Assembly: GCF_000379525.1 (NCBI RefSeq)
Contig: NZ_KB902498.1
Coordinates: 74,488-138,487, forward strand
Source of the DNA: Lamprocystis purpurea DSM 4197
Lineage (GTDB): Bacteria > Pseudomonadota > Gammaproteobacteria > Chromatiales > Chromatiaceae
Direction: 5' to 3'
DNA: 64,000 nt
Shown here: positions 1 to 64,000 of the stretch, piece by piece
Layout: every line of letters starts with the position of its first letter
Position numbering within the stretch: the stretch's first letter is position 1
Translations under genes and position numbers: made by a program
Notes under the pieces: model-generated
Told to the model about the DNA's origin: nothing
Databases searched by the model: none
The model's input: only the letters and a program-made list of their open reading frames with translations

Positions 1-513
1 GATGCGCGGGCCGGACTTGCGGAATCCAGTGCGCCGGCATTGCTGGCGCTAGGCGCTGAGATCCTGTTCTTCGGCGCGGATCAACCCCAGACCTTTCATA
101 GTTATCGCTATCTTTTCGCCCATCTCCTGCATTGCTTCGGAACTGGCCCAAGTGGCTACCGGGATTGGCGCGGGCACCTGTCGTTCGTCCAGGCGAAAGC
201 GCCCTCATCGGCCCAGCAGCGGATTGACTTCCGCGATCGGTTGCATGGCCTTTGTGCCGAGTTCCTCTACGATAAGGAAAGCCTGGCTGCCGATGGATCG
301 GTCCAGGTTGCTGACTTCAATTTCGGTGTCGCCGATGCCGGACGTGGCGTTCCTCATGACGCCTTGTTCGTCGCATTTCATCCGGATTACATGGCCTTCG
401 ATTCACCCTCCGATGGCACGCCCCTGGACCCTGACGTGTATCGCGGACCATTCGGTGATTTCCTGAATCGGACCTGGGATTTGCTCGGGTTGAGTCGGGA
501 CGGCCGGACGTGA
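1..513 (+). CDS. C-terminal part of a ParA/MinD-like (KGGVGR-variant) ATPase, cut by the window edge
   Basis: The frame is open from base 1, so the true start lies upstream and only about the last 170 residues are visible. The segment ILFFGADQPQTF followed by a YRYLFAHL motif resembles the C-terminal half of ParA-like ATPases of the KGGVGR-variant group, in which a P-loop ATPase gene usually follows; this is recalled family resemblance, and the nucleotide-binding N-terminus is outside the window. The stop codon overlaps the GTG start of the next gene (GTGA at 510-513), so the two are translationally coupled and probably work together. Neither signal peptide nor membrane segment is seen in the visible part. 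Role unknown; a conflict or surveillance ATPase pair is possible but unproven. Confidence 0.5.
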   Translation, partial: DARAGLAESSAPALLALGAEILFFGADQPQTFHSYRYLFAHLLHCFGTGPSGYRDWRGHLSFVQAKAPSSAQQRIDFRDRLHGLCAEFLYDKESLAADGSVQVADFNFGVADAGRGVPHDALFVAFHPDYMAFDSPSDGTPLDPDVYRGPFGDFLNRTWDLLGLSRDGRT

Positions 514-1997
514 CTGCCGCTTTGTCAGGCGACCTCACCGCGATCCGGGCGGGTCTGGCAGCACTGCCTGACCTCGCACATCATGTCGCCGGGGACCCGG
601 TCGAGCCTGATCAGATCTTCTTTCCATATGGCCATGATGCCGCGCTCAATCCGGATGTTGCCTTGGTGGTAGGCAATCGCGGCGTGGGCAAGAGTTTTTG
701 GGCCAGTGCGCTGGCGGATGAAAAGGCGCGTTCCGCCATCGCCGAGGGCTATCGCGAATACCGTTATCAGCGCCGACTCGATGGTTTGACGGTTCGTTTT
801 GGTTTCTCCGGTGGGGAGGGTGGCGGCAATGCACTGATCAGCAGCGCTCACATCACGGGTATGAAGTCAAAAACGCTGCCGCTACTCCTGTGGCGCGCTG
901 CCGTCGTTCGCTGTTTGGCCCCGATTATCGAGCATGCGATACCTGCCAAATTCAATGACCTCATCGCCTGGATCAAGGACAACCCGGACGATCAGCAGGC
1001 GCTGTTTCGGAACGCGGACCGGGTATTGAGTGAAAAGAAAGAGCGCGTGCTGATTCTCTTTGATCAACTGGAGCAGATGGCGGACGATTGGAGCCGCATC
1101 AACGAGTTGACTAAAGGGCTGCTACAGACCGCATTGGCGATGAAGAGCTACAAGGCGATCCGACTCAAGATCTTCATGCGCCCCGACCAATTCGAGAATG
1201 CCTCCCTCTTCCAATTTCCTGACGGCTCGAAGATCCGAGGTGAGGCCCTGCGTCTATGGTGGCGCCCCACCGACCTGTACGCCTTGTTGTACTTTGAGTT
1301 GCTGCGATCCCCCGTATCAACCAAGGCGATTCGGGCGGTTTGTCGGGGTTTCGGGATTGTCCCCAGATCGAACCATCCGTCCAGATTACCTCAGGACTTG
1401 GTTACCAGCGAAGATCAGCAGCGGCGGGTGTTTGAAGTAATTGCCGGGGCGTTTATGGGGAGGGGAAAGAACCGCGGTGCTCCCTATACCTGGATGCCAC
1501 TGCACCTGAGTGACGCGCGCGGCGAGGTGTCGCCGAGGACCTTCCTGAAGGCGCTCAAGGCCGCCGCCGATCATGCGCAAGCCCCTACCGCTTCGGCTAT
1601 CGACTTCAACGACATCAATAACGGCGTCCGCGCCGCTTCCGATCATCGTCTGGCGGAATTACAAGAGGATTATCCCTGGGTGACCCAGGCATTGGAACCT
1701 TTGCACGGCGCCTCGGTGCCCGCGTTGAAAGACGAGATCTACAGTCGTTGGCGGTCAGCCGGTGTAGTGACGGAGATTCTTGACCGATATACCGGTACCC
1801 GTGCGCCGATCGATCTCGTCTTGGCGAACGAGTTTGAAACGGATGATGGTCAAATGGCCTCCCTCCTCAAACTCCTGCAAGACATCGGCGTGATGGACGT
1901 GCGTAAGAACGGCAAGATCGATGTGCCTGACATCTTCCGGGTCCGTGCGGGCATTTTACGCCGGGGCGGTGTTCCTCCCCAACAACGCCGGGCGTAA
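510..1997 (+). CDS. P-loop ATPase of unknown function, coupled to the ParA-like gene
   Basis: A 495-residue protein starting at a GTG that overlaps the stop of the preceding gene. A Walker A motif GNRGVGKS lies at residues 55-62 and a Walker B-like LILFDQLEQ at 181-189, so it is an AAA/STAND-type P-loop NTPase. A basic stretch with FMRPDQF follows, as in STAND and KAP-type ATPases that read out a target. The C-terminal part (about 350-480) looks alpha-helical and may be a winged-helix region; no known effector domain is recognised. Cytoplasmic, with no membrane segment. The strict coupling to a ParA-like partner suggests a two-component ATPase module, possibly anti-phage or plasmid-related (inference). 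A 180-base gap with no recognised gene separates it from the next gene. Confidence 0.6.
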   Translation: MTAALSGDLTAIRAGLAALPDLAHHVAGDPVEPDQIFFPYGHDAALNPDVALVVGNRGVGKSFWASALADEKARSAIAEGYREYRYQRRLDGLTVRFGFSGGEGGGNALISSAHITGMKSKTLPLLLWRAAVVRCLAPIIEHAIPAKFNDLIAWIKDNPDDQQALFRNADRVLSEKKERVLILFDQLEQMADDWSRINELTKGLLQTALAMKSYKAIRLKIFMRPDQFENASLFQFPDGSKIRGEALRLWWRPTDLYALLYFELLRSPVSTKAIRAVCRGFGIVPRSNHPSRLPQDLVTSEDQQRRVFEVIAGAFMGRGKNRGAPYTWMPLHLSDARGEVSPRTFLKALKAAADHAQAPTASAIDFNDINNGVRAASDHRLAELQEDYPWVTQALEPLHGASVPALKDEIYSRWRSAGVVTEILDRYTGTRAPIDLVLANEFETDDGQMASLLKLLQDIGVMDVRKNGKIDVPDIFRVRAGILRRGGVPPQQRRA

Positions 1998-2178
1998 TAG
2001 GTTTTCGCGCTGGTCGTTTCTTGCGCGTGAAACCACTGGCGGTTGGTTTGGTTCGTGATCCGAGGTTTTTTTCCGTTGGTGGGGCTGGATTCAGGATCGG
2101 GGCTGGGATGTACTGGACCTGAAGACGGCCTTGTTGAGCTCTGGCCGGACGGGCGGTGATAATGATAGAGGTTGCGCT

Positions 2179-2745
2179 ATGAACGAGGAGCGAATCCTGA
2201 AACGCGAGCCCATCTTCCAGGGCCGCGTGATCGACGTTGGCCTGGAAACGGTTGAACTGCCCAACGGGCGACAGGTCGATCTCGAGATCATTCGTCACCC
2301 CGGCGGCGCGGCGGCGGTGGCGCTGGATGCGCAGTCGCGGGTGTGCCTGCTGCGCCAGTTCCGCCATGCCGGGAACGGCTGGCTGTGGGAACTGCCGGCG
2401 GGCAAGATCGACCCCGGTGAGTCGCCCCTGACCACCGCCACCCGTGAGTTGGCGGAAGAGGCGGGCGTGACGGCCGCGGATTGGATTGATCTGGGCTTCA
2501 TGCACAGTTCACCCGGCGTCTTCACCGAGATCATCTACCTGTGGCTGGCGCGCGATCTCGCGATCAGCGCGCACGATCACGGTGTCGATGAGGTGATCGA
2601 GGTCCACTGGCTGCCGCTGAATCAAGCCTTGGACTGGTGCAATGACGGCACCATCACCGATGCCAAGACCCTGATCGGACTCTACCGCGCCGGCGCGCTG
2701 CTCAACAGCGCCCTGGAACTGATCCCTGAAGAGCCGGGTTGTTGA
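2179..2745 (+). CDS. nudF: ADP-ribose pyrophosphatase, Nudix family
   Basis: A 188-residue Nudix hydrolase. The Nudix box GX5EX7REUXEEXGU is complete (GKIDPGE, then RELAEEAGV). The upstream LLRQFRHA and the downstream PGVFTE are typical of the ADP-ribose pyrophosphatase (NudF/MutT-like) subgroup, which cleaves ADP-ribose to AMP and ribose-5-phosphate. The ATG at 2179 is chosen because the Nudix family N-terminus (ILKREPIFQGRVIDV) begins here; the open frame extends 16 codons further upstream without family similarity. It lies 3 bases before a glutamine amidotransferase gene, followed by tag, so the three probably form one housekeeping transcript. The symbol follows family resemblance. Confidence 0.85.
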   Translation: MNEERILKREPIFQGRVIDVGLETVELPNGRQVDLEIIRHPGGAAAVALDAQSRVCLLRQFRHAGNGWLWELPAGKIDPGESPLTTATRELAEEAGVTAADWIDLGFMHSSPGVFTEIIYLWLARDLAISAHDHGVDEVIEVHWLPLNQALDWCNDGTITDAKTLIGLYRAGALLNSALELIPEEPGC

Positions 2746-2748
2746 ACC

Positions 2749-3441
2749 ATGCGTATCCAGTGTCTGCAACATGTTCCATTTGAAGGTCCCTTTGGCGTCG
2801 CCGACTGGGCCGACGCCCGCGGCCACACCCTGGCCGAGACCCCCCTCTACGACGGCGCCGAGCCGCCCGGCCAGGCCGCCTTCGACTGGCTGGTGATCAT
2901 GGGCGGTCCCATGGGGGTGGGGGATACCGCCGAATACCCCTGGCTCGCCGCCGAGCAGGCCTTCATCCGGCAGAGCATTGATGCCGGCAAGACCCTGGTC
3001 GGGGTCTGTCTCGGTGCTCAGTTGATCGCCGCCGCGCTGGGCGCGCGGGTGTATCGCAATGCGCACAAGGAAATCGGCTGGCTGCCGATCGAACTGACGC
3101 CGGATGGGCAGGTGTCCGAGCTGTTCGGCTGGCTGCCGCGGTCCTTGCAGGTGTTTCATTGGCATGGCGATACCTTCGACCTGCCCGCGGGTGCGCTGCA
3201 TCTGGCCGGCAGTGCCGCCTGTGCGCACCAGGCATTTCTCTACGACGGGCGGGTACTGGGTCTCCAGTTTCATCTGGAGTCGACCCCGGAGAGTGTCGCG
3301 GGCATCACCGCGGTCTGCGCCGACGAATTGGTGCCGGGGCCCTATGTTCAGGAGACCGCGCGTATTCTGGCCGCTACCCCGGAGGATTACGCGCGCATTG
3401 GCCAGGCACTCTTCGGCCTGCTCGACCGATTGCCCCAATGA
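2749..3441 (+). CDS. class I glutamine amidotransferase (GMP synthase-like)
   Basis: A 230-residue stand-alone class I glutamine amidotransferase domain. The nucleophile elbow GVCLGAQL carries the catalytic Cys, the HWHGDTF motif is typical of this subfamily, and QFHLESTPE supplies the catalytic His and Glu, so the triad looks intact. It is related to the GATase half of GMP synthase but lacks a synthetase domain; homologues act on gamma-glutamyl compounds or have no assigned substrate. It starts 3 bases after nudF and its stop overlaps the start of tag (ATGA at 3438-3441), so it is translationally coupled. Specific substrate unknown. Confidence 0.85.
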   Translation: MRIQCLQHVPFEGPFGVADWADARGHTLAETPLYDGAEPPGQAAFDWLVIMGGPMGVGDTAEYPWLAAEQAFIRQSIDAGKTLVGVCLGAQLIAAALGARVYRNAHKEIGWLPIELTPDGQVSELFGWLPRSLQVFHWHGDTFDLPAGALHLAGSAACAHQAFLYDGRVLGLQFHLESTPESVAGITAVCADELVPGPYVQETARILAATPEDYARIGQALFGLLDRLPQ

Positions 3442-4028
3442 GTGACGACGCCCAGGTACGTTGCGCCTGGTGCGGGTCCGACGCGCTCTATCGGGCCTAT
3501 CACGATCAGGAGTGGGGGGTGCCCAACCGGGACGAGCGTCATTTGTTCGAGATGCTGACCCTGGAAGGCGCCCAGGCCGGTCTCTCCTGGCTGACCATTC
3601 TGCGCAAGCGCGAGGGCTATCGGCAGGCCTTTGCGGGCTTCGATCCGTCGACCGTTGCCCGCTTCGACGCGGCGCGGGTGGCGGCGTTGCTCGCGGACCC
3701 CGGCATCGTCCGCAACCGGCTCAAAGTCGAGTCCACGGTGAGCAACGCCCAGGCGGTGCTCGCCCTGCATGAACGCGGCCGGACCCTGTCCGAACTGCTG
3801 TGGGACTTCGTCGACGGCGTGCCGCGCCACAACACCTGGGCGAGCCTGGCCGAGGTCCCCGCCAAGACCCCGGAGTCGGACCGCATGAGCCGCGAACTCA
3901 AACGGCTGGGCTTCCGCTTCGTCGGCAGTACCATCTGCTATGCCCTGATGCAGGCGGTGGGTATGGTCAACGACCACACCATCGATTGCTTTCGCCATCC
4001 GCTGCTGTCCGCGTCCGGCACGCGCTGA
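3438..4028 (+). CDS. tag: DNA-3-methyladenine glycosylase I
   Basis: A 196-residue base-excision repair enzyme that removes 3-methyladenine from alkylated DNA. The N-terminal RCAWCGSD with the following HDQEWG, and the C-terminal HTIDCFRH, hold the Cys/His residues that bind the structural zinc in the Tag family; the LEGAQAGLSW segment is the usual substrate-pocket helix. Length matches E. coli Tag (about 187 residues). The ATG at 3438 overlaps the stop of the amidotransferase gene. The gene ends before a GC-rich non-coding stretch that carries a copy of palindromic repeat family A. Confidence 0.95.
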   Translation: MSDDAQVRCAWCGSDALYRAYHDQEWGVPNRDERHLFEMLTLEGAQAGLSWLTILRKREGYRQAFAGFDPSTVARFDAARVAALLADPGIVRNRLKVESTVSNAQAVLALHERGRTLSELLWDFVDGVPRHNTWASLAEVPAKTPESDRMSRELKRLGFRFVGSTICYALMQAVGMVNDHTIDCFRHPLLSASGTR

Positions 4029-4050
4029 GTGGGTGGTCGAGACGTCCGGG

Positions 4051-4074
4051 GTAGGGTCCGCTCCGCGGACCGAC
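4051..4074. repeat. palindromic repeat, family A (single unit)
   Basis: GTAGGGTCCGCTCCGCGGAC followed by CGAC forms a GGTCCGC/GCGGACC palindrome. The same unit occurs as inverted pairs at 8424-8476 and 11923-11982. It lies between the convergent tag and phoD-like genes and may act as a transcription terminator or be a REP-type mobile palindrome. Confidence 0.7.
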
Positions 4075-4138
4075 GCCTTCTCGGCCAACTCTGGGTCCGG
4101 GATGATGACGCGCTGCCGGGCCCCGGCCGGTCCTTGCG

Positions 4139-5932
4139 CTAAAGCGGCCCGTTCGGATTCAGCCGACTGGTGCCGCTCAGGCGCTGGCCGCTGCCCGGCG
4201 TGTTGAAGCCGGCATTGATCGAGAAGACGGCGTCGGTCGCGACCGGCGAGTCCTCGTAGGGCACCAGCGCGAGGCTGTCGGGGTTCTGCAGGTCTTCGAG
4301 CCGCCCGACGGCACGGAAGGTCGCTTGGCAATGATCGCGGTCGATGTCGCAGTAGAAGTAGCCGCGGAAGAGTCCGTTGAAGTAACGGATGTGCGGATTG
4401 TCGGCCAAGCTGTGGCGCACCACGTAGTCGCTGGGCCGGGGGTCGATCGCGAGGAAGGTCGAGGAGATCGACGTGGAGACGAGCTCGACGGCCAGCAGGT
4501 CGGCTTGGTCGGGGGCGTCGAAGTCGCTGAGCAGGTCGGCCGCCCAGGCGGAGTGAATGTCGCCGGTCAGGATAAGGGGGTTGCTGGGCCGGATGGTCGC
4601 CAGCATCCCCAGCAGGCGCTCCCGGGCGGCCTGGTAACCGTCCCAGGAATCCACGTTGAACAGATTGTCGACCCGGTCGGCCGCGGCGAGCAATTGCGCC
4701 CGCGTGGCGGGGTCGAGATTCGGATCCAGCTCGATCTGCTTGCGGGCGCCGGCGATCAGGTTCCAAGGCATGACCATGACCTGCTGAGCCAGGATGTTCC
4801 ACCTGGCCGTGGAGCGCTTCAGGCCCCGCTCCAACCAGGCCTCCTGGCGGGCACCCAGGAGTGTCGCCGTGGGGTCCAGGATGCCCTCGGCGTCGTACAG
4901 TCGGTCTTCGAGGACGCCTTCCAGGGACCGACTGTCGGGGTCGGTCGAGCCGAACCCGTCCCCGGCCGGCTGATCGGTGCGGTACTGGCGGGTATCCAGA
5001 ACGTGGAGCGCGGCCAGATCACCAAACGCCAGGTGACGATAGATCTGCAGGTCGGCGCCGTTGCCGTCGTATCGATTCTCGGGTCTCAGCGGCATGGACT
5101 CGGAATAGACCTGGTAGGCGCGGCGCCGCCGCCGCGCGAAATCAACGCCCTGGGTCGGGCTGGACGCTTCCGGGCTGAGACCCGCGTAGTTGTTGTCCAC
5201 CTCGTGATCGTCCGGCGTGACGATGAACGGAAGCTGGGCGTGCGCTTCCTGCAAGTTGGGGTCCAGCTTGTAGAGCGCGTAGCGGTTGCGATAATCGGCA
5301 ACGGACACGACCTCGGCACCCCGGTGCACGCGCCCAGGGGCAATCGGCGAGGACGCCGGCCCCTCCTCGTAGATGTAGTCGCCGACGTGGAGGACGAAGT
5401 CCAGGTCCTGCGTCAGCATGTCGGCGTAGGCCGGATAGAACCCCTGGTTGTAGTTCTGGCAGTTGGCGACGGCGAAGCGCATCCGCTCGGTGTCGTCCCG
5501 CCGGTTCGGGAAGGTTCTGGTGCGCCCGATTCGACTGTCGGTGCCCAGCGCGCGAAAGCGGTAATAGAGCCAGGCGTTCGACGGCAGTCCCCTCGCCACG
5601 ACATGAACGGCATGTCCGTTACCCGGCTGGGCGATCAGGTTCCCCCGGCGAACGACGCGGCTCATGTCCGGATCGGTCGCCACCTCCCAGTAAACAGGGA
5701 CCGGCAAGGCCGGCATGCCCCCGCCCTCGAGTGGGTCGGGTGCGAGTCGGGTCCAGAGCACCACGGAGTGGCTGTCCGGGTCTCCCGATGCGACCCCGAG
5801 CGAGAAGAGGTCGGAGCGCAGATCATAGGCGCTGTCGATGCTCCGGCCGCGGACGATGGCCGGAGCACCGGCCAGGAGACCGGTGGTGCCGAGGACCTGG
5901 AGAAAGCGGCGGCGTGAAAGGGTTGACCACAT
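4139..5932 (-). CDS. phoD: PhoD-family alkaline phosphatase/phosphodiesterase, Tat-exported
   Basis: A 597-residue protein. The N-terminus (MWSTLSRRRFLQVLG) has a twin-arginine signal, so it is exported folded to the periplasm or outside. The start at 5932 is chosen because the Tat signal begins there; the open frame runs 40 codons further upstream without a signal. Metal-site motifs of the PhoD family follow in order: ANCQNY, HVGDYIYEEG, DDHEVDNNY and LTGDIHSAW. PhoD enzymes hydrolyse phosphomonoesters and phosphodiesters using Ca and Fe. The gene follows the nuclease/phytase-esterase-like gene in the same direction with a 22-base gap, so they are probably co-transcribed for phosphate acquisition. 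No Pho box was identified. Confidence 0.9.
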   Translation of the reverse strand: MWSTLSRRRFLQVLGTTGLLAGAPAIVRGRSIDSAYDLRSDLFSLGVASGDPDSHSVVLWTRLAPDPLEGGGMPALPVPVYWEVATDPDMSRVVRRGNLIAQPGNGHAVHVVARGLPSNAWLYYRFRALGTDSRIGRTRTFPNRRDDTERMRFAVANCQNYNQGFYPAYADMLTQDLDFVLHVGDYIYEEGPASSPIAPGRVHRGAEVVSVADYRNRYALYKLDPNLQEAHAQLPFIVTPDDHEVDNNYAGLSPEASSPTQGVDFARRRRRAYQVYSESMPLRPENRYDGNGADLQIYRHLAFGDLAALHVLDTRQYRTDQPAGDGFGSTDPDSRSLEGVLEDRLYDAEGILDPTATLLGARQEAWLERGLKRSTARWNILAQQVMVMPWNLIAGARKQIELDPNLDPATRAQLLAAADRVDNLFNVDSWDGYQAARERLLGMLATIRPSNPLILTGDIHSAWAADLLSDFDAPDQADLLAVELVSTSISSTFLAIDPRPSDYVVRHSLADNPHIRYFNGLFRGYFYCDIDRDHCQATFRAVGRLEDLQNPDSLALVPYEDSPVATDAVFSINAGFNTPGSGQRLSGTSRLNPNGPL

Positions 5933-5954
5933 GAAAGCAGGCTCCAAGACGGGA

Positions 5955-8222
5955 TCACTCGACGACCTTGAACGCCAGAAACTGGGTGAACTGGCCATCG
6001 GGGCTGAAGTTGTTGTCGGAGACGAAAATAAGTGTGCGCGACCCGTTCGCAAGCCGGGGTCCGAAGGTCATTCCCTCCACGTTGTCGAGGATGACGCCCG
6101 GCAGCCGCCCGAAGTCCAGCAGGAGCCGCTTGCGCATGGGCTGGGGCGTCCTGCCGTCCAGGATCGAGAACCGCCGTGCGACGTCCGTTGCCCCGCGGGT
6201 GTCGGACTCGAAAAGCTTGATGCGGTTGCCCCGTCCGACCGAGAAGGAGCGCTCCAGCATGAGGAAGCGGCCGGTGTCGAGGGCGAGCATCTCGACGAGC
6301 CCGTTGGTACTGAAGCCGTCGGTCGGGTCAGGCGCATCGGCGACGGGGTCGGTCTGGTAGATGAACTCGCGCAGCGGCTGCTTGTTTGGCGGGCCGTATT
6401 CGAGGACGCGGACGGGCGACCCGGTGGCCAGGCTCGCCGCCGGTCCGTCCTGGTAGAGGGCGTTCTCGGTGGCCGTGAAGAGCCGGTCGCCCCCAGGGCT
6501 CAGGGTGAGGCTCTCGAATGCCAGATTATTGCGGATGCCGGCGCTCTGATCGGCGGTCGGGGCGAATTTTTCGGGCGTGCGCAGCTCACGCACGAAACGG
6601 CCGCCCCAGGTCATCTGCCGCACGAAGGGCGCGATGAGGTTGCCGGCATCGCCTTCGCTCGTCCAGAACAAGGATTTGCCGTCCCGGGCGATGCGGATGG
6701 ACTCCGGGTCCAGGCTGGACGGTGCGAAGGGGGCTCCCGTCTCGTCGAGGAGGGTGGTGACGTCCAGGAAGCGGACGTCGGCGGACGCGAGCTGCCCGTC
6801 GGTCAGATCGATCGCCAGCCGGTAAAAGCGGGCCGCGTCGATCTGTGAACGATCGTCGCTGATGGCGACGAAGGTGCCGCGGCGCGGGTCATAGTCGATC
6901 CCGGACAGGCCCCCGACCTCGGTCCCCGCGAACTGGTACCCGGTTGGGAAGACGGCCTCACCGATGAAGGCGAGATTGAGCCCGGCGACCTGGGGTGCGC
7001 CGGTCAGCCGCACGTCGGCCCAGACGAGCCGGTGATCGGAGCTCGGAAAGGGATAGTCGCCGACCAGACCGAAGAGCGGGTCATCGGCGGTCGGCCAGAA
7101 GACACCGGCGTCCTGGATGGACAGCGGCCGGGAGGGCAGCACATAGTCGACCCGCAGGTTGCCGGGCGGCTCGCTGAAATCCGCGGTGTCTTCGGCGGGA
7201 TCGCCGGTATGGGTGTCGTTGTCCGCGCCCTGCCGGACGGCGGCGTCCGGACCGCCGAGACTGACCGGCGTGACCGCGGCAGCGACCCGCTGGTGTCCGA
7301 GCAACTGCGCAATGGCACCCGGGAAGCTGTCCCCGTCCTGCGGATCGGCATTCAGATCGCCCATGATGACGAAGGCCGCCCCGCGTTCGAGACCGCCTTT
7401 CACCCCTTCGTCGTCGTAGATATAGCCCGAGCGTCGCGGGGTGACGTAATCCGCCCAGAAGCGAATCTCGTCCGCGTTGCGGCGGCCGTTGCGGTCCTCG
7501 GCGCCGTCAAAGGTCGGCGGCGTGGGGTGGCTGGCGAGTACATGGACCAGATGCCCGTCGATCGCGATGGGCAGGTCCCAGTGGCTCTTGGAAGAGAGCC
7601 GGAGCACCGCGCGCTCCGCGGCCGAATACCAGTCGTCCGGCTCCGGCGTACTCGGGTCGTCGGGCAGGAGCGCGCCCGGCATGTCCTGCCACCGGAACGT
7701 CTGAAAGGTCCTGACGCCATTGAGCAGAATCGGGTGCTGTGACAGCACCACCATGCCGTACTGGCCGGGGAAGGCACCGAAGCCGAAGGCATCGTCCGGG
7801 CCGCCGACGGTGCCGTCGTTGTTCAGGTCGTATCCTGACGGGATCCCGGTATTCGCGGATGCGAAGAAGACATAAGGGTAGCGGATGGGACTTTGACCGT
7901 TTTGGGAGACCTGGAGATACTGCTCCCGGAAGGCGTCGACCGCGGTACCCGCGGCGTCGTAATCGAACTCATTGAGTAAGATGACCTCTGGAGCCGTCCG
8001 CTGAATGATCTCGGCCACGGCACGCGCTTGAACGTTGTCGCCGCTGGCCAGGTCGGCCGCCAATTGCCCTTGCGTACCCCGGTTGAGCGAGACATTGAAG
8101 GTGGCAAAGCGCGCGGCTGGATCACCGTATCCCTGACCAGCCTGGCTCGGGAGCGGGAGCAGCGCGGCAATCGCCAGTGCGCACAGGAACGGATTCGCTA
8201 AACGGCGGTGCTGGATCTTCAC
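5955..8222 (-). CDS. secreted endonuclease/exonuclease/phosphatase domain fused to an esterase-like phytase domain
   Basis: A 755-residue two-domain protein. The GTG at 8222 is chosen because an AGGAGG ribosome-binding site lies 7 bases before it and a signal peptide (LANPFLCALAIAALLPLP, cleaved near SQA) follows. Residues about 35-420 form an endonuclease/exonuclease/phosphatase fold: LLNEFDYD near the start, MGDLNADP in the middle, and RVDYVLPS then SSDHRLVW near the end, so the metal and catalytic residues look present. Residues about 425-755 match the esterase-like activity of phytase domain (GLSGIDYD, DPESIRI, NNLAFESL, NVEGMTF). It lies 22 bases upstream of phoD. Likely role: release of phosphate from extracellular nucleic acid or phytate-type organophosphates; the exact substrate is an inference. 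Confidence 0.85.
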   Translation of the reverse strand: MKIQHRRLANPFLCALAIAALLPLPSQAGQGYGDPAARFATFNVSLNRGTQGQLAADLASGDNVQARAVAEIIQRTAPEVILLNEFDYDAAGTAVDAFREQYLQVSQNGQSPIRYPYVFFASANTGIPSGYDLNNDGTVGGPDDAFGFGAFPGQYGMVVLSQHPILLNGVRTFQTFRWQDMPGALLPDDPSTPEPDDWYSAAERAVLRLSSKSHWDLPIAIDGHLVHVLASHPTPPTFDGAEDRNGRRNADEIRFWADYVTPRRSGYIYDDEGVKGGLERGAAFVIMGDLNADPQDGDSFPGAIAQLLGHQRVAAAVTPVSLGGPDAAVRQGADNDTHTGDPAEDTADFSEPPGNLRVDYVLPSRPLSIQDAGVFWPTADDPLFGLVGDYPFPSSDHRLVWADVRLTGAPQVAGLNLAFIGEAVFPTGYQFAGTEVGGLSGIDYDPRRGTFVAISDDRSQIDAARFYRLAIDLTDGQLASADVRFLDVTTLLDETGAPFAPSSLDPESIRIARDGKSLFWTSEGDAGNLIAPFVRQMTWGGRFVRELRTPEKFAPTADQSAGIRNNLAFESLTLSPGGDRLFTATENALYQDGPAASLATGSPVRVLEYGPPNKQPLREFIYQTDPVADAPDPTDGFSTNGLVEMLALDTGRFLMLERSFSVGRGNRIKLFESDTRGATDVARRFSILDGRTPQPMRKRLLLDFGRLPGVILDNVEGMTFGPRLANGSRTLIFVSDNNFSPDGQFTQFLAFKVVE

Positions 8223-8423
8223 CCTGGTGCCTCCTGTCGGCTGTGTTTTCTTGGCCGTGATCACGGCGCTACGGGGCTTTTCGGCCGGGGCCGTTACTTG
8301 AGCATGGTAAGGGGTCTTTGTTGCGCTGGGATTTCGATTCTGCGACCTGTTGGAGACCGGGCCGACGGACTTGGGGGTCGTGCGGGCACGCAGGGGAAAC
8401 AAAGAACGCCAAGAAAAACAGAT

Positions 8424-8476
8424 TGGTCCGCACAGCGGACCCGACGGCAAGCGTAGGGTCCGCTGTGCGGACCGAC
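8424..8476. repeat. palindromic repeat family A, inverted pair
   Basis: GGTCCGCACAGCGGACC and, 13 bases later, GTAGGGTCCGCTGTGCGGAC form two adjacent palindromes. The same pair occurs at 11923-11982 and a single unit at 4051. The region from 8223 to 8423 upstream of the secreted nuclease gene holds no recognisable gene and must contain that gene's promoter. Confidence 0.75.
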
Positions 8477-8503
8477 GACCGCGCGGATCGAGAGGCGGCC
8501 GGA

Positions 8504-8587
8504 TGGGTGACGCAGGAACCCCAGCGTTGGCCGCATCGCCAGGCCGGGGGATGTTGGGGTTCGTTCCTCACCCCAACCTACGGATTT
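8504..8587. repeat. palindromic repeat, family B
   Basis: Starts at GGGTGACGCAGGAACCCCAG and ends at TCCTCACCCCAACCTACGG. The two arms are imperfect inverted repeats (GGGTGACG..AGGAACCCCA against TGGGGTTCGTTCCTCACCCC). A near-identical copy with a different centre lies at 11751-11835. Confidence 0.75.
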
Positions 8588-8599
8588 CATTGGGTTGAA

Positions 8600-9069
8600 T
8601 CAGGGCATGCGACGCAGTTGCGCGCGCAAGGCGTCGCGGCCCTGGTCGGCGGCGGCGAAGAGCGCCGACAGCGCATCGCGGTGGGGGGCGAAGGCCGGGT
8701 CGGTGGCGAGGTAGTGGCGGGTGCCGTCGAAGGTCCAGCCGAGCGCAAAGTCGTCCGGCTGGGCATCGAGCAGCGCGCGGAGTTCGGCGCGGCGCGCGGG
8801 CAGTGCCGGGGTGGCCGCGGCGTCGCCGTCGCCGGCCAGGCGGGTCAGCGCGGCGAGTTCGAGCAGCCGCAGCGCCGCCATGGTTTCGGGTGGCAGCGCG
8901 GGTGTGGCGGTCGCGGGGCCGAGCAGCGCCGCCAGCGCGTCCCGCGCCGCCGCGGTCTGCCCGCTGGTCAGCAGGGTCTCGGCGAGGTTTCGGCGCGCGG
9001 CGAGATCGTCCGGATGGCGCGCGACCCAGGCGGCGGTGACCCGGTGTGGGGACGCGAAGTCGTGCAGTG
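8600..9069 (-). pseudogene. C-terminal remnant of a TPR-like protein, cut by a palindromic repeat
   Basis: About 156 codons remain in one frame, beginning inside coding sequence (LHDFASPHRVTAAWVARHP) directly at the edge of repeat C (9070-9188). The reading frame upstream consists only of the translated repeat, so the real 5' part is lost. Visible sequence has helix-rich, Ala/Leu-rich TPR-like segments (DLAARRNLAETLLTSGQTAA) and a C-terminal ALGWTFDGTRHYLA motif. Similar repeat-rich proteins accompany STAND NTPases, and a broken STAND/TPR gene lies 1 kb away, but whether both belonged together cannot be told. Function unknown. Confidence 0.55.
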
Positions 9070-9188
9070 CGTAGGATGGGCAGAGCGAGAGCGATGCCCA
9101 TCCGGCTACCCCGACGCTTGGGGATGGGCATCGCTCTCGCTCTGCCCATCCAACTGAAACGCCCAGCCCAAACAAACCACATCACTGC
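9070..9188. repeat. palindromic repeat, family C (long inverted repeat)
   Basis: GTAGGATGGGCAGAGCGAGA continues to GCGATGCCCATCC, then after about 22 bases comes the inverted copy GGGATGGGCATCGCTCTCGC TCTGCCCATCC. The arms are about 33 bases, so the transcript would fold into a long hairpin. A second copy sits at 11518-11657 and shares the right flank (ACATCACT). It interrupts the TPR-like remnant. Confidence 0.85.
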
Positions 9189-9250
9189 AGATCGTACCCT
9201 GGCTACCCGACGACTTGCGCCGGTATATCGGATTGGATACAGTCGGGCCG

Positions 9251-9577
9251 ATGAAACCGATCCGTTTCTTGGGCGACGCACTCAAGTGCCTTCGGTCATT
9301 CCCGCGCGATGCGCGGCAGGATGCCGGCCGCCAGCTCGACCGGGTGCAGCGGGGCCAGCGCCCGGACGACTGCAAGCCGATGCCGACCATCGGCAAGGGC
9401 GTTGAGGAGCTGCGACTCTGGGACGAATCCGGCACCTTCCGGGTCGTCTACACGGCGCGCCTGGCAGACGCCGTCTATGTCTTGCACGCATTCCAGAAGA
9501 AGACCCAGGTCACCGCGAAGCGCGACATTGTGATCGCCAAGACGCGCTTCGACCGAATCATGCGGGGCGAACAATGA
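9251..9577 (+). CDS. higB: HigB/Gp49-like RelE-superfamily toxin
   Basis: A 108-residue protein of the phage-derived Gp49-like / HigB family. Typical features are KCLRSFPRDAR near the N-terminus, the strand ELRLWDESGTFRVVYTA and the C-terminal HAFQKKTQVTAKRDI motif. Family members are ribosome-dependent or free mRNA endonucleases held in check by an XRE-type antitoxin. The ATG at 9251 is chosen because the family begins with MKPIRFLG; the frame is open 12 codons further upstream. The stop overlaps the antitoxin start (ATGA, 9574-9577), the toxin-first order characteristic of higBA. The symbol follows family and gene order. Confidence 0.85.
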   Translation: MKPIRFLGDALKCLRSFPRDARQDAGRQLDRVQRGQRPDDCKPMPTIGKGVEELRLWDESGTFRVVYTARLADAVYVLHAFQKKTQVTAKRDIVIAKTRFDRIMRGEQ

Positions 9578-9873
9578 CTGATCCAACCGACGAATTGGAG
9601 ATTCAGACCTTTGCGAGCGTCTGGGATGCCATCGCCGACACCCCGGCGGAGGCCGCCAACTTGAAACTGCGCTCTGAGCTGATGCACCAGATCGTGGCCG
9701 TCGTGACCGAGCAGGGGTGGACCCAGCGCGATGCCGCGGCGCACTGCGGTGTGACCCAGCCGCGCATGAACGACCTGCTGCGGGGACGCATCTCGCGCTT
9801 CTCGCTCGATGCCCTGGTGAACATCGCGACCGCGCTCGGTCTGCGGGTCCAGGTGCGGCTCGAGGCCGCCTGA
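9574..9873 (+). CDS. higA: XRE-family HigA-like antitoxin
   Basis: A 99-residue helix-turn-helix protein. The HTH spans about residues 48-80 (QGWTQRDAAAHCGVTQPRMN, then DLLRGRISRFSLDAL), the form seen in HigA2-like antitoxins (MqsA/HigA, XRE). It should bind the toxin and repress their shared promoter upstream of 9251. It overlaps the toxin gene by four bases. Immediately downstream begins a broken STAND NTPase gene, so the pair sits in a decayed defence-like region. Confidence 0.85.
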   Translation: MTDPTDELEIQTFASVWDAIADTPAEAANLKLRSELMHQIVAVVTEQGWTQRDAAAHCGVTQPRMNDLLRGRISRFSLDALVNIATALGLRVQVRLEAA

Positions 9874-9947
9874 TTCGCCGGTTCCGCCGCGGACCTCCGC
9901 CTGACCGATCAAAGCCGCCCCGGCGATTGCCGGTCCGATGCCGCCCG

Positions 9948-11477
9948 CTTAGCGAACTGGTCGATTTCGTCAGCGGTCTGGCCGCCCTGATCGGGGTGGT
10001 CGTCGCCGTCAAGCAGTCGGGCGCGGCCGAGCCGTCCGACGAGGGCGGCGCGCGTCAGGACCGCCCGGTACCGCCCGCGCTCCCTGCCGTTGCGCCGCCG
10101 CCCGCGCCCCCGCCCAGCCCCTACGCCACCTCCCGCTTCGCCTTTCGCCACCAGGTCGAGCGCGACTTTCTGGGCCGCGAGACCGAGCTCGACTGGCTCG
10201 ACCGCGCCTGGGCGGCTGGACTACATATCGTCTCCATCGTCGCCTGGGGCGGGGTCGGCAAGACCGCGCTCGTGGCCCACTGGCTGCACACCCGCTTTTT
10301 CGCACGCGATTTCAGGCCCATCGACGGTCTGCCTGGCCCCGCCGCCTATTTCGACTGGAGCTTTTACGACTGGAGGGCGCGGCGGCACTCTGCGACCAGC
10401 GGGACCTGCATGAGCTGGCCCGCGCGAGCGCCATCCGGCTGCTGCGTCAGTTTCAGGGCACCGGCACCGAGGACGAGCTGGCCGCCGCCTGCGAGCGCTT
10501 CGGCTGCCATGCACTGAGCCTGACCCTGCTTGGGCGCTTTCTCTTCGACGCCCACGGCGGCGACATCCGTTGTATCGACCGCATCGACCTGCACAGCGCC
10601 GACCGCGCACCGCGGCCGACGTGCTGCACCAGTCCGGCGAGACCGCCGAGGCCGGCAGGCTCTTTGCCGAGGCCGAGCGGATGCAGCGGGAGTGGCAGCC
10701 GCAGTACCCGCTGCTCTACTCGGTGGGAGGCTTCCGGTACTGCGACTGGCTGCTGGCCCCGGCCGAGCGCGCCACCTGGCGGGTCTTTGGTGGCGCCGAC
10801 TTCCAGGCGGCGATCATGACCGCCGCCACCATGCCGCCCCCAAGCCCCGCGCCCACCGCGGGTCCCCCACTTGTGCCCGACGCCGCGACCGCCGCAGACC
10901 CGGACGGCCTGACTGCGACCGACCCGCTCGCGGCCTGCATCGAGGTGGAGCGGCGGGCGACGACCGCGCTTGTGGTGGCAGAAGCGGTCGGCGATCTCCT
11001 ATCAATCGCCCTCGACCACCTGACCCTGGCCCGCGCCCGCCTGCTGCGCGCACTGCTGACCGGTCACCTGCCCCCGCCCGGCCCCGACCCCGAGGTGCTC
11101 GCCGCCGTCGCCGGACTGCGCCAGGCGGGCGTGATCGACTACCTGCTGCACGGCCTGCTCACCGCCGCCTGGTCCCTGGCCCTGAGCGGCGACCCGGACG
11201 CGGCCCGTGCCGCACTCGACGAGGCCCTGCAGATCGCCCGACGCGGCCCCATGCCGCTTTTCGAGGCCGATGTGCTGCTCTACCGGGCGCGGCTTGGAGG
11301 GGGGCGTCCCGCTCCCCATTCGGCGATGTTGCCACGGCCGCGCGGGGGCAGGATGCCCCCGCTCCCAGTTCCCCCCAAGCCGACCTCGCCGCCGCCCGCC
11401 GCCTGATCGAGCACCACGGCTATGGCCGCCGCCTGCCGGAGCTTGAGGACGCCGAGGCGGCTCTGGGTAGCCCCTGA
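9948..11477 (+). pseudogene. broken STAND (NB-ARC-like) NTPase with TPR region
   Basis: Pieces of one gene lie in three frames. First frame: a short hydrophobic N-terminus (LVDFVSGLAALIGVVVAVKQ), a proline-rich linker, FLGRETELDWLD and a Walker A IVAWGGVGKTALV, then YFDWSFYDW. After about 10380 the sense continues in another frame (ALCDQRDLHELARAS, HALSLTLLGRFLFD) and jumps, with an apparent deletion near 10600, into the TPR part (LHQSGETAEAGRLFAEAERM to about 11300). A small GC-rich palindrome at about 11300-11380 shifts the frame again, the end reading AAARRLIEHHGYGRR to the stop at 11475-11477. Intact relatives are signal-transduction ATPases with TPRs, often anti-phage. This copy cannot make a full protein. 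Confidence 0.75.
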
Positions 11478-11517
11478 CCCGGACACCGCGGACCCCGGCG
11501 CCGACGGGTGCGATCCA

Positions 11518-11657
11518 AAGTGATGTGGTCGCAGACACGCGTAGGATGGGCAGAGCGAGAGCGATGCCCATCCGGCCATCGCGGCGCTTGATGATGGGCA
11601 TCGCTCTCGCTCTGCCCATCCTACCGAAAGGCCCGGCCCGAACAAATCACATCACTT
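11518..11657. repeat. palindromic repeat, family C (second copy)
   Basis: The core arms (GTAGGATGGGCAGAGCGAGA and its inverse) are the same as at 9070-9188. Here an additional outer inverted pair, AAGTGATGTG at the left and CACATCACTT at the right, is visible, which marks the probable full ends of the element. Confidence 0.85.
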
Positions 11658-11750
11658 CCGATCACACCCGGCGCCGATCATTCGCACCCGCGCCGCCGGA
11701 CTTTGGTTAGACTGCCCACCAAACCACCCGAGGATAGGCCGATGCGTAAG

Positions 11751-11835
11751 CCTGTAGGCTGGGGTGACGAAGGAACCCCAGCGTTGGCCGCGTCGCGTGG
11801 ATGTTGGGGTTCGTTCCTCACCCCAACCTACGGAC
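11751..11835. repeat. palindromic repeat, family B (second copy)
   Basis: Starts near CTGTAGGCTGGGGTGACGAA and ends TCCTCACCCCAACCTACGG. Same arms as 8504-8587 with a different loop. No gene is seen between 11478 and 11993; the stretch is made of repeats C, B and A. Confidence 0.75.
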
Positions 11836-11922
11836 TTCCTCGCATTGCGCGCCGAGCTCGACGACCGTCTGCATGAGGCCGCATAGCGCGCTCGCCCGGT
11901 ATCTCGCGGGTGTCGAGGTCGT

Positions 11923-11982
11923 TGGTCCGCACAGCGGACCCTGCAGGTCACGGTGTAACCGTAGGGTCCGCTCTGCGGACCG
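11923..11982. repeat. palindromic repeat family A, inverted pair (second copy)
   Basis: GGTCCGCACAGCGGACC and GTAGGGTCCGCTCTGCGGAC with a 20-base spacer. It ends 12 bases before the stop codon of the minus-strand permease gene and could serve as its terminator. Confidence 0.75.
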
Positions 11983-11993
11983 CCCGCGACTGG

Positions 11994-13208
11994 TCAGGAT
12001 GCCCGGTCGCCGCGATCATCCGCCGCGAACGTGTGTGCCGGCCCCTCATCCAGCCGCTGATCCGGCTCCGGTACGGCCCGCGTGCCTTCCACCAGCGGCC
12101 CCTCCGGATCGCCCGGCGGAACCTCGGTGTCGTGTCGGCGATCCATCACCACCTCCACGTCCGGCAGGATATCGGCGAACTCCACGCCGTAGATCTCCCA
12201 GATCGCGACGAACAGCGAGGCGATCACCGGGCCGATGAAGAGTCCCGGAAAGCCGAACATCAGGATGCCGCCCAGGGTGCTGAAGAAGATCATCAGCTCA
12301 TGCAGCTTGGTGTCCTTGCCCACCAGAATGGGGCGCAGAACATTGTCCAGACTCCCCACCACCAGGCCGCAGAACGCGGCCAGCGCGATGCCGGTGCCGA
12401 CCTGCCCCTGCACGATCAGGACGATGACCGCCGGGATCCAGATCAGCGCGGTACCCACGTTGGGGATGGTGGACATGACCGCCATCACCGACCCCCAGAA
12501 GACCGCGTTCGGGATGCCCGCCACGTAGAACGCGAGCCCGGCCAGGCTCCCTTGGAGGAGACCGATCAGCAGCGAGCCCTTGAGCGTCGCTCGCGTCACC
12601 GAGGTGAACTTCTCCAGCATCAGCCGCTCTTCCTGAGTCTTGAGCGGCAGGTAATAGAGAATGCGTTCGATCAGCTTGTCGCCGTCCATCTGCAGGAAAT
12701 ATAGGCTGTAGAGGAATACGAAGGTCATGAAAATCAGATTCACCGCCCCCAGCGTGATCGAGGACAACCCCTCGACCACCACCTTGCTGACGACCGTCGT
12801 CGCCTCGCCGACCTGCTGGGCGATCTTGCCCCAGTGCGGCGCCAACTGCTCGTAGAAGGGCAGGCGATGCAGCAGTTCGGACGCCGCGCCCGGCTCGTTC
12901 AGCGTGGTCTTCAGCCAGACGCTGAGGAGCTGGCTCACGTCCAGCGCCTGCGATATCAGGACGCCGGCCAGCAGGATCAGCGGGAGCAGGACCATCACCG
13001 CCATGATCGACAGGGTGGCCAGGGAGGCCAGCCCGCGGCGGCCGTTGAACAGCGTCTCCAGCCGCAGGAACAAGGGGCGGGCCAGCGCGCTGAAGACACC
13101 CGCCATCAACAAGGACATCAGAAAGCCATGGATCATGGAAAGGAAGAGCGCGGAGATCCCGAGCGCCAGGATCAGGACCACCGCCTTGCTGACCTGGTCT
13201 TGCGTCAT
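11994..13208 (-). CDS. AI-2E family transporter (PerM/TqsA-like permease)
   Basis: A 404-residue polytopic inner-membrane protein. Paired hydrophobic segments occur at the N-terminus (VVLILALGISALFL, GFLMSLLMAGVFSAL), near residue 70 (LATLSIMAVMVLLPLILLAG), near 165 (INLIFMTFVFLYSLYF type) and in a C-terminal bundle with the family motif IPNVGTALIWIPAVI and SLDNVLRPILVG. The family exports or exchanges diverse small molecules; AI-2 transport is shown only for TqsA, so substrate is open. The C-terminal 50 residues are acidic and soluble. It lies 46 bases downstream of the WD40 gene on the same strand. Confidence 0.9.
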   Translation of the reverse strand: MTQDQVSKAVVLILALGISALFLSMIHGFLMSLLMAGVFSALARPLFLRLETLFNGRRGLASLATLSIMAVMVLLPLILLAGVLISQALDVSQLLSVWLKTTLNEPGAASELLHRLPFYEQLAPHWGKIAQQVGEATTVVSKVVVEGLSSITLGAVNLIFMTFVFLYSLYFLQMDGDKLIERILYYLPLKTQEERLMLEKFTSVTRATLKGSLLIGLLQGSLAGLAFYVAGIPNAVFWGSVMAVMSTIPNVGTALIWIPAVIVLIVQGQVGTGIALAAFCGLVVGSLDNVLRPILVGKDTKLHELMIFFSTLGGILMFGFPGLFIGPVIASLFVAIWEIYGVEFADILPDVEVVMDRRHDTEVPPGDPEGPLVEGTRAVPEPDQRLDEGPAHTFAADDRGDRAS

Positions 13209-13254
13209 CGTGTCATCCTCAATGGCCGGGTGTGTCGGCGCTGGTGGAAAGGAA

Positions 13255-14289
13255 TCAACCGCGGCGGCCGAACAGCCGGCCGAACAGCCCGCCCTGGGTC
13301 GCGCCCGCGGTCGCCTTGACCGGCAGCGCCGCCGCCGCGGCGCTCTCGGTTGCCGCGTTCGCCTGCCAGCGGGCGCCGCGGGCCTCCCAGTCCGCGGCCG
13401 ACGGGTCGGTGCCCCAGAGCCGGATGGTCCGATCGGCGCTCCCGGAGATCAGATAACGGCCGTCCGGCGTGAACTCCAGCGCATAGACATCACCGACATG
13501 CCCGGTAAGCCGGCCGAGCTGCTCGCCCGTGATGGTATCCCACAGCATGATGGTGCGGTCCGCACTGCCGGTGGCGAAGGTGCGGCCGTCGGGGCTGAAC
13601 ACCGCGGTCCAGACGGGGTACCGGTGCTCGTTGCGTTCCTGGAGCAGTGTGCCGGTCGCCAGATCCCAGACGCCGACGACCCCGTCCACATTGGTCAGCA
13701 GCACGCGCTGGCCGTCCGCGGTGAACCGCACGCTGTTGATGCCGTTATGGATCACCTCGACCCGGCCGACTTCCTGGCCGGTCGCCACGTCCCACAGGAT
13801 GAGGAAGCTGTCGCGGCTGCCGGAGGCGAGCAGGCGCCCGTCGGGGCTGAAGGCGACGCCTTGCACATACTGGTTGTGGCCCTCGATGTGATGGACCTGC
13901 TCGCCCATCAGGGTCCAGATGGCGACCGTGCCGTCCTCGCTGCCGGAGGCCAGCAGCTTGCCCTGCGGCTGGAAGGCGACGCTGTAGATCAGGCTGGAGT
14001 GCCCGCTCTTCGACCACAGTGCCTCGCCCGTTTCGGCATCCCAGACCCGTACCACCGCGTCGGTTCCGCCGGAGGCCAGCACCCGGCCCTCGGGGTGAAA
14101 GGCCACCGAGTAGACCCGGCCCTCGTGGCCGCGCAGCGTCTGGAGGGTGCGCCCGGCTTCCAGGTCCAGGACCCGCACCGTGCTGTCCCAACTGGCCGTC
14201 GCCAGCAGTTGGCTGTCGGGGCTCACCGCCAGCCCGTAAATGGTATCGGTTGCGCCGGGACGCGCCACAAAGCGCCAGGTGTCGGACAT
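13255..14289 (-). CDS. WD40 repeat protein, one seven-bladed propeller
   Basis: A 344-residue protein made of seven WD40 repeats, each with an H..VYSVAF-type strand, a PDGR.LASGS.D turn and a final WD (RVWDAETG, ILWDVATG, GVWDLATG, MLWDTITG, ending RLWGTD). Seven repeats close a single beta-propeller, a protein-protein interaction platform. After the propeller comes a short Ala-rich tail ending in GLFGRLFGRRG, which could be a targeting or binding tail. The ATG at 14289 is preceded by GGAACCTCCC; the frame is open 49 codons further but without repeats. There is no signal peptide, so it is cytoplasmic. Partner unknown; it may share a transcript with the AI-2E-type permease. Confidence 0.85.
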   Translation of the reverse strand: MSDTWRFVARPGATDTIYGLAVSPDSQLLATASWDSTVRVLDLEAGRTLQTLRGHEGRVYSVAFHPEGRVLASGGTDAVVRVWDAETGEALWSKSGHSSLIYSVAFQPQGKLLASGSEDGTVAIWTLMGEQVHHIEGHNQYVQGVAFSPDGRLLASGSRDSFLILWDVATGQEVGRVEVIHNGINSVRFTADGQRVLLTNVDGVVGVWDLATGTLLQERNEHRYPVWTAVFSPDGRTFATGSADRTIMLWDTITGEQLGRLTGHVGDVYALEFTPDGRYLISGSADRTIRLWGTDPSAADWEARGARWQANAATESAAAAALPVKATAGATQGGLFGRLFGRRG

Positions 14290-14871
14290 GGGAGGTTCCT
14301 CTGAATCGGGTTGCGATCGGGTCGCAGGGGTCGTCGGGTGTCTTGGGTACCCGGCGGTCGGCAGTGTGCACCAAGGTGCGGCCGGTAAGGCGCAAATCTT
14401 AGGGGAATCGAGCGGCGCCAGCTTGGATATTCGCACGGGTCAGGCGCGTTGTGGGTGCACGGCGTGTTTCGCTGGACTCGGGCGGGGCGGTGCCGTCCCG
14501 CCCGATCGGGGTTGCACGTGCCGCCCTGATCGGCCTTTCCAGAACCACTGCTGCCTCGGGCGCCACCCACGCGAGCGTCCGCCGCGGTCAGGTCAGCAGC
14601 CGTTGTGACCCCCGGTCCATCGCTGCTGTCGGGGAGTCAGGGAAAAGCCGACTCCGCGGACTGATCGCCGATAGTGATTCTTAAGTGTGTTCCCTGCTTC
14701 CATCCGGCAGCACCGACGATTGAGCACCTGCAACGAATCGACCTGTACGTCGCGGATGCCTTGGTTCAGAATATAACGGATCTAGCGCGATATTTCGTGG
14801 GGATACCTTAGGACCTGACACCTTTCGGTTCTTGTCGTTCAGAAAGCATAGCAATCAAGGGGAGTTGATTT
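14290..14871. other. intergenic region without recognisable gene
   Basis: No convincing coding sequence on either strand. It separates the divergent WD40 and binding-protein genes and should carry both promoters. A GC-rich inverted stretch (CGGGCGGGG.. GTCCCGCCCG) lies near 14480-14505. The last 130 bases before 14872 are more AT-rich (AGAATATAACGGATC), as expected for a promoter of the sensory operon, but no clear -35/-10 pair was assigned. Confidence 0.5.
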
Positions 14872-15927
14872 GTGAACAAGATCGGCGCACGGGTCGTCCG
14901 TACATATGCCCTTTTTGCGCTTTGTGCGGCATTGTTGCTGGGCTCGACGCCGGCACTGGCCGTGGGGGCTGCGAAGTTCGATGGCACGCCGATCCGTATC
15001 CTGCATGTGATGAGCTATCACACCCCCTGGCGCTGGACCGAGGGCCAGTTGGAGGGCTTCAAAGCCGGGCTCGGGGATGTCAAGGCGGAGTACAAAGTCT
15101 TCGAGTTGGATACGAAACGCTATTCCGATGCCGGGCAACAGGCTGAGCGCGGCCAGGCGGCACGTGCCTTGGTTGAGCAATGGACGCCGCAGGTGATCTA
15201 TACCACCGATGACGATGCCCAGGAGCTGGTCACCCGGCATTATATCAATACGCCAATCGTTCTGGTGTTCAGCGGCGTGAACAAGGCGCCGGAGCATTAC
15301 GGCTTCGACAGGGCCGATAATGTGACCGGAGTCGTCGAGCACGAGCATTTCACCGAATCCGTGCAGTTGCTCAAGCGGGTCGTACCGACAATGAAACGTC
15401 TGGTGGTGGTGCTGGACGATGCGCCGATGTGGGTGCCGGTGGTCGAGCGGATGAAGGCGGCAAAGTTGCCGCCGGACGTCAGCGTCGTGGCTTGGGAAAC
15501 GATTCGGACCTTCGACGAGTATAAGCAGCGCATCATGGCCTATCCCGAGAAAGCGGATGCGATTGCCCTGATCGGTATCTTCAATTTCAAGGACGCGGCG
15601 GGTAAGAATGTGCCCTATCAGGACGTACAGCGGTGGACGGCAGAACATTCCTCACTGCCGGATCTCAGTTTTTGGGTCGACCGTGTGCACCACGGAACGC
15701 TGGTGGCAGTCACAGTTTCCGAGCGCGAGCAGGGGCTGGCGGCCGGGCGACTGGCACGACAGATTCTGGTCGACGGCAAGTCGCCCCGCGACCTGCCCAT
15801 TCAGCCCACCACGAAAGGGATGCCGGTCATCAGCCTGGCCCGAGCCAACAAGCTTGGTATCCGGGTGCATAGCGACTTGCTCCTGTCCGCGGAGGTGATT
15901 ACCCGCTTCGACTGGGATACGAAATGA
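14872..15927 (+). CDS. periplasmic ABC-type substrate-binding protein linked to a histidine kinase
   Basis: A 351-residue exported protein. The GTG at 14872 has GGGAG about 7 bases upstream and is followed by a signal peptide ([21 protein letters not shown], cleavage near residue 30). The mature part begins [10 protein letters not shown] and contains [15 protein letters not shown] and [11 protein letters not shown], typical of the type 1 periplasmic binding fold of the COG2984 (TrpX-like) group. No ABC permease or ATPase gene is near; instead the stop overlaps the start of a hybrid histidine kinase (ATGA at 15924-15927). It therefore probably acts as a ligand-binding sensor subunit rather than a transporter component. 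Ligand unknown. Confidence 0.8.
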
Positions 15928-17858
15928 AGCAGGGACTGCGCGCCAAGATCTTGTGGATGGCCGGCAGTGTGTTTGTCCTGACCGTGGTTGCCGTACTGCT
16001 GACTGCGGCGCACACCTTTTCTCAAGCCTACAGCAGGGCGATGGCTGAACGAAGCGTCGCCGTCTCGCATGAAGTGGCGGCGCAATTCGAGCGCATTCTG
16101 GCGCTGGGATTAAGCGCCGAGGAGATCATTGGCTTCGACGATCGTTGCAATCGCGTGGTTGGCAGTCACGAAGACCTGGAAATCGTTGCAGTTTACGATG
16201 CCTCTGGCCGGGTACTGTTCCAGAACTCCGCGGGGGAGGCGCGCGAACGCTTACCCGATCTGGCGGTCGTCCAGGCTGGCGTCAGTGCCGCCGTCGAACA
16301 GCAGTTCACCTTCGCGATTCAGGGGCGAGACTTTTTTGCCACGCTCAAGCCGGTATCCGATGCCTCGGGGCAGGCCGTCGGTGCCGTGGTGGTCGCTGCC
16401 GCGCAGGAAAGCCTCGACCGTCGCCTGACCGGCTTTGTGTCGAGGGTGCTTGGGGTTGGCGGACTGTTTATCGTCTTTGGTATGGCGATCCTCTACTGGG
16501 CGCTCACCCGTTACGTCATCTCGCCGCTGCTGGAGGTGATCGGCGCTGTCGATGGCCTTCGCCGGCGCGATGAGGATGCCCATGAAGCCATCCGGGTCGA
16601 TGCGGTGGGAGAGGCGAAAGTGCTGGTCGATACCTTCAACCAGTTGCTGGCGCAGAAAGCCCGGCAACGCCGCGAACTGGCCGTGGCCAAGGAACTGGCC
16701 GAAGCCGCCAATCGCGCGAAATCGGCTTTCCTGGCCAACATGAGCCACGAACTGCGGACGCCGATGAACGGTATCATGGGTATGCTGGAACTCGCCCGGC
16801 GGCGCATGACTGATCCAACAGGGATCGCGCAGCTCGACAAGGCCAAGGGCGCGGCACGTCACCTGCTCGGCTTACTCAACGACGTGCTCGATATTTCCAA
16901 GATCGAAGCTGAGCGCATGGCCTTGGATGATGCGCCCCTGCGGCTTGAGCATGTGCTGGCAGACGTGACCAGTCTGATCGGTCACGAAGCACGCCGGAAA
17001 GGGCTAACGCTGCATGTCGACCTGCCCGATCACCTGGCCCGGCTGCCGCTGACCGGTGACCCGGTGCGCCTTGGTCAGATCTTGCTCAACCTCGTCGGTA
17101 ATGCCGTCAAGTTCACCGAGCGCGGCAGCGTGACGGTGCGCAGCCGCATGCTGGCGGACGATTGCGAGCGGGTGCAGTTGCGTTTCGAGATCGTCGACAC
17201 CGGCGTCGGCATCGAGCCGGACGCCCAACCCCGGCTATTCAGGGCATTCGAGCAGGCGGACAACAGCACGACCCGCAAATACGGCGGCACCGGGCTCGGG
17301 CTGGTGATCAGCAAACGACTGGTACAACTGATGGGCGGCGACATCGGTGTCGACAGTTCACCGGGCGGAGGCAGCAAGTTCTGGTTTACCGTCCGCCTGG
17401 GGCGGCATCATGCGGTCGCCTCATCACCGCTTGCCCAAGCCGGCAGGATCAAGGCCGAGGCCGAGTTGCGCCGGGCGCACGGTGGCAAGCGTATTCTGGT
17501 GATCGAAGACGAACCGATCCATCAGGAAGTGGCGCGGTGTCTGCTCGAAGACCTGGGGTTATGCATCGACACGGCGAACAACGGCCGAGAGGCGGTGGTA
17601 CTGGCGCAAAGAGAAACCTACGATCTGATCCTGATGGATATGCAACTGCCCATCATGAACGGTCTTGACGCCACGCGCGCGATCCGCGCAGAGTCGCTGA
17701 ACCAGTCAATACCTATTCTGGCCATGACTGCCAATGCGTTTTCCGAAGATCGTCAGCACTGCATTGAGGCTGGTATGAATGATCATCTTGCTAAACCGGT
17801 TGACCCCGAGCGGCTGTACGAGACCATTCTCAAGTGGTTGACAATGTCACGCACCTGA
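15924..17858 (+). CDS. hybrid sensor histidine kinase/response regulator
   Basis: A 644-residue inner-membrane kinase. TM1 is at about residues 11-30 and TM2 at about 176-196, enclosing a periplasmic sensor of about 145 residues; a HAMP-like region follows. HisKA has the phospho-acceptor H275 in SHELRTP. HATPase_c shows the N box ([13 protein letters not shown]), G1 (DTGVGI) and G2 ([10 protein letters not shown]). After a linker comes a receiver domain from about 523, with acidic residues in IEDEP, phospho-acceptor D572 in LILMDMQLP and the conserved K in HLAKPV. No DNA-binding or HPt domain is present, so an external phosphotransfer partner is expected. Coupled by overlap with the binding protein gene. 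Confidence 0.92.
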
Positions 17859-17930
17859 GCAGCGGTGCTGTTGCGGTGTGCGCCGCTGTCCCCCTGCTTC
17901 TCATAGGCCGGCATTGCCAAGCCGTAGAAG

Positions 17931-18029
17931 AGCATCGCTGCCGGCATGAACGACCATATCGCCAAGCCGATCGATCCGGACAAGGTATTCGAGGCTTTGC
18001 TGAAACGGCTGGAACAGCCAGATCGTTGA
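17931..18029 (+). pseudogene. receiver-domain tail remnant
   Basis: About 32 codons read AAGMNDHIAKPIDPDKVFEA and end LLKRLEQPDR, stop. This is the final helix of a response-regulator receiver with its conserved Lys, paralleling the end of the hybrid kinase ([19 protein letters not shown]) just 70 bases upstream. No start or upstream receiver sequence remains. Either a second receiver was deleted or it is the scar of a partial duplication. Confidence 0.6.
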
Positions 18030-18034
18030 GCGAT

Positions 18035-18287
18035 GGGGTATTCCGAAAATGAATCCCAAGGCCTTGATAGGTTCGGGCTGGGAATCGATGGGAAAGGTGA
18101 GCAGTTCAGGAGTGAAGTTGTCCGGGACCCCGGCCTCGGCAAAATCCAGAGTGTATCCGTAGCTTCTGTTTCCAGGCAGCAGTGGCGCAGGGATGAAGGC
18201 CGCGCACGGTTCCGAGTCCAGCACGGTCGGGCGGGAAAAGCTCGATACCGCGCCCTTCCTGGTGGCCATTGCGCGAGCCTGTCGCAC
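18035..18287 (-). pseudogene. unidentified coding-like remnant
   Basis: On the minus strand a segment reads NRSYGYTLDFAEAGVPDNF and then PIDSQPEPIKALGFIFGIPH, with protein-like composition, but neither a good start nor a family is recognised and its end runs into the receiver-tail remnant. It may be part of a degraded gene. Low confidence. Confidence 0.25.
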
Positions 18288-18335
18288 GGCGTCGAGCGTG
18301 TAGCGATGGTCAGCCAGGTTCCTGAGAGACTCGAC

Positions 18336-18405
18336 CTATAGCACCGGCAGTGCCGTGCGCTCCACCACCCGCCACAGCACGAAACTGGAGTACGCGCCGG
18401 TCACG
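18336..18405 (-). pseudogene. 3'-end fragment of an lrp-like gene
   Basis: The minus strand reads YSSFVLWRVVERTALPVL and stop, almost identical to the last 18 residues of the intact Lrp-type gene at 23246-23710 (HSSFVLRRVVERTALPVL). DNA identity covers roughly 55-60 bases including the stop codon. The rest of the gene is absent. It records a partial duplication or an eliminated Lrp paralogue. Confidence 0.65.
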
Positions 18406-18515
18406 TGATCCAGCGCGGCGCTTGGTGCGAGGGCTGGTAAGTGAAGCGTCAAGCAGCGGGGGCAAGCCGTTGTGTCCTCTTCGCGCGCCCGCGGACACGA
18501 TGCTTTCGTGGTACG

Positions 18516-18570
18516 TCCCCGGTTTCCCCTCCCCGGTTTCCCCCCGTCCCCGGTTTCCCCCCGGTTTCCC
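18516..18570. repeat. short tandem repeat, CCCCGGTTTCCC units
   Basis: Four copies of a CCCCGGTTTCC core with 0-4 extra bases between them form a strongly strand-biased pyrimidine-rich block. It lies between the lrp-tail remnant and the 3' end of the amylase gene. No gene is recognised in 18406-18648. Confidence 0.75.
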
Positions 18571-18648
18571 ACGCGTCGTTTTCCGCTCGATTGCTCCCGC
18601 CTGGCCAGTCGGCCGGAGGCTGCGCCCCCGGCCGGCTGCAACCTTATC

Positions 18649-20958
18649 CTACTGCAGCAGGGTCAACCGCGCTTCGCTCTGGTTGCGCTGGTAGAGGTTG
18701 AGGTACCCGCACCGGCCGAAGTGATTCCGGGAAGGGTACGGCGTGTCCGACTGCTGGATGTCGCCTTCCCAGCCGGGACCGTTCGAGATGTAGGTCTTGA
18801 ACTCGAACCAGCCGTCGGCGGTCCGGCTGCAGTCCATCTCCACGTCCAGCATCCAGTAGTGCGGTCCCTCCCGATTCAGCGGCTCGACGCCGAAGCCGTC
18901 GGCGGCCACCGTCCGCGCGGGAGGACCCCAGGCTGCCGGCCAGGTGTTGGTCGTCCAGTCGAGCGGCGTGCCGGCGGCCGGCATACCGTTCGAGACACCC
19001 GTCTGATTGGGTTCGCGGCCATACCAGTCCAGCGCCTCGTCACCTTGTTTCCAGGGATTGGTCGTCGCGTTCCGGAGGTTCAGGTGGTGAATCGGGACGG
19101 CACACCGGTAGTTGGAGACCGTGCAATCGCGGTGCAGGGTCGCGTTGGCATAGTCGTGATCGATACCGCCGCGTATGAACATGTCCTGTCCGGGAACGGT
19201 TTCCGCCTTGATCAGCACCACCGTCCGCGCCCATTGGCCCGCATCCGGGGTCTTGGCGCCGACGTGGATGGCCGTCGCGGTCCAGGGGGCAACCTGGAAG
19301 CGCGCGGTGCCGCCGGTAGCGACGGTGATCACCGATCCGGTGCAGGCCCCGTCGACCAGTTCGCCGTCCCAGGCATTGCAGTAGCGGCCGGCGCCGAGCC
19401 CGGTCTGCAGGGTCTGATCGAGTGGCGCAGCCTCGCGGTTGATGACCACGAAACCCAGGGCGCCGCGTCCGAACGCGATCTGGTTGTTGCCGTTGTCCCA
19501 CCAGTGATCGACGTGCCAGGCCGGCAGCGTGCTGTTACGGAAGGCCACCATATTGGCGATCGGCCGCCAGCGATGCTCACACATCCACCGGGCGCCGGCG
19601 TCGAAACAGGCGTTGCGTGCGCCGGGACCATCACCGTCCCAGACCCGCTGGGTCGTCCAGTTGGCGGCAGCGGGATAGTCCGCCACGTCCAGCACACCCT
19701 GGTGGAGACCGTTATGCGGCGGTCCGAGAAAATCATCCTTCACCGGCATGGCGACGACGCTCGTGATGTCCTGCCCCGGATTCTGGTCGAAGCGCCAGAT
19801 CTCGCCGTTGCCGAACCGGTAACTCGACATCACACTGGGATAGCCGTAGGGCCAGGCCAGCATGAAGACGTTGGCCAGGGTGTAGGCGCTCAGGTTGTTG
19901 CGGATGTCCTTGATGACTTGCCCGCCGCCGCCATGGCCGCGTTGATTGTCATGGTTGTCGATGAAGGCGATGGACTGGACACTGGCCTGCAAGTCCCAGC
20001 CCTCGCCAAAGGGGACCGGGTCGTGCAACAGGGCGAGCGGACCGTCCCGGAACTTCTCCGCCAGTTTGCGGCCGTATTCGAACTCGGTGACCTTGCCGTT
20101 GGCATAGGCCGCACCGGGATCGGCCGGCGTGCCGATGATCTCCTGAAAGACCAGTACCGGACGCGCCCCGCCGGGATTGATTGCTGTATTCTCGATCAGC
20201 ACGTTGGCCGCCGCGGCGGCCTTGGTGAGGATGGCATGCAAATCGGCAGGCGCCAGGTGCTTGGCCGCGTCGATGCGCAGGCCGTCCACCCCCAGGGCGA
20301 AGAGGCTGGCCAGGTAATTGGCGATGGTACTGCGAACGTCATCCCGCTCCGTCGCCAGGTCGGCCAACCGCTCCAACTCGCAGTTGAGGTCGCTGGTACA
20401 GGCATGATGGAAGTGCTCGGTCTGATAGGCCGGCAGGGCCCCGGCCACGCGGCCGGCGTCCGCGGGCTCGAACAGGTTTGCGAACGCGAAACCACCCGGC
20501 GTGAAGGTGGCCCCGGCGACCCCGCGGTTCCCGTACTGGGGCTGCTGCTGGTCGCAGTCGGGACGGCAACTCGCCATATGATTGATGATCGCATCGACAT
20601 AGACCTTGACGCCGGCCGCATGGCAGCGCGCGATCATCGCCGCGAACTCCTGCCGGGTCCCGCTGCGGCTGGTCATCCGATAGCTCACCGGTTGGTAACG
20701 CTCGTACCAGGGGCGCCCCAACAACAGCCGATGTTCGTTGGGCGGCGAGACCTGGACCGCGGCGTAGCCCTTGGGGCCGAGAAACGCCTCGCACTCGCGC
20801 GCAATGTCATTCCAGGTCCATTCGAACAGATGCACAAAGGCGGTACGCGGCACCGCCTCGTCCGCCGCGCTGCAGGTCGCGGCAAGCAGCAGTGCCGAGA
20901 TCAGGAAGCACCTGCGCGGCCCGCCGCCGAACCACCCGCACCAATCGGATACTTTCAT
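18649..20958 (-). CDS. amyA: secreted alpha-amylase, GH13 (animal-type, GH13_32-like) with C-terminal extension
   Basis: A 769-residue glycosidase. The N-terminus has a signal peptide (CFLISALLLAATCSAA). The catalytic barrel begins TAFVHLFEWTWNDIARECE and contains YAAVQVSPPNEH, the DAIINHM region, GLRIDAAKH (nucleophile Asp), VFQEIIG (acid/base Glu) and FIDNHDNQRGHGG (third Asp), the motif set of chloride-dependent animal-type amylases also found in Pseudoalteromonas and Streptomyces. A beta domain and a C-terminal region of about 200 residues (QDMFIRGGIDHDY, then FEFKTYISNGPGWEGD) resemble carbohydrate-binding or secretion domains seen in some bacterial amylases. It hydrolyses alpha-1,4-glucans outside the cytoplasm. 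It is a lone gene. Confidence 0.9.
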   Translation of the reverse strand: MKVSDWCGWFGGGPRRCFLISALLLAATCSAADEAVPRTAFVHLFEWTWNDIARECEAFLGPKGYAAVQVSPPNEHRLLLGRPWYERYQPVSYRMTSRSGTRQEFAAMIARCHAAGVKVYVDAIINHMASCRPDCDQQQPQYGNRGVAGATFTPGGFAFANLFEPADAGRVAGALPAYQTEHFHHACTSDLNCELERLADLATERDDVRSTIANYLASLFALGVDGLRIDAAKHLAPADLHAILTKAAAAANVLIENTAINPGGARPVLVFQEIIGTPADPGAAYANGKVTEFEYGRKLAEKFRDGPLALLHDPVPFGEGWDLQASVQSIAFIDNHDNQRGHGGGGQVIKDIRNNLSAYTLANVFMLAWPYGYPSVMSSYRFGNGEIWRFDQNPGQDITSVVAMPVKDDFLGPPHNGLHQGVLDVADYPAAANWTTQRVWDGDGPGARNACFDAGARWMCEHRWRPIANMVAFRNSTLPAWHVDHWWDNGNNQIAFGRGALGFVVINREAAPLDQTLQTGLGAGRYCNAWDGELVDGACTGSVITVATGGTARFQVAPWTATAIHVGAKTPDAGQWARTVVLIKAETVPGQDMFIRGGIDHDYANATLHRDCTVSNYRCAVPIHHLNLRNATTNPWKQGDEALDWYGREPNQTGVSNGMPAAGTPLDWTTNTWPAAWGPPARTVAADGFGVEPLNREGPHYWMLDVEMDCSRTADGWFEFKTYISNGPGWEGDIQQSDTPYPSRNHFGRCGYLNLYQRNQSEARLTLLQ

Positions 20959-21221
20959 GGTCCTCTGTCCTCACGATGATCATTTTTATAATCAGGACTG
21001 CCCGTCCACGGATCGGAGGTTCAACCACCCGCGACCCGGTCTCGGCGCGATCCTAGCCCCGGTCAGGGCCGAGAGCAAGGCGGCGGAATGCGCATCGACC
21101 ACCACTCGCGAGCCCCTGCGGTCATGGGGCCTATAATGTGTCAGGAGTATTGCAACTGCGTCACAAACGCGCGAACGTTTGGCCACATTCGACGGCCGGA
21201 TGGCATGACAGGGGTATTCTG
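20959..21221. promoter_or_regulatory. intergenic region between divergent amylase and pgsA-like genes
   Basis: No gene seen. It must hold the promoters for both flanking genes. TATAATG occurs at about 21131-21137 and could be a -10 element for the plus strand; no matching -35 was firmly assigned. Confidence 0.35.
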
Positions 21222-21464
21222 ATGACTTGGCTGCCCAATTTCCTCACCTTGACCCGTCTACTGTTGGTCGTACCCGTGATCTTGCTGCTTGCATTCGGGG
21301 GCACGACCGCTGCCTGGTGGGCTTTGGGTCTCTTTCCGGCGGCATCGGCAACCGACTTTTTCGACGGTTGGCTGGCGCGGCGCCTGGACTGCGCGTCCAA
21401 TCTTGGCCTCTTTCTCGATGCGGATTTGTGGCAGCGGGCGCCGGTGGCTATGGAGCAGCGTTGA
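21222..21464 (+). pseudogene. truncated CDP-alcohol phosphatidyltransferase (pgsA-like)
   Basis: The first 66 residues follow PgsA closely: WLPNFLTLTRLLLVVPVILL, a second membrane segment and TDFFDGWLARRLDCASNLGL, then FLDAD. Family members continue with a D-x-x-D-K motif and four more membrane segments, but here the frame ends after 14 unrelated residues (LWQRAPVAMEQR). The second half of the CDP-alcohol motif and the rest of the enzyme are missing, so it cannot be active. A true pgsA must lie elsewhere because phosphatidylglycerophosphate synthase is essential. The sequence to 21600 shows no recognisable continuation. Confidence 0.75.
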
Positions 21465-22044
21465 CGCCGCTCGCCATCCGCTTCCACGAGGCCATTGAGC
21501 GATTGGAGCATAGCCTGATCGGCAGCGGACAGGGACGCGGGCGCCGAATAGGATCAGGTCTCGCTGCTCCAGCCGCGTGTTTGAGGATGGGCGCCTAAAA
21601 ACTTTGATGCCAGGAGTTTTTTCGACGGTCGGGTTACTTTTGGCAACGGTTCTTTTGTTGTCTCTCTTGGCAACAGGTTCGTTGCCAAGAGTCTCCTCTC
21701 GATGAGCTTGTTCAGACCGTAGACGAGATCCGCGCAAACGTCGTCGCGTGGCGCAAGTCTATGGGAAGGGCCGCCGGGCTTGTCGCGGCCTTGATCATCG
21801 TTCCGGCTAGCGCCCGTGAGTGGTGCGCTGGTGGCCGAGGCTCTAGCCGGATCAGGGCCGCGCAGATGCGATGTCGACCGGCTAAGGTGATTTCCGGAAC
21901 ACCGAATACCACCTACCATCGGCTCGAATGTAGGTGCGACTTCAGTCGCACCGATTCGGACGCAGGTGCGACTGAAGTCGCACCTACACTGACCGGTATC
22001 CAAATTGTCGGAAATCGCCTAAAGCCTCGACCTCCAGTTTTCTT
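21465..22044. other. gene-poor stretch with a dyad repeat
   Basis: No gene could be supported. On the minus strand around 21590-21730 a short protein-like run (LNKLIERRLLATNLLPRE) is visible without a recognisable family. At 21640-21690 GGCAAC/GTTGCC motifs recur. A member of the E-type repeats follows at 21930-21988. Confidence 0.35.
21930..21988. repeat. palindromic repeat, E-like variant
   Basis: GTAGGTGCGACTTCAGTCGC with its inverted copy GCGACTGAAGTCGCACCTAC 13 bases later. The flank GGTGATTTCCGG to the left, at 21889, and TCGGAAATCGCCTAA to the right are shared with the E repeats at 25763, 40998 and 42811. Confidence 0.75.
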
Positions 22045-22520
22045 GTGGCCGGAACGATCGAGCACAACGCCATCGTCGTGAACATCGTCAGTGAACTGAG
22101 CATCCGGATGAAGGGTCGGCCCTGCCAGGTCTACGCCAACGACCTGAAGGTGCGCATCCGCTCCGCCGACACCGGCAAGTCCCCGGACCTGATCGCCCTG
22201 TGCGGCGAGCATCAGTTTCACGATGGCCGCCGCGACGTGCTGCTCAATCCCAGACTGATCGTGGAGGTGCTGTCGGATTCGACCGAGGCCTGCGACCGCG
22301 GCAAGAAAATTGCCATCTACCGCCAGATCCCAAGTTTCAGGGAGTACCTCCTGGTTTCCCAACACCAAGTCCAGGTGGATCTGTTCAGCCGGGCTAACGA
22401 CGGCCGTTGGACCCTGTCGGACTATTCCGCCCTGACCGACTGCGTGCCCCTCTGCCCAGCGTCGGCTGCACCCTGTCGCTGGCGGAGGTCTACGTTAAGG
22501 TGGATCTTAAGCCTGCCTGA
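22045..22520 (+). pseudogene. Uma2-family (PD-(D/E)XK) nuclease, truncated and frameshifted
   Basis: The segment from TIEHNAIVVNIVSEL through SPDLIALCGEHQF and NPRLIVEVLSDSTEACDRG to YRQIPSFREYLLVSQ is typical of Uma2/DUF820 proteins; the nuclease-like D and E-x-K positions are visible as DLIAL and EVLS. About 40 N-terminal residues are missing. Near 22447 the sense frame shifts: the conserved end APLPSVGCTLSLAEVY is read in another frame to a stop at 22518-22520. The E-type repeat directly upstream may mark the breakpoint. Confidence 0.75.
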
Positions 22521-22620
22521 AGCCGCGCCGCGGGCCGCCAGGCTGCCGCCTGAGGACTGATCTCACCTGGGCCTGATCGGCAAGAAAACCGGTCCTCCGC
22601 CGGATCATCGGGCTCAGCGT

Positions 22621-23205
22621 CTAGCTCCCTCGTTACGGGCGGCCTGGCGGAAGGGCAGGCTCTCGGGGGTCATGGTGTTGACCAGCATGCCGGGGCTGTA
22701 GATCTCGAGGCGGTCGTCGAACAGACGCAGCCGCACCTTGCTGGAAGAGCCGGGCCGACTGGTCCGGCGGCATGGGCCGCTTGGATGAGCCGACACGGTG
22801 CAGATAACCCCCGGGACTCTGATGGACGAAGAGGCTGCGGGTCACATCCACCCGCAGGACGGGTCGCTCCTGGCCGAGCGGGTCGGGCAGCGTGAGGCGC
22901 TCGATCAGCGGGGCCAGGGACAGTTTGATGGATGACTCGCAAGCCTCCAGGACCAAGGTATCTGCGGCGTCGAGCCGCTCGGCGGGGATGCCGATGACCT
23001 CCCGGCTGCGGTCGTCGACCCCCAACACCAGGACACCCCCGGCGCTGTTGGCCAGGGCCGCGAGCGCGTCGGCCAGATCGTCGCACGTCGGGCCGCGCAC
23101 CTTGGTCCCGGCGAAACGGACCTCCTTGAGCTCCAGCAGCCCGTCCTCGCCGAGACGGATTTTCTCGACGCGAGCCCCGTGGAAGGGCCAAGTCGGGTCG
23201 GTCAT
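22621..23205 (-). pseudogene. AlbA_2/Schlafen-type ATP-binding protein, internally deleted
   Basis: The N-terminal part (start at 23205) reads LLELKEVRFAGTKVRGP, then LANSAGGVLVLGVDDR and GYLHRVGSSKRPM, the usual AlbA_2 (putative DNA-binding) domain of Schlafen/RecG-like transcriptional regulators. After SARLFQQ the frame breaks, a stretch of the family is missing, and the HATPase-like part resumes in another frame as LFDDRLEIYSPGMLVNTMTP before running out at the edge of a remnant region. Related genes in this window are the fragment at 51390-51868 and the intact gene at 56162-57655. Confidence 0.7.
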
Positions 23206-23245
23206 TAGGCGTCGCCTCCGATGAGTTTGGTTTCTGAAAAGCGGC

Positions 23246-23710
23246 CTACAGCACCGGCAGCGCGGTGCGCTCCACCACCCGCCGCAGCACGAAACTGGAG
23301 TGCACGCCGCTCACGCCCTCGATGCGGGTGATGCGCTCCAGCAGCAGGTCCTGATAGTGCTCCATGTCGCGGACCACGACCTTGAGTTGATAGTCCGCGT
23401 CCCGACCGGTGATCAGCAGACATTCCAGCACCTCGGGCATGGCCGCGACGGCGGCGTCGAAACCCGCGAAGCGCTCCGGAGTGTGGCGGTCCATGGAGAC
23501 GCTCAGGATCACCATCAGATTGAGACCGAGCCGCTTGGCATCCAGCATGGCGCGGTAGCCGGTGATGATGCCCGCCTCTTCCAGCGCGCGCACCCGCCGC
23601 AGGCAGGGTGAAGGCGAGAGGCCGATCCGGTCGGCCAAGTCCTGATTGCTCAGCCGGCCTTCCTGTTGCAGTGCTTCAAGGATGCGGCGGTCGTAGTTGT
23701 CGAGGTTCAT
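23246..23710 (-). CDS. Lrp/AsnC-family transcriptional regulator
   Basis: A 154-residue regulator. Residues 1-50 form the winged HTH (LDNYDRRILEALQQEGRLSN, then DLADRIGLSPSPCLRRVRAL); residues 65-150 form the RAM ligand-binding domain (VEC LLITGRDADYQLKVVV-type core, ERITRIEGVSGVHSSFVL). Length and order are standard for Lrp/AsnC proteins, which bind amino acids and assemble into octamers on DNA. It is divergent from leuA with a 332-base gap, so regulation of leucine synthesis by this protein is plausible (inference). Its last 18 codons have a duplicate at 18336-18405. Confidence 0.9.
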   Translation of the reverse strand: MNLDNYDRRILEALQQEGRLSNQDLADRIGLSPSPCLRRVRALEEAGIITGYRAMLDAKRLGLNLMVILSVSMDRHTPERFAGFDAAVAAMPEVLECLLITGRDADYQLKVVVRDMEHYQDLLLERITRIEGVSGVHSSFVLRRVVERTALPVL

Positions 23711-24042
23711 GCATCTTGCCCGGCGCTGACTACTGATCGATGTGCTGATGCTGAGTACGGGGAGATACTAGCAGAAAATTGCCGAAATCGTGCAATGCGA
23801 GGCTGTATTCGCAATCATCTGGCGCGGCCATCGGTGTAATCTATGCCCTGTCGACCAAGGCAGCGACACCCGGCAAAAGCCCACCAGGCATGCGCCGATC
23901 AGGCCCCAGTTCCTTACCGGGAGCGGGGCCGCCTCAGTGCCCCACCAGGGCGAGGTCAGCAAGCCGAATCCCAGGAGTACGGCCTCAGCGCGCCCCCCGC
24001 CGGGGGACCGGACGCCCCACGAGACCAGCAAGAGAGACAGCT
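23711..24042. promoter_or_regulatory. divergent lrp-like/leuA control region
   Basis: No gene is supported in these 332 bases. It carries both promoters. I saw no convincing leader peptide with a run of Leu codons and no T-box-like structure before leuA, so attenuation is not supported. AGAGAGAC lies a few bases before the leuA ATG as ribosome-binding site. Confidence 0.4.
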
Positions 24043-25734
24043 ATGATGCACTTCGACCACCGCAAGTACCAACCTGGCCCGGTGTTGGCGATGCCGCACC
24101 GCCAGTGGCCCGACTGCAGTATCCAACAGGCGCCGATCTGGGCCAGCGTCGACCTGCGCGACGGCAATCAGGCGCTGCTGGAGCCGATGGGCGTGGCGCA
24201 GAAGCGCCGTCTCTGGGGGCTGCTGGTCCGCCTGGGCGTGAAGGAGATCGAGGTCGGTTTTCCCGCGGCCAGTCAACCGGACTTCGACTTCGTGCGCTGG
24301 CTGATCGAGGCGGATCAGATTCCCGCGGATGTCACGGTGCAGGTTCTGGTGCAGGCGCGCCAAGACCTGATCCGCCGCACTTTCGAGGCGCTGGCCGGGG
24401 CGCCGCGGGCGATCGTCCATGTCTATAACTCCACCTCCCCGGTGCAGCGTGACTGGGTGTTCGGCAGCGATCGGGAGGGCGTCAAGGCGATTGCCCGCCA
24501 GGGTGCCCGCTGGGTGCGGGAGGAGGCGGCCAACTATCCGCAGACGCACTGGACCTTCCAGTATTCACCGGAGAGTTTCACCGCCACCGAGCCGGATTAT
24601 GCGGTCGAGGTGTGCGAGGCGGTGATCGCGGAATGGGCGCCGACCCCGGATCACCCCTGCATCATCAACCTGCCGGCCACGGTGGAGGTGGCGAGCCCCA
24701 ACCGCTTCGCCGATCAGGTCGAATGGTTCGCGACTCACATCAGCCGGCGGGACGCGCTGATCCTCTCGGTACACACCCATAACGACCGCGGCGGAGCGGT
24801 CGCGGCAGCCGAATTGGCGCTGCTGGCCGGCGCCGACCGGGTGGAAGGGACCTTGCTCGGCAACGGCGAGCGCACCGGTAATATGGACCTCGTCACGCTC
24901 GCCATGAACCTGTACAGCCAGGGCATCGACCCTGGGCTCGATCTCAGCCGGCCGGACGAAATCCTCGCGGTGGTGAGCGAGTGCACTGGGATTCCCACCC
25001 ACCCCCGGCATCCCTGGGTGGGCGAACTGGTCTACACCGCCTTCTCGGGCAGTCACCAGGACGCCATCCACAAGTGTCTCAAGCGGCAGAGCGCGGACGC
25101 GCCCTGGCAGGTGGCCTACCTGCCGATCGACCCGCGCGACCTGGGCCGCACCTATCAGGAAGTAGTGCGGGTCAACAGCCAGTCCGGCAAGGGCGGGGTG
25201 GCTTTCGTGATGGAGCGTGAACATGGGCTCAACCTGCCGCGCTGGCTCCAGATCGAACTGGCGCAGATCGTCCAGCGCGAGAGCGAACGCGACGGCGGTG
25301 AGATCGACGGGCCACGGATTCACCAGTTGTTCCGTGAGCACTTCGTGCGCGATCAGGGGCCTTGGCGGTTGACCGGCTATCGACTGGCCCGCAACGGTCA
25401 CGACCGGATCGAGGTCCGTCTCGGCACTCCCGCCGGGGAGCGCACCCTGCACGGTGAGGGTCAGGGGGCCATCGGCGCTTTCGTCGATGCTTGGACGCGC
25501 GCCTTCGGTCAGTCCATTCAGGTGCTGGATTACCAGGAACACGCCATCGGCGAGGGCACCGATGCGGAGGCGGCGGCCTATGCCCTGATCACTGTGGACG
25601 GGGAGCGGGTCAGCGGGGCGGCGATCGACCGCGACGTGGCGGGTGCCTCACTGCAGGCGGTGCTGGCGGCGCTGAATCGGTCGGTGCCGACCGTGGTGCA
25701 CGATGTGGCGACGGAGCAGGCCTTGGCGGCCTGA
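24043..25734 (+). CDS. leuA: 2-isopropylmalate synthase
   Basis: A 563-residue enzyme that condenses acetyl-CoA with 2-oxoisovalerate, the first committed step of leucine synthesis. The HMGL-like TIM barrel begins ASVDLRDGNQALLEP, where the Asp and adjacent Arg belong to the active site, and shows SVHTHNDRGGAVAAAE (metal-binding His pair) and GNGERTGNMDLV. Residues about 430-555 form the leucine-binding regulatory LeuA dimer domain. Length (about 560) and N-terminus place it in the longer LeuA class rather than the 520-residue class. The ATG at 24043 is taken because the family starts with the HFDHRKYQP segment. Divergent from an Lrp-type regulator; other leu genes are not in the window. Confidence 0.93.
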   Translation: MMHFDHRKYQPGPVLAMPHRQWPDCSIQQAPIWASVDLRDGNQALLEPMGVAQKRRLWGLLVRLGVKEIEVGFPAASQPDFDFVRWLIEADQIPADVTVQVLVQARQDLIRRTFEALAGAPRAIVHVYNSTSPVQRDWVFGSDREGVKAIARQGARWVREEAANYPQTHWTFQYSPESFTATEPDYAVEVCEAVIAEWAPTPDHPCIINLPATVEVASPNRFADQVEWFATHISRRDALILSVHTHNDRGGAVAAAELALLAGADRVEGTLLGNGERTGNMDLVTLAMNLYSQGIDPGLDLSRPDEILAVVSECTGIPTHPRHPWVGELVYTAFSGSHQDAIHKCLKRQSADAPWQVAYLPIDPRDLGRTYQEVVRVNSQSGKGGVAFVMEREHGLNLPRWLQIELAQIVQRESERDGGEIDGPRIHQLFREHFVRDQGPWRLTGYRLARNGHDRIEVRLGTPAGERTLHGEGQGAIGAFVDAWTRAFGQSIQVLDYQEHAIGEGTDAEAAAYALITVDGERVSGAAIDRDVAGASLQAVLAALNRSVPTVVHDVATEQALAA

Positions 25735-25762
25735 GCGGGGCGTGCCGGTCGGTGGTTGCCCT

Positions 25763-25823
25763 AGGTGATTTCCGGGAAAAGATGGACCAACGTGTAGGGG
25801 CGACTTTAGTCGCCCCTGTAGCC
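25763..25823. repeat. palindromic repeat, family E
   Basis: GGTGATTTCCGGGAAAAGAT, a short link, then GTAGGGGCGACTTTAGTCGC CCCTGTAG. The hairpin GGGGCGACT/AGTCGCCCC could terminate leuA transcription. Other copies: 40998-41048 and 42811-42948. Confidence 0.75.
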
Positions 25824-25873
25824 CTGACGCCGAACGAAAATCGACCCTGATCCGGTCGATGCCGCCAATCGCC

Positions 25874-26587
25874 TTAGGGGTCGACCGAATAGACCGCTGT
25901 TTTCTGGTTATTGCCCTCGCGGGTCTCCCGCGTGTCGCAGTAGCTGTCCACGAAGGCACGCAGAGCCTTGGTCCCGGCGGCTCCCCCGAGCAGTCCGTCG
26001 ATGGTCAGAGTAGTGCTGGCGCCCGCCGCCAGGGTGCCGACACTGACAAAGGTGTCGCCATCCGCTCGACAGGTCTGGGCCGTGGGTTGATCGACCCAGA
26101 CATCCAGATAGCCTCCATTGCCGGCCCCCGAGCCCTGGTTCTTGACCGTGACCGTCGCACTGAAGGTTGCGCCGGCGCTCGGGTTGCCGGAGGGCAGGAC
26201 GATGCTGGTCACCACGAAATCAGGTGTCGGCCGGCCGACGACGGTATACGCCTTGGTGAACTGGTTGTAGGTCTCATTGGTTTCGGCGGTCTGGCACTGG
26301 CTGTCGATGAAGACGCGCAGGGTCTTGGCCCCGGCCGTCCCGGCCGGCAGGCCGTTGACCGTCACCGTGCGTTTGGCACCGACCGCGACGCGTCCCAGGG
26401 TCGCCGATTGGTCCCCGACCGCGGAGCAGCCCTGGGTGTCGCCCTGGTTGGCCCACACCTGCAGGGTGCCGAGCGTGCCGGCGATCGTGCCCTGGTACTG
26501 CACCGTGATGGTGGCGCTGAACGTGCTGTTGGCGAGCGGGTCAAGCGGGTCCATGGTCACACCGGTCACCACGAACGGTTACCTCAA
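25874..26587 (-). pseudogene. CARDB-repeat protein fragment
   Basis: Two tandem CARDB (adhesion-like immunoglobulin) domains are visible: one from about ANSTFSATITVQYQG to TLRVFIDSQCQ, the second from SAGATFSATVTVKNQG to LRAFVDSYCDTRE. Each has the conserved NG/AGA..T.TV.GL.AG strand pattern and a Cys pair. An in-frame TAA lies 6 codons before the first Met and the region begins right at an IS remnant on the other strand, so the N-terminus and signal peptide of a larger extracellular protein have been lost. The C-terminus (stop at 25874) looks natural. Confidence 0.65.
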
Positions 26588-26702
26588 CCGCAATCACGAC
26601 GGCCCTCCGGGCCCGAAGACCATCTGGCTCGGATTGCAGCGCGCGCGGGAGTTCGTCATCGCACTCCAGGCCCGCGAGGATATCGAGAGACGATGTGTAT
26701 AA
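26577..26702 (+). mobile_element. 3'-end remnant of an IS4-type transposase
   Basis: Forty-one codons read GYLNRNHDGPPGPKTIWLGL, then QRAREFVIALQARED, and stop. The GYL.R..DGPPG...W.GLQR pattern is the usual C-terminus of IS4-family transposases. Only this tail remains. Its left boundary coincides with the broken start of the CARDB gene, so insertion of this IS probably disrupted that gene. No inverted repeat end was identified. Confidence 0.55.
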
Positions 26703-26835
26703 CGAAGAGCGCTGGAGCGTGGGAGCGAGCGAACATTCGCCACCAGTGTCCGAGTACTCACCGCATCCTAGGTGTTTGAGCCTGGGAGCCCGATCAAGGG
26801 TTTTTCACGAAGACGCGGAAGAAAGAAAAGAAATT

Positions 26836-26936
26836 CTCTCACGAAGACACAAAGACACAAAGACACAAAGATAGAGAAGCCTTTCATGGCTTCTTATCTC
26901 TCTGTTCTTCTTCGTGTCTTTGTGTCTTTGTGAGAG
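26836..26936. repeat. long inverted repeat, family F (CACAAAGA units)
   Basis: The left arm CTCTCACGAAGACACAAAGA plus further ACACAAAGA units is mirrored by TTCGTGTCTTTGTGTCTTTG TGAGAG about 40 bases on. Internal GAAGCC/GGCTTC and GATAGAG/TCTCTC add to the stem. It would form a long hairpin between the IS remnant and the recN 3' end. No gene is recognised between 26703 and 27006. Confidence 0.8.
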
Positions 26937-27006
26937 CATCTTCTTGTTCGGTGGACAGATCCGCACCAGCCGCTTTGGCGAGGTACGGCGATTCCGCCCC
27001 GACGAT

Positions 27007-28689
27007 CTAGGCCGCGTTTTCGTCCCGTGCACGATCGAGCATCTCGCGCGCATGGTCGCGCGTACGGCGGGTGATCTCGGTGCCGCCGAGCATGCGGGCG
27101 ATTTCCTCGACCCGGGCGGCGGGGTCGAGCGGTTCGATGTGGGTATGGGTCTGTCCGTCGACAGTCTCTTTGCTGACCCGCAGTTGGTGGTGGGCCTGGG
27201 CGGCCACTTGCGGCAGGTGGGTGACGCACAGCACCTGACGGGCGGCGCCCAGGCGGCGCAGCAGGCGCCCGACGATCTCGGCGACGCCGCCGCCGATGCC
27301 GACGTCCACCTCGTCGAAGACCAGGGTGGGGACGCTGCCGCATTCCGCGGTGGCGACCTGGATGGCGAGGCTGATGCGGGAGAGTTCGCCGCCGGAGGCG
27401 ACCCGCGCCAGGGCCTGCATGGGCTGGCCGGGGTTGGCACTGACCAGAAACGCGATCCGCTCCATGCCGCCGGCGCCCGCGGATTCGGCGGGCAGCGCCT
27501 CCAGCGCGACGGCGAAGCGCCCGCCGGTCATCCCGAGTTGCTGCATCGCCTGGGTCACGGTGTCGCCTAGCCGGGCGGATGCGTCGGCGCGGGCCTGCGA
27601 CAGCCGGGCCGCCTGGGCGCCGAAGGCGGTCCAAGCAGCGTCGCGCTCGCCGCGCAGGGTGTCGAGGGTCTGGTCGGCCTGTTGCAGGGTCGCAAGTTCG
27701 GCGCGGCGGGTATCGAGCAGGTCGGGGAGTTGCGGGGCGAAGACGCGGTACTTGCGGGCGAATTCGTGGATCTGCGCGAGCCGGGCCTCCACCGTGGCCA
27801 GGGTGGCGGGGTCCAGGTCGAGTCCGTCCAGGTAATGGCGCAGGCTGACGGCCGCTTCATGGGCGTGGATCGCGGCGCCTTCCAGCAGCTCCCGCGCCTC
27901 GGCCAGCGCGGGATCGATGGTCTCCAGTTCGCTGAGATCCGCCGCGGCGCTACGCAGTTGGTCCTCGATGGCCGGCTCCGACTCGGCCAGCCCTTGCAGG
28001 ACCGCGGCCCCGACCTCCTGGAGCCGACCCAGATGGCTCAGCCGCCGCTGTTCCTGATCCAGCGACACGAGTTCTTCGGCCTTGAGACCGAGTGCATCGA
28101 GTTCATCGACCTGAAAACGCAGCAGATCGAGGCGTTCGGCCCGTTCGGCCGCGGCGCCTTCGAGTTCGGTGAGCCGGCGGTCCAGCGTCCGGTAGTCGCG
28201 AAAGGCCGCGGCCACCGCGGCGGCCAGGTCCGGATGGCCGCCGTAGGCGTCGAGCAGGGTGCGCTGATCATTGGCGCGCAGCAGTGACTGGTGGGCGTGC
28301 TGGCCGTGGATGTCGACCAGCCGGTCGCCGAGTTCGCGCAGTTGGGTGGTGCTCGCCGCGCGGCCGTTGATGAAGGCGCGGGAGCGGCCTTCGCGGGCGA
28401 TCAGGCGGCGGACGATGCAGTCGCCGTCGTCGTCCAAGGCCTGTTCCGCCAGCCAGGCGCGCGCGGCCGGACACTGGACCAGGTCGAAGCTGGCGACGAC
28501 CTCGGCGCGCTCCCGTCCGGCGCGGATGACGGCGGCATCGGCTTTGTCTCCCAGGGCGATGCCCAGGGCGTCGATGAGGATGGATTTGCCGGCGCCGGTC
28601 TCGCCGGTGAGGGCGCTGAGCCCGGCGGCGCAGTCCAGCTCCAGGCGGCTGACGATGGCGACGTCCTGGATCAGGATGTGGGTCAGCAT
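27007..28689 (-). CDS. recN: DNA repair protein RecN
   Basis: A 560-residue SMC-like ATPase for recombinational repair of double-strand breaks. The N-terminus LTHILIQDVAIVSRLEL is followed by Walker A TGETGAGKS; central residues 150-370 are coiled-coil-rich; the C-terminal lobe holds NPGQPMQALARVASGGELSR (ABC signature) and VFDEVDVGIGG (Walker B). Full family length. The ATG at 28689 is chosen because the family begins MLTHI; 15 codons of upstream frame have no similarity. It follows nadK on the same strand, the conserved gammaproteobacterial order. SOS control is usual, but no LexA box was identified. Confidence 0.95.
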   Translation of the reverse strand: MLTHILIQDVAIVSRLELDCAAGLSALTGETGAGKSILIDALGIALGDKADAAVIRAGRERAEVVASFDLVQCPAARAWLAEQALDDDGDCIVRRLIAREGRSRAFINGRAASTTQLRELGDRLVDIHGQHAHQSLLRANDQRTLLDAYGGHPDLAAAVAAAFRDYRTLDRRLTELEGAAAERAERLDLLRFQVDELDALGLKAEELVSLDQEQRRLSHLGRLQEVGAAVLQGLAESEPAIEDQLRSAAADLSELETIDPALAEARELLEGAAIHAHEAAVSLRHYLDGLDLDPATLATVEARLAQIHEFARKYRVFAPQLPDLLDTRRAELATLQQADQTLDTLRGERDAAWTAFGAQAARLSQARADASARLGDTVTQAMQQLGMTGGRFAVALEALPAESAGAGGMERIAFLVSANPGQPMQALARVASGGELSRISLAIQVATAECGSVPTLVFDEVDVGIGGGVAEIVGRLLRRLGAARQVLCVTHLPQVAAQAHHQLRVSKETVDGQTHTHIEPLDPAARVEEIARMLGGTEITRRTRDHAREMLDRARDENAA

Positions 28690-28706
28690 GGGCTGCACCG
28701 GTGCGG

Positions 28707-28741
28707 GGGATGGGTTTCGCCGCGCCCGACCCATCCGACAA
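28707..28741. repeat. hairpin-forming palindrome between nadK and recN
   Basis: GGATGGGT and ACCCATCC enclose TTCGCCGCGCCCG; a small REP-like palindrome in the 88-base nadK-recN gap. Confidence 0.6.
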
Positions 28742-28777
28742 TCGGGCGGGCGCGCCGGCGCAGCCGGGGCGGTCCGC

Positions 28778-29680
28778 TCAACATGTCAGCGAGACCGGCG
28801 TCAGTCCTCCCCAGCCGAGCTTGGCGCGGAGAATCTGATAATGGTTGTGGCCCTTAGGGTGGAGCAGGCCGACCTGATTGGGATGACGCTCGACGCGCAG
28901 GCGGGTCTTGCGCAGGAGTGGGACCGCGGTCTGGCCGTCGCAGGTCATCTGGGCATCGCCGTTGTCCGGACCACAGACCCGGATCTCGATGCGGCTGGCA
29001 CCCGGCACGACCAGCGGGCGGTTGCTGAGGTCGTGCGGGCAGATCGGCACCAGCAGGATGGCGTCCAGGGAAGGCGCGACCAGGGGCCCGCCGCCGGACA
29101 GCGCGTAGGCGGTCGAGCCGGTGGGGGTCGAAATGATCAGTCCGTCCGAGCGTTGGGCATTGACGAAGGCGCCATCGATGTAGGTCTCGAACTCGATCAT
29201 GCGCGCCGTGTTCCATTTGTGGATCACCACGTCGTTCAAAGCCGCATAGGCGCGCTCCGGCGGGGTGTCGTCGCACGCGAGCACCGCGGCGGTGAGCAGG
29301 CTGCGCGTATCGGTCTCATACTCACCCTCCAGAATCGCATCCAGCGCGGTTTCACTGTGCTCGGGCAGGATGTCGACCAGGAACCCGAGGCGGCCCAGAT
29401 TGATGCCGAGCAACTGCACCCGGCTGCCCGCCAGGGCGCGGGCGGCATGGAGCAGGGTGCCGTCGCCGCCGACCACCACGACCAGATCGCAGCGCGCCCC
29501 GAGCACCGCCACCGGCACGCCCTCCTCGGGCCGCAGGCGCAGCAGGCGAGCGCTCTCGGCGTCCAGCAGGACTTGGCAGCCGCGCAGTCGCAGGTGTTCG
29601 GTCAGCCGGCGCAGGGTGGCCTCGACTTCGGGCTCCTCGCTCTGTTTACCGATGATGCCGACGATTCGGAATTGCCGCAT
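28778..29680 (-). CDS. nadK: NAD kinase
   Basis: A 300-residue enzyme that phosphorylates NAD to NADP. The GGDGT motif is present (VVVVGGDGTLLHAAR), followed by GINLGRLGFL and SGLIISTPTGSTAYALSGGGP-type NAD-binding signature (seen as DGLIISTPTGSTAYALSGGG), and ALNDVVIHKW. Length is typical (292 in E. coli). It is the first gene of a nadK-recN pair and is divergent from hrcA, the arrangement common in gammaproteobacteria where the heat-shock repressor region adjoins nadK. Confidence 0.96.
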   Translation of the reverse strand: MRQFRIVGIIGKQSEEPEVEATLRRLTEHLRLRGCQVLLDAESARLLRLRPEEGVPVAVLGARCDLVVVVGGDGTLLHAARALAGSRVQLLGINLGRLGFLVDILPEHSETALDAILEGEYETDTRSLLTAAVLACDDTPPERAYAALNDVVIHKWNTARMIEFETYIDGAFVNAQRSDGLIISTPTGSTAYALSGGGPLVAPSLDAILLVPICPHDLSNRPLVVPGASRIEIRVCGPDNGDAQMTCDGQTAVPLLRKTRLRVERHPNQVGLLHPKGHNHYQILRAKLGWGGLTPVSLTC

Positions 29681-29830
29681 GGGCTTCCTTGGGGGTCCGC
29701 GCTGGTTGCGGGCAGGTGGTCAGTCCGAAACGGTAGCATGGGCGGTGCGGTACGCCAAGTGCGCCGCTGCAAGATTGTTGCGCGACGCTCAGGGCGCGCT
29801 GCCGGGGTTGGCCATGATCCGGTGCCTACC

Positions 29831-29859
29831 TTGACAGTCTCGTGGTGAGTCCCTAGATT
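29831..29859 (+). promoter_or_regulatory. sigma-70-type promoter of the hrcA-grpE-dnaK operon
   Basis: TTGACA (29831-29836) and TAGATT (29854-29859) with a 17-base spacer, the best promoter in this 364-base gap. Transcription would start about 29866, so the CIRCE operator at 29869 covers the first transcribed bases, ideal for HrcA repression. Confidence 0.75.
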
Positions 29860-29868
29860 GTGCGAGGG

Positions 29869-29895
29869 TTAGCACTCGAATCAAGAGAGTGCTAA
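29869..29895 (+). promoter_or_regulatory. CIRCE operator (HrcA binding site)
   Basis: TTAGCACTC-N9-GAGTGCTAA, a perfect match to the CIRCE consensus including the 9-base spacer. HrcA binds it to repress heat-shock genes until it is titrated from GroEL. It lies about 150 bases before hrcA and just after the promoter, so HrcA here is autoregulated together with grpE and dnaK. Confidence 0.97.
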
Positions 29896-30044
29896 CAGAC
29901 GGCTGGTTCGGCGCGCGCGATCTCCCGCGCGGTTCTCGTTCCCCCCGAGAGCGGCCAATCCCGGCGCCGATGCCGAGTCCGGCAGCCAGGCAGCGAGAAA
30001 CAGATAAGGTGGGTCAACGCGGCAAACACTAGGGCAGGCATCCA

Positions 30045-31097
30045 TTGACAGCACAAGCCAAATACTGCGACACCCAGGTCAGCGAGCGCGCCATGCACTT
30101 TCTGAAGGTGCTGGTGGAACGCTATATCAAGGACGGTCAGCCGGTGGGCTCCCGGACGCTCTCGAAGGACGCGGGTCTTGAATTGAGTCCGGCGACGATC
30201 CGCAACGTGATGGCTGATCTGGAAGACCTGGGGCTGGTGGTGTCGCCCCACACCTCGGCCGGGCGGGTGCCGACGGTGGCCGGTTATCGGCTGTTCGTGG
30301 ATTCGTTGCTGACGATGCGGCCGCCCTCCGAGGAGGACATGGAGAACCTGCGGCAGCGCTTCACCGGCCCGACCGACTCCAAGTCGCTGGTGGAGGCGAC
30401 GTCGCGGATGCTGTCGGGGATTACTCACCTGGCGGGCGTGGTGATGCTGCCGCGGCATGAGCGCAACGCCTTCCGGCAGATCGAATTATTGCCGTTGTCG
30501 GGAGCGCGGGTGCTGGCGATCCTGATCACCGGCGAGGGTGAGGTGCATAATCGGATCATTACGACCGAGCATGCCATCACCCGCTCCATGCTGGAAGAGG
30601 CATCGAATTATCTGAACCGGATGTTTACCGGGCAGGACATCAGCGAGGTGCGCAAGCGTCTCCTGGAAGACCTGAAGAACACCCACCAGAACATGGATGC
30701 GCTGATGATGCGCGCCGTGACCCTGGCCCATGACGTGGTGGCGGCGGCCGAACGCACCGATGACTGTGTCATCGCCGGTCAGACCAACCTGATGGAATTC
30801 GGCGAGTTGGCGAACATGGAGCGGCTCAAGCACCTGTTTGACGCCTTCAACCAGAAGCGCGAGATCCTGCACATCCTGGACCGCTGTATCGAGGCTGACG
30901 GGGTGCAGATTTTCATCGGCGAGGAGTCCGGATATGACCTGCTCGACGACTGCAGCCTGGTGACGACGGCCTACCGGGTGGATGATCAGGTGGTGGGTGT
31001 GCTCGGAGTCATCGGGCCGACCCGCATGGATTACCAGCGGGTGATTCCGATCGTGGACGTCACCGCGCGGCTGCTGGCCGCCGCATTGCGGCAGTAG
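30045..31097 (+). CDS. hrcA: heat-inducible transcription repressor HrcA
   Basis: A 350-residue repressor that binds CIRCE. The N-terminal winged HTH (RYIKDGQPVGSRTLSK, then LSPATIRNVMADLEDLGLV and HTSAGRVPT) is diagnostic; the middle and C-terminal parts (FRQIELLPLSG, VQIFIGEESG, GVIGPTRMDY) are the dimerisation and inserted domains. The start is taken as TTG at 30045 because family similarity begins within the first residues; no ATG in frame lies before the HTH except one internal at residue 17. First gene of hrcA-grpE-dnaK-dnaJ under a perfect CIRCE. Confidence 0.95.
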   Translation: MTAQAKYCDTQVSERAMHFLKVLVERYIKDGQPVGSRTLSKDAGLELSPATIRNVMADLEDLGLVVSPHTSAGRVPTVAGYRLFVDSLLTMRPPSEEDMENLRQRFTGPTDSKSLVEATSRMLSGITHLAGVVMLPRHERNAFRQIELLPLSGARVLAILITGEGEVHNRIITTEHAITRSMLEEASNYLNRMFTGQDISEVRKRLLEDLKNTHQNMDALMMRAVTLAHDVVAAAERTDDCVIAGQTNLMEFGELANMERLKHLFDAFNQKREILHILDRCIEADGVQIFIGEESGYDLLDDCSLVTTAYRVDDQVVGVLGVIGPTRMDYQRVIPIVDVTARLLAAALRQ

Positions 31098-31173
31098 CCA
31101 TTTATTTCCGGCTGGGTGGCGGCGTCCGGAGCGGGGCGCGGCGGCACGGTCGATTGCAGTTACGGAGGTCACC

Positions 31174-31797
31174 ATGACGACGCAGACAACGGATAATCAA
31201 ATCACTGACCCTATGACAAACCCGAACACTGACTTGAATTCCGACCCGACCGCGTCGCGATCGGCGGCATCTGCGGATGGTCCTGAATTGCTCACCGCCG
31301 CGGAGGCTGAGTCGCCGGCCCCCGGCAGCGCGGTGCTGCTGGCCGAATTGGCCGCTGCCCGCGCCAAGGCCGACGAACACTGGGACCAACTGCTGCGGGC
31401 ACGTGCCGAATTGGACAACCTGCGCAAGCGCCAGGCACTGGAGCTGGAAAAGGCTCATAAATATGCCTTAGACAGCTTCGTGCGTGAACTACTGCCGGTG
31501 CAGGACAGCCTGGAGTTGGGACACGACGCCGCCCGGGATGAGGGGGCCGACCTGACGCGGTTGCGCGAGGGTACCGCGCTGACCCTCAAACTCCTGTCCG
31601 ACGCCTTGGCGCGCTTCGGCGTCGTCCCCGTGGAGCCCCTGGGTGAACCATTCAACCCGGAGTTCCACCAGGCCATGACCCTGCAGCCGCGCGACGATGT
31701 GGCCCCCAATACGGTCACCACCGTCATGCAGAAAGGGTACACGCTGAATGGTCGGCTGGTGCGCCCGGCGCTGGTCATGGTGTCCCGGGCCGCCTGA
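31174..31797 (+). CDS. grpE: nucleotide exchange factor GrpE
   Basis: A 207-residue cochaperone that releases ADP from DnaK. After a low-complexity Asn/Thr-rich N-terminus comes the long coiled-coil helix (DEHWDQLLRARAELDNLRKR) and the C-terminal beta domain with VVPVEPLGEPFNPEFHQAM and VMQKGYTLNGRLVRPALV, the family signature. ATG at 31174 follows GGAGGT. Second gene of the heat-shock operon, 76 bases after hrcA. Confidence 0.96.
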   Translation: MTTQTTDNQITDPMTNPNTDLNSDPTASRSAASADGPELLTAAEAESPAPGSAVLLAELAAARAKADEHWDQLLRARAELDNLRKRQALELEKAHKYALDSFVRELLPVQDSLELGHDAARDEGADLTRLREGTALTLKLLSDALARFGVVPVEPLGEPFNPEFHQAMTLQPRDDVAPNTVTTVMQKGYTLNGRLVRPALVMVSRAA

Positions 31798-31942
31798 ACG
31801 GATTGCATCGACCGCGCCGCCCCGGACCAGGGTGCGTGAGCACACCGGCTTGAACCGGCGCGGGTTTCCCCCCAACTGAGGGGCCAATTAGGCGCCCTGG
31901 CGCCGCTGCCATTTGCCAGCAACGAGAATTCGGAGAGAACGA

Positions 31943-33880
31943 ATGGGAAAGATTATCGGTATCGATCTTGGCACGACCAACTCCTGCGTCGCCGTCATGG
32001 AGGGGGACACTGTCAAGGTCATCGAAAACGCCGAGGGCGATCGGACGACGCCCTCGATCGTCGCCTACAGTGGTGACAATGAAGTCCTGGTCGGCCAGTC
32101 CGCCAAACGGCAGGCGGTCACCAACCCCTCGCACACGCTGTTCGCCATCAAGCGCCTGATCGGCCGGCGTTACGAGGATCAGGTGGTGGCCAAGGACAAG
32201 GGCATGGTGCCCTACAAGATCGTCAAGGCGGACAATGGTGACGCTTGGGTGGAGGTCAACGGCAAGAAGATGGCGCCGCCCGAGATCTCGGCCAAGGTCT
32301 TGCAAAAGATGAAGAAGACCGCCGAGGACTACCTGGGTCACCCGGTCACCGAGGCCGTCATCACGGTCCCGGCCTATTTCAATGACTCCCAGCGCCAGGC
32401 GACCAAGGACGCCGGGCGGATCGCCGGCCTCGAGGTCAAGCGCATCATCAACGAGCCCACCGCCGCGGCCCTGGCCTACGGGATGGACAAGAAGCGCGGC
32501 GACCAGAAGATTGCGGTCTATGACCTGGGCGGCGGTACCTTCGATATCTCGATCATCGAAATCGCGGAGATCGAGGGCGAGCACCAGTTCGAGGTGCTGT
32601 CCACTAACGGCGACACCTTCCTGGGCGGCGAAGATTTCGATTTGCGGATCATCGAATTCCTGGCGGCCGAGTTCAAGAAGTCCGCGGGCGTCGACGTGCA
32701 CAATGACCCGCTGGCGCTGCAGCGTCTCAAGGAAGCCGCGGAAAAGGCCAAGATCGAACTGTCGTCCAGCCAGCAGACCGACATCAATCTGCCGTATATC
32801 ACGGCCGATCAGAACGGCCCCAAGCACCTGAACGTCAAGCTGACCCGCGCCAAACTCGAGTCCCTGGTGGAGGAACTGGTCGACCGGACCATCGAACCCT
32901 GCCGGATCGCGCTCAAGGACGCCAACCTGACCGCCGGACAGATCGACGAGGTGATCCTGGTCGGCGGTCAGACCCGGATGCCCAAGGTACAGGCCAAGGT
33001 CGAGGAGTTCTTCGGCAAGACCCCGCGGCGCGACGTGAACCCTGACGAGGCTGTCGCCATCGGCGCGGCCATCCAGGGCGGCGTGTTGGGCGGGCAGGTC
33101 AAGGACGTGTTGCTGCTGGACGTAACGCCGCTGTCGCTCGGTATCGAGACCCTGGGCGGGGTCATGACCAAGCTGATCGAGAAGAACACCACGATCCCGA
33201 CCTCCGCCCAGCAGGTCTTCTCCACCGCCGATGACCACCAGACGGCGGTGACGGTGCACGTGCTCCAGGGCGAGCGCGAGCGCGCGGTGGATAACAAATC
33301 GCTGGGCCGCTTCGATCTCAGCGACATTCCGCTGGCGCCGCGCGGTGTCCCGCAGATCGAGGTCAAGTTCGATATCGATGCCAACGGCATCCTGAACGTC
33401 TCCGCCAAAGACAAGGCGACCGGTAAGCAGCAGTCGATCATCGTCAAGGCGTCCTCCGGACTCTCCGACGCGGAAGTGGCCAAGATGGTCAAGGACGCGG
33501 AGGCGCATGCGGAAGACGATCGCCGCTTCCACGAGCTGGTCTCGGCCCGTAATCACGCCGACAGCATGGTTCACTCCTGTCGCAAGTCCATGGAGCAACT
33601 GGGCGACAAGATGGAAGCGGGCGAGAAGTCGGGCATCGAGTCCGCCATCCGTGATCTGGAAGAGGCCATCAAGGGCGAGGACAAGGACCGCATCGAGTCG
33701 CTCACCAAGGCCCTGGGCGACTCCTCCGCCAAGATGGCGGAGCGGCTCTACGCGCAGGGTGCCGCGGGTGCCGCGGGTGCCGATGCGGCGGGCCAGGATG
33801 CCGGTGCCAAGACCGCGGGCGGCGGCAAGGACGACGTGGTCGATGCCGAGTTCGAAGAAGTCAAGGACGATAAGAAGTAG
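31943..33880 (+). CDS. dnaK: molecular chaperone DnaK (Hsp70)
   Basis: A 645-residue Hsp70. It begins [20 protein letters not shown] (phosphate loop 1), followed by [15 protein letters not shown] and the [16 protein letters not shown] signature; the substrate-binding domain starts after [19 protein letters not shown] and the helical lid ends in an Ala/Gly-rich tail with the terminal [10 protein letters not shown] that helps recruit clients. The ATG at 31943 is chosen as the family N-terminus with GGAGAG upstream. Third gene of the operon. Confidence 0.98.
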
Positions 33881-33884
33881 TGAT

Positions 33885-33969
33885 TAAACCGCGTCCAGCG
33901 CGATATGCGTAACTTTCATGGTGTGTTCGGCCTTGGCGATTTCACTAACCTCGGTGGAGACGCGGTTTA
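33885..33969. repeat. inverted repeat between dnaK and dnaJ (family H)
   Basis: TAAACCGCGTC (33885-33895) pairs with GACGCGGTTTA (33959-33969) across a 63-base loop. Starts four bases after the dnaK stop. Could attenuate read-through into dnaJ or be another dispersed palindrome. Confidence 0.65.
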
Positions 33970-34060
33970 GTGGATAGTGGATCGTCATCGCTGATTTGCG
34001 GCGCGCGGGCGGATCGTCCGTGCGTCGTTCATGTCGCGGCGAAAGGCCCCGCTCGATGAA

Positions 34061-34136
<76 letters not shown>

Positions 34137-34142
34137 CTGCTA

Positions 34143-35273
34143 ATGCCCAAACGCGATTACTACGAAGTCCTGGGGGTTGCGCGCAACGCCAGCGAGGCCG
34201 ACGTCAAGAAGGCCTTCCGGCGTCTCGCCATGAAATACCACCCGGACCGCAATACCGGAGACGCCGGTGCCGAGGCCAAGTTCAAAGAGGTCAAGCAGGC
34301 GTACGATGTGCTGACGGATGCCAAGAAGCGCAGTGCCTATGATCAGTTCGGCCACGCCGGTGTCGAGGCCGGTGCCGGCGGGTTCGGCGGTCCTGGTGAC
34401 TTCGCCGGCGGTTCATTCCAGGACATTTTCGGCGACGTCTTCGGCGATATTTTCGGCGGGCGCGGCGGTCGGCGTACCGGTCGCGGGGCCGATTTGCGCT
34501 ATGACCTCAGCCTGACGCTGGAGGAGGCGGTCGCCGGCAAAGACGTCAAGATCCGCATTCCCACGCTGGTCGAATGCCAGTTCTGCGGCGGCTCCGGGGC
34601 CAAACCGGGGACCAAGCCCAAGACCTGCCCGACCTGCAGCGGCGCCGGCCAGGTGCGGATGCAGCAGGGATTTTTCTCGATCCAGCAGGCTTGCCCCCAG
34701 TGTCGGGGCAAAGGTCAGATCATCGAGGAGGCCTGCCCCCACTGTCGCGGGCGCGGTCGGTTGCAGGAAGACAAGACGCTCTCGGTCAAGGTGCCGCCCG
34801 GTGTGGATACGGGTGATCGCATCCGGCTGGCCGGGGAGGGTGAGCGCGGCGAGCATGGGGGGTCCGCGGGCGATCTCTATGTCCAGGTGCAGGTGCAGGA
34901 GCATCCTATTTTCACCCGTGAGGATAGCCATCTCTATTGCGAGGTGCCGATCGGTTTCGTGGTGGCGGCCTTGGGGGGTGAGATGGAGGTCCCGACCCTG
35001 GACGGGAAGGTCAGCCTCAAGATCCCCGCCGGCACCCAGACCGGTCAGATGTTCCGGGTGCGCGGCAAGGGCGTGAAGCCGGTGCGCGACAGCGTGGTCG
35101 GCGACCTGATCTGTCGGGTGCTGGTCGAGACTCCGGTCAACCTGACCGAGCGCCAGAAAGAGTTGTTACGTGAGTTCGATACGAGCATGCAGGAAGGCGG
35201 GTCGCGTCACAGCCCGCAAGAGTCGACCTGGCTTGATGGGGTCAAGAGCTTTTTCGAGCGCATGGGCTTTTAA
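34143..35273 (+). CDS. dnaJ: chaperone protein DnaJ (Hsp40)
   Basis: A 376-residue type I Hsp40. The J domain holds [11 protein letters not shown] with the HPD motif, then a Gly/Phe-rich linker (about residues 75-115), four zinc-binding CxxCxGxG modules ([32 protein letters not shown]) and C-terminal peptide-binding domains. It stimulates DnaK ATP hydrolysis and delivers substrates. The upstream 260 bases contain repeats rather than an obvious ribosome-binding site, so its expression may differ from dnaK. Confidence 0.97.
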
Positions 35274-35302
35274 TCGTTTTTCGCCTTGAGGGCGAAAAAC
35301 GA
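35274..35302 (+). terminator. perfect hairpin directly after the dnaJ stop
   Basis: TCGTTTTTCGCC, loop TTGAG, GGCGAAAAACGA: a 12-bp perfect stem starting one base after the TAA. It lacks a trailing T-run but could stabilise the mRNA 3' end or stop transcription. Confidence 0.6.
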
Positions 35303-35502
35303 TCTGGTCGATCGAATGCCTGTGTGTCGGGGCACGCGAGTTAAGGCGATATCCGAAGAGCTTCGTACGCGCGTGCTCACCCTCCGGTGATCGGGGCGAC
35401 GCAACTGGAGGCCGACGCTTTAGCGGGCGGCGGCGGCGCGTTCGGCTGAAACCTCGACCTCCGATCTGCTGTGCGGGTGCAGTAAAATCCGTAGGATTTG
35501 CT

Positions 35503-35535
35503 AAAAAAACAGGGCCGATGGCCCTGTTTTTGTTT
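35503..35535 (+). terminator. Rho-independent terminator
   Basis: AAAAAACAGGGCC-GAT-GGCCCTGTTTTTGTTT: a GC stem flanked by A- and T-runs, so it can act in both directions; it probably ends the dnaJ transcript and also the small minus-strand gene at 35620-35796. Nothing else is recognised between 35303 and 35619. Confidence 0.85.
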
Positions 35536-35619
35536 CTCTCTATCTGATCGCTTGTTTCAGGCTGGGACTGCCCGCGAGCCGACCGCCCCATCAGGCCGGT
35601 CGGTCGCGAGTGCTTGACC

Positions 35620-35796
35620 TCAATATGCCATTGCCGGGGCGATGACGGCCGGCTGCGCCGCGCCCATCAGGTCCGCGCCCACTGCCGCTTGCTCGCTCTG
35701 GCCGCGCAAGGCGTAGGGAATCAGCGGTGCCAGGCTGATGGCGACGATGAACCAGAAGGCCTGACGATCCTTGGAACGGAGTGTCTCGTTGCTCAT
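35620..35796 (-). CDS. small single-pass membrane protein, unknown function
   Basis: A 58-residue protein with a charged N-terminus (SNETLRSKDRQ), one hydrophobic segment (AFWFIVAISLAPLIPYAL, residues about 13-30) and an Ala-rich soluble tail. The ATG at 35796 is preceded by GAGGAT at a good distance. The terminator at 35503-35535 lies downstream. I do not recognise the family; size and shape resemble small accessory subunits of membrane complexes, without specific similarity. Confidence 0.55.
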   Translation of the reverse strand: MSNETLRSKDRQAFWFIVAISLAPLIPYALRGQSEQAAVGADLMGAAQPAVIAPAMAY

Positions 35797-36112
35797 TGCG
35801 CTATCCTCGGTTGGTTGGTGTTTGCTTCTTAACATGGGCAAAGCCTGTTCATGTCAGGTGCCTGACTGAGCGGCTGACTTGCCGCTCGACAGATATATCT
35901 ACCTGTTTTCCCTTTGCCCCTCTTGCCTACGGAACCAAGGATGGGTGCGGACCAAGAAAAGCTCAAGTAATACTCTGTTCAGAACATGGTCATTACAGAG
36001 TATTTTAGTAGGAATACCGGTGCCAACCGTCACTGCTCGGTTGAGCCCCCGGCCGGCGGATCTCCGCGGACCTTCCGCCAACCGGCAGAGCCGCACGCCG
36101 CCGGATCGGCTG
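35797..36112. promoter_or_regulatory. gap with dyad symmetry AATACTCTG-N18-CAGAGTATT
   Basis: No gene is seen. At 35969-36004 a perfect 9-bp inverted repeat, AATACTCTG/CAGAGTATT, lies 173 bases upstream of the small membrane protein gene. It is either a regulator site or a stem-loop. TATATC at about 35895 could be the -10 region of that gene on the minus strand (unproven). Confidence 0.45.
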
Positions 36113-38248
36113 CTAACGGGGCTCCGCCAGGCTTGATCGCGGCACGGGTGTGAGTTCGGGTCGCGCCTCGCCGAACCAGTGGACCAGGGGGGAATCGCCG
36201 GGCGGCCATTGGCCCTTCTGCCGGTTGTCGGGCGCCGTCCCGGTGAAGACCAGATAGCCGTACTTGCCGTAATGGGGGAGTTTGCGAGTCAGTCCGGGCA
36301 CTGCCGCGGCGTCGGTTGTCGCGACCCAGCCGAGCGCCTGATCGCCGCGTTGGCGGGTGAGTGCCAGGCTGGCGTCAGTGGTGTCCACGGCCGCCCCGGC
36401 GATGTTCAGGGCCCGCGCTGCCGGGTCCAGGCTGAACCCCTGACTGCCCGCGGCGAAGGCGCCGAGATGACGGTTCTCCCAGCCCAGCAGCCACACCGGC
36501 CGGTCGGTCGGGAGCGCCGGGTGATCACTGTCCAGCGCGACCTGCCAGCCCGCATGACCGCGCTGCCACTCGGTCGCCAGTGCGCGATAGGCCTCAAGCA
36601 GGTCGGGCGGTGCGGCACCGGGGAGCAGGATCAGACCCTGCGCGGCGCCGAACAGCCCGCCCAGGGAGACCGCTGACTCTCCCGCCTCCAGGGTCCTGAA
36701 GCTGTCGAATTCCGGGTCCAGGGCTACGCGGAGCGGGGCGGCGGGCAGCTCGATGGTGAAATCGGTGTCGCGCCCCGTGAGCGTGACCAGGGTTTGCCGC
36801 GGTGCCCCATCGGTCAGGTGGACGACGACCGGAACCGCGAAGGGGTAGGGGGCCTGCCGTTGGGTCTGCGCGACCCGGCCGCTGACCCGGTAGCCGTTCG
36901 CGAGTGGTTCGGACCGGACCTCGGACAAGGCCAGGCGCGGTGCCCCGGTGCGGGTGGTCCAGGCGGTAAAATAGGTGCCGAGATCGCGGCCGGACACCGT
37001 CTCGAAGGCGCTGCGCAGTTGCGGATAGCCGGCGACGCGAAAGCGGTTGTCGGTGTAGAAGCGTTGCAGCCCCTGGATGAAGGCCGCATCGCCCAACTGG
37101 ATGCGCAGGTTATGAAAGACCATGGCGGCCTTGCCGTAGCCGATCGCCTGACTGGCCGCGCCATGGCGTCCGCGGAACGCGATGAGCGGGAAGTCGGCCC
37201 CGGTACGCACATAGTCGGCGAAGGCGGCGAGGCTGTCGCGGCGATAGGCGGCGCCCTGGCCCTCGCGTTCCTTCATCAGGTGATCCGCCAGATAGGCGGT
37301 GAGCCCTTCGCTCCAGTTGCCGCCCTGGTAGTTGACATAGACGCCGTTGCCCCACCAATTGTGCAGCACCTCATGGGGATAAGAGGACGTGATGATGAAC
37401 GGCAGCCGGATGACTTGCGGGCCGAGCAGGGTAAAGGAGGGCATGCCGTAGCCGGTCTCCCAGAAGTTCTCGACCAAGGCGAACTTGGCGTAGGGGTAGG
37501 GACCGATGAGCCGGCTGTAGAGGTCCAGATACTCCCGCGTGGCGGCCAGGTAGCCGGCGGCGAGTGGCGCATCGGGCGTGCGCAGCCAGACCTGGGCCTC
37601 AGCTTCCTGATGCGGCGGGGCGCCCTGGTCGCGGTAGAGTGTGAAGGGGGCGGCGATCAGATAGATATCGTCCTGGGGTTGGGTTTCGGCCCAGGCGGAG
37701 CCCATATCAGACCCATTGCCTGGTCCGGCGCCTTGGGAAACGGCCTGCCAGCCCGCGGGCAGGCTGACCCGCAGCGTGAAACGTTGCAGTGTGCCCGGCA
37801 TCCGTGGGTACCAGCCGCTGCCGCCGTCGAGAAAGACCCCGTCCGGCCCGATGGTGCCGAGGGTTGTCTGCTGCTCGCGGCCCATGCCTTCGCTGACGGC
37901 CGTCAGCGCATGGCGGATCGTGCCGCCGTAGGTGAGGGTCGCGCTGCCGCCGGCCGTGGGAGTCAGGCGCAGCCGCAGAGCCTCCAGATGCGCATCCTCG
38001 CCCAGAACTTCCAGCGTCCCTTGGTCCGGCGCGACGCGCGGCGACAGGCCGGTGTGCAGCACCAGGTCGACGCTGTCGCGGCCGGGCGGGAGGGTGAGTC
38101 GATCGGTCACGGTCAGTTGGCCGGACGCCGGGTCGATGACCGCCGCGATCTCGTGATCGACGACCGGCAGGTCGGCCAGCACGGACAGCGGCAGCAGGAG
38201 GCTGCTGAGCACGATCGGCAGCAGGATGAGGCGGAGGAGTTTGCGCAT
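36113..38248 (-). CDS. M1-family (gluzincin) metallopeptidase-like protein, exported
   Basis: A 711-residue protein. The start at 38248 gives a signal peptide (LLRLILLPIVLSSLLLPLSVLA); a longer open frame exists upstream but overlaps a divergent gene. The peptidase core has HEVLHNWWGNGVYVNYQGGN with the two zinc His and catalytic Glu, and the third ligand in NWSEGLTAYLADH, as in M1 aminopeptidases; the GAMEN-equivalent is replaced by ETGYGMPSFTLLG. N-terminal residues 25-200 form the M1-type beta domain. The C-terminal 200 residues have no recognised domain. Likely a periplasmic peptidase. Divergent from the ChaN-like gene. Confidence 0.8.
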   Translation of the reverse strand: MRKLLRLILLPIVLSSLLLPLSVLADLPVVDHEIAAVIDPASGQLTVTDRLTLPPGRDSVDLVLHTGLSPRVAPDQGTLEVLGEDAHLEALRLRLTPTAGGSATLTYGGTIRHALTAVSEGMGREQQTTLGTIGPDGVFLDGGSGWYPRMPGTLQRFTLRVSLPAGWQAVSQGAGPGNGSDMGSAWAETQPQDDIYLIAAPFTLYRDQGAPPHQEAEAQVWLRTPDAPLAAGYLAATREYLDLYSRLIGPYPYAKFALVENFWETGYGMPSFTLLGPQVIRLPFIITSSYPHEVLHNWWGNGVYVNYQGGNWSEGLTAYLADHLMKEREGQGAAYRRDSLAAFADYVRTGADFPLIAFRGRHGAASQAIGYGKAAMVFHNLRIQLGDAAFIQGLQRFYTDNRFRVAGYPQLRSAFETVSGRDLGTYFTAWTTRTGAPRLALSEVRSEPLANGYRVSGRVAQTQRQAPYPFAVPVVVHLTDGAPRQTLVTLTGRDTDFTIELPAAPLRVALDPEFDSFRTLEAGESAVSLGGLFGAAQGLILLPGAAPPDLLEAYRALATEWQRGHAGWQVALDSDHPALPTDRPVWLLGWENRHLGAFAAGSQGFSLDPAARALNIAGAAVDTTDASLALTRQRGDQALGWVATTDAAAVPGLTRKLPHYGKYGYLVFTGTAPDNRQKGQWPPGDSPLVHWFGEARPELTPVPRSSLAEPR

Positions 38249-38377
38249 CGGGGTCTGGGGGCTCGTGCAGGTGGCGGATTGGCGGCGGTCGGCGGCCTTG
38301 GTCCATCCTCTGGCGCCATGACCGAATTGGCTTATGATAACGCGGCCCGGCTTGGGCCAATACCAGCGAGGATTGCC

Positions 38378-39541
38378 GTGGCCGCTTGTCGATCGATTCT
38401 TCCCTTGGCTCTGGCGCTCGTGCTGGGCACTCATGTCGCAGTTTCGGCGGCGGACGCACCCGCGGCGGCGGGCGCCGCGGTTCCAGTCGACACGCCGACC
38501 CGGGTGCTCGATCCGCGCACGCTCACCAACATGGAGCAGTTGCTCGATGCCATCGCCGACCGGCGTGTGGTGTTCGTCGGTGAAAGCCACGACCGCTACG
38601 AGGATCATCTCAACCAACTCAAGGTGATCCAGGGTCTGAAAGCGCGCGGCAAGGAGGTCGCGATCGGCGTGGAGTTCTTTCAGCAGCCGTACCAGTCGGT
38701 CGTCGACGCCTACATCAACGCAGAAATCGATGAGGCGGCATTTCTGGGCCAGACCGAATATTTCGACCGCTGGCGCTATGACTACCGTCTCTACCGGCCG
38801 ATCCTGCAGTTCGCGCGGGAACACCGCATCCCGGTGATCGCCTTGAATCTCGACTCCGCGTTGACCAAACGCGTCGGCGAGGTCGGCATCGACGGCCTCG
38901 ACCCCCAGGAGCGGGCGCGGGTCCCCGCCGAGATCGACCGGTCGGATACCGCCTACCAGGAGCGGGTGAAAGCGGTGTTCGACCAGCATCCGATGCCGGA
39001 TAAGAAATCGTTCGAGCGGTTCATCGAGGTGCAACTCCTGTGGGATGAGGGCATGGCCGAGCGCGCCGCCCGCTACCTCCAGGAGCACCCGCAGCAGACC
39101 CTGGTGGTGTTGGCCGGCGCCGGGCATCTGGAGTACGGTCAGGGGATTCCCAAACGGCTGTTGCGGCGGCAGCCGGTGTCTGCCGTCAGCCTGCTGAACG
39201 CCAACCAGCGTGAACTCGACCCGGCCGCGGCGGACTATCTGCTGTTCCCGCGACCGGTCGATCTGCCCCCATCCGGGATGCTCGGAGTGATGTTGAACCC
39301 TGAGGTCGGTGACCAGGGCCTGGAAATCCAGGGATTTTCTGAGGACAGCGGGGCCAAGGCAGCCGGCGTCAAAGAGGGCGACCGCATCGTGCGGGTCGGC
39401 GAGCAGCCGATCAGTACCTATGCCGACATCCGCATCGCCCTGATCGACGCCCTGCCGGGCCAGCGGGTCCAGGTCGAGGTCTTGCGTAAGCCGCTCATTG
39501 GTGCCGATGAGACGCTGACCTTTGATGCCGAGTTGCACTGA
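38378..39541 (+). CDS. exported ChaN-like haem-binding/iron-regulated domain fused to a PDZ domain
   Basis: A 387-residue protein. The GTG at 38378 follows CGAGG and starts a signal peptide (ACRSILPLALALVLGTHVAVSA, cleaved near AA/DAP); an in-frame ATG 20 codons upstream is less likely. Residues about 45-290 match the ChaN / DUF399 family (RRVVFVGESHDRYEDHLNQL, GVEFFQQPYQ, LAGAGHLEYGQGIP). Family members bind haem or act in iron uptake. Residues about 300-385 are a PDZ domain (GLEIQGFSEDSGAKAAGVKE, GDRIVRVGEQPI), which would bind peptide C-termini. It is divergent from an M1-like peptidase across 129 bases. Substrate of the fusion unknown. Confidence 0.8.
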   Translation: MAACRSILPLALALVLGTHVAVSAADAPAAAGAAVPVDTPTRVLDPRTLTNMEQLLDAIADRRVVFVGESHDRYEDHLNQLKVIQGLKARGKEVAIGVEFFQQPYQSVVDAYINAEIDEAAFLGQTEYFDRWRYDYRLYRPILQFAREHRIPVIALNLDSALTKRVGEVGIDGLDPQERARVPAEIDRSDTAYQERVKAVFDQHPMPDKKSFERFIEVQLLWDEGMAERAARYLQEHPQQTLVVLAGAGHLEYGQGIPKRLLRRQPVSAVSLLNANQRELDPAAADYLLFPRPVDLPPSGMLGVMLNPEVGDQGLEIQGFSEDSGAKAAGVKEGDRIVRVGEQPISTYADIRIALIDALPGQRVQVEVLRKPLIGADETLTFDAELH

Positions 39542-39618
39542 ACAGGGGGCCGAGCTGCGCTCATGAATGCACCTAGACACAGGGCTGCGTCGACGGCGAG
39601 CGATCCTGGTCCGGCCGC

Positions 39619-41001
39619 ATGACGCCCGCGCCGCGATCGGCTGACGGCGGGCGCCGTGGGCCGGAACTCCTCTCGCCCGCCGGCAGCCTGCGCCACCTGC
39701 GCTACGCCTTCGCCTTTGGAGCCGACGCGGTGTACGCGGGTCTGCCGCGTTACAGTTTGCGGGTGCGCAACAACGACTTCGATGCCGCGGCCATCGGCTT
39801 GGGGATTCAGGAGGCCCATGCCCTGGGCCGGCGCTTTTACCTGGCCGCCAATCTGATGCCGCACGGCGCCAAGGTCCGCACCTTCATCGCCGATATGGAG
39901 CCGATCCTGGCCTTGGGCCCGGATGCCCTGATCATGGCCGATCCGGGATTGATTCTCCTGGTGCGCGAGCGCTGGCCGGACATGCCCATCCATTTGTCGG
40001 TGCAGGCCAATACCGTCAATGCCGCCGCCGTGCGTTTTTGGGCCGCCGAGGGCGTGACGCGCGTGATCCTGTCCCGCGAACTGTCCCTGGACGAGATCGC
40101 CGAGATCCGCGCCGCCTGCCCCACCACCGAGTTGGAAGTCTTCGTGCATGGCGCGCTGTGCATCGCGTACTCCGGGCGCTGCCTGCTCTCGGGGTATTTC
40201 AACCACCGTGACGCCAATCAGGGCTCTTGTACCAACGCTTGTCGCTGGGAATACCAGTTGGGTGCATCCGCCGCGGCGGACGATGCATTGGCCAATGTCC
40301 CGGCGGATCAGGCGGGGCAGTGCGGCGGCGGTCAGGCGCGGCACCCGCGGGCGGATGCCGTCTATCTGCTCACCGAGGGCAAGCGGCCCGGCGACGCCAT
40401 GCCGATCTTCGAGGACGAGCACGGCACCTACATCCTGAACGCCCGCGACCTGCGGGCGGTGGCGCATGTCGATCGGCTGGTGGCCATGGGCATCGACTGT
40501 CTGAAGATCGAGGGCCGAACCAAGTCACACTATTACGCCGCGCGGACCGCCCAGGTCTACCGGGCGGCGATCGACGACGCGCTCGCAGGACGCGGTTTCC
40601 GCCCGGAACTGCTCGCCGAACTGGAGGGCCTGGCCAACCGCGGATACACGGAAGGCTTTTACCGCCGCCATGCCGCGGCCGAGATCCAGAACTATGCCGA
40701 TGGTGTTTCCCGGACCGATCGGGAGATCTTCGTCGGCGAGGTCATGGCGCCGGACGCGGCGGCGCGTCCGGATTGGCTGGCGATCGAGGTCAAGAACCGC
40801 TTCGCCGTGGGCGATGACCTGCATCTGCTCACCCCGGCAGGGAACCGGCGTTTCCGCCTCGAACACATGGAGACCCTGGAGGGCGAGCCCCTAACCGTCG
40901 CGCCTGGGGCCGGCTGGCGGGTGTGTATCCCGCGGGTTGGTGGCGACGGCGGTATGGGGCTGCTGACGCGTTATGTGGAGAAGGACGAAAGGATAACGTG
41001 A
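39619..41001 (+). CDS. trhP: U32-family tRNA hydroxylation protein TrhP (YegQ)
   Basis: A 460-residue U32 peptidase-family protein. It starts ELLSPAGSLRHLRYAFAFGA, then shows DALIMADPGLILLVRE, the U32 signature ELEVFVHGALCIAYSGRCLL with SGYFNHRDANQGSCTNACRW, and KIEGRTKSHYYAA. This matches TrhP/YegQ, which with prephenate hydroxylates U34 of several tRNAs to ho5U, rather than the collagenase-type members. About 75 bases follow the ChaN-like gene, so co-transcription is possible. The C-terminal end runs into an E-family repeat. Confidence 0.88.
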   Translation: MTPAPRSADGGRRGPELLSPAGSLRHLRYAFAFGADAVYAGLPRYSLRVRNNDFDAAAIGLGIQEAHALGRRFYLAANLMPHGAKVRTFIADMEPILALGPDALIMADPGLILLVRERWPDMPIHLSVQANTVNAAAVRFWAAEGVTRVILSRELSLDEIAEIRAACPTTELEVFVHGALCIAYSGRCLLSGYFNHRDANQGSCTNACRWEYQLGASAAADDALANVPADQAGQCGGGQARHPRADAVYLLTEGKRPGDAMPIFEDEHGTYILNARDLRAVAHVDRLVAMGIDCLKIEGRTKSHYYAARTAQVYRAAIDDALAGRGFRPELLAELEGLANRGYTEGFYRRHAAAEIQNYADGVSRTDREIFVGEVMAPDAAARPDWLAIEVKNRFAVGDDLHLLTPAGNRRFRLEHMETLEGEPLTVAPGAGWRVCIPRVGGDGGMGLLTRYVEKDERIT

Positions 41002-41170
41002 TTTCCGGGAAAGGATGTACCGACGTGTAGGGGCGACTTTAGTGACCCTTGGTGGATGCGGCGCGCACGACCGATGTGCCGGTTCCCAAACACCGTGCGG
41101 CGCGCCTTATCCACCCTACAGCTACAGCATCGCCGGTTTTGTAGGGTGGATAAGCGCAGCGCATCCACCA
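40998..41170. repeat. composite of repeat E and repeat D
   Basis: A family E element (GTGATTTCCGGGAAAGGATG..GTAGGGGCGACTTTAG) is cut at about 41048 and continues straight into family D: TGGTGGATGCGGCGCGC.. GCGGCGCGCCTTATCCACCC and then TGTAGGGTGGATAAGCGCAG..CATCCACCA. The D element has inverted ends TGGTGGATGCG/CGCATCCACCA. D probably inserted into E. Confidence 0.8.
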
Positions 41171-41226
41171 TCAGCCCCGCCGACGGCTCCATGCTTCGTC
41201 AACGATGCGCAGCCGGGTACGCCGAA

Positions 41227-41580
41227 TCAGGGCCAGATGACGGTGAGCCCGCCGATGGTCCCGACCGCCGTCTCACCAACGAGCGGCCTGACCTCGGGAC
41301 GGCCGTAGGCACCGTCCGCGAGGCGGTAGATCATCAGGGTGCGGTCGGTGGGATGGACCAGCCAGTATTCCCGGACGCCGGCTCGTTCGTAGGTGTCGCG
41401 CTTCTCGCCCTGGTCCTTGGCGGCGGTGCGGCGGGACAGGACCTCGACCACCCAGTCGGGCGCACCGCGGCAGCCGGCCTCATCGAGCTTCCCGGGGTCG
41501 CAGATCACGGCGATGTCGGGCTGGACCACGGTGTCAATCACCGCAATCGAGACGATTGCAGTCGGGCAAGGGGTATACAT
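41227..41580 (-). CDS. Uma2-family PD-(D/E)XK nuclease, N-terminally truncated
   Basis: A 117-residue remainder of a Uma2/DUF820 protein. It shows VVQPDIAVICDPGKLD, APDWVVEVLSRRTAAKD and ERAGVREYWLVHP, the nuclease core with the D, E-x-x and K positions. Normal members are about 180-200 residues, so some 60-70 N-terminal residues are missing; the only usable ATG overlaps the start of an unrelated fragment on the other strand at 41573. Probably non-functional. A second broken Uma2 gene lies at 22045-22520. Confidence 0.6.
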   Translation of the reverse strand: MYTPCPTAIVSIAVIDTVVQPDIAVICDPGKLDEAGCRGAPDWVVEVLSRRTAAKDQGEKRDTYERAGVREYWLVHPTDRTLMIYRLADGAYGRPEVRPLVGETAVGTIGGLTVIWP

Positions 41581-41746
41581 TAAGCGTTACTTGGAGCGTA
41601 CCTACGGTAAGGGGCGTTGGCGTAAGATGAAAGGGTTTGCTACTGTCCGACTTTCCGATGGCACAATTTGTTATTCCGAAATACATTGGTTCGAAGCGCA
41701 TGGCGTAGGGCGCAGAGACTTCAAGATAAAGAAGGTGATCTCATGA
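41573..41746 (+). CDS. small conserved-looking basic protein, start lost at a junction
   Basis: Fifty-seven codons read YIKRYLERTYGKGRWRKMKG, then FATVRLSDGTICYSEIHWFE and AHGVGRRDFKIKKVIS. It resembles short proteins of about 60 residues that I recall from mobile and cyanobacterial contexts, without known function. No good start codon is left: the sequence begins GTA where homologues would have the initiator, exactly where the Uma2 remnant begins on the other strand. An internal ATG at 41629 could start a 38-residue product. The stop overlaps the next start (ATGA). Confidence 0.4.
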   Translation, partial: VYIKRYLERTYGKGRWRKMKGFATVRLSDGTICYSEIHWFEAHGVGRRDFKIKKVIS

Positions 41747-41973
41747 GCAATTTCGTGATCTGCATCAATAACGAGGACAATCCTGCAAGCCTGATAATGG
41801 GTAAAGTCTACCCGATACTACCAGATGCGGATGCCGCAGCGCACAACATGGTCCGCGTTATTGATGAAGACAAGTCGGAGTCCGACGGCTATTTGTACGA
41901 AGCATCTATGTTTGCCCACATCGATTTGCCGGAGACGGTGAGGCTGGCTCTCGAACAACGCGGGCAACTTTAG
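41743..41973 (+). CDS. small hypothetical protein
   Basis: A 76-residue acidic protein starting at ATG 41743 with AAGGTGA upstream and overlapping the preceding stop. It contains VICINNEDNPASLIMGKVYP and MVRVIDEDKSESDGYLYEAS, suggesting a small beta-barrel such as an SH3-like fold. Family not recognised. AT content is higher than in the neighbours, which suggests recent acquisition with the surrounding small genes. Confidence 0.55.
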   Translation: MSNFVICINNEDNPASLIMGKVYPILPDADAAAHNMVRVIDEDKSESDGYLYEASMFAHIDLPETVRLALEQRGQL

Positions 41974-42247
41974 GGAAAAGGATTTGGAAAACAATCGGAT
42001 GTGGTCAGGTCTCGCATCGTGGCATTCCGATGAAATGGTCTACTATCGACCCGCAAGCGCCCTCTTCTCAGCCCCCTCGGATGCGCTCCGACCGTCGCTT
42101 AGGTGCCGTCCGGCACCGGCCGGCGACCACGGGCTCGGGGATACAATTCTCTCTCTAAATCTGGCCGTGCCCGCAGCGGGTACCGTGCCGGGATCGGATG
42201 AGTCCAATAAACGCTTAGCCGTCAGGTTTCCGGAAGAGGTGCATACC

Positions 42248-42643
42248 ATGCTTCATCCAAACCAGTTTCAAGTAAATGAAACATGGGTTATCTTCAAGTT
42301 AAATGACGCTCCGGTTATCACTGATCGCGATGGTGATTTCAATGTTTTCGCATTGATGGATGCGGCAAGTTGCTTTATTCTTGATACAGGTTTTGTACCT
42401 TCGGAATCGCAAGAATTATCTGAAACAGAAGCAAAGCGTATATTGAAAAAAGGATATGGTCATAAAAAGCAATACGCAAGGGAGCTTATTATCTCAGGAC
42501 AGCAGATAGCCAACAATCTAAGTATAGAAGCAGAACGTTGCGGTATTAGCGTCAGTCGTGTCCCGGAAGATCAGCTTCGACTTCTCATCGATGAGGCTCG
42601 TGAGAGTTTTCAGGAGTATATAAGTAACGGGCGGTGTCAATAG
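42248..42643 (+). CDS. hypothetical protein, AT-rich
   Basis: A 131-residue protein; ATG 42248 has GGAAGAGG 9 bases upstream. It reads NETWVIFKLNDAPVITDRDG, then FNVFALMDAASCFILDTGFV and a Lys-rich helical C-terminal half (ETEAKRILKKGYGHKKQYAR). Similar proteins of unknown function occur beside small domains in mobile gene clusters. Codon use is markedly more AT-rich than the flanking maeB and trhP, consistent with horizontal transfer. The 270 bases upstream hold no supported gene. Confidence 0.6.
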   Translation: MLHPNQFQVNETWVIFKLNDAPVITDRDGDFNVFALMDAASCFILDTGFVPSESQELSETEAKRILKKGYGHKKQYARELIISGQQIANNLSIEAERCGISVSRVPEDQLRLLIDEARESFQEYISNGRCQ

Positions 42644-42810
42644 CAATCTAACACGCGCCTCACGCCGAGTCGGTACTGCGTCGCCGAGCCTGGCGCTTTG
42701 CTGTTGCGTTATTAGGGGCGCAGTGCGGCCCGGCTTAGGCGCTGATCCGGACCGGGCCAGTTTCGGAAGCAGCATTCTTGGAGTTATAGCCTTCGGACGT
42801 AATAACCGGA

Positions 42811-42948
42811 CGTAGGGGCGGGTTTCAAACCCGCCCCTACACGAAGGTCTGTCTGGATATCAGGTGCGAACGCTATATAAGGGTGCCGGTAGGGGCGACT
42901 TAAGTCGCCCCTACACGTCGGCAGATCCTTTCCCCGAAATCACCTAAA
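42811..42948. repeat. palindromic repeat family E, two hairpins
   Basis: CGTAGGGGCGGGTTTCAAAC and its inverse (CCCGCCCCTACACG) form the left hairpin; GTAGGGGCGACTTAAGTCGC CCCTAC forms the right one, followed by the inverse of the E left end (CCTTTCCCCGAAATCACCTA). The right end overlaps the maeB stop codon at 42944-42946. The whole may be a full-length E element. Nothing else is seen in 42644-42810. Confidence 0.8.
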
Positions 42949-45262
42949 CGCTGACGTCCTGACGCGCGGCCGCCGCGCTCGCCACGGCCAGGGCCGTCAT
43001 ATTCAGCATGCGGCGCACCGTGGTCGCGGGGGTGAGGATGTAGGCCGTGGCCGCCGCGCCCATCAGCACCGGACCCACCGTCACCCCGTGGCCGGTGGTG
43101 GTCTTGAGCACGTTATAGAGGATGTTGGCCGAATCCAGGTTGGGGCAGATCAGCAGGTTCGCCGAGCCCTTGAGGGTGGAGTCGGCCAGGTAGTGGCCGC
43201 GGATGTCCTCATCCAGCGCGGCGTCGCCGTGCAGTTCGCCGTCACAATTGATGTCGGGATGCGCGGCGGCGAACAGGTCACGCGCCAAACGCATCTTCTG
43301 GGCCGACGCCCGTTTGGACGAGCCGAAGCTGGAGTGCGACAGGAAGGCGACCTTGGGCGGCAGGCCAAAACGCAGCACCTCCTGTACGGCCATCCAGGCG
43401 ATCTCGGCCAACTGGTGCGCGCTGGGGTCCTCGTTGACATAGGTGTCGGTAATGAAGAGCGGTCCGCGATCGGTCATCAGGGCATTGAGCGCGGCGTAAT
43501 TGCTGGTGCCCACCCGCAAACCAAGGATGCTCTGGATGCATTCGAGGTGCGCCTCGTAGGCGCCCACTAGGCCGCAGAGCATGGCGTCGGCGTCGCCCAG
43601 GGCGACCATCAGCGCGCCGATGCGTGTGTTGGAGCGGCGCACCGCCGCCTTGGCCTCGGCCGGTGTGGCGCCATTGCGGCGCATGCGCTGGTGGTAATGC
43701 TCCCAGTACTGACGAAAGCGCGGGTCATCCTCGGGATTGATGTTCTCCACGTCGACCCCGAGGCGCATGCGCAGGCCGGCCTTGGCGATGCGCGCGTCGA
43801 TGACGGCCGGACGTCCGATCAGGATGGGCCGGGCGACCTGTTCGTCGATCGCCATCTGGGCGGCACGCAACGCCCGTTCGTCCTCGCCGTCGGAATAGGC
43901 GACGCGCTTGCAGCCGTCCGGCAAGGCCTTGGCGGCGTTGAACACCGGGCGCATGAGCATCCTGGTCTGGTGAATGAAGCGCGACAGCGTCTCCTTGTAG
44001 GCATCCATGTCGAGGATGGGGCGGGTGGCGACTCCCGAATCGGCGGCGGCCTGGGCCACGGCGGGTGCGATCCGCAGGATCAGGCGCGAGTCGAACGGCT
44101 TGGGGATCAGGTACTCGGGTCCGAAGGTCAAGTCTTGCCCGGCGTAGGCGGCGGCCACCTCATCGCTGGTCTCGCTCTTGGCCAGATCGGCGATCTGGCG
44201 GACACAGGCGAGTTTCATCTCCGGCGTGATTCGGGTGGCGCCGCAGTCGAGCGCACCGCGAAAGATATAGGGGAAGCACAGGACGTTGTTGACCTGGTTC
44301 GGATAGTCCGAGCGGCCGGTCGCGATGATACAGTCGGGGCGGGCGGCCTTGGCCAGTTCGGGGCGGATCTCGGGCTCGGGGTTGGCCAGGGCCAGGATGA
44401 TGGGCCGTGCGGCCATGGTTTTCACCATGTCCACGGTCAGCACGCCGGGCGCGGAGCAGCCGAGAAAAACGTCCGCGTCCTTGACGACATCCGCCAGTGT
44501 GCGGGCCTCGGTGGTTTGCGCATAGCGGGCCTTGGATTCATCGAAGCCGCCGGGTCGGCCTGCGTAGATCACGCCCTTGGAATCGGCCATGAAAACGTGC
44601 TCGCGCTTCACGCCCAAACCAACCATGACGTCCACACAGGCGATGGCTGCCGCGCCGGCACCGGACACCGCCAGTTTCACGCGACCGATATCCTTGCCGA
44701 CCAGTTCCAGGCCATTGAGCAATGCCGCGCTGGAGATAATGGCCGTGCCGTGCTGATCGTCATGGAAGACCGGGATATTGACGCGTTTGCTGAGCTCGCG
44801 CTCGATGTAGAAGCATTCCGGCGCCTTGATGTCCTCCAGGTTGATGCCGCCCAGGGTCGGCTCCAGCGCGGCGATGATGTCCACCAGCTTGTCCGGGTCG
44901 CGCTCGGCCAGTTCGATATCGAACACATCGATGCCCGCGAATTTCTTGAAGAGACAGGCCTTGCCCTCCATCACGGGTTTGCCGGCCAGTGGGCCAATGT
45001 CGCCCAAACCCAGCACCGCGGTGCCGTTGGTCACGACGCCGACCAGGTTCCCGCGTGATGTGTATTCCGCCGCGAGTGCCGGGTTGGCCTGGATGTCGAG
45101 GCAGGGGTAGGCCACGCCGGGCGAGTAGGCGAGCGACAGGTCATGCTGGTTCGACAGCGGCTTCGTCGGTGTGACTGAAATCTTGCCCCGGCTCGGGCAA
45201 CGATGGTACTCAAGCGCGGCATCGCGCAGCGCCTGCTCGGCAATCGACAGATTCTGTGGCAT
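42944..45262 (-). CDS. maeB: NADP-dependent malic enzyme with phosphotransacetylase-like domain
   Basis: A 772-residue fusion enzyme that oxidatively decarboxylates malate to pyruvate. Residues about 15-430 are the malic enzyme part: [43 protein letters not shown] and the dinucleotide loop [18 protein letters not shown]. Residues about 440-760 are a PTA_PTB domain that in MaeB is catalytically silent and gives allosteric control by acetyl-CoA. Length matches E. coli MaeB (759). Monocistronic; its stop lies inside an E repeat. Confidence 0.96.
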
Positions 45263-45293
45263 AAGAAACCGGGTCTGTTGGCGGATAAAAGGA

Positions 45294-45326
45294 AACGGGC
45301 CTCGGGGGTGACTCCAAGGCCCGTTG
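45294..45326. other. hairpin upstream of maeB
   Basis: AACGGGCCT and AGGCCCGTT (9-bp perfect arms) around CGGGGGTGACTCCA, ending 32 bases before the maeB start on the minus strand. It has no T-run; it may be an mRNA leader structure or an operator. Confidence 0.45.
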
Positions 45327-45504
45327 ATTGGGTGGCGGGATGGCAGCCGGCAGCCAACCGCGCTGTACGCCAGTGGCCGCCCGACGGTTAGGGCAGCCCT
45401 TGTTTCAGCAGCGGTTCTTGGAAGCGTGAAGCAGCATCAAGGGTCGGAGTATAACCGAAGCCGGTGTTCGACCAACGTGCCGGCGGGCGCAAGCAGCAAC
45501 TCCA

Positions 45505-45644
45505 AATTCGGGCGGCATCGCGCGGCCCTTGGTGGATGCGGCGCGCGCGACCGCCGTGCCGGGTCCCGGACACCGAGCGGCGCGCCTTATCCACCCTACA
45601 GCCGACCCGGTTTTGTAGGGTGGATAAGCGCAGCGCATCCACCA
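45505..45644. repeat. palindromic repeat, family D (second copy)
   Basis: AAATTCGGGCGGCATCGCGC precedes TGGTGGATGCGGCGCG, an inverted GCGCGCC..TTATCCACCC segment and TGTAGGGTGGATAAGCGCAG CGCATCCACCA. Very similar to 41050-41170 and 62516-62656, and in the same orientation. The 441-base gap 45263-45703 otherwise holds no gene. Confidence 0.85.
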
Positions 45645-45703
45645 TCAGCCCTTGCCGGGCGCAGCACCTCCAAGACCGGGCAGAACGCGGCACGGGGTGA
45701 AGC

Positions 45704-46270
45704 TCAGTACTCGAACATCTTGTCGAGCTTGAGAGCCCAGCCGGCCTCTCCGGGCGTGAGTTTGTACTGAAGCTGGCGCATCTTGCCGGTCCGCTCGCCG
45801 TCCTTGCCGCAGAGCGGGAACCGGTAAGCAAAGACGCTTTCGACGATGGCCATGTCATCATGACCGCAATAGCCCTGGTCGGCGTTTGGAACCTCGCCGA
45901 GCGGCGGCAGAAAAATCATGCTCATCGACTTCTTCTTGTTGGCGCTGTACGCCACCAGCGACATGCGCGCATCCGCCCCCGGTTCCCGAACATAGACATA
46001 CACCTCAGGCGAGCCGTCGACATTGATATCGGCCACCTCGGCGCGCACGACAGTCCCCGTCACCGGCCAGACCAGCTTCGTGTTGTCGATCTCAAGGCCC
46101 GCCGGTTGGACTTCCACCGAATTGCCTTGGGCCGCATTGGCGCTGGTGACCTGAAAGGAGATGCCGAGCAGGCTCAGCGTCTCGTCGAAGGGGTTGGCCG
46201 CGTGCGCGCCCGGCGCCGTGCAGGCCAGGGCCGCGCCGACGATGAGACCAAGGGGGAGACGGTTATTCAT
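45704..46270 (-). CDS. secreted protein, PliI-like (periplasmic lysozyme inhibitor) candidate
   Basis: A 188-residue exported protein: signal peptide LPLGLIVGAALACTAPGAHA, then a beta-rich domain with TVVRAEVADINVDGSPEVYV, then SLVAYSANKKKSMSMIFLPP and YCGHDDMAIVESVFAYRFPL. The DGSPEVYVYV...SLVAYSANKKKS pattern resembles PliI, the periplasmic inhibitor of invertebrate-type lysozyme, by memory of the family. Two Cys could form a disulfide. Terminal segment KLTPGEAGWALKLDKMFEY is also PliI-like. Function by similarity only. Next to it begins the BREX locus, divergently oriented. Confidence 0.55.
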   Translation of the reverse strand: MNNRLPLGLIVGAALACTAPGAHAANPFDETLSLLGISFQVTSANAAQGNSVEVQPAGLEIDNTKLVWPVTGTVVRAEVADINVDGSPEVYVYVREPGADARMSLVAYSANKKKSMSMIFLPPLGEVPNADQGYCGHDDMAIVESVFAYRFPLCGKDGERTGKMRQLQYKLTPGEAGWALKLDKMFEY

Positions 46271-46586
46271 GCTGATTCACCTCAAGTTGAGTCAGTGCTC
46301 ATCAAAATGCGATTGATATAAAAACATAGAGTTACGATAGACGGATTCTAAGGCGATCCATATATTCTCCGCAACGACCGGACCAAGCATTCTCGACCCG
46401 GACCGATCCTGTCAGACTGTCTACCTGAGAGCTTGCCGATCTGCGGGGCCGCGAGTACCGGTTGTGGCTGAGGGACCATCTTGCGATCTACGGCGTGCGC
46501 AATGCCGTGCCGGCGCCGGGCTACCGGTCACCTGACCAGCAACGGATCAATGCCGGTGCCGACTGAACCGCAGGACTGCCGCGAAA
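46271..46586. promoter_or_regulatory. upstream region of the BREX operon with a gene remnant
   Basis: AT-rich at 46290-46370 (TTGATA at 46313, TACGAT at 46333, with only 14 bases between them, so not a convincing pair) and must contain the BREX promoter. At 46432-46566 a 44-codon stretch without start codon reads LADLRGREYRLWLRDHLAIY, GVRNAVPAPGYRS, and stops 20 bases before brxA; it looks like the tail of a lost gene. No intact WYL-type BrxR regulator gene is present here. Confidence 0.45.
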
Positions 46587-47387
46587 GTGAACGAAGACAA
46601 CAGGCAAAACAATAAACTGGAGCGCTTCGGGTTCAGTTGTCAGCGAGGCGGGGTCCATACCGCCCGGACGATGATGCTCGTCGAGCTGCGCGCCTTGCTG
46701 TCCTATGTGGACACGGCTGACGCGGCTAAGACCGATTACCTGGAGGCCATAGAGACCGCCAATTGCCTCGGCAAACGCTCGGGCAAGACGCGGGCGTTGA
46801 GCTTCCGGCACCTGGCCGGTCTCTACGCGCTCGAACCCGGCGTGTTGGTGTTTCGCGCCCTGCGGTTCTTCTGGCAGCGCGATGTCGATGGGCAGCCGCT
46901 GTTGGCAGCACTGTGCGCCTACTCGCGCGACCCCATTCTTCGGGCCACCGTCCCCTTTGTCCTGGGGTTCCAGGAAGGGGCCACCGTCAACCGTGAGGCG
47001 GTGGAAGCGTTCATCGATGCGCAAGAGCCGGGGCGCTTCAGCAAGGCTACGCTCAAGTCCACCGCGCAGAACATCAACGCGTCCTGGACCCAATCGGGTC
47101 ACCTGGCTGGCCGCGTCCGCAAGGTGCGGACCCGCGCCGTGGCGACGCCAGGTACGGTGTCGCTGGCGCTTCTTCTGGGCTACGTCAGCGGTCTGCGGGG
47201 CGAGTCGCTGTTCAAGAGCGACTACACCCGAATGCTGGACTGCTCCTTCGAAAAGACGATCGAGCTGGCTGAAGACGCCTCGCGCCGAGGCTGGATCTCG
47301 CTCAAGCGCGTCGGCCAGGTCGTCGAGGTGCTTTTTCCGAACCTGATCACCGCGCATGAAATGGAGTGGCTCCGTGAGCAGAATTAA
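46587..47387 (+). CDS. brxA: BREX protein BrxA (DUF1819)
   Basis: A 266-residue DUF1819 protein, the small helical DNA-binding first component of type I BREX. It shows FGFSCQRGGVHTARTMMLVE, LSFRHLAGLYALEPGVLVFR with the ALRFFW segment, FVLGFQEGATVNREAVEAFI and the central NINASWTQSGHLAGRVRKVR, all family-typical. The start overlaps nothing; brxB begins before its stop, so the two are coupled. BrxA was shown structurally to resemble NusB-like DNA binders; its role in phage exclusion remains accessory. Confidence 0.93.
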   Translation: MNEDNRQNNKLERFGFSCQRGGVHTARTMMLVELRALLSYVDTADAAKTDYLEAIETANCLGKRSGKTRALSFRHLAGLYALEPGVLVFRALRFFWQRDVDGQPLLAALCAYSRDPILRATVPFVLGFQEGATVNREAVEAFIDAQEPGRFSKATLKSTAQNINASWTQSGHLAGRVRKVRTRAVATPGTVSLALLLGYVSGLRGESLFKSDYTRMLDCSFEKTIELAEDASRRGWISLKRVGQVVEVLFPNLITAHEMEWLREQN

Positions 47388-47925
47388 ACGATTGACCCAG
47401 TCCTACAGCAAGTACGTGGCGGTGCCATGGCGTGATGACGCCGCCGCCGCTCAGCGCGTCATCTTCTGCGTCTACCATGAGACCGAAGAGCTGCGCCTGC
47501 GGGCCAAAGTCGACGAGTTCGAGATCGCCACCCGCGCGGCGGGCCATGACTGGGCCTTGTTCGACCTGACGGACTCTTTCCCGAACTGGTTGGCGTCCCA
47601 GCGGTACGCCAAGAGCTACTTCCAAAAGCCCAATTTGCTGTGCACGCTGCTGCCCAAGTACCTCGGCACCATCGAAGCCGCGTTCGAGACCTTCCTGCAG
47701 GACAAGAACGTCGGAGAAAACTGTGTCGTGGCGCTCCAAGGTGCGGGCACTCTGTTCGGCTTCCTGAAGGTCAAGGAAGTCGTGGATAAGCTCGCTCCCA
47801 AGGTGAAGGGTCGCCTGCTGGTGTTCTTCCCCGGCAGCTACGAGGATAACAACTACCGCTTGCTGGATGGGTACGACGGCTGGAACTACCTCGCCGTGCC
47901 GATCACCGCAGACAAAGAATTCTGA
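47374..47925 (+). CDS. brxB: BREX protein BrxB (DUF1788)
   Basis: A 183-residue DUF1788 protein. The GTG at 47374 is chosen because GGAG lies 8 bases before it and the family starts SRIKRLTQSY; it overlaps the end of brxA by 14 bases. Motifs: PWRDDAAAAQRVIFCVYHET, ALFDLTDSFPNWLA, ENCVVALQGAGTLFGFLKVK and VFFPGSYEDNNYRLLDGYDG. Function within BREX unknown but required in E. coli. Only 14 bases separate it from brxC. Confidence 0.94.
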   Translation: MSRIKRLTQSYSKYVAVPWRDDAAAAQRVIFCVYHETEELRLRAKVDEFEIATRAAGHDWALFDLTDSFPNWLASQRYAKSYFQKPNLLCTLLPKYLGTIEAAFETFLQDKNVGENCVVALQGAGTLFGFLKVKEVVDKLAPKVKGRLLVFFPGSYEDNNYRLLDGYDGWNYLAVPITADKEF

Positions 47926-47939
47926 AGAAGGGGAAGCAC

Positions 47940-50900
47940 TTGCTCAATCGCGACATCTACCAGAAGGACCCGTCGACCCGCAAGCTGGTCAACGAGGGTG
48001 TGGCCAGCGTCAACGACGAAAAAACCAACCAGGCGCTGTCCGTGCTGCGGTACGAGCTCGAAACCTTCGTCTGCGATGGCCAGTACGAAAAGGGTATGGA
48101 GCACATCCTTCACGTCTACCTGAAGAATATCGAGCAGGCCGAGCAGCCTGCCGCGTGGGTGAGTGGCTTCTACGGCTCGGGCAAGTCACACCTGGTCAAG
48201 ATGCTGCGGGCGCTCTGGGTGGATAGCGCATTCGACGACGGGGCCACCGCACGCGGTATCGCGAACGTGCCTCAAGGTGTGAGCGACCAGCTCAAGGAAC
48301 TCAGCACTCAGGCGAAGCGCCACGGCGGTCTGCACGCGGCGTCCGGCACGCTCGGCTCCAGTTCGCGCGACAAGTCCGTGCGCATGGCCCTGTTGGGCAT
48401 CCTCTTCAAGTCCGTGGGCCTGCCGGAGCAGTACCCGGTGGCACGCTTTGTCCTGTGGCTCCAGCATGATGGCATCTACGACGCGGTGCGGGGCCACGTT
48501 GAACAGAGCGGTTTCGACTGGAACGAAGAACTCGACAACTTCTACGTGGCCGAGGGGTTGCACGAGGCACTGGTCAAGGCCAAGCCCAACCTGTTCACGT
48601 CCCTAGCATCCTGCGTCGAGACTCTGAACAACCTTTACCCCTATGTTCAGGACGTCTCCAGCGGAGACATGCTCAAAGCCATTCGCCAGGTGCTGACCCG
48701 CGATGGCAAGTTCCCGCTCACCCTGGTGGTGCTGGACGAGGTGCAGCAGTACATCGGCGAGGACAGCCAGCGGTCCATCGATGTGCAGGAAGTGGTCGAA
48801 GCCTGCTGCAAGAGCATCGGCGCCAAGATGCTGTTCATCGGCACCGGCCAAACCGCTGTCACCGGCACCTCCAACCTCAAGAAGCTCGAAGGCCGCTTCA
48901 CTGTCCGCGTAGAGCTGTCCGACGCCGACGTCGATGCCGTGATCCGTCAGGTCATCCTGGCCAAGAAGCCCGCAGCCAAGGCTCCGGTCGAACAAGTGAT
49001 GCAGACCAACCTGGGCGAAATCTCGCGCCACCTGGCCGGCACCACCATCGGACACCGCGCCGACGACATCCCATTCTTTCCGCAGGACTACCCCATCCTG
49101 CCCGTGCGCCGCCGCTTCTGGGAGAACACCCTTCGCGTGTTGGACCAGACCGGCACCGACAGCCAATTGCGCAACCAGCTCTCGATGATCCACAAGGTCA
49201 TCCAGACCAACCTGAACGCGGCGGTCGGCTGCGTCGTGCCGGCGGACTACCTCTATTTCGATGCGGCCGACAAACTGCTCCAGTCGCGCATCCTGCCGCG
49301 CAAAGTCCATGAGAAGACCATGGTCTGGGCCAAGGGCGCCGACGACCAGCGCCTGATGGGCCGCGCCTGTGGTCTGGTGTTCCTGATCAGCAAGCTGGCG
49401 GGCAGCAACAACGAAATCGGCATTCGCGCCACGGTCGACACACTGGCCGATCTGTTGGTGGAAGATCTGACCCAAGGCTCCAGCGCACTGCGCAGCAAGC
49501 TCCCGAGTGTGCTCGACACGTGCGAGCTGCTGATGAAGGTGGGTGACGAGTACCGCATCCAGACCGAGGAAAGCGCCGCCTGGAACGACGAGTTCCTCAG
49601 TCAGCGCAACAACCTGGCCAACGAATCCCACCGGGTGGATGCGGAGCGCGACGATCGCATCCGCAAGAAATTCGGCGAGATGGTACGCAAGCTGTCGCTC
49701 ACCCAAGGCACGTCCAAGGTCACGCGCGACATCTTCCCGGTGTTCGATGCGCAGTTGCCGGGCGATGCCGGCGAGAAAGTCTGCGTCTGGGTGCGTGATG
49801 GCTGGAGCATCGACGAGAACTCGGTGCGTGCCGACGCGCGTCAGGCGGGCAATCAGTCGCCCACCGTGTTCGTGTTCATCCCCAAGCGCTCGGCCGATGA
49901 CCTGCGGCACTACCTGATCGACTTCAAAGCGGCCAGTGCAACATTAGATAAGCGCGGGGTCCCCGTGCCGGGCGATGGCACTGAGGCGCGTGCCGCGATG
50001 GAAACAATCAAGCAAACTGCTGAAGGCAAGATCCGCGAACTGCTGCAAGAAGCCTTCTCCGGCGCCCGTGTCTTCCAGGGCGGCGGGAACGAGATCCTGG
50101 GAGGCGACCTGCAGGAGATGACGCTGGAAGCCGCCGCCAACGCGCTGCACCGGCTCTACCCGCAATTTCACATCGCCGACCATGCCGCCTGGGCCAAGGT
50201 CTACGAGAAAGCGCAGAAAGGGGCGCCGGACGCTCTGAAGAGCGTGGGCGACGACGGCGAGCCCGCTAAGAACCCGGTCTGCAAAGCCATCCTGGCCTGC
50301 ATTGCCGGCGGCAAGAAGGGCATCGACATCCGCAAGCACTTCGAGGGCGCCACCTACGGCTGGTCGGGCGACGCGGTGGACGGTGGCTTGCAGGTGCTGC
50401 TGTTGGCCGGGCTGCTCCGTGCCCAGGATGAAAAGGGCCAAGTCATCGACCCGAAAGACCTGGAGCGCAAGTCCATCGGCAAGGTGATGTTCAAGGTGGA
50501 GTCCGCCATCGTCACCACCGCCCAACGCATCCAGATCCGCAAGTTGCTGCAGAAGGTCGGGATCTCGGCCAAGCAGGGCGAGGAGCTGGCCTCTGTGCCG
50601 CAGTTCTTGCAGGCCATGCTGGGGCTCGCCGATCAGGCCGGCGGTGAAGCACCGAAACCGGCGCGACCGGACACCCTGTCCATCGACGAGATCCGGCTGA
50701 CCGCCGGCAATGAGCAACTGCTTGCCCTCTACAACCGGCGCGATGCGCTTGGCCCCAGTATTGATCACTGGACCGACGCGTCCCAGCGCATCGCCACGCG
50801 CTGGCCGAGCTGGACCCTGCTGAAGCGTCTGATGGACCACGCCTCCGGGCTCCCGGACATCGAGGTCATCCTGGTCCAGGTGAACACCATCGCGCAGCAG

Positions 50901-51380
50901 CGCCAGCTTCTCGATGACCCGGACCTCATCGCGCCGCTGGTCGCCAACCTGACCCAACTGCTGCGCGATGCGCTCAACAGACTCGATGACGCCTATGCCG
51001 CCCGTCATGCGGAGGGCCTCGCACGCCTGGAAGCGGACACCAACTGGCAGCAACTGGAACCCGAGCAGCGTTACCCGCTCATGTCCGCACAGTCCCTGCA
51101 TGAAGCGGCTCGGCCTAAGGTGGCGGTGCAATCCACGAGCGATGTCCTGACCACCCTGGATACCTGCGCCCTGTCGATGTTCAGCGACCGCGTGGCCGCC
51201 ATGCCCGCCCGCTTCGAGCAGGTCGCGCAAGCGGCCGCCGAGCTTTGCGAACCCCAGGCGCAGTTCATTCAGGTGCCGCGCCGCACGCTCAAGACCGACG
51301 CGGAGATCGACGCCTGGCTCGATGAGGTGAAGCAACAACTCAAGGCCGCCCTCGCACAGGGGCCGGTCGTCATCCGCTAG
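47940..51380 (+). CDS. brxC: BREX ATPase BrxC
   Basis: A 1146-residue AAA-type ATPase, the large P-loop component of BREX (PglY/BrxC). It starts at TTG 47940 (LNRDIYQKDPSTRKLVNEGV, the family N-terminus) with GGGAAG upstream. Walker A is GFYGSGKSH at residues 76-84, Walker B LVVLDEVQQYI at about 262-272. The remaining 850 residues are mostly helical with the usual VRVELSDADVDAVIRQVIL-type segments. Full length compared with relatives of 1100-1200 residues. It would cooperate with PglX and PglZ in self-marking and phage replication block. Followed by a pseudogene, not directly by pglX. Confidence 0.94.
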   Translation: MLNRDIYQKDPSTRKLVNEGVASVNDEKTNQALSVLRYELETFVCDGQYEKGMEHILHVYLKNIEQAEQPAAWVSGFYGSGKSHLVKMLRALWVDSAFDDGATARGIANVPQGVSDQLKELSTQAKRHGGLHAASGTLGSSSRDKSVRMALLGILFKSVGLPEQYPVARFVLWLQHDGIYDAVRGHVEQSGFDWNEELDNFYVAEGLHEALVKAKPNLFTSLASCVETLNNLYPYVQDVSSGDMLKAIRQVLTRDGKFPLTLVVLDEVQQYIGEDSQRSIDVQEVVEACCKSIGAKMLFIGTGQTAVTGTSNLKKLEGRFTVRVELSDADVDAVIRQVILAKKPAAKAPVEQVMQTNLGEISRHLAGTTIGHRADDIPFFPQDYPILPVRRRFWENTLRVLDQTGTDSQLRNQLSMIHKVIQTNLNAAVGCVVPADYLYFDAADKLLQSRILPRKVHEKTMVWAKGADDQRLMGRACGLVFLISKLAGSNNEIGIRATVDTLADLLVEDLTQGSSALRSKLPSVLDTCELLMKVGDEYRIQTEESAAWNDEFLSQRNNLANESHRVDAERDDRIRKKFGEMVRKLSLTQGTSKVTRDIFPVFDAQLPGDAGEKVCVWVRDGWSIDENSVRADARQAGNQSPTVFVFIPKRSADDLRHYLIDFKAASATLDKRGVPVPGDGTEARAAMETIKQTAEGKIRELLQEAFSGARVFQGGGNEILGGDLQEMTLEAAANALHRLYPQFHIADHAAWAKVYEKAQKGAPDALKSVGDDGEPAKNPVCKAILACIAGGKKGIDIRKHFEGATYGWSGDAVDGGLQVLLLAGLLRAQDEKGQVIDPKDLERKSIGKVMFKVESAIVTTAQRIQIRKLLQKVGISAKQGEELASVPQFLQAMLGLADQAGGEAPKPARPDTLSIDEIRLTAGNEQLLALYNRRDALGPSIDHWTDASQRIATRWPSWTLLKRLMDHASGLPDIEVILVQVNTIAQQRQLLDDPDLIAPLVANLTQLLRDALNRLDDAYAARHAEGLARLEADTNWQQLEPEQRYPLMSAQSLHEAARPKVAVQSTSDVLTTLDTCALSMFSDRVAAMPARFEQVAQAAAELCEPQAQFIQVPRRTLKTDAEIDAWLDEVKQQLKAALAQGPVVIR

Positions 51381-51389
51381 GCCGACCGC

Positions 51390-51868
51390 ATGCGCACCGC
51401 AAGCCAGATTGCCGCGCTCTTGCCCGAGCTCGATGCGACCATCGCGGATGCACTCGAAGATCAGGAAAGTGCTCTCGCCCACCGCCATGGAGGTCTTGCG
51501 CACTCTGGCCAAGCAAGAGAACGCCCCGCGTGATCTTCTGCGCATGGGGGACCGACAACTCCTAAAAGCCTTGGGGATTCTACCCGCTGAACGAACCACC
51601 CGCGCCTTGGTCTTGCTGGTCGTTGACGAGGCCGCCATTCGCGCCCATGTCCAAAAGATTTTGATGAATGCCTTCTGCCATGCCGACTATCGCTTGCCGG
51701 GTCCAGTGATGGTGAAGCTGTTTCGGGATCGCATGGAGATCAGCAATCGAAGACACCGGCATGAGCCGCAGCGCGGCCAAGCGCCTGCTCGAAGCCCTGC
51801 GCGCGGACGGTCGGGTCACCCTGGTCGGCAAGGGTCGAGCGACCAGATGGGTCATCGTTGAAAACTAA
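51390..51868 (+). pseudogene. remnant of an AlbA_2/Schlafen-type gene between brxC and pglX
   Basis: Three pieces of one family are visible. (1) 51390 onward: TASQIAALLPELDATIADAL and EDQ, the N-terminus of an AlbA_2 ATP-binding protein, broken off before its E-(L/F)-K core. (2) From about 51630: DEAAIRAHVQKILMNAFCHA with DYRLPGPVMVKLFRDRMEIS, the HATPase_c_4 part. (3) From about 51747 in another frame: RSAAKRLLEALRADGRVTLV plus GKGRATRWVIVEN, stop at 51866, the terminal winged helix. The segments between are deleted. A complete relative lies two genes on (56162-57655), suggesting replacement or duplication of the accessory BREX gene. Confidence 0.7.
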
Positions 51869-51880
51869 CATAGCCCAAGA

Positions 51881-51948
51881 ATTGGCCCGCGGGCTATTCT
51901 TGGGCCAATAAAAAATATTATTGGCCCAGACGCCATCGATGGGCCAAT
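51881..51948. promoter_or_regulatory. tandem operator-like inverted repeats before pglX
   Basis: ATTGGCCC-N13-GGGCCAAT occurs twice: 51881-51909 and 51920-51948. Half-sites are identical while the two 13-base spacers differ, and the inner half-sites also form a perfect TGGGCCAATA-N8-TATTGGCCCA palindrome around an A/T-only centre. Conserved half-sites with free spacers indicate a dimeric DNA-binding protein. The site ends 26 bases before the pglX GTG, so it may control a separate transcript for pglX and the genes after it. Confidence 0.7.
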
Positions 51949-51974
51949 GCACGAACCAAAAACAGGACAGCGCA

Positions 51975-54900
51975 GTGAGACCCCTAGAGAAGAGCTTCCG
52001 CATCCACCTCGAACGCACCGTCAAGTCCGCCCGCGGCGTGGCCGAAGCCGCCGCCCGCGCGGCCTTGGAGCAGCTCGGCGTGGGCGAGGCCGCGCCCCCC
52101 GCCTACCTGGACGAACTCAGCCGCGCCCTGCGGCGTCGCTTGCGCGCCCACGGGCGTCAACTGGGCGATGCGCTGAACGGCGGCAAGGCGCAAACCATCG
52201 ACCACCTGGTGCAAGAAGTGGCCTACCAGCACTGGCACCGCATGCTGTTCGCCCGCTTCCTGGCCGACAACAACCTGCTGATGTACGACGGCGTGGCCGT
52301 CACTCTCCCAGAGTGCGATGAACTGGCGTCCGACGAAGGCGCCAAGAGCGGCTGGGAACTGGCGGGCACGCTGGCCGCGAGCATGCTGCCGCAAATTTTC
52401 CGCCCCGACTCTCCTGTGTACGAGCTAAGCCTGCCTCAGGAACATCAACATAAGCTGGAGACGCTGCTGGTTAATTTGCCCCCGGCCATTTTCTTGGCTT
52501 CAGACTCACTGGGGTGGGTTTACCAGTTCTGGCAGGCCGATACCAAAGACCAAATCAACAAGTCGGGAGTGAAGATCGGCGCGGATGAGCTGCCGTCCGT
52601 CACGCAACTGTTCACCGAGGATTACATGGTGGACTTCCTGTTGGACAACACGATGGGTGCATGGCACGCCGGCAAAGTCCTCGCCGCGAATCCCACGCTG
52701 GCCGAGAACGCCCAGAGCGAAGACGAACTTCGTCAGGCCGTCGCGTTGCCGGGCTGTCCGTGGAGCTATCTGCGGTTTGTAGCCAGACCATGTGTAGCCA
52801 GACCGTCCCGGTCTGGATCTGCGTTTTCAGAAGAACCAGACCGGGACGGTCTGGCTACGACCGGTCTGTCTACGACCGGTCTCGATCCTTCTTCGCTCGT
52901 GATCGCCTCCGGCGAAAATCTCCCGCATTGGACCTGCGATCAGGCCGTTTACCACGTCTCGTTCCGGCTCGCGGATTCCGTCCCGCAGGCCAAACGCGAA
53001 GAATGGATCGCCGAGCGCGAACGTTTGGCCGAGAACGCCAAACGGGCAAACCGCGAGCTGACTGCCGAAGAGGAGGACAGAATCCGGTTCCTTTACTCGG
53101 AGCGAATCGAGAAGTTCCTCGATACAGGCCACGGCGACTGCCTCATGAACCATCCGCCGATCGCCGAACTTGTGGCCGGCGCCTTGCGCCACTTCGACGG
53201 TCAGCGCTACTCCCTCCACGCGTGGTGCGTCATGCCCAACCACGTTCACGTGATCGTGGAACCGCTCCCGGGTCATGACCTCTCCAACATCATCCACTCG
53301 TGGAAATCCTTCACCGCCCATGAGATCAACAAGCGGCTCCAACGTCGCGGCGATGTCTGGCAACACGATGCTTACAACCACATCATCCGTTCGGAAAAGG
53401 AATACCGCTTTCAAATCGCCTACGTCTGGGAAAATCCCGACAAGGCCGGGCTGACCGATTGGGTAGCCAGAGCGGTCGTAGCCAGACCGTCTGTAGCCAG
53501 ACCGTCCCGGTCTGGGGAAGTAACCAGACCGTCCCGGTCTGAGGAATTAACCAGAGCGTCTCGCTCTGATTCGGAAGAAGAAAACCAGACCGGGACGGTC
53601 TGGCTACCCGCCTGCACCTTCGACGGCTGGCCGAAGACGGCGAAGGAACTCAAATGCCTCGACCCCTGCATGGGCAGCGGCCATTTCGTGGTAGCCATGT
53701 TCGAGCGGCTGGTCGCCTTGCGCCTGGCGGAAGAAAACCTCGACGAGGCCTCCGCCGTGGCGACCGTCATCCGCGACAACCTGTTCGGCCTGGAGATCGA
53801 CCCGCGCTGCACCCAGCTCGCCGCCTTCAACCTGGCGCTGGCCGCCTGGCGGCGCGTGGGCCACTGCAAGCTACCGGCGATGAACCTGGCCTGCTCCGGT
53901 CTCGCGCCGAACACCCGCGAAGCCGACTGGCTGGCGATGGCCGGCGACGACGAGCAGCTCAGGAACGGCATGGAACGGCTTTACCGGTTGTTCCAAAAGG
54001 CGGCGATGCTGGGCAGTCTCATCAATCCGCGCGCCAGCGAGGGCGATTTGCTGGAGGCCGGATTCCATGAACTCCAGCCGCTGCTGGAAAAGGCGCTGGC
54101 GCAGGAGGCCGCGGACGACACCGCGTATGAAATGGCTGTGACTGCGCGGGGAGTGGCTAAGGCGGCGGAGATTCTCGCCGGACAGTTCACGCTCGTCGCT
54201 ACCAATGTGCCTTACCTTGTTAGTGGAAAGCAAAGCGATTCCCTTAAAGATTTCCTCGTGGCGCATTTCTATTCGGGCCGTTCTGACTTAGCCACGGCGT
54301 TTGTTCTACGAACCGTCCAATTTTGTAGCAAAGGTGGAACTGCCGCACTTGTTACCCCGCAGAATTGGCTGTTCCTCGGTTCTCATCGCAATCTTCGCGA
54401 GGAGCTACTTGCCAAAGCAAAGTGGGAAGCCGTCGTGCGACTCGGTGCAGGGGCTTTCGAGACCATCACGGGTGAGGTGGTCAATGTTGGGCTCGTTTCT
54501 TTTTCGGAAACACTTCCCAGCAAGAGCAGTTCGTTTCTTGGAGTCGATGTCACCGGGCAGGACTCGGTAGCCGGAAAAGAACTGGCACTGCGATCAGATC
54601 CAATCGCCCACTTCGCACAATTGGCACAACTTGAAAACCCGGACGCACGCGTTCTATTCGAGGAAGCCGGGAAGCTTAAACTGCTTTCGGATTATGTAGT
54701 TTGCCATCAAGGGCTGGCTACTGGCGATCTACCTCGGTCCGGCGCACGGTTTTGGGAGATACCGCGATTCGACCCTGCTTGGATTCCGTGGCAAGGAACT
54801 GTCGACAGCACGTGCGATCACGGCGGACGCTCTGGCGCGCTGTTATGGGAAGGCGGGTTCGGCCAACTCCACGCTTTCAATGAGGCACACAAAGCAGTCC

Positions 54901-56165
54901 GCAAGAACACGCATCTTCGTGGTGTGCATGTTGTTGGGAAATCGGCGGTTGTCATCGCACAGATGGGAAGGCTTCCGGCGACTCTCTACAGCGGGGAGCG
55001 CTATGACGACAATATGACGGTCTTGATGCCTAACGACTCCGCGATTTTGCCCGCCATTTGGGCGTATTGTTCCTCCAAGGAATATGGGAAGGTGGTTCGA
55101 CAACGCGATCAATCGCTGAAAGTCCCAGCAAACACCCTCGCGAAAGTGCCCTTCGATCTGGCTCACTGGCAGACGGTGGCGGCGGAGAAATATCCGCACG
55201 GCTTGCCGAAGCCGTTTTCCAGTGATCCGACGCAATGGCTGTTCGACGGGAATGTAGCCAGAGCGTCCCGCTCTGGGTCCGACAACGATCCAGACCGGGA
55301 CGGTCTGGCTACTCTCCAAGTGGCCGTGGCGCGCTTGCTCGGCTACCAGTGGCCGCGCCAGACCGGCTCCAGTTTTCCCGATTGCCCGGCGCTCGGCCCG
55401 GATGGGCTGGAACGCCATGCCGACCAGGACGGCATCGTCTGTATTCCGCCGGTAGGCCGTGAAGCATCCGCCAGCGATCGCCTGTTGAACCTGCTGGCCG
55501 CCGCTTATGGCGAGGCCTGGATCAACGAGACCCTGTCGCAATTGCTGGCGGGGGCTGATCACGCCGGCAAATCGCTGGAGACCTGGCTGCGTGACAAGTT
55601 CTTCATTCAGCACTGCAAGTTATTCCACAACCGACCCTTTATCTGGCACATTTGGGATGGTCTGCGCGATGGTTTTTCCACTCTGATCAATTACCACAAG
55701 CTGGACTATAAGGCGCTCGAATCCCTGATCTACACCTATCTGGGTGACTGGATCAGCCGTCAGAAGCAGGACATCGCAAGCCATGTCGACGGCGCCCAGG
55801 AGCGCCTGGCTGCGGCCGAGGCCCTCAAGAAAAAGCTGGAGCTGATCCTCGCCGGCGAAGCGCCCTACGACATTTTCGTGCGCTGGAAACCGCTGGAACA
55901 GCACCCCCTCGGCTGGCACCCCGACCTGAACGACGGGGTACGGATGAACATTCGCCCCTTCCTCACGGTGCCGGACGTAGGCAAGCGCGGCGCCGGCGTG
56001 TTGCGCGACAAGCCGAACATCAAGTGGGAGAAGGACCGTGGCAGCGATGTGCCCTCGGCCCCCTGGTACGAACTTGGCCTGCACTACGGAGGCAAGGCCG
56101 GCGACCGCATCAATGACCATCATCTGACGCTGGCCGAGAAGCGCGCCGCACGGGATGTGCCATGA
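51975..56165 (+). CDS. pglX: BREX adenine-specific DNA methyltransferase PglX carrying an in-frame RAYT transposase
   Basis: Open for 1396 residues. The GTG at 51975 has AGGA 7 bases upstream and gives the family N-terminus (RPLEKSFRIHLERTV). Residues 1-268 are the PglX N-terminal domain (QEVAYQHWHRMLFARFLADN, SVTQLFTEDYMVDFLLDNTM, PWSYLRF). Residues 269-544 are foreign: a REP-flanked RAYT. From FDGWPKTAKELK the methyltransferase resumes with motif I DPCMGSGHF at 563-571 and a motif IV-position NVPY at 744-747, then target-recognition and C-terminal regions (RPFLTVPDVGKRGAGVL). Another REP pair is translated at about 1094-1113. PglX methylates host DNA at an asymmetric adenine site. Whether this fusion is active is unknown. 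It overlaps the next gene by ATGA. Confidence 0.88.
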   Translation: MRPLEKSFRIHLERTVKSARGVAEAAARAALEQLGVGEAAPPAYLDELSRALRRRLRAHGRQLGDALNGGKAQTIDHLVQEVAYQHWHRMLFARFLADNNLLMYDGVAVTLPECDELASDEGAKSGWELAGTLAASMLPQIFRPDSPVYELSLPQEHQHKLETLLVNLPPAIFLASDSLGWVYQFWQADTKDQINKSGVKIGADELPSVTQLFTEDYMVDFLLDNTMGAWHAGKVLAANPTLAENAQSEDELRQAVALPGCPWSYLRFVARPCVARPSRSGSAFSEEPDRDGLATTGLSTTGLDPSSLVIASGENLPHWTCDQAVYHVSFRLADSVPQAKREEWIAERERLAENAKRANRELTAEEEDRIRFLYSERIEKFLDTGHGDCLMNHPPIAELVAGALRHFDGQRYSLHAWCVMPNHVHVIVEPLPGHDLSNIIHSWKSFTAHEINKRLQRRGDVWQHDAYNHIIRSEKEYRFQIAYVWENPDKAGLTDWVARAVVARPSVARPSRSGEVTRPSRSEELTRASRSDSEEENQTGTVWLPACTFDGWPKTAKELKCLDPCMGSGHFVVAMFERLVALRLAEENLDEASAVATVIRDNLFGLEIDPRCTQLAAFNLALAAWRRVGHCKLPAMNLACSGLAPNTREADWLAMAGDDEQLRNGMERLYRLFQKAAMLGSLINPRASEGDLLEAGFHELQPLLEKALAQEAADDTAYEMAVTARGVAKAAEILAGQFTLVATNVPYLVSGKQSDSLKDFLVAHFYSGRSDLATAFVLRTVQFCSKGGTAALVTPQNWLFLGSHRNLREELLAKAKWEAVVRLGAGAFETITGEVVNVGLVSFSETLPSKSSSFLGVDVTGQDSVAGKELALRSDPIAHFAQLAQLENPDARVLFEEAGKLKLLSDYVVCHQGLATGDLPRSGARFWEIPRFDPAWIPWQGTVDSTCDHGGRSGALLWEGGFGQLHAFNEAHKAVRKNTHLRGVHVVGKSAVVIAQMGRLPATLYSGERYDDNMTVLMPNDSAILPAIWAYCSSKEYGKVVRQRDQSLKVPANTLAKVPFDLAHWQTVAAEKYPHGLPKPFSSDPTQWLFDGNVARASRSGSDNDPDRDGLATLQVAVARLLGYQWPRQTGSSFPDCPALGPDGLERHADQDGIVCIPPVGREASASDRLLNLLAAAYGEAWINETLSQLLAGADHAGKSLETWLRDKFFIQHCKLFHNRPFIWHIWDGLRDGFSTLINYHKLDYKALESLIYTYLGDWISRQKQDIASHVDGAQERLAAAEALKKKLELILAGEAPYDIFVRWKPLEQHPLGWHPDLNDGVRMNIRPFLTVPDVGKRGAGVLRDKPNIKWEKDRGSDVPSAPWYELGLHYGGKAGDRINDHHLTLAEKRAARDVP
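52779..53606 (+). mobile_element. REP-associated tyrosine transposase (RAYT) element with flanking REPs, inserted inside pglX
   Basis: The element begins GTAGCCAGACC and ends GGTCTGGCTAC, spans exactly 828 bases and so preserves the frame. REP units of the type CAGACCGTCCCGGTCTGG occur as an inverted pair at 52790-52850 and as five or six units at 53463-53606. Between them an uninterrupted RAYT of the IS200/Y1 superfamily reads YHVSFRLADSVPQ, FLDTGHGDCLMNHPPIAELV, GQRYSLHAWCVMPNHVHVIV (HUH motif, residues 423-425 of the fusion) and VWQHDAYNHIIR (catalytic Tyr 467), then YVWENPDKAGL. HUH and Tyr are intact. It has no strong start of its own; an in-frame GTG at 52899 is the only candidate. Confidence 0.92.
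55254..55312. repeat. REP pair of the RAYT type within pglX coding sequence
   Basis: GTAGCCAGAGCGTCCCGCTC TGG, a 16-base link, and CCAGACCGGGACGGTCTGGC TAC form an inverted REP pair with the same ends as the RAYT element 1.6 kb upstream. It is translated as ARASRSGSDNDPDRDGLAT in the C-terminal part of PglX, in a position that looks like a surface loop. Confidence 0.85.
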
Positions 56166-57655
56166 AGAAGCAGGATCTCCTGGAGCTGATTGCCAACGGT
56201 GAAAACTCCGGGGTCGAGTTCAAGCTGGATACGGTTCGCCCGGAACAGCTTGCCAAAGAGGTCGTGGCGCTGGCCAATCTCAAGGGTGGCTATATCCTGC
56301 TGGGGGTGGCCGACGACAAGACCATTGCCGGAATCACCCGGGAGAACCTGAGCGAGTGGTTGGCCGATACGGTTTTGGCTCGCTATGTTCATCCGGTGAT
56401 CTTGCCGTATTACGAGGAAGTGCTTCTGGATGACGGCAAAGTGGTGGCCATCATCACGATCGGGCAGGAGGTCTCGAAACCCTATGTCGTCCGCGCCAAT
56501 GATCGGGAAACGGCCTACGTCCGCATTGGTTCCATTTCTCGCCAGGCAACCCGGGAACAACTGTTGATGCTGGGCTCCGCCAGCGGATTCATCCACGCGG
56601 AGATCATGCCGGTGCAGCGGACGCACTTCGACGCCCTCGACCGATCGCGCCTGGAAAATTATCTCAGAGAGATCCTCAAGGATCCGGATGTCCCCGAAAC
56701 CCGGGATGAATGGATTGCGCGTTTGAAGGCACTGGGGTTGATGACCGAAGGCCCTGCCGGGGCGTCTGTCTGCACGATTGCCGGTCTGGTCCTGTTTGGT
56801 ATCCGCCCCCGACAGGTCCTGAAACAATCCGGGCTGCGCCTGATGTTCTTCAATGCGCTGGACAAGATCTATCAGGCGCAATTGGACAAGGTCTTGGATG
56901 CCCCTCTGGTCGGCCGATTTCAGGTTGGACAAGCAGGCAGGAGTCTGATCGATGCCGGATTGATCGAGAAGGCGCTGGAATCGATGGAACCCTTCGTGAC
57001 GCGGGAGTCCGACACCATCGACGCACATTTCCGTCGGGACAAACAGTGGTTGTATCCCTTCGAGGCGCTGCGGGAGCTGTTGATCAACGCGCTGGCGCAT
57101 CGTGACTGGACCCGTTTTGGTGATGTGGAGATTGTGGGTTACTCGGATCGTCTCGAGATCACCAGCCCCGGATCCTTGCCCAATGCCATGACGGTCGAAA
57201 AGATGCTGGCCGGGCAGCGTTCCGCCCGCAATCCCATCGTCGTGGAGGTGCTTCGGGATTACGGCTATGTCGATGCACGCGGAATGGGGGTCCGCGCCAA
57301 GGTGGTGCCGGCCCTCAAGGCGAGTGGGGCGAGCTGGCAGGTGGAGGCCACCGAGGATTTCGTGAAGACGACCGTCGGGAAAGCCACTGTAGGTGCCGTT
57401 GTGACCGGTGAGCGGCCAGGATCGGTGTCAGAACCTGTGGTGGAGCGTCGGGAAAGCGTCGGGAAAGCGTCGGGAAAGATTCTGCAACTTTGTCGTGAAA
57501 GGCCCGCTGTGACCATCCCGGAGTTGGCTGAGTTGATTGGGATTACCGAGCGATCCGTGCAACGAAACATCCAGAAACTGCAACAGGACGGATGGCTGCG
57601 ACGCGTCGGGGGGAGAAAGACTGGCTACTGGGAGGTGACGCATGAGGGTGCTTGA
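56162..57655 (+). CDS. AlbA_2/Schlafen-type ATP-binding regulator-like protein within BREX
   Basis: A 497-residue protein of the AlbA_2 - HATPase_c_4 - winged helix architecture (RecG-like/Schlafen group). N-terminal NGENSGVEFKLDTVRPEQLA and LANLKGGYILLGVADD are the AlbA_2 core; residues about 300-345 (ALRELLINALAHRDWTRFGD, then DRLEITSPGSLPN) are the GHKL-like part; residues about 435-497 form a winged HTH (TIPELAELIGITERSVQRNI). Genes of this type recur inside BREX operons as accessories without an assigned mechanism. It overlaps pglX by 4 bases and pglZ by 14 bases, so it is fully embedded in the operon. Near 57450-57475 GGGAAAGCGTC is repeated in tandem. Confidence 0.85.
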   Translation: MKKQDLLELIANGENSGVEFKLDTVRPEQLAKEVVALANLKGGYILLGVADDKTIAGITRENLSEWLADTVLARYVHPVILPYYEEVLLDDGKVVAIITIGQEVSKPYVVRANDRETAYVRIGSISRQATREQLLMLGSASGFIHAEIMPVQRTHFDALDRSRLENYLREILKDPDVPETRDEWIARLKALGLMTEGPAGASVCTIAGLVLFGIRPRQVLKQSGLRLMFFNALDKIYQAQLDKVLDAPLVGRFQVGQAGRSLIDAGLIEKALESMEPFVTRESDTIDAHFRRDKQWLYPFEALRELLINALAHRDWTRFGDVEIVGYSDRLEITSPGSLPNAMTVEKMLAGQRSARNPIVVEVLRDYGYVDARGMGVRAKVVPALKASGASWQVEATEDFVKTTVGKATVGAVVTGERPGSVSEPVVERRESVGKASGKILQLCRERPAVTIPELAELIGITERSVQRNIQKLQQDGWLRRVGGRKTGYWEVTHEGA

Positions 57656-59987
57656 TCATTTACTGGAAACCGTCCGTGGTGCAGCCGTATTCAACCCAGA
57701 GGTCCAGGTCGCACCCGCGTGCATCTTGTGGCCCGATAAAGACCGCCAGTGGGAGGCGGTGATTCCGCGCCTGCAAAGTGAGCTGGGCGAACTGCTGGTA
57801 CTGGGCGACTACGCACCTGAGAAGCGCGTCGGGCCAGCCATTTGGCTGCGTTGCGTAATCGCCGGCAAGGCGCCGGAGGTCACCCCGGCGGACGACCGGG
57901 TGCCGGTGTTCTACTTGCCTGGAGTCAGCCGCCAGGACTTGCGGGCGATCGAAGACTGTCCGGACCTGCTGAAGCCCCTGGCTGAATTGCAGTACCGGGG
58001 CCTGATCTGGTCGCAGGCGAACGCGAAAGACTGGACCATCATGGCCTTCCTGAAGTCGGACCAAGGCGGCCTGGGCCTCGATGTCGCCCAGGACAACGAA
58101 GCCAAGAACGCCATGCAACTGGCGCTGTACCGTCTGCTGGATGAAGACCTTGAGCTGTTGAAGGGCAAGCGGCTGGACAGGGACTATTTCAACACCCTGC
58201 TGACCGGCGGCGACCCGGTGCGCGACCTGCTGCAGTGGCTGGATTTGGGCGACGCGTTTCAAACCACGCGCGGCGCCAACGAGTGGAAGGCCTTTGTGGA
58301 GGTCTGCAAGTCACAACTGGCGTTCAATCCGCAGGCCGATGGCGTCCTGGCAGGTGCCGCCAAGTTGGCCATGCATGAGGGGCCTTGGCATTCGGTGTGG
58401 GAGCGGTACCGCGAATCACCCAAGCGCTACCCGAACATCCCGAGTCGAATCCGCCAGTGCAAGCCGCCCGATCTGGGCCTCTTCGACATCCCTGCGGAAA
58501 AGCTCAGCGGTTGGCCGCAATGGAACGAGGAGCAGGAGAACTCGCTCCGGTATGCTTTGCTGGCTTTGAACCACCTGCCTGCGCATGACGCCAGGACGCG
58601 GGTGTTGGAGCTTGAGAAATCCCATGCGCCTCGCCGGGAGATGGTCTGGGCGGAGTTGGGCGACTCGCCACTGGTACAGGCCGCCAGGCACCTGGCGGTG
58701 GTGGCGGAGGTGACCAGGACGGCGCTCGCGGCTGGCTCGGTTGCGGACTTGCAGGCGGGGTACGCCACCCATGGCTGGCGCGCCGACGATGCGGTGCTTT
58801 CGGCGCTGGCGTGCGTTAACAAGGCGGCCGACGTTGATGCGGTGACGGCAGCCATTCGGGCGATCTATCTGCCCTGGCTGGAAGCGTCCGCGCGCTACCT
58901 GCAAGAACTGCTGGAGGGTGCGGTCTACCCTGGCGGACGGATCGCTGAAGCCCCCGCCTTCTATAAGGTCGACAGGCAATGCGTGCTGTTTGTGGATGGC
59001 CTGCGCTTCGATGCGGCTCGCCGACTCTCGGCCAGTCTGGAGGCGCGCGGTTGGCAGGTGGCGGAAACCATGGGCTGGACGGCGTTGCCCAGCGTCACCG
59101 CAACCGGCAAGGCGGCCGCGTCACCGGTGCGGACCAAGATCAGCGGCACCGATGACTGTGATGACTTTGAACCTTGTGTCGCCGCCACGGGCCAGTCGCT
59201 CAAGGGCGGTTACCACCTGAAGAAACTGCTGAACGACAACCACTGGAAGGTGCTGGACCGCACCGAGAACGGTGACGGCCAGGGCAACGCGTGGTGCGAA
59301 TTTGGCGACATCGATAGCGAGGGACATACGCGCGGCTGGAAGCTGGCCAAGCACATCGACCCGCTTCTCGCAGAAATTGCAGAGCGCATCGCCGCCTTGT
59401 TGGCCGCGGGCTGGAACAGCGTTAGGGTGGTGACCGACCACGGCTGGCTACTCATGCCGGGCAGGTTACCCACAATTCAGATGTCGAACGACCTCACCGA
59501 CAACAAATGGGGGCGTTGCGCCTCGATCAAGTCGGGCGCTTCCACCAGTGAGCGTTTGTACCCCTGGTTCTGGAACCCGAATCAGCAGTTCGCGCTGGCC
59601 GACGGGGTGAGTTGCTACGGCAAATCGGTGGACTACAACCATGGCGGCTTGAGCCTTCAGGAATGCCTCGTCTTGGATCTGGTGGTGACCCGCGGCGGGA
59701 GCACATCCGGCCAGCAGGTGGCCGAGGTGACTGACATTGCCTGGAAGGGCTTGCGCTGCACGGTTGGGGTGGACGGCCAGTACGCCAATCTGTGTCTGGA
59801 CATTCGCACGCAAGCGGGTGACCCGGCGTCCAGCGTGGTCGTGAGCGTGAAGCCGCTCAAGGGCAACGGCACCGCATCGGTGGTTGTCGAGAACGAAGAA
59901 CTGCAAGGTCGCGCGGCGTTCCTGGTCCTGCTCAGCGCATCGGGCGAGCTGGTGGCGGAGGCAAACATCGTGATCGGTGGAGGATGA
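57642..59987 (+). CDS. pglZ: BREX phosphatase-like protein PglZ (type B)
   Basis: A 781-residue PglZ. The N-terminus VRGAAVFNPEVQVAPACILW with PDKDRQWEAVIPRLQ is characteristic of the type B branch of BREX-1 PglZ. The alkaline phosphatase-like core lies in the second half: CVLFVDGLRFDAARRL (metal-binding Asp) and VVTDHGWLLMPGRLPT (Asp-His). The C-terminal 120 residues are a beta domain (LSLQECLVLDLVVTRGG). PglZ is essential for BREX methylation and exclusion; the related isolated domain has nuclease activity in one tested case. Starts inside the preceding gene by 14 bases and is followed after 3 bases by brxL. Confidence 0.93.
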   Translation: MRVLDHLLETVRGAAVFNPEVQVAPACILWPDKDRQWEAVIPRLQSELGELLVLGDYAPEKRVGPAIWLRCVIAGKAPEVTPADDRVPVFYLPGVSRQDLRAIEDCPDLLKPLAELQYRGLIWSQANAKDWTIMAFLKSDQGGLGLDVAQDNEAKNAMQLALYRLLDEDLELLKGKRLDRDYFNTLLTGGDPVRDLLQWLDLGDAFQTTRGANEWKAFVEVCKSQLAFNPQADGVLAGAAKLAMHEGPWHSVWERYRESPKRYPNIPSRIRQCKPPDLGLFDIPAEKLSGWPQWNEEQENSLRYALLALNHLPAHDARTRVLELEKSHAPRREMVWAELGDSPLVQAARHLAVVAEVTRTALAAGSVADLQAGYATHGWRADDAVLSALACVNKAADVDAVTAAIRAIYLPWLEASARYLQELLEGAVYPGGRIAEAPAFYKVDRQCVLFVDGLRFDAARRLSASLEARGWQVAETMGWTALPSVTATGKAAASPVRTKISGTDDCDDFEPCVAATGQSLKGGYHLKKLLNDNHWKVLDRTENGDGQGNAWCEFGDIDSEGHTRGWKLAKHIDPLLAEIAERIAALLAAGWNSVRVVTDHGWLLMPGRLPTIQMSNDLTDNKWGRCASIKSGASTSERLYPWFWNPNQQFALADGVSCYGKSVDYNHGGLSLQECLVLDLVVTRGGSTSGQQVAEVTDIAWKGLRCTVGVDGQYANLCLDIRTQAGDPASSVVVSVKPLKGNGTASVVVENEELQGRAAFLVLLSASGELVAEANIVIGGG

Positions 59988-59990
59988 TGA

Positions 59991-62039
59991 ATGATTGAAC
60001 TGGATCAGATAGACAAAACAGCCGCCTCGGTACTGGACGGATATCTGGTCCGGAAAGACTTGGTCCGTACCTTCAGCCGGCAATTTCCGGTCCCCACCTA
60101 CGTGGTGGAGTTCATGCTCGGGCGCTATTGTGCCAGCACCGATCAGGAGGAGATCGACGAAGGGCTCGAGATCGTCCAGCGCCAGTTGAAGTCCCGCACG
60201 GTGCGCGCCGGCGAGGAAGAGTTGTTCAAGGCCAGGGCGCTGGAAACGGGCGAGGTGAAGATCATCGATCTTGTCACGGCGCGCGTGGATAACAAAGGCG
60301 AGTACGTCGCCAGTCTGCCGAGTCTGCGCCTGACGGATGTGCGCATCAGCAGCGAACTGGTCAACCAACATGAACGCATGTTGACCGGCGGCTTCTATGC
60401 CGAGTTGGGGGTGACGTTCGATGTGGCTATCGCCCAGGAAAGTCGGGGTCGCCCCTTCGGGATCACCTCGTTGCGGGAAATTCAGCTATCCAAGCGGGAT
60501 GTCCTGGACACGCTGGCCAAGGCGCGCCGAGCGTTCTCGACCGAAGACTGGAAAGGCTTTCTGCTGCGGTCCATCGGCATCGAGCCGGGCGGGTTGAGCC
60601 ATCGGCAGAAGAACGCCCTCCTGCTGCGGATGGTGCCGTTCGTGGAGCGCAATTATAACCTGGTTGAGCTCGGGCCGCGCGGGACCGGTAAGAGCCACTT
60701 ATTCCAGCAGGTTTCCCCCTACGCTCATCTGGTCTCGGGTGGCAAGGCCACGGTCGCAAAGATGTTCGTTGAGAACACCGCCAAGGGGCGGCGGGGGCTG
60801 GTCTGTCAGTTCGACGTGGTCTGCTTCGACGAGGTGTCCGGCATTTCCTTCGACCAAAAGGATGGCGTGAACATCATGAAGGGCTACATGGAATCGGGCG
60901 AGTTCAGCCGGGGCAAGGAGAGCATTCGCGCCGACGGCAGCATCGTCATGCTGGGCAACTTCGATGTCGATGTCGAACACCAACAGCGTATCGGACATTT
61001 GTTCGGTCCGATGCCGCCCGAGATGCGTAACGACACCGCCTTCATGGATCGCATCCATGCTTTCTTGCCCGGCTGGGATGTGCCCAAGATCAACCAAGAC
61101 CTGGTGACGGACCATTTCGGCCTGGTCAGCGATTTCCTCTCCGAATGCTGGGGCCAGCTGCGCACCCAAAGCCGAGTGAGCGAATTGCAGGGTCGCGTCT
61201 ATTATGGCGGGGCGCTGTCGGGTCGGGATACCAATGCGGTGAGCAAGACGGTCAGCGGCCTTTTGAAGTTGCTCTATCCGAGTGCCGATGACCCGGTGCC
61301 GGACGAGGATCTGGAATGGGCCGTGCGCATCGCCATGGAAGTGCGCCGCCGGGTAAAGGAGCAACAAAAACGCGTGGGTGCGGCGGAGTTCCGTAATACC
61401 CATTTCAGCTACATCCTGGGCGAGGATGGTGTCGAAAAATTCGTTTCCACGCCCGAGTTACAGAGCGAAAACAGCGTCGGAGGCGATCCGCTGGAGCCAG
61501 GCCAGGTCTGGACGATCAGCCCCGGGGGCGGAGAGGAAAACTCCGGACTGTATCGGATCGAGGTCAACGAAGGTCCCGGCTCAGGGGTGAAGGTGCTCAA
61601 TAAGCCCATCCCTCCGGCCTTCCGCGAGAGCATCGGATTCGCCGAGCAGAATCTCTACGCCAGATCGCAGCAAATGGTCGGAGACAAGGACCCCAGGCAC
61701 CACGAATTCACAGTACAGTTGCGGGCCTTCGATGCAGCGAAGTCCGGTGCGAAACTCGGCGTTGCCGCACTGGTCGCCCTCTGCACGTCACTGCTGAAGC
61801 GGAGCGTTCGCGGCGGCCTGATCATCCTCGGCGAGATCAACCTGGGGGGCTCCATCGAGCCTGTGCACAACGCGGTTTCGATTGCCGAGATCGCTGTCGA
61901 AAAAGGGGCGACATCCCTGTTGATGCCCGTGTCTTGCCGGCGCCAGTTGGTCGATTTGTCTGATGATATGGCAACCAAGATCGACATCCAATTCTACTCT
62001 GATGCCAGAGACGCGCTCATTAAAGCCATGGCCGAGTGA
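59991..62039 (+). CDS. brxL: BREX Lon-like protein BrxL
   Basis: A 682-residue Lon-like AAA protein, the type I BREX signature component. Walker A is GPRGTGKSH at residues 228-236; Walker B CFDEVSGISF follows at about 280. The C-terminal domain (GVAALVALCTSLLKRSVRGG, EINLGGSIEPVHNAVSIAEI) resembles the Lon protease domain. BrxL from other species assembles into DNA-binding multimers resembling MCM helicase and is needed for phage exclusion but not for methylation. The ATG at 59991 is 3 bases after pglZ. Last gene of the operon; 62 bases later ends ssrA on the other strand. Confidence 0.94.
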   Translation: MIELDQIDKTAASVLDGYLVRKDLVRTFSRQFPVPTYVVEFMLGRYCASTDQEEIDEGLEIVQRQLKSRTVRAGEEELFKARALETGEVKIIDLVTARVDNKGEYVASLPSLRLTDVRISSELVNQHERMLTGGFYAELGVTFDVAIAQESRGRPFGITSLREIQLSKRDVLDTLAKARRAFSTEDWKGFLLRSIGIEPGGLSHRQKNALLLRMVPFVERNYNLVELGPRGTGKSHLFQQVSPYAHLVSGGKATVAKMFVENTAKGRRGLVCQFDVVCFDEVSGISFDQKDGVNIMKGYMESGEFSRGKESIRADGSIVMLGNFDVDVEHQQRIGHLFGPMPPEMRNDTAFMDRIHAFLPGWDVPKINQDLVTDHFGLVSDFLSECWGQLRTQSRVSELQGRVYYGGALSGRDTNAVSKTVSGLLKLLYPSADDPVPDEDLEWAVRIAMEVRRRVKEQQKRVGAAEFRNTHFSYILGEDGVEKFVSTPELQSENSVGGDPLEPGQVWTISPGGGEENSGLYRIEVNEGPGSGVKVLNKPIPPAFRESIGFAEQNLYARSQQMVGDKDPRHHEFTVQLRAFDAAKSGAKLGVAALVALCTSLLKRSVRGGLIILGEINLGGSIEPVHNAVSIAEIAVEKGATSLLMPVSCRRQLVDLSDDMATKIDIQFYSDARDALIKAMAE

Positions 62040-62063
62040 TCCAAAAGAAGAAGACGTGGGCAT

Positions 62064-62092
62064 AAAAAAACCCCAACCGAGACCGGTTGGGG
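62064..62092 (-). terminator. terminator of ssrA (and possibly brxL)
   Basis: CCCCAACCGAGACCGGTTGG GG hairpin preceded on the plus strand by seven A, i.e. a T-run after the stem for minus-strand transcription. Classic Rho-independent terminator 9 bases beyond the tmRNA 3' end; it may also slow brxL transcripts arriving from the other side. Confidence 0.88.
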
Positions 62093-62101
62093 TTCTGTGC
62101 T

Positions 62102-62457
62102 TGGTGGAGGCGGCGGGAATCGAACCCGCGTCCGCAAGCCCTCTGCCGTTGGATACTACATGCTTATCCTTTCTATTATTTTTAACCTTCCCGCGCCCGA
62201 AAGGCAGGACGCACGGTCGGCGATTCCGTTAGGTTTTAGCAGCTCAGGTCCGGACTCCCGTCGCCGCGATCCTATGTGTTGTTACCCCTGGAACCCAGCA
62301 CCCACAGGCAAGTACTGGCCAGAGGCCCGCTGGGATTAAGCAGCGAGAGCGTAGTTGTCGTCGTTGGCAACTAGAATTTGCGGACGGTTTTACGAGGTAC
62401 CCGCACCTCGGCATGCACCTCGAGTTTCGCGACCCACGTCGAAACCAAGTCGCCCCC
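62102..62457 (-). ncRNA. ssrA: transfer-messenger RNA
   Basis: About 356 bases on the minus strand. The 5' end is GGGGGCGACTTGGTTTCGAC (from 62457); the 3' end is the tRNA-like arm with GGGTTCGATTCCCGCCGCCT CCACCA (T-loop and encoded CCA, ending at 62102). The tag frame at 62336-62368 codes ANDDNYALAA and stop. It rescues stalled ribosomes with SmpB, whose gene lies upstream on the same strand (62794-63270). Confidence 0.97.
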
Positions 62458-62515
62458 AAGTGTTACTTTAGACTATAGGGGCTCGGGGGCGCTTCGGCAA
62501 GTCCGCAGCAGTTCT

Positions 62516-62656
62516 AAATTTGGGCGGCATCGCGCGACCCCTGGTGGATGCGGCGCGCCCGACCGCCGTGCCGAGTCCCTGCCACCGAGCGGCGCGCCTT
62601 ATCCACCCTACAACGGAGCAGGTTTCGTAGGGTGGATAAGCGCAGCGCATCCACCA
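62516..62656. repeat. palindromic repeat, family D (third copy)
   Basis: AAATTTGGGCGGCATCGCGC precedes TGGTGGATGCGGCGCG..., ending TAAGCGCAGCGCATCCACCA. Same orientation as the copies at 41050 and 45505. It separates smpB from ssrA. Apart from this repeat the 336-base gap 62458-62793 holds no recognised gene; it must carry the ssrA promoter. Confidence 0.85.
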
Positions 62657-62793
62657 TCGGCCTCGCTGCCGACACGCTTTTTGGCGGCGGCTATCCAAAT
62701 TAGGAACTGCTGGCGTGACTTTAACGCGCCCTGGACTGTTCGGAAGGGGTTTCACCGAGGTCCCGCTCGGTTTATGCTCATCTCCGGCCGGCC

Positions 62794-63270
62794 TCAGCCG
62801 GACTTGAACAGCCGCTCCTTCTCGCGCTGCCAGTCCTTGTCCTTCTCGCTGGCGCGTTTGTCGTGCAGCTTCTTGCCTTTGGCGAGTCCGATCTCCAGTT
62901 TAGCCCGGCCGCGCTTCCAGTACATGGCGGTCGGCACCAGGGTGTAGCCGGCGCGCTCGGTCTGACCGATCAGGCGGTTGAGTTCGGAGCGCTTGAGCAG
63001 CAGCTTGCGGGTGCGGGTCGGATCCGGGCTGATGTGGGTGGACGCGGTCGGCAGCGGCGAGATGTGGGAGCCGATCAAAAAGGCCTCGGCGTGGAGGATT
63101 TTGACGTAGGCCTCCTTGATTTGCAGACGCCCCGCGCGCAGGCTCTTGACCTCCCAGCCTTCGAGCGCCAGGCCGGCCTCGATGCGCTGCTCAATGTGAT
63201 AGTCATGCCCCGCCTTCCGATTGAGTGCGATGGTGGAGCTGCCGTCGGTTTTTTTCTTGCCCTTGCTCAT
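62794..63270 (-). CDS. smpB: SsrA-binding protein SmpB
   Basis: A 158-residue tmRNA-binding protein. It contains [40 protein letters not shown] with [27 protein letters not shown] and [15 protein letters not shown], then the basic C-terminal tail [20 protein letters not shown] that reaches into the empty mRNA channel of the ribosome. Full length for the family. It precedes ssrA on the same strand. Divergent from tpiA. Confidence 0.97.
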
Positions 63271-63353
63271 GCGCGCAGTTTACGGCAAGGTTTCGGTTGA
63301 TTTCCACGTCTGATCCGGATAAATTGCCGGGCTCTATTTTTGGGAGATTCATG

Positions 63354-64000
63354 ATGCGCCAGCCACTGATTGCCGGTAACTGGAAGATGAACGGGACCAA
63401 GGCCAGCGTCGAGCGGCTCTTGGCCGATGTCGTCGCTGGCGCTGGTGCCATCCAGCGTAGCGAAGTCGCGGTTTGTCCGCCCTATCCGTTCCTGCAGATG
63501 GCCGCGCAGGCGCTGGCCGGCAGCAGTGTTCGTCTGGGTGCGCAGAACCTCAGCACCGAGGCGAGCGGCGCCTTTACCGGCGAGGTCGCCGGCCCCATGC
63601 TGGCCGAGTTCGGCTGCAAGTATGTCATCGTCGGCCACTCCGAGCGGCGGGCGATGTACGGCGAGGACGATGCGCTGGTCGCCAAGAAACTGGCCGCGGC
63701 GCACGCGGCTGGCCTGACGGCGATCCTGTGTGTGGGCGAGACCTTGGAAGAGCGTGAGCGCGGCGACATGGAAAAGGTGGTTGGCGGCCAGATCGACGCG
63801 ATCATCCAGATCAGCGGGATCGGCGCCTTCGACGTCCTCGAAGTGGCTTACGAGCCCGTGTGGGCGATCGGCACCGGGAAGACGGCAACGCCCGCCCAGG
63901 CCCAGGAAGTCCATGCCTTCATCCGCAACCGGTTGGCCGGCCATAGTGCGCCGATTGCGGCGAAGACGCGCATTCTGTACGGCGGCAGCATGAAGGCCAG
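63354..64000 (+). CDS. tpiA: triosephosphate isomerase, 5' part (runs off the window)
   Basis: The first 215 or so codons of tpiA. It interconverts dihydroxyacetone phosphate and glyceraldehyde-3-phosphate. Visible motifs: RQPLIAGNWKMNGT (catalytic Lys), VIVGHSERRAMYGEDD (catalytic His), LEVAYEPVWAIGTGKTATPA (catalytic Glu and flexible loop 6) and the start of the phosphate site ILYGGSMKA at the edge. Two ATGs stand in tandem (63351, 63354); the second lies 7 bases after GGGAG and fits the family N-terminus better. About 35 residues remain beyond the window. Confidence 0.96.
   Translation, partial: MRQPLIAGNWKMNGTKASVERLLADVVAGAGAIQRSEVAVCPPYPFLQMAAQALAGSSVRLGAQNLSTEASGAFTGEVAGPMLAEFGCKYVIVGHSERRAMYGEDDALVAKKLAAAHAAGLTAILCVGETLEERERGDMEKVVGGQIDAIIQISGIGAFDVLEVAYEPVWAIGTGKTATPAQAQEVHAFIRNRLAGHSAPIAAKTRILYGGSMKA

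What the first reader, a model, noticed from the sequence alone, without database searches (positions are those of the whole stretch)
52779..53606. A complete RAYT transposase is embedded in frame inside the BREX methyltransferase PglX
Sequence shows: an 828-base element (276 codons) bounded by GTAGCCAGACC and GGTCTGGCTAC, holding REP palindromes and an uninterrupted RAYT with HUH motif (HVH, fusion residues 423-425) and catalytic Tyr 467, lies between PglX residues 1-268 and methyltransferase motif I (DPCMGSGHF at 563). The frame stays open through 1396 residues. Known: RAYTs are normally stand-alone, single-copy genes beside REPs. Inference: either a tolerated insertion in an interdomain linker giving a methyltransferase-HUH nuclease fusion, or a nascent domestication in which a defence enzyme gains a DNA-nicking domain that recognises palindromes. 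The element also seems to have replaced the usual linker that ends in W-x-P-A, since the preserved W is coded by the REP end.
Basis: partly seen in the sequence, partly recalled or inferred. Interest (0 to 1): 0.92.

Follow-up and report, generated by a model that had tools for sequence, protein, structure and literature searches.

The report
Transposase living inside a defence enzyme
A small mobile-DNA enzyme (a RAYT transposase) sits, reading frame intact, in the middle of a phage-defence methyltransferase, and related transposases turn out to sit in the same way inside many other bacterial genes, which suggests that this supposedly immobile transposase family can move by living inside host proteins.

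Summary
One open frame (51975-56165) reads PglX N-domain, REP-bounded RAYT, PglX methyltransferase, in a Thiodictyon (Chromatiaceae). It is neither unique nor a chimera: RAYTs sit in frame in the same PglX linker in 11 further PglX from several phyla, two in assemblies of one and three contigs.

RAYT carriage is scattered over quick PglX trees (N-domain: 12 changes for 12 carriers, 5 forced), while PglX-resident RAYTs cluster among RAYTs. Fused RAYTs keep HUH and Tyr and, in the one unsaturated pair, are as constrained as PglX.

In 387 Verrucomicrobiota genomes 38 of 65 RAYT hits lie in frames of 560 aa or more; for 20 of 35 scanned, one host family (LeuS, ValS, MetH, PriA, IspG, CarB, HsdR ...) matches on both sides of the RAYT. 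In Desulfobacterota 6 of 9 hits lie in defence-type genes.

Best reading: a REPtron open in one frame, inserting as a translated domain into linkers and riding on transferable defence genes. A paper states there is no evidence of tnpAREP mobility. Domestication by BREX is not supported. Catalytic Tyr is 483, not 467.

The parts
51975..56165 (+). pglX with the RAYT in frame (GTG start at 51975; first TTG at 51921)
51978..52778 (+). PglX N-terminal domain, residues 1-267
   Evidence: alignment with uninterrupted PglX; mostly pLDDT above 75 in the model
52779..53607 (+). REP-bounded RAYT element (coding REPtron), 829 bases from GTAG to CTAC
52779..52858 (+). left REP cluster (REP 52794-52816, inverted REP 52836-52858)
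52881..53460 (+). RAYT (TnpA_REP, Y1_Tnp) domain
   Evidence: Pfam PF01797; sequence match to 4er8; fold match to 4er8
53241..53249 (+). HUH motif (HVH), residues 422-424
   Evidence: Tyr in 65 of 65 aligned RAYTs
53463..53607 (+). right REP cluster (REPs 53493-53515, 53520-53542, 53547-53569, inverted 53585-53607)
53601..53603 (+). TGG codon inside the terminal REP that supplies the linker W
   Evidence: W is common in uninterrupted linkers
53608..56162 (+). PglX methyltransferase and C-terminal part (motif I DPCMGSGHF 53661-53687; NVPY from 54204)
55254..55312 (+). second in-frame REP pair in the same pglX, in a variable loop (DPTQWLFDG ... LQVAVA)
46587..47384 (+). BrxA
   Evidence: PADLOC
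47356..47922 (+). BrxB
   Evidence: Pfam, PADLOC
47940..51377 (+). BrxC
   Evidence: PADLOC
56162..57652 (+). Schlafen/AlbA_2 domain protein with winged helix
   Evidence: Pfam
57642..59984 (+). PglZ
   Evidence: PADLOC
59991..62036 (+). BrxL
   Evidence: Pfam, PADLOC

Best explanation
This is a coding REPtron: a RAYT gene with its flanking REP hairpins, open from end to end in the frame of its host gene, inserted in the linker between the PglX N-domain and the methyltransferase core. Shown: the frame is continuous; the RAYT has all catalytic residues; the same architecture recurs at the same linker in PglX genes that are not close relatives of each other and in other host genes; a fused RAYT pair shows purifying selection. 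Inferred: the RAYT is made as part of PglX; the product is two enzymes side by side, PglX stays active because the insert lies in a linker, and the RAYT domain keeps nicking REP hairpins on single-stranded DNA. Inferred: the RAYT-REP unit can itself transpose, survivors in genes are those that land in frame in tolerant linkers, and mobile defence genes (PglX, HsdR, HmaB, type IIG) carry it between phyla. In the window's genome REPs of this type were found only in this pglX, which fits arrival by horizontal transfer.
For: Recurrence at the same linker: 7 of 79 genome-contig loci fetched with the RAYT-free N-domain, plus 4 further PglX in the genus and family, among them G007 (3 contigs; Ca. Thiodictyon syntrophicum) and G030 (1 contig), so not an assembly chimera. 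RAYT carriage on the PglX N tree: 12 changes for 12 carriers of 103 rows (shuffled mean 11.6), at least 5 forced; on the methyltransferase tree 9 changes for 11 carriers of 95 rows, at least 8 forced. On the RAYT tree (65 rows) the 12 PglX residents need 5 label changes (shuffled mean 11.2, 0 of 500 as low), at least 3 forced (changes may be gains or losses). Selection: dN/dS 0.15 in the RAYT against 0.12 in N and 0.20 in C (L038/L039). HUH and Tyr intact in all 49 rows labelled with a host gene. Host genes: 38 of 65 RAYT hits in frames of at least 560 aa; in 20 of 35 scanned ORFs the same family matches on both sides of the RAYT, e.g. XseA profile 1-187 then 189-389, NspC 2-114 then 114-380. 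REPs: 34 of 60 RAYT flanks against 51 of 934 control stretches; the closing pair, not used for picking, pairs in 25 of 26 with three pair types. REPs in own genome: 7 of 7 matches in pglX. HsdR with RAYT at one site in Chromatiaceae and Verrucomicrobiota, hosts 83% identical over 725 aa (64% over the N-terminal 227), RAYTs 72%. Fold: nearest solved structure 4er8, RAYT bound to a REP hairpin.
Against: No expression, methylation or transposition data. RAYTs in one host gene often cluster (31 label changes in all, shuffled mean 45.5), so part of the pattern is common descent or co-transfer, not fresh insertion. The PglX trees are quick ones with many weak forks (39 of 99 and 40 of 90 inner branches open), and PglX genes are mosaic, so the scatter may partly be noise or recombination. 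dN/dS rests on one pair; the others are mostly saturated. In G030 the methyltransferase core is lost between the RAYT and the C-part, so the insert is not always harmless. 26 of 60 flanks show no REP of the form sought. Most named carriers are MAGs. The fusion model has pTM 0.44 only. 27 of 65 hits have frames under 560 aa, and the closest RAYT of all (L255, 70%) is stand-alone.
Confidence: 0.75

Rival explanations
1. Domestication: the RAYT domain has become a working part of BREX, adding REP or hairpin recognition or nicking to PglX.
For: In one pair the RAYT is as conserved as the PglX N-domain; PglX-resident RAYTs cluster; catalytic residues intact.
Against: No RAYT found in 72 of 79 related loci; carriers scattered over the PglX trees; RAYTs of separate branches at the site; same family in housekeeping enzymes.
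Confidence: 0.07
2. Dead insertion: the RAYT has inactivated PglX and this BREX locus is decaying, the open frame being recent or lucky.
For: G030 has lost the methyltransferase core; L043 in the window's genome has a RAYT between scraps like BrxC and PglX.
Against: BrxA, BrxB, BrxC, PglX, PglZ and BrxL of the window all match their families; motif I present and NVPY as in most other PglX; dN/dS 0.12-0.20 on both sides in a carrier pair; carriers in several phyla.
Confidence: 0.12
3. RAYT is translated separately from an internal start, with PglX made as two pieces.
For: One in-frame GTG lies just before the conserved RAYT core (52899).
Against: No stop anywhere in the frame; no in-frame ATG between 52779 and 52960.
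Confidence: 0.05
4. Assembly or binning artefact.
For: REPs are repeats that can confuse assembly; two other pglX pieces of the genus end in REPs at contig ends (L042, L048).
Against: Same architecture in many independent assemblies, two of them with one and three contigs.
Confidence: 0.01

Closest known systems
RAYT / TnpA_REP and REPtron (PMC6006769, PMC8266576; passages read)
   Same: Y1 HUH domain, HUH and Y motif, GT[AG]G-tagged hairpins on both sides, fold match to 4er8.
   Different: Here inside a host gene and in its frame. [quoted passage not shown]
Intragenic GTAG/CGTC REPs and Rickettsia palindromic elements (PMC3733652; passages read)
   Same: Palindromic DNA translated inside host proteins, often in DNA synthesis and repair genes and plausibly in linkers or loops.
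   Different: Those inserts encode some 20 to 82 aa in the passages seen; here a whole transposase gene is part of the protein.
Inteins and homing endonuclease elements (recalled; PMC3943268 seen in a search listing only)
   Same: Mobile coding element in frame inside conserved genes at recurrent sites.
   Different: No splicing domain among the Pfam hits, no intron in Rfam, no shared flanks among carriers as co-conversion would leave.
BREX PglX / BrxX (8c45, 9ewz)
   Same: PADLOC PglX, N-domain and methyltransferase core, gene order brxA-B-C-pglX-pglZ-brxL.
   Different: Extra RAYT element of about 276 codons in the linker and a REP-coded loop.

Membership tests
RAYT (TnpA_REP) | Y1_Tnp domain with HUH and single catalytic Tyr | tested here: met
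   (PF01797, 3e-8)
RAYT (TnpA_REP) | flanked by GT[AG]G-tagged REP hairpins in inverted pairs | tested here: met
RAYT (TnpA_REP) | fold of TnpA_REP | tested here: met
   best hit 4er8, E 1.7e-6, TM 0.48/0.56; modest model (pLDDT 77, pTM 0.70)
RAYT (TnpA_REP) | stand-alone gene | tested here: not met
   a usual trait rather than a defining one
RAYT (TnpA_REP) | REPs spread over the host genome | tested here: not met
   7 of 7 matches in this pglX; spread out in the Verrucomicrobiota carrier G105
RAYT (TnpA_REP) | cleaves and rejoins its own REPs | not testable with these tools
   needs purified protein
BREX PglX | PglX family score and BREX operon | tested here: met
BREX PglX | 6mA methylation and phage exclusion | not testable with these tools
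   needs long reads or a phage assay
Intein | Hint splicing domain | tested here: not met
   no such Pfam hit up to E 0.001
IStron / group I or II intron | self-splicing RNA | tested here: not met
   no such Rfam match up to E 1 in 51000-57000

The most novel reading that the evidence does not exclude
A widespread branch of RAYT elements has adopted an intein-like way of life without splicing: the transposase-REP unit is open in one frame, inserts as a translated domain at recurrent linker sites (upstream of motif I in PglX and in type IIG enzymes; the same sites in LeuS, PriA, MetH, IspG, HsdR), stays catalytically active, and uses horizontally transferred defence genes as vehicles between phyla. 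This would be evidence that RAYTs move, against the view that they are immobile domesticated genes.
Probability: 0.45. Interest if true: 0.88.

Novelty: new variant of a known kind. Interest (0 to 1): 0.82.

Why it matters
RAYTs are described as mostly single-copy, domesticated and without evidence of mobility (passage), and REPs as mostly intergenic (passage). Recurrent in-frame RAYT units in essential and defence genes would make RAYT mobility directly testable, explain how the family crosses phyla, add a class of protein-embedded mobile elements, and warn annotators that long RAYT proteins need not be annotation errors. It also offers natural fusions of a ssDNA hairpin nuclease to DNA methyltransferases.

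Tried and rejected
Homing with co-conversion of flanks: rejected for now. Carriers are not more like the window near the insert than non-carriers are; the window's peaks of similarity (residues 201-268 and roughly the first 200 residues after the insert) are shared with uninterrupted PglX such as L107, L103 and L052, and after the insert L045, so pglX is mosaic. L048, whose contig ends in a REP in the linker, was counted as a carrier only.

A PglX-only RAYT clade: the first tree (25 rows, mostly fetched through PglX) suggested it. With Verrucomicrobiota rows stand-alone and glycyl-radical residents fall inside the clade, and the closest RAYT of all (70%, L255) is stand-alone.

Virus or plasmid vehicles: no RAYT in the ORFs of 12 viral PglX loci; the RAYT query gave one weak viral locus, 3 plasmid records under 60% and no phage.

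RNA elements: four weak Rfam matches below gathering score, three of them on the palindromes. Left out of counts: L060 as a duplicate of L050; L043, L044, L054, L056 from the REP count; PglX ORFs in which linker or motif I was not recognised by my pattern (70 parsed). L214 was not in the NCBIfam calls and was named by Pfam. L241 had no host family; L218's N-side gave no NCBIfam match. In one search at most 8 candidates a genome were scored, so its 65 hits are a lower bound. Literature: searches (open-licence PMC papers only); none of the listed titles or abstract starts tells of RAYTs inside host genes, and no paper holds both BREX and REP-associated tyrosine transposase.

Full report
What is there. 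The window holds a BREX operon whose BrxA, BrxB, BrxC, PglX, PglZ and BrxL match their families, with a Schlafen/AlbA protein between pglX and pglZ. The pglX frame is open from 51975 to 56165 and reads through a REP-bounded RAYT (52779-53607) between the N-domain (residues 1-267) and motif I (562). The insert is open only in the gene's own frame; 5 of 5000 first-order Markov copies are open. REPs of the type occur 8 times in the window against 0.02 expected.

Host. The genome is a 6.9 Mb, 211-contig assembly in the genus of G007; a stretch of G007's second contig is 100% identical over 6000 bases to a Candidatus Thiodictyon syntrophicum plasmid, a member of the Chromatiaceae.

Recurrence in PglX. 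Uninterrupted PglX mostly have a linker of about 12 aa such as VQQEDGTWTPAA. Using the RAYT-free N-domain as bait, 7 of 79 genome-contig loci (the best 80 of 532 relatives kept) carry a RAYT in frame in that linker: L076, L083, L084, L108 (Desulfobacterota by their titles), L081 (unplaced bacterium), L088 (Verrucomicrobia), L113 (Lentisphaerae). Relatives of the window add G001, G005, G007 and G030. Of 70 linkers parsed, 47 are up to 18 aa, 16 are 19-60 aa, 7 hold a RAYT; 5 of the 16 carry a palindrome that at most 7 of 200 control stretches match, the other 11 do not stand out. The linker thus seems to be a landing place for palindromic DNA in general. A second loop, which holds the window's 55254-55312 REP pair, has a repeat like G007's own in G007. 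In G030 the protein goes from RAYT straight to the C-part, the methyltransferase core missing, as deletion between two REPs would produce (inference).

Independent entries. Among 65 RAYTs the 12 PglX residents need 5 label changes, at least 3 on well-supported branches. On PglX trees carriage is scattered: 12 changes for 12 carriers (N, 103 rows, at least 5 forced), 9 for 11 (methyltransferase, 95 rows, at least 8 forced). L081's N-domain is 94% identical to L063's, which has no RAYT. Flanks show no co-conversion. The trees are quick ones with many weak forks, and recombination of mosaic pglX may account for part of the scatter.

Selection. Between G001 and G005 dN/dS is 0.12 (N), 0.15 (RAYT), 0.20 (C). 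The Desulfobacterota RAYTs keep pace with their N-domains (73-80% against 73-83% identity over five pairs), with synonymous sites mostly saturated. HUH and Tyr are intact in all 49 host-labelled rows; the two HUH exceptions among 65 rows are not among them. Folding constraint alone would not be expected to keep catalytic residues (inference).

Beyond PglX. Searched with the window's RAYT, 52 of 387 Verrucomicrobiota genomes had hits at E 1e-40 or better, 65 hits, 38 of them in frames of 560 aa or more. I fetched 36 (the other two are PglX). Host genes: LeuS (3), PriA (3), MetH (2), IspG (2), a RarA-type AAA protein (2), ValS, XseA, HypF, CarB, NspC, MvaD, B12 radical SAM proteins (4), adenosine deaminase, aspartate ammonia-lyase (RAYT at its C-end), glycyl-radical enzyme, FAD oxidoreductase, NUDIX, HsdR (2), MmeI, type IIG-like enzymes (5) and one without a match (L235 and L238 are called type IIG by likeness of sequence to L215 and L237, by eye). 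For 20 of the 35 ORFs scanned with NCBIfam one family matches in two or more stretches; for all 20 the part on the other side of the RAYT from the best stretch hits the same or a sister family (15 tested apart; L210, L224, L226, L230, L240). Orthologues share the site by eye in LeuS, PriA, MetH, IspG and in HsdR of L053 and L231. In 297 Desulfobacterota genomes there were 9 hits: three in HmaB or DUF1156 methylases, one PglX, one type IIG, one DrmD-like helicase, one (L261) like the DUF1156 set by eye only, one stand-alone (L255), one with a stop that I did not follow. In an even draw of 321 Gammaproteobacteria only the window's genome had any at E 1e-25, though other Chromatiaceae outside that draw do.

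REPs. 34 of 60 RAYT flanks (a few of them of stand-alone RAYTs) have a GT[AG]G 7-5-7 hairpin against 51 of 934 controls. Stems differ between hosts while the pairing stays; pairing of the seven stem positions was a criterion of choice, but the closing pair 12-16 was not, and it pairs in 25 of 26 with GC, AU and UA. In the window's genome 7 of 7 REP matches lie in this pglX. In G102 (host of L081) all 9 lie on the pglX contig within 9.1 kb; in the Verrucomicrobiota carrier G105 50 are spread over 34 contigs; G755, with the stand-alone closest RAYT, has 9 on 3 contigs; 11 of the 20 genomes searched had none, and G005 had 11, most of a related type elsewhere in its genome. This fits a home in REP-rich genomes and export inside BREX (inference).

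Vehicles. HsdR of G030 (Chromatiaceae) and of G357 (Verrucomicrobiota) are 83% identical over 725 aa and 64% over the N-terminal 227, with RAYTs 72% identical at one site: gene and passenger probably crossed phyla together.

Structure. Residues 1-1085 were modelled (pLDDT 75, pTM 0.44): best PDB matches are PglX/BrxX. The RAYT alone (pLDDT 77, pTM 0.70) matches 4er8, RAYT with a REP hairpin, best. Relative domain placement is not reliable.

Conclusion. Observation right, domestication reading not supported. The window shows one instance of RAYT-REP units living in frame inside host proteins. Insertion as a unit and continued activity are inferred, not shown.

Noticed in passing
L207-L242, L256-L261: In-frame RAYTs in many housekeeping and defence genes of Verrucomicrobiota and Desulfobacterota, often at the same site in orthologues; larger than the finding given.
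   Followed up: partly
L041 (G000:C29 start) and L042 (G000:C167 start): A second pglX of the same genome seems to break at two contig ends inside another REP type in the same linker, so a second insert may be hidden there.
   Followed up: no
L043:6781-8160 (G000:C195): RAYT behind a scrap resembling BrxC (48% over 33 aa) with a PglX C-terminal scrap downstream: perhaps a decayed BREX locus.
   Followed up: partly
L040 (G030:C1:1226423): PglX-RAYT frame of 893 aa that lacks the methyltransferase core, as if deleted between two REPs.
   Followed up: partly
window 54207-55253: The PglX target-recognition region has lower GC3 (0.56) than its flanks (0.85 before, 0.79 further on), as after a TRD swap.
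   Followed up: no
L117 (Thiohalocapsa sp. ML1): PglX linker filled with tandem SPPGRGAGGEG-type repeats; the N-part frame then runs out and the C-part lies in another frame.
   Followed up: no
L062, L066, L093, L119: PglX linkers with other in-frame palindromic repeats (SPLAGEGQGEG, PPLKKGGGGG).
   Followed up: partly
window 51409-51861: Small ORF between brxC and pglX, not identified.
   Followed up: no
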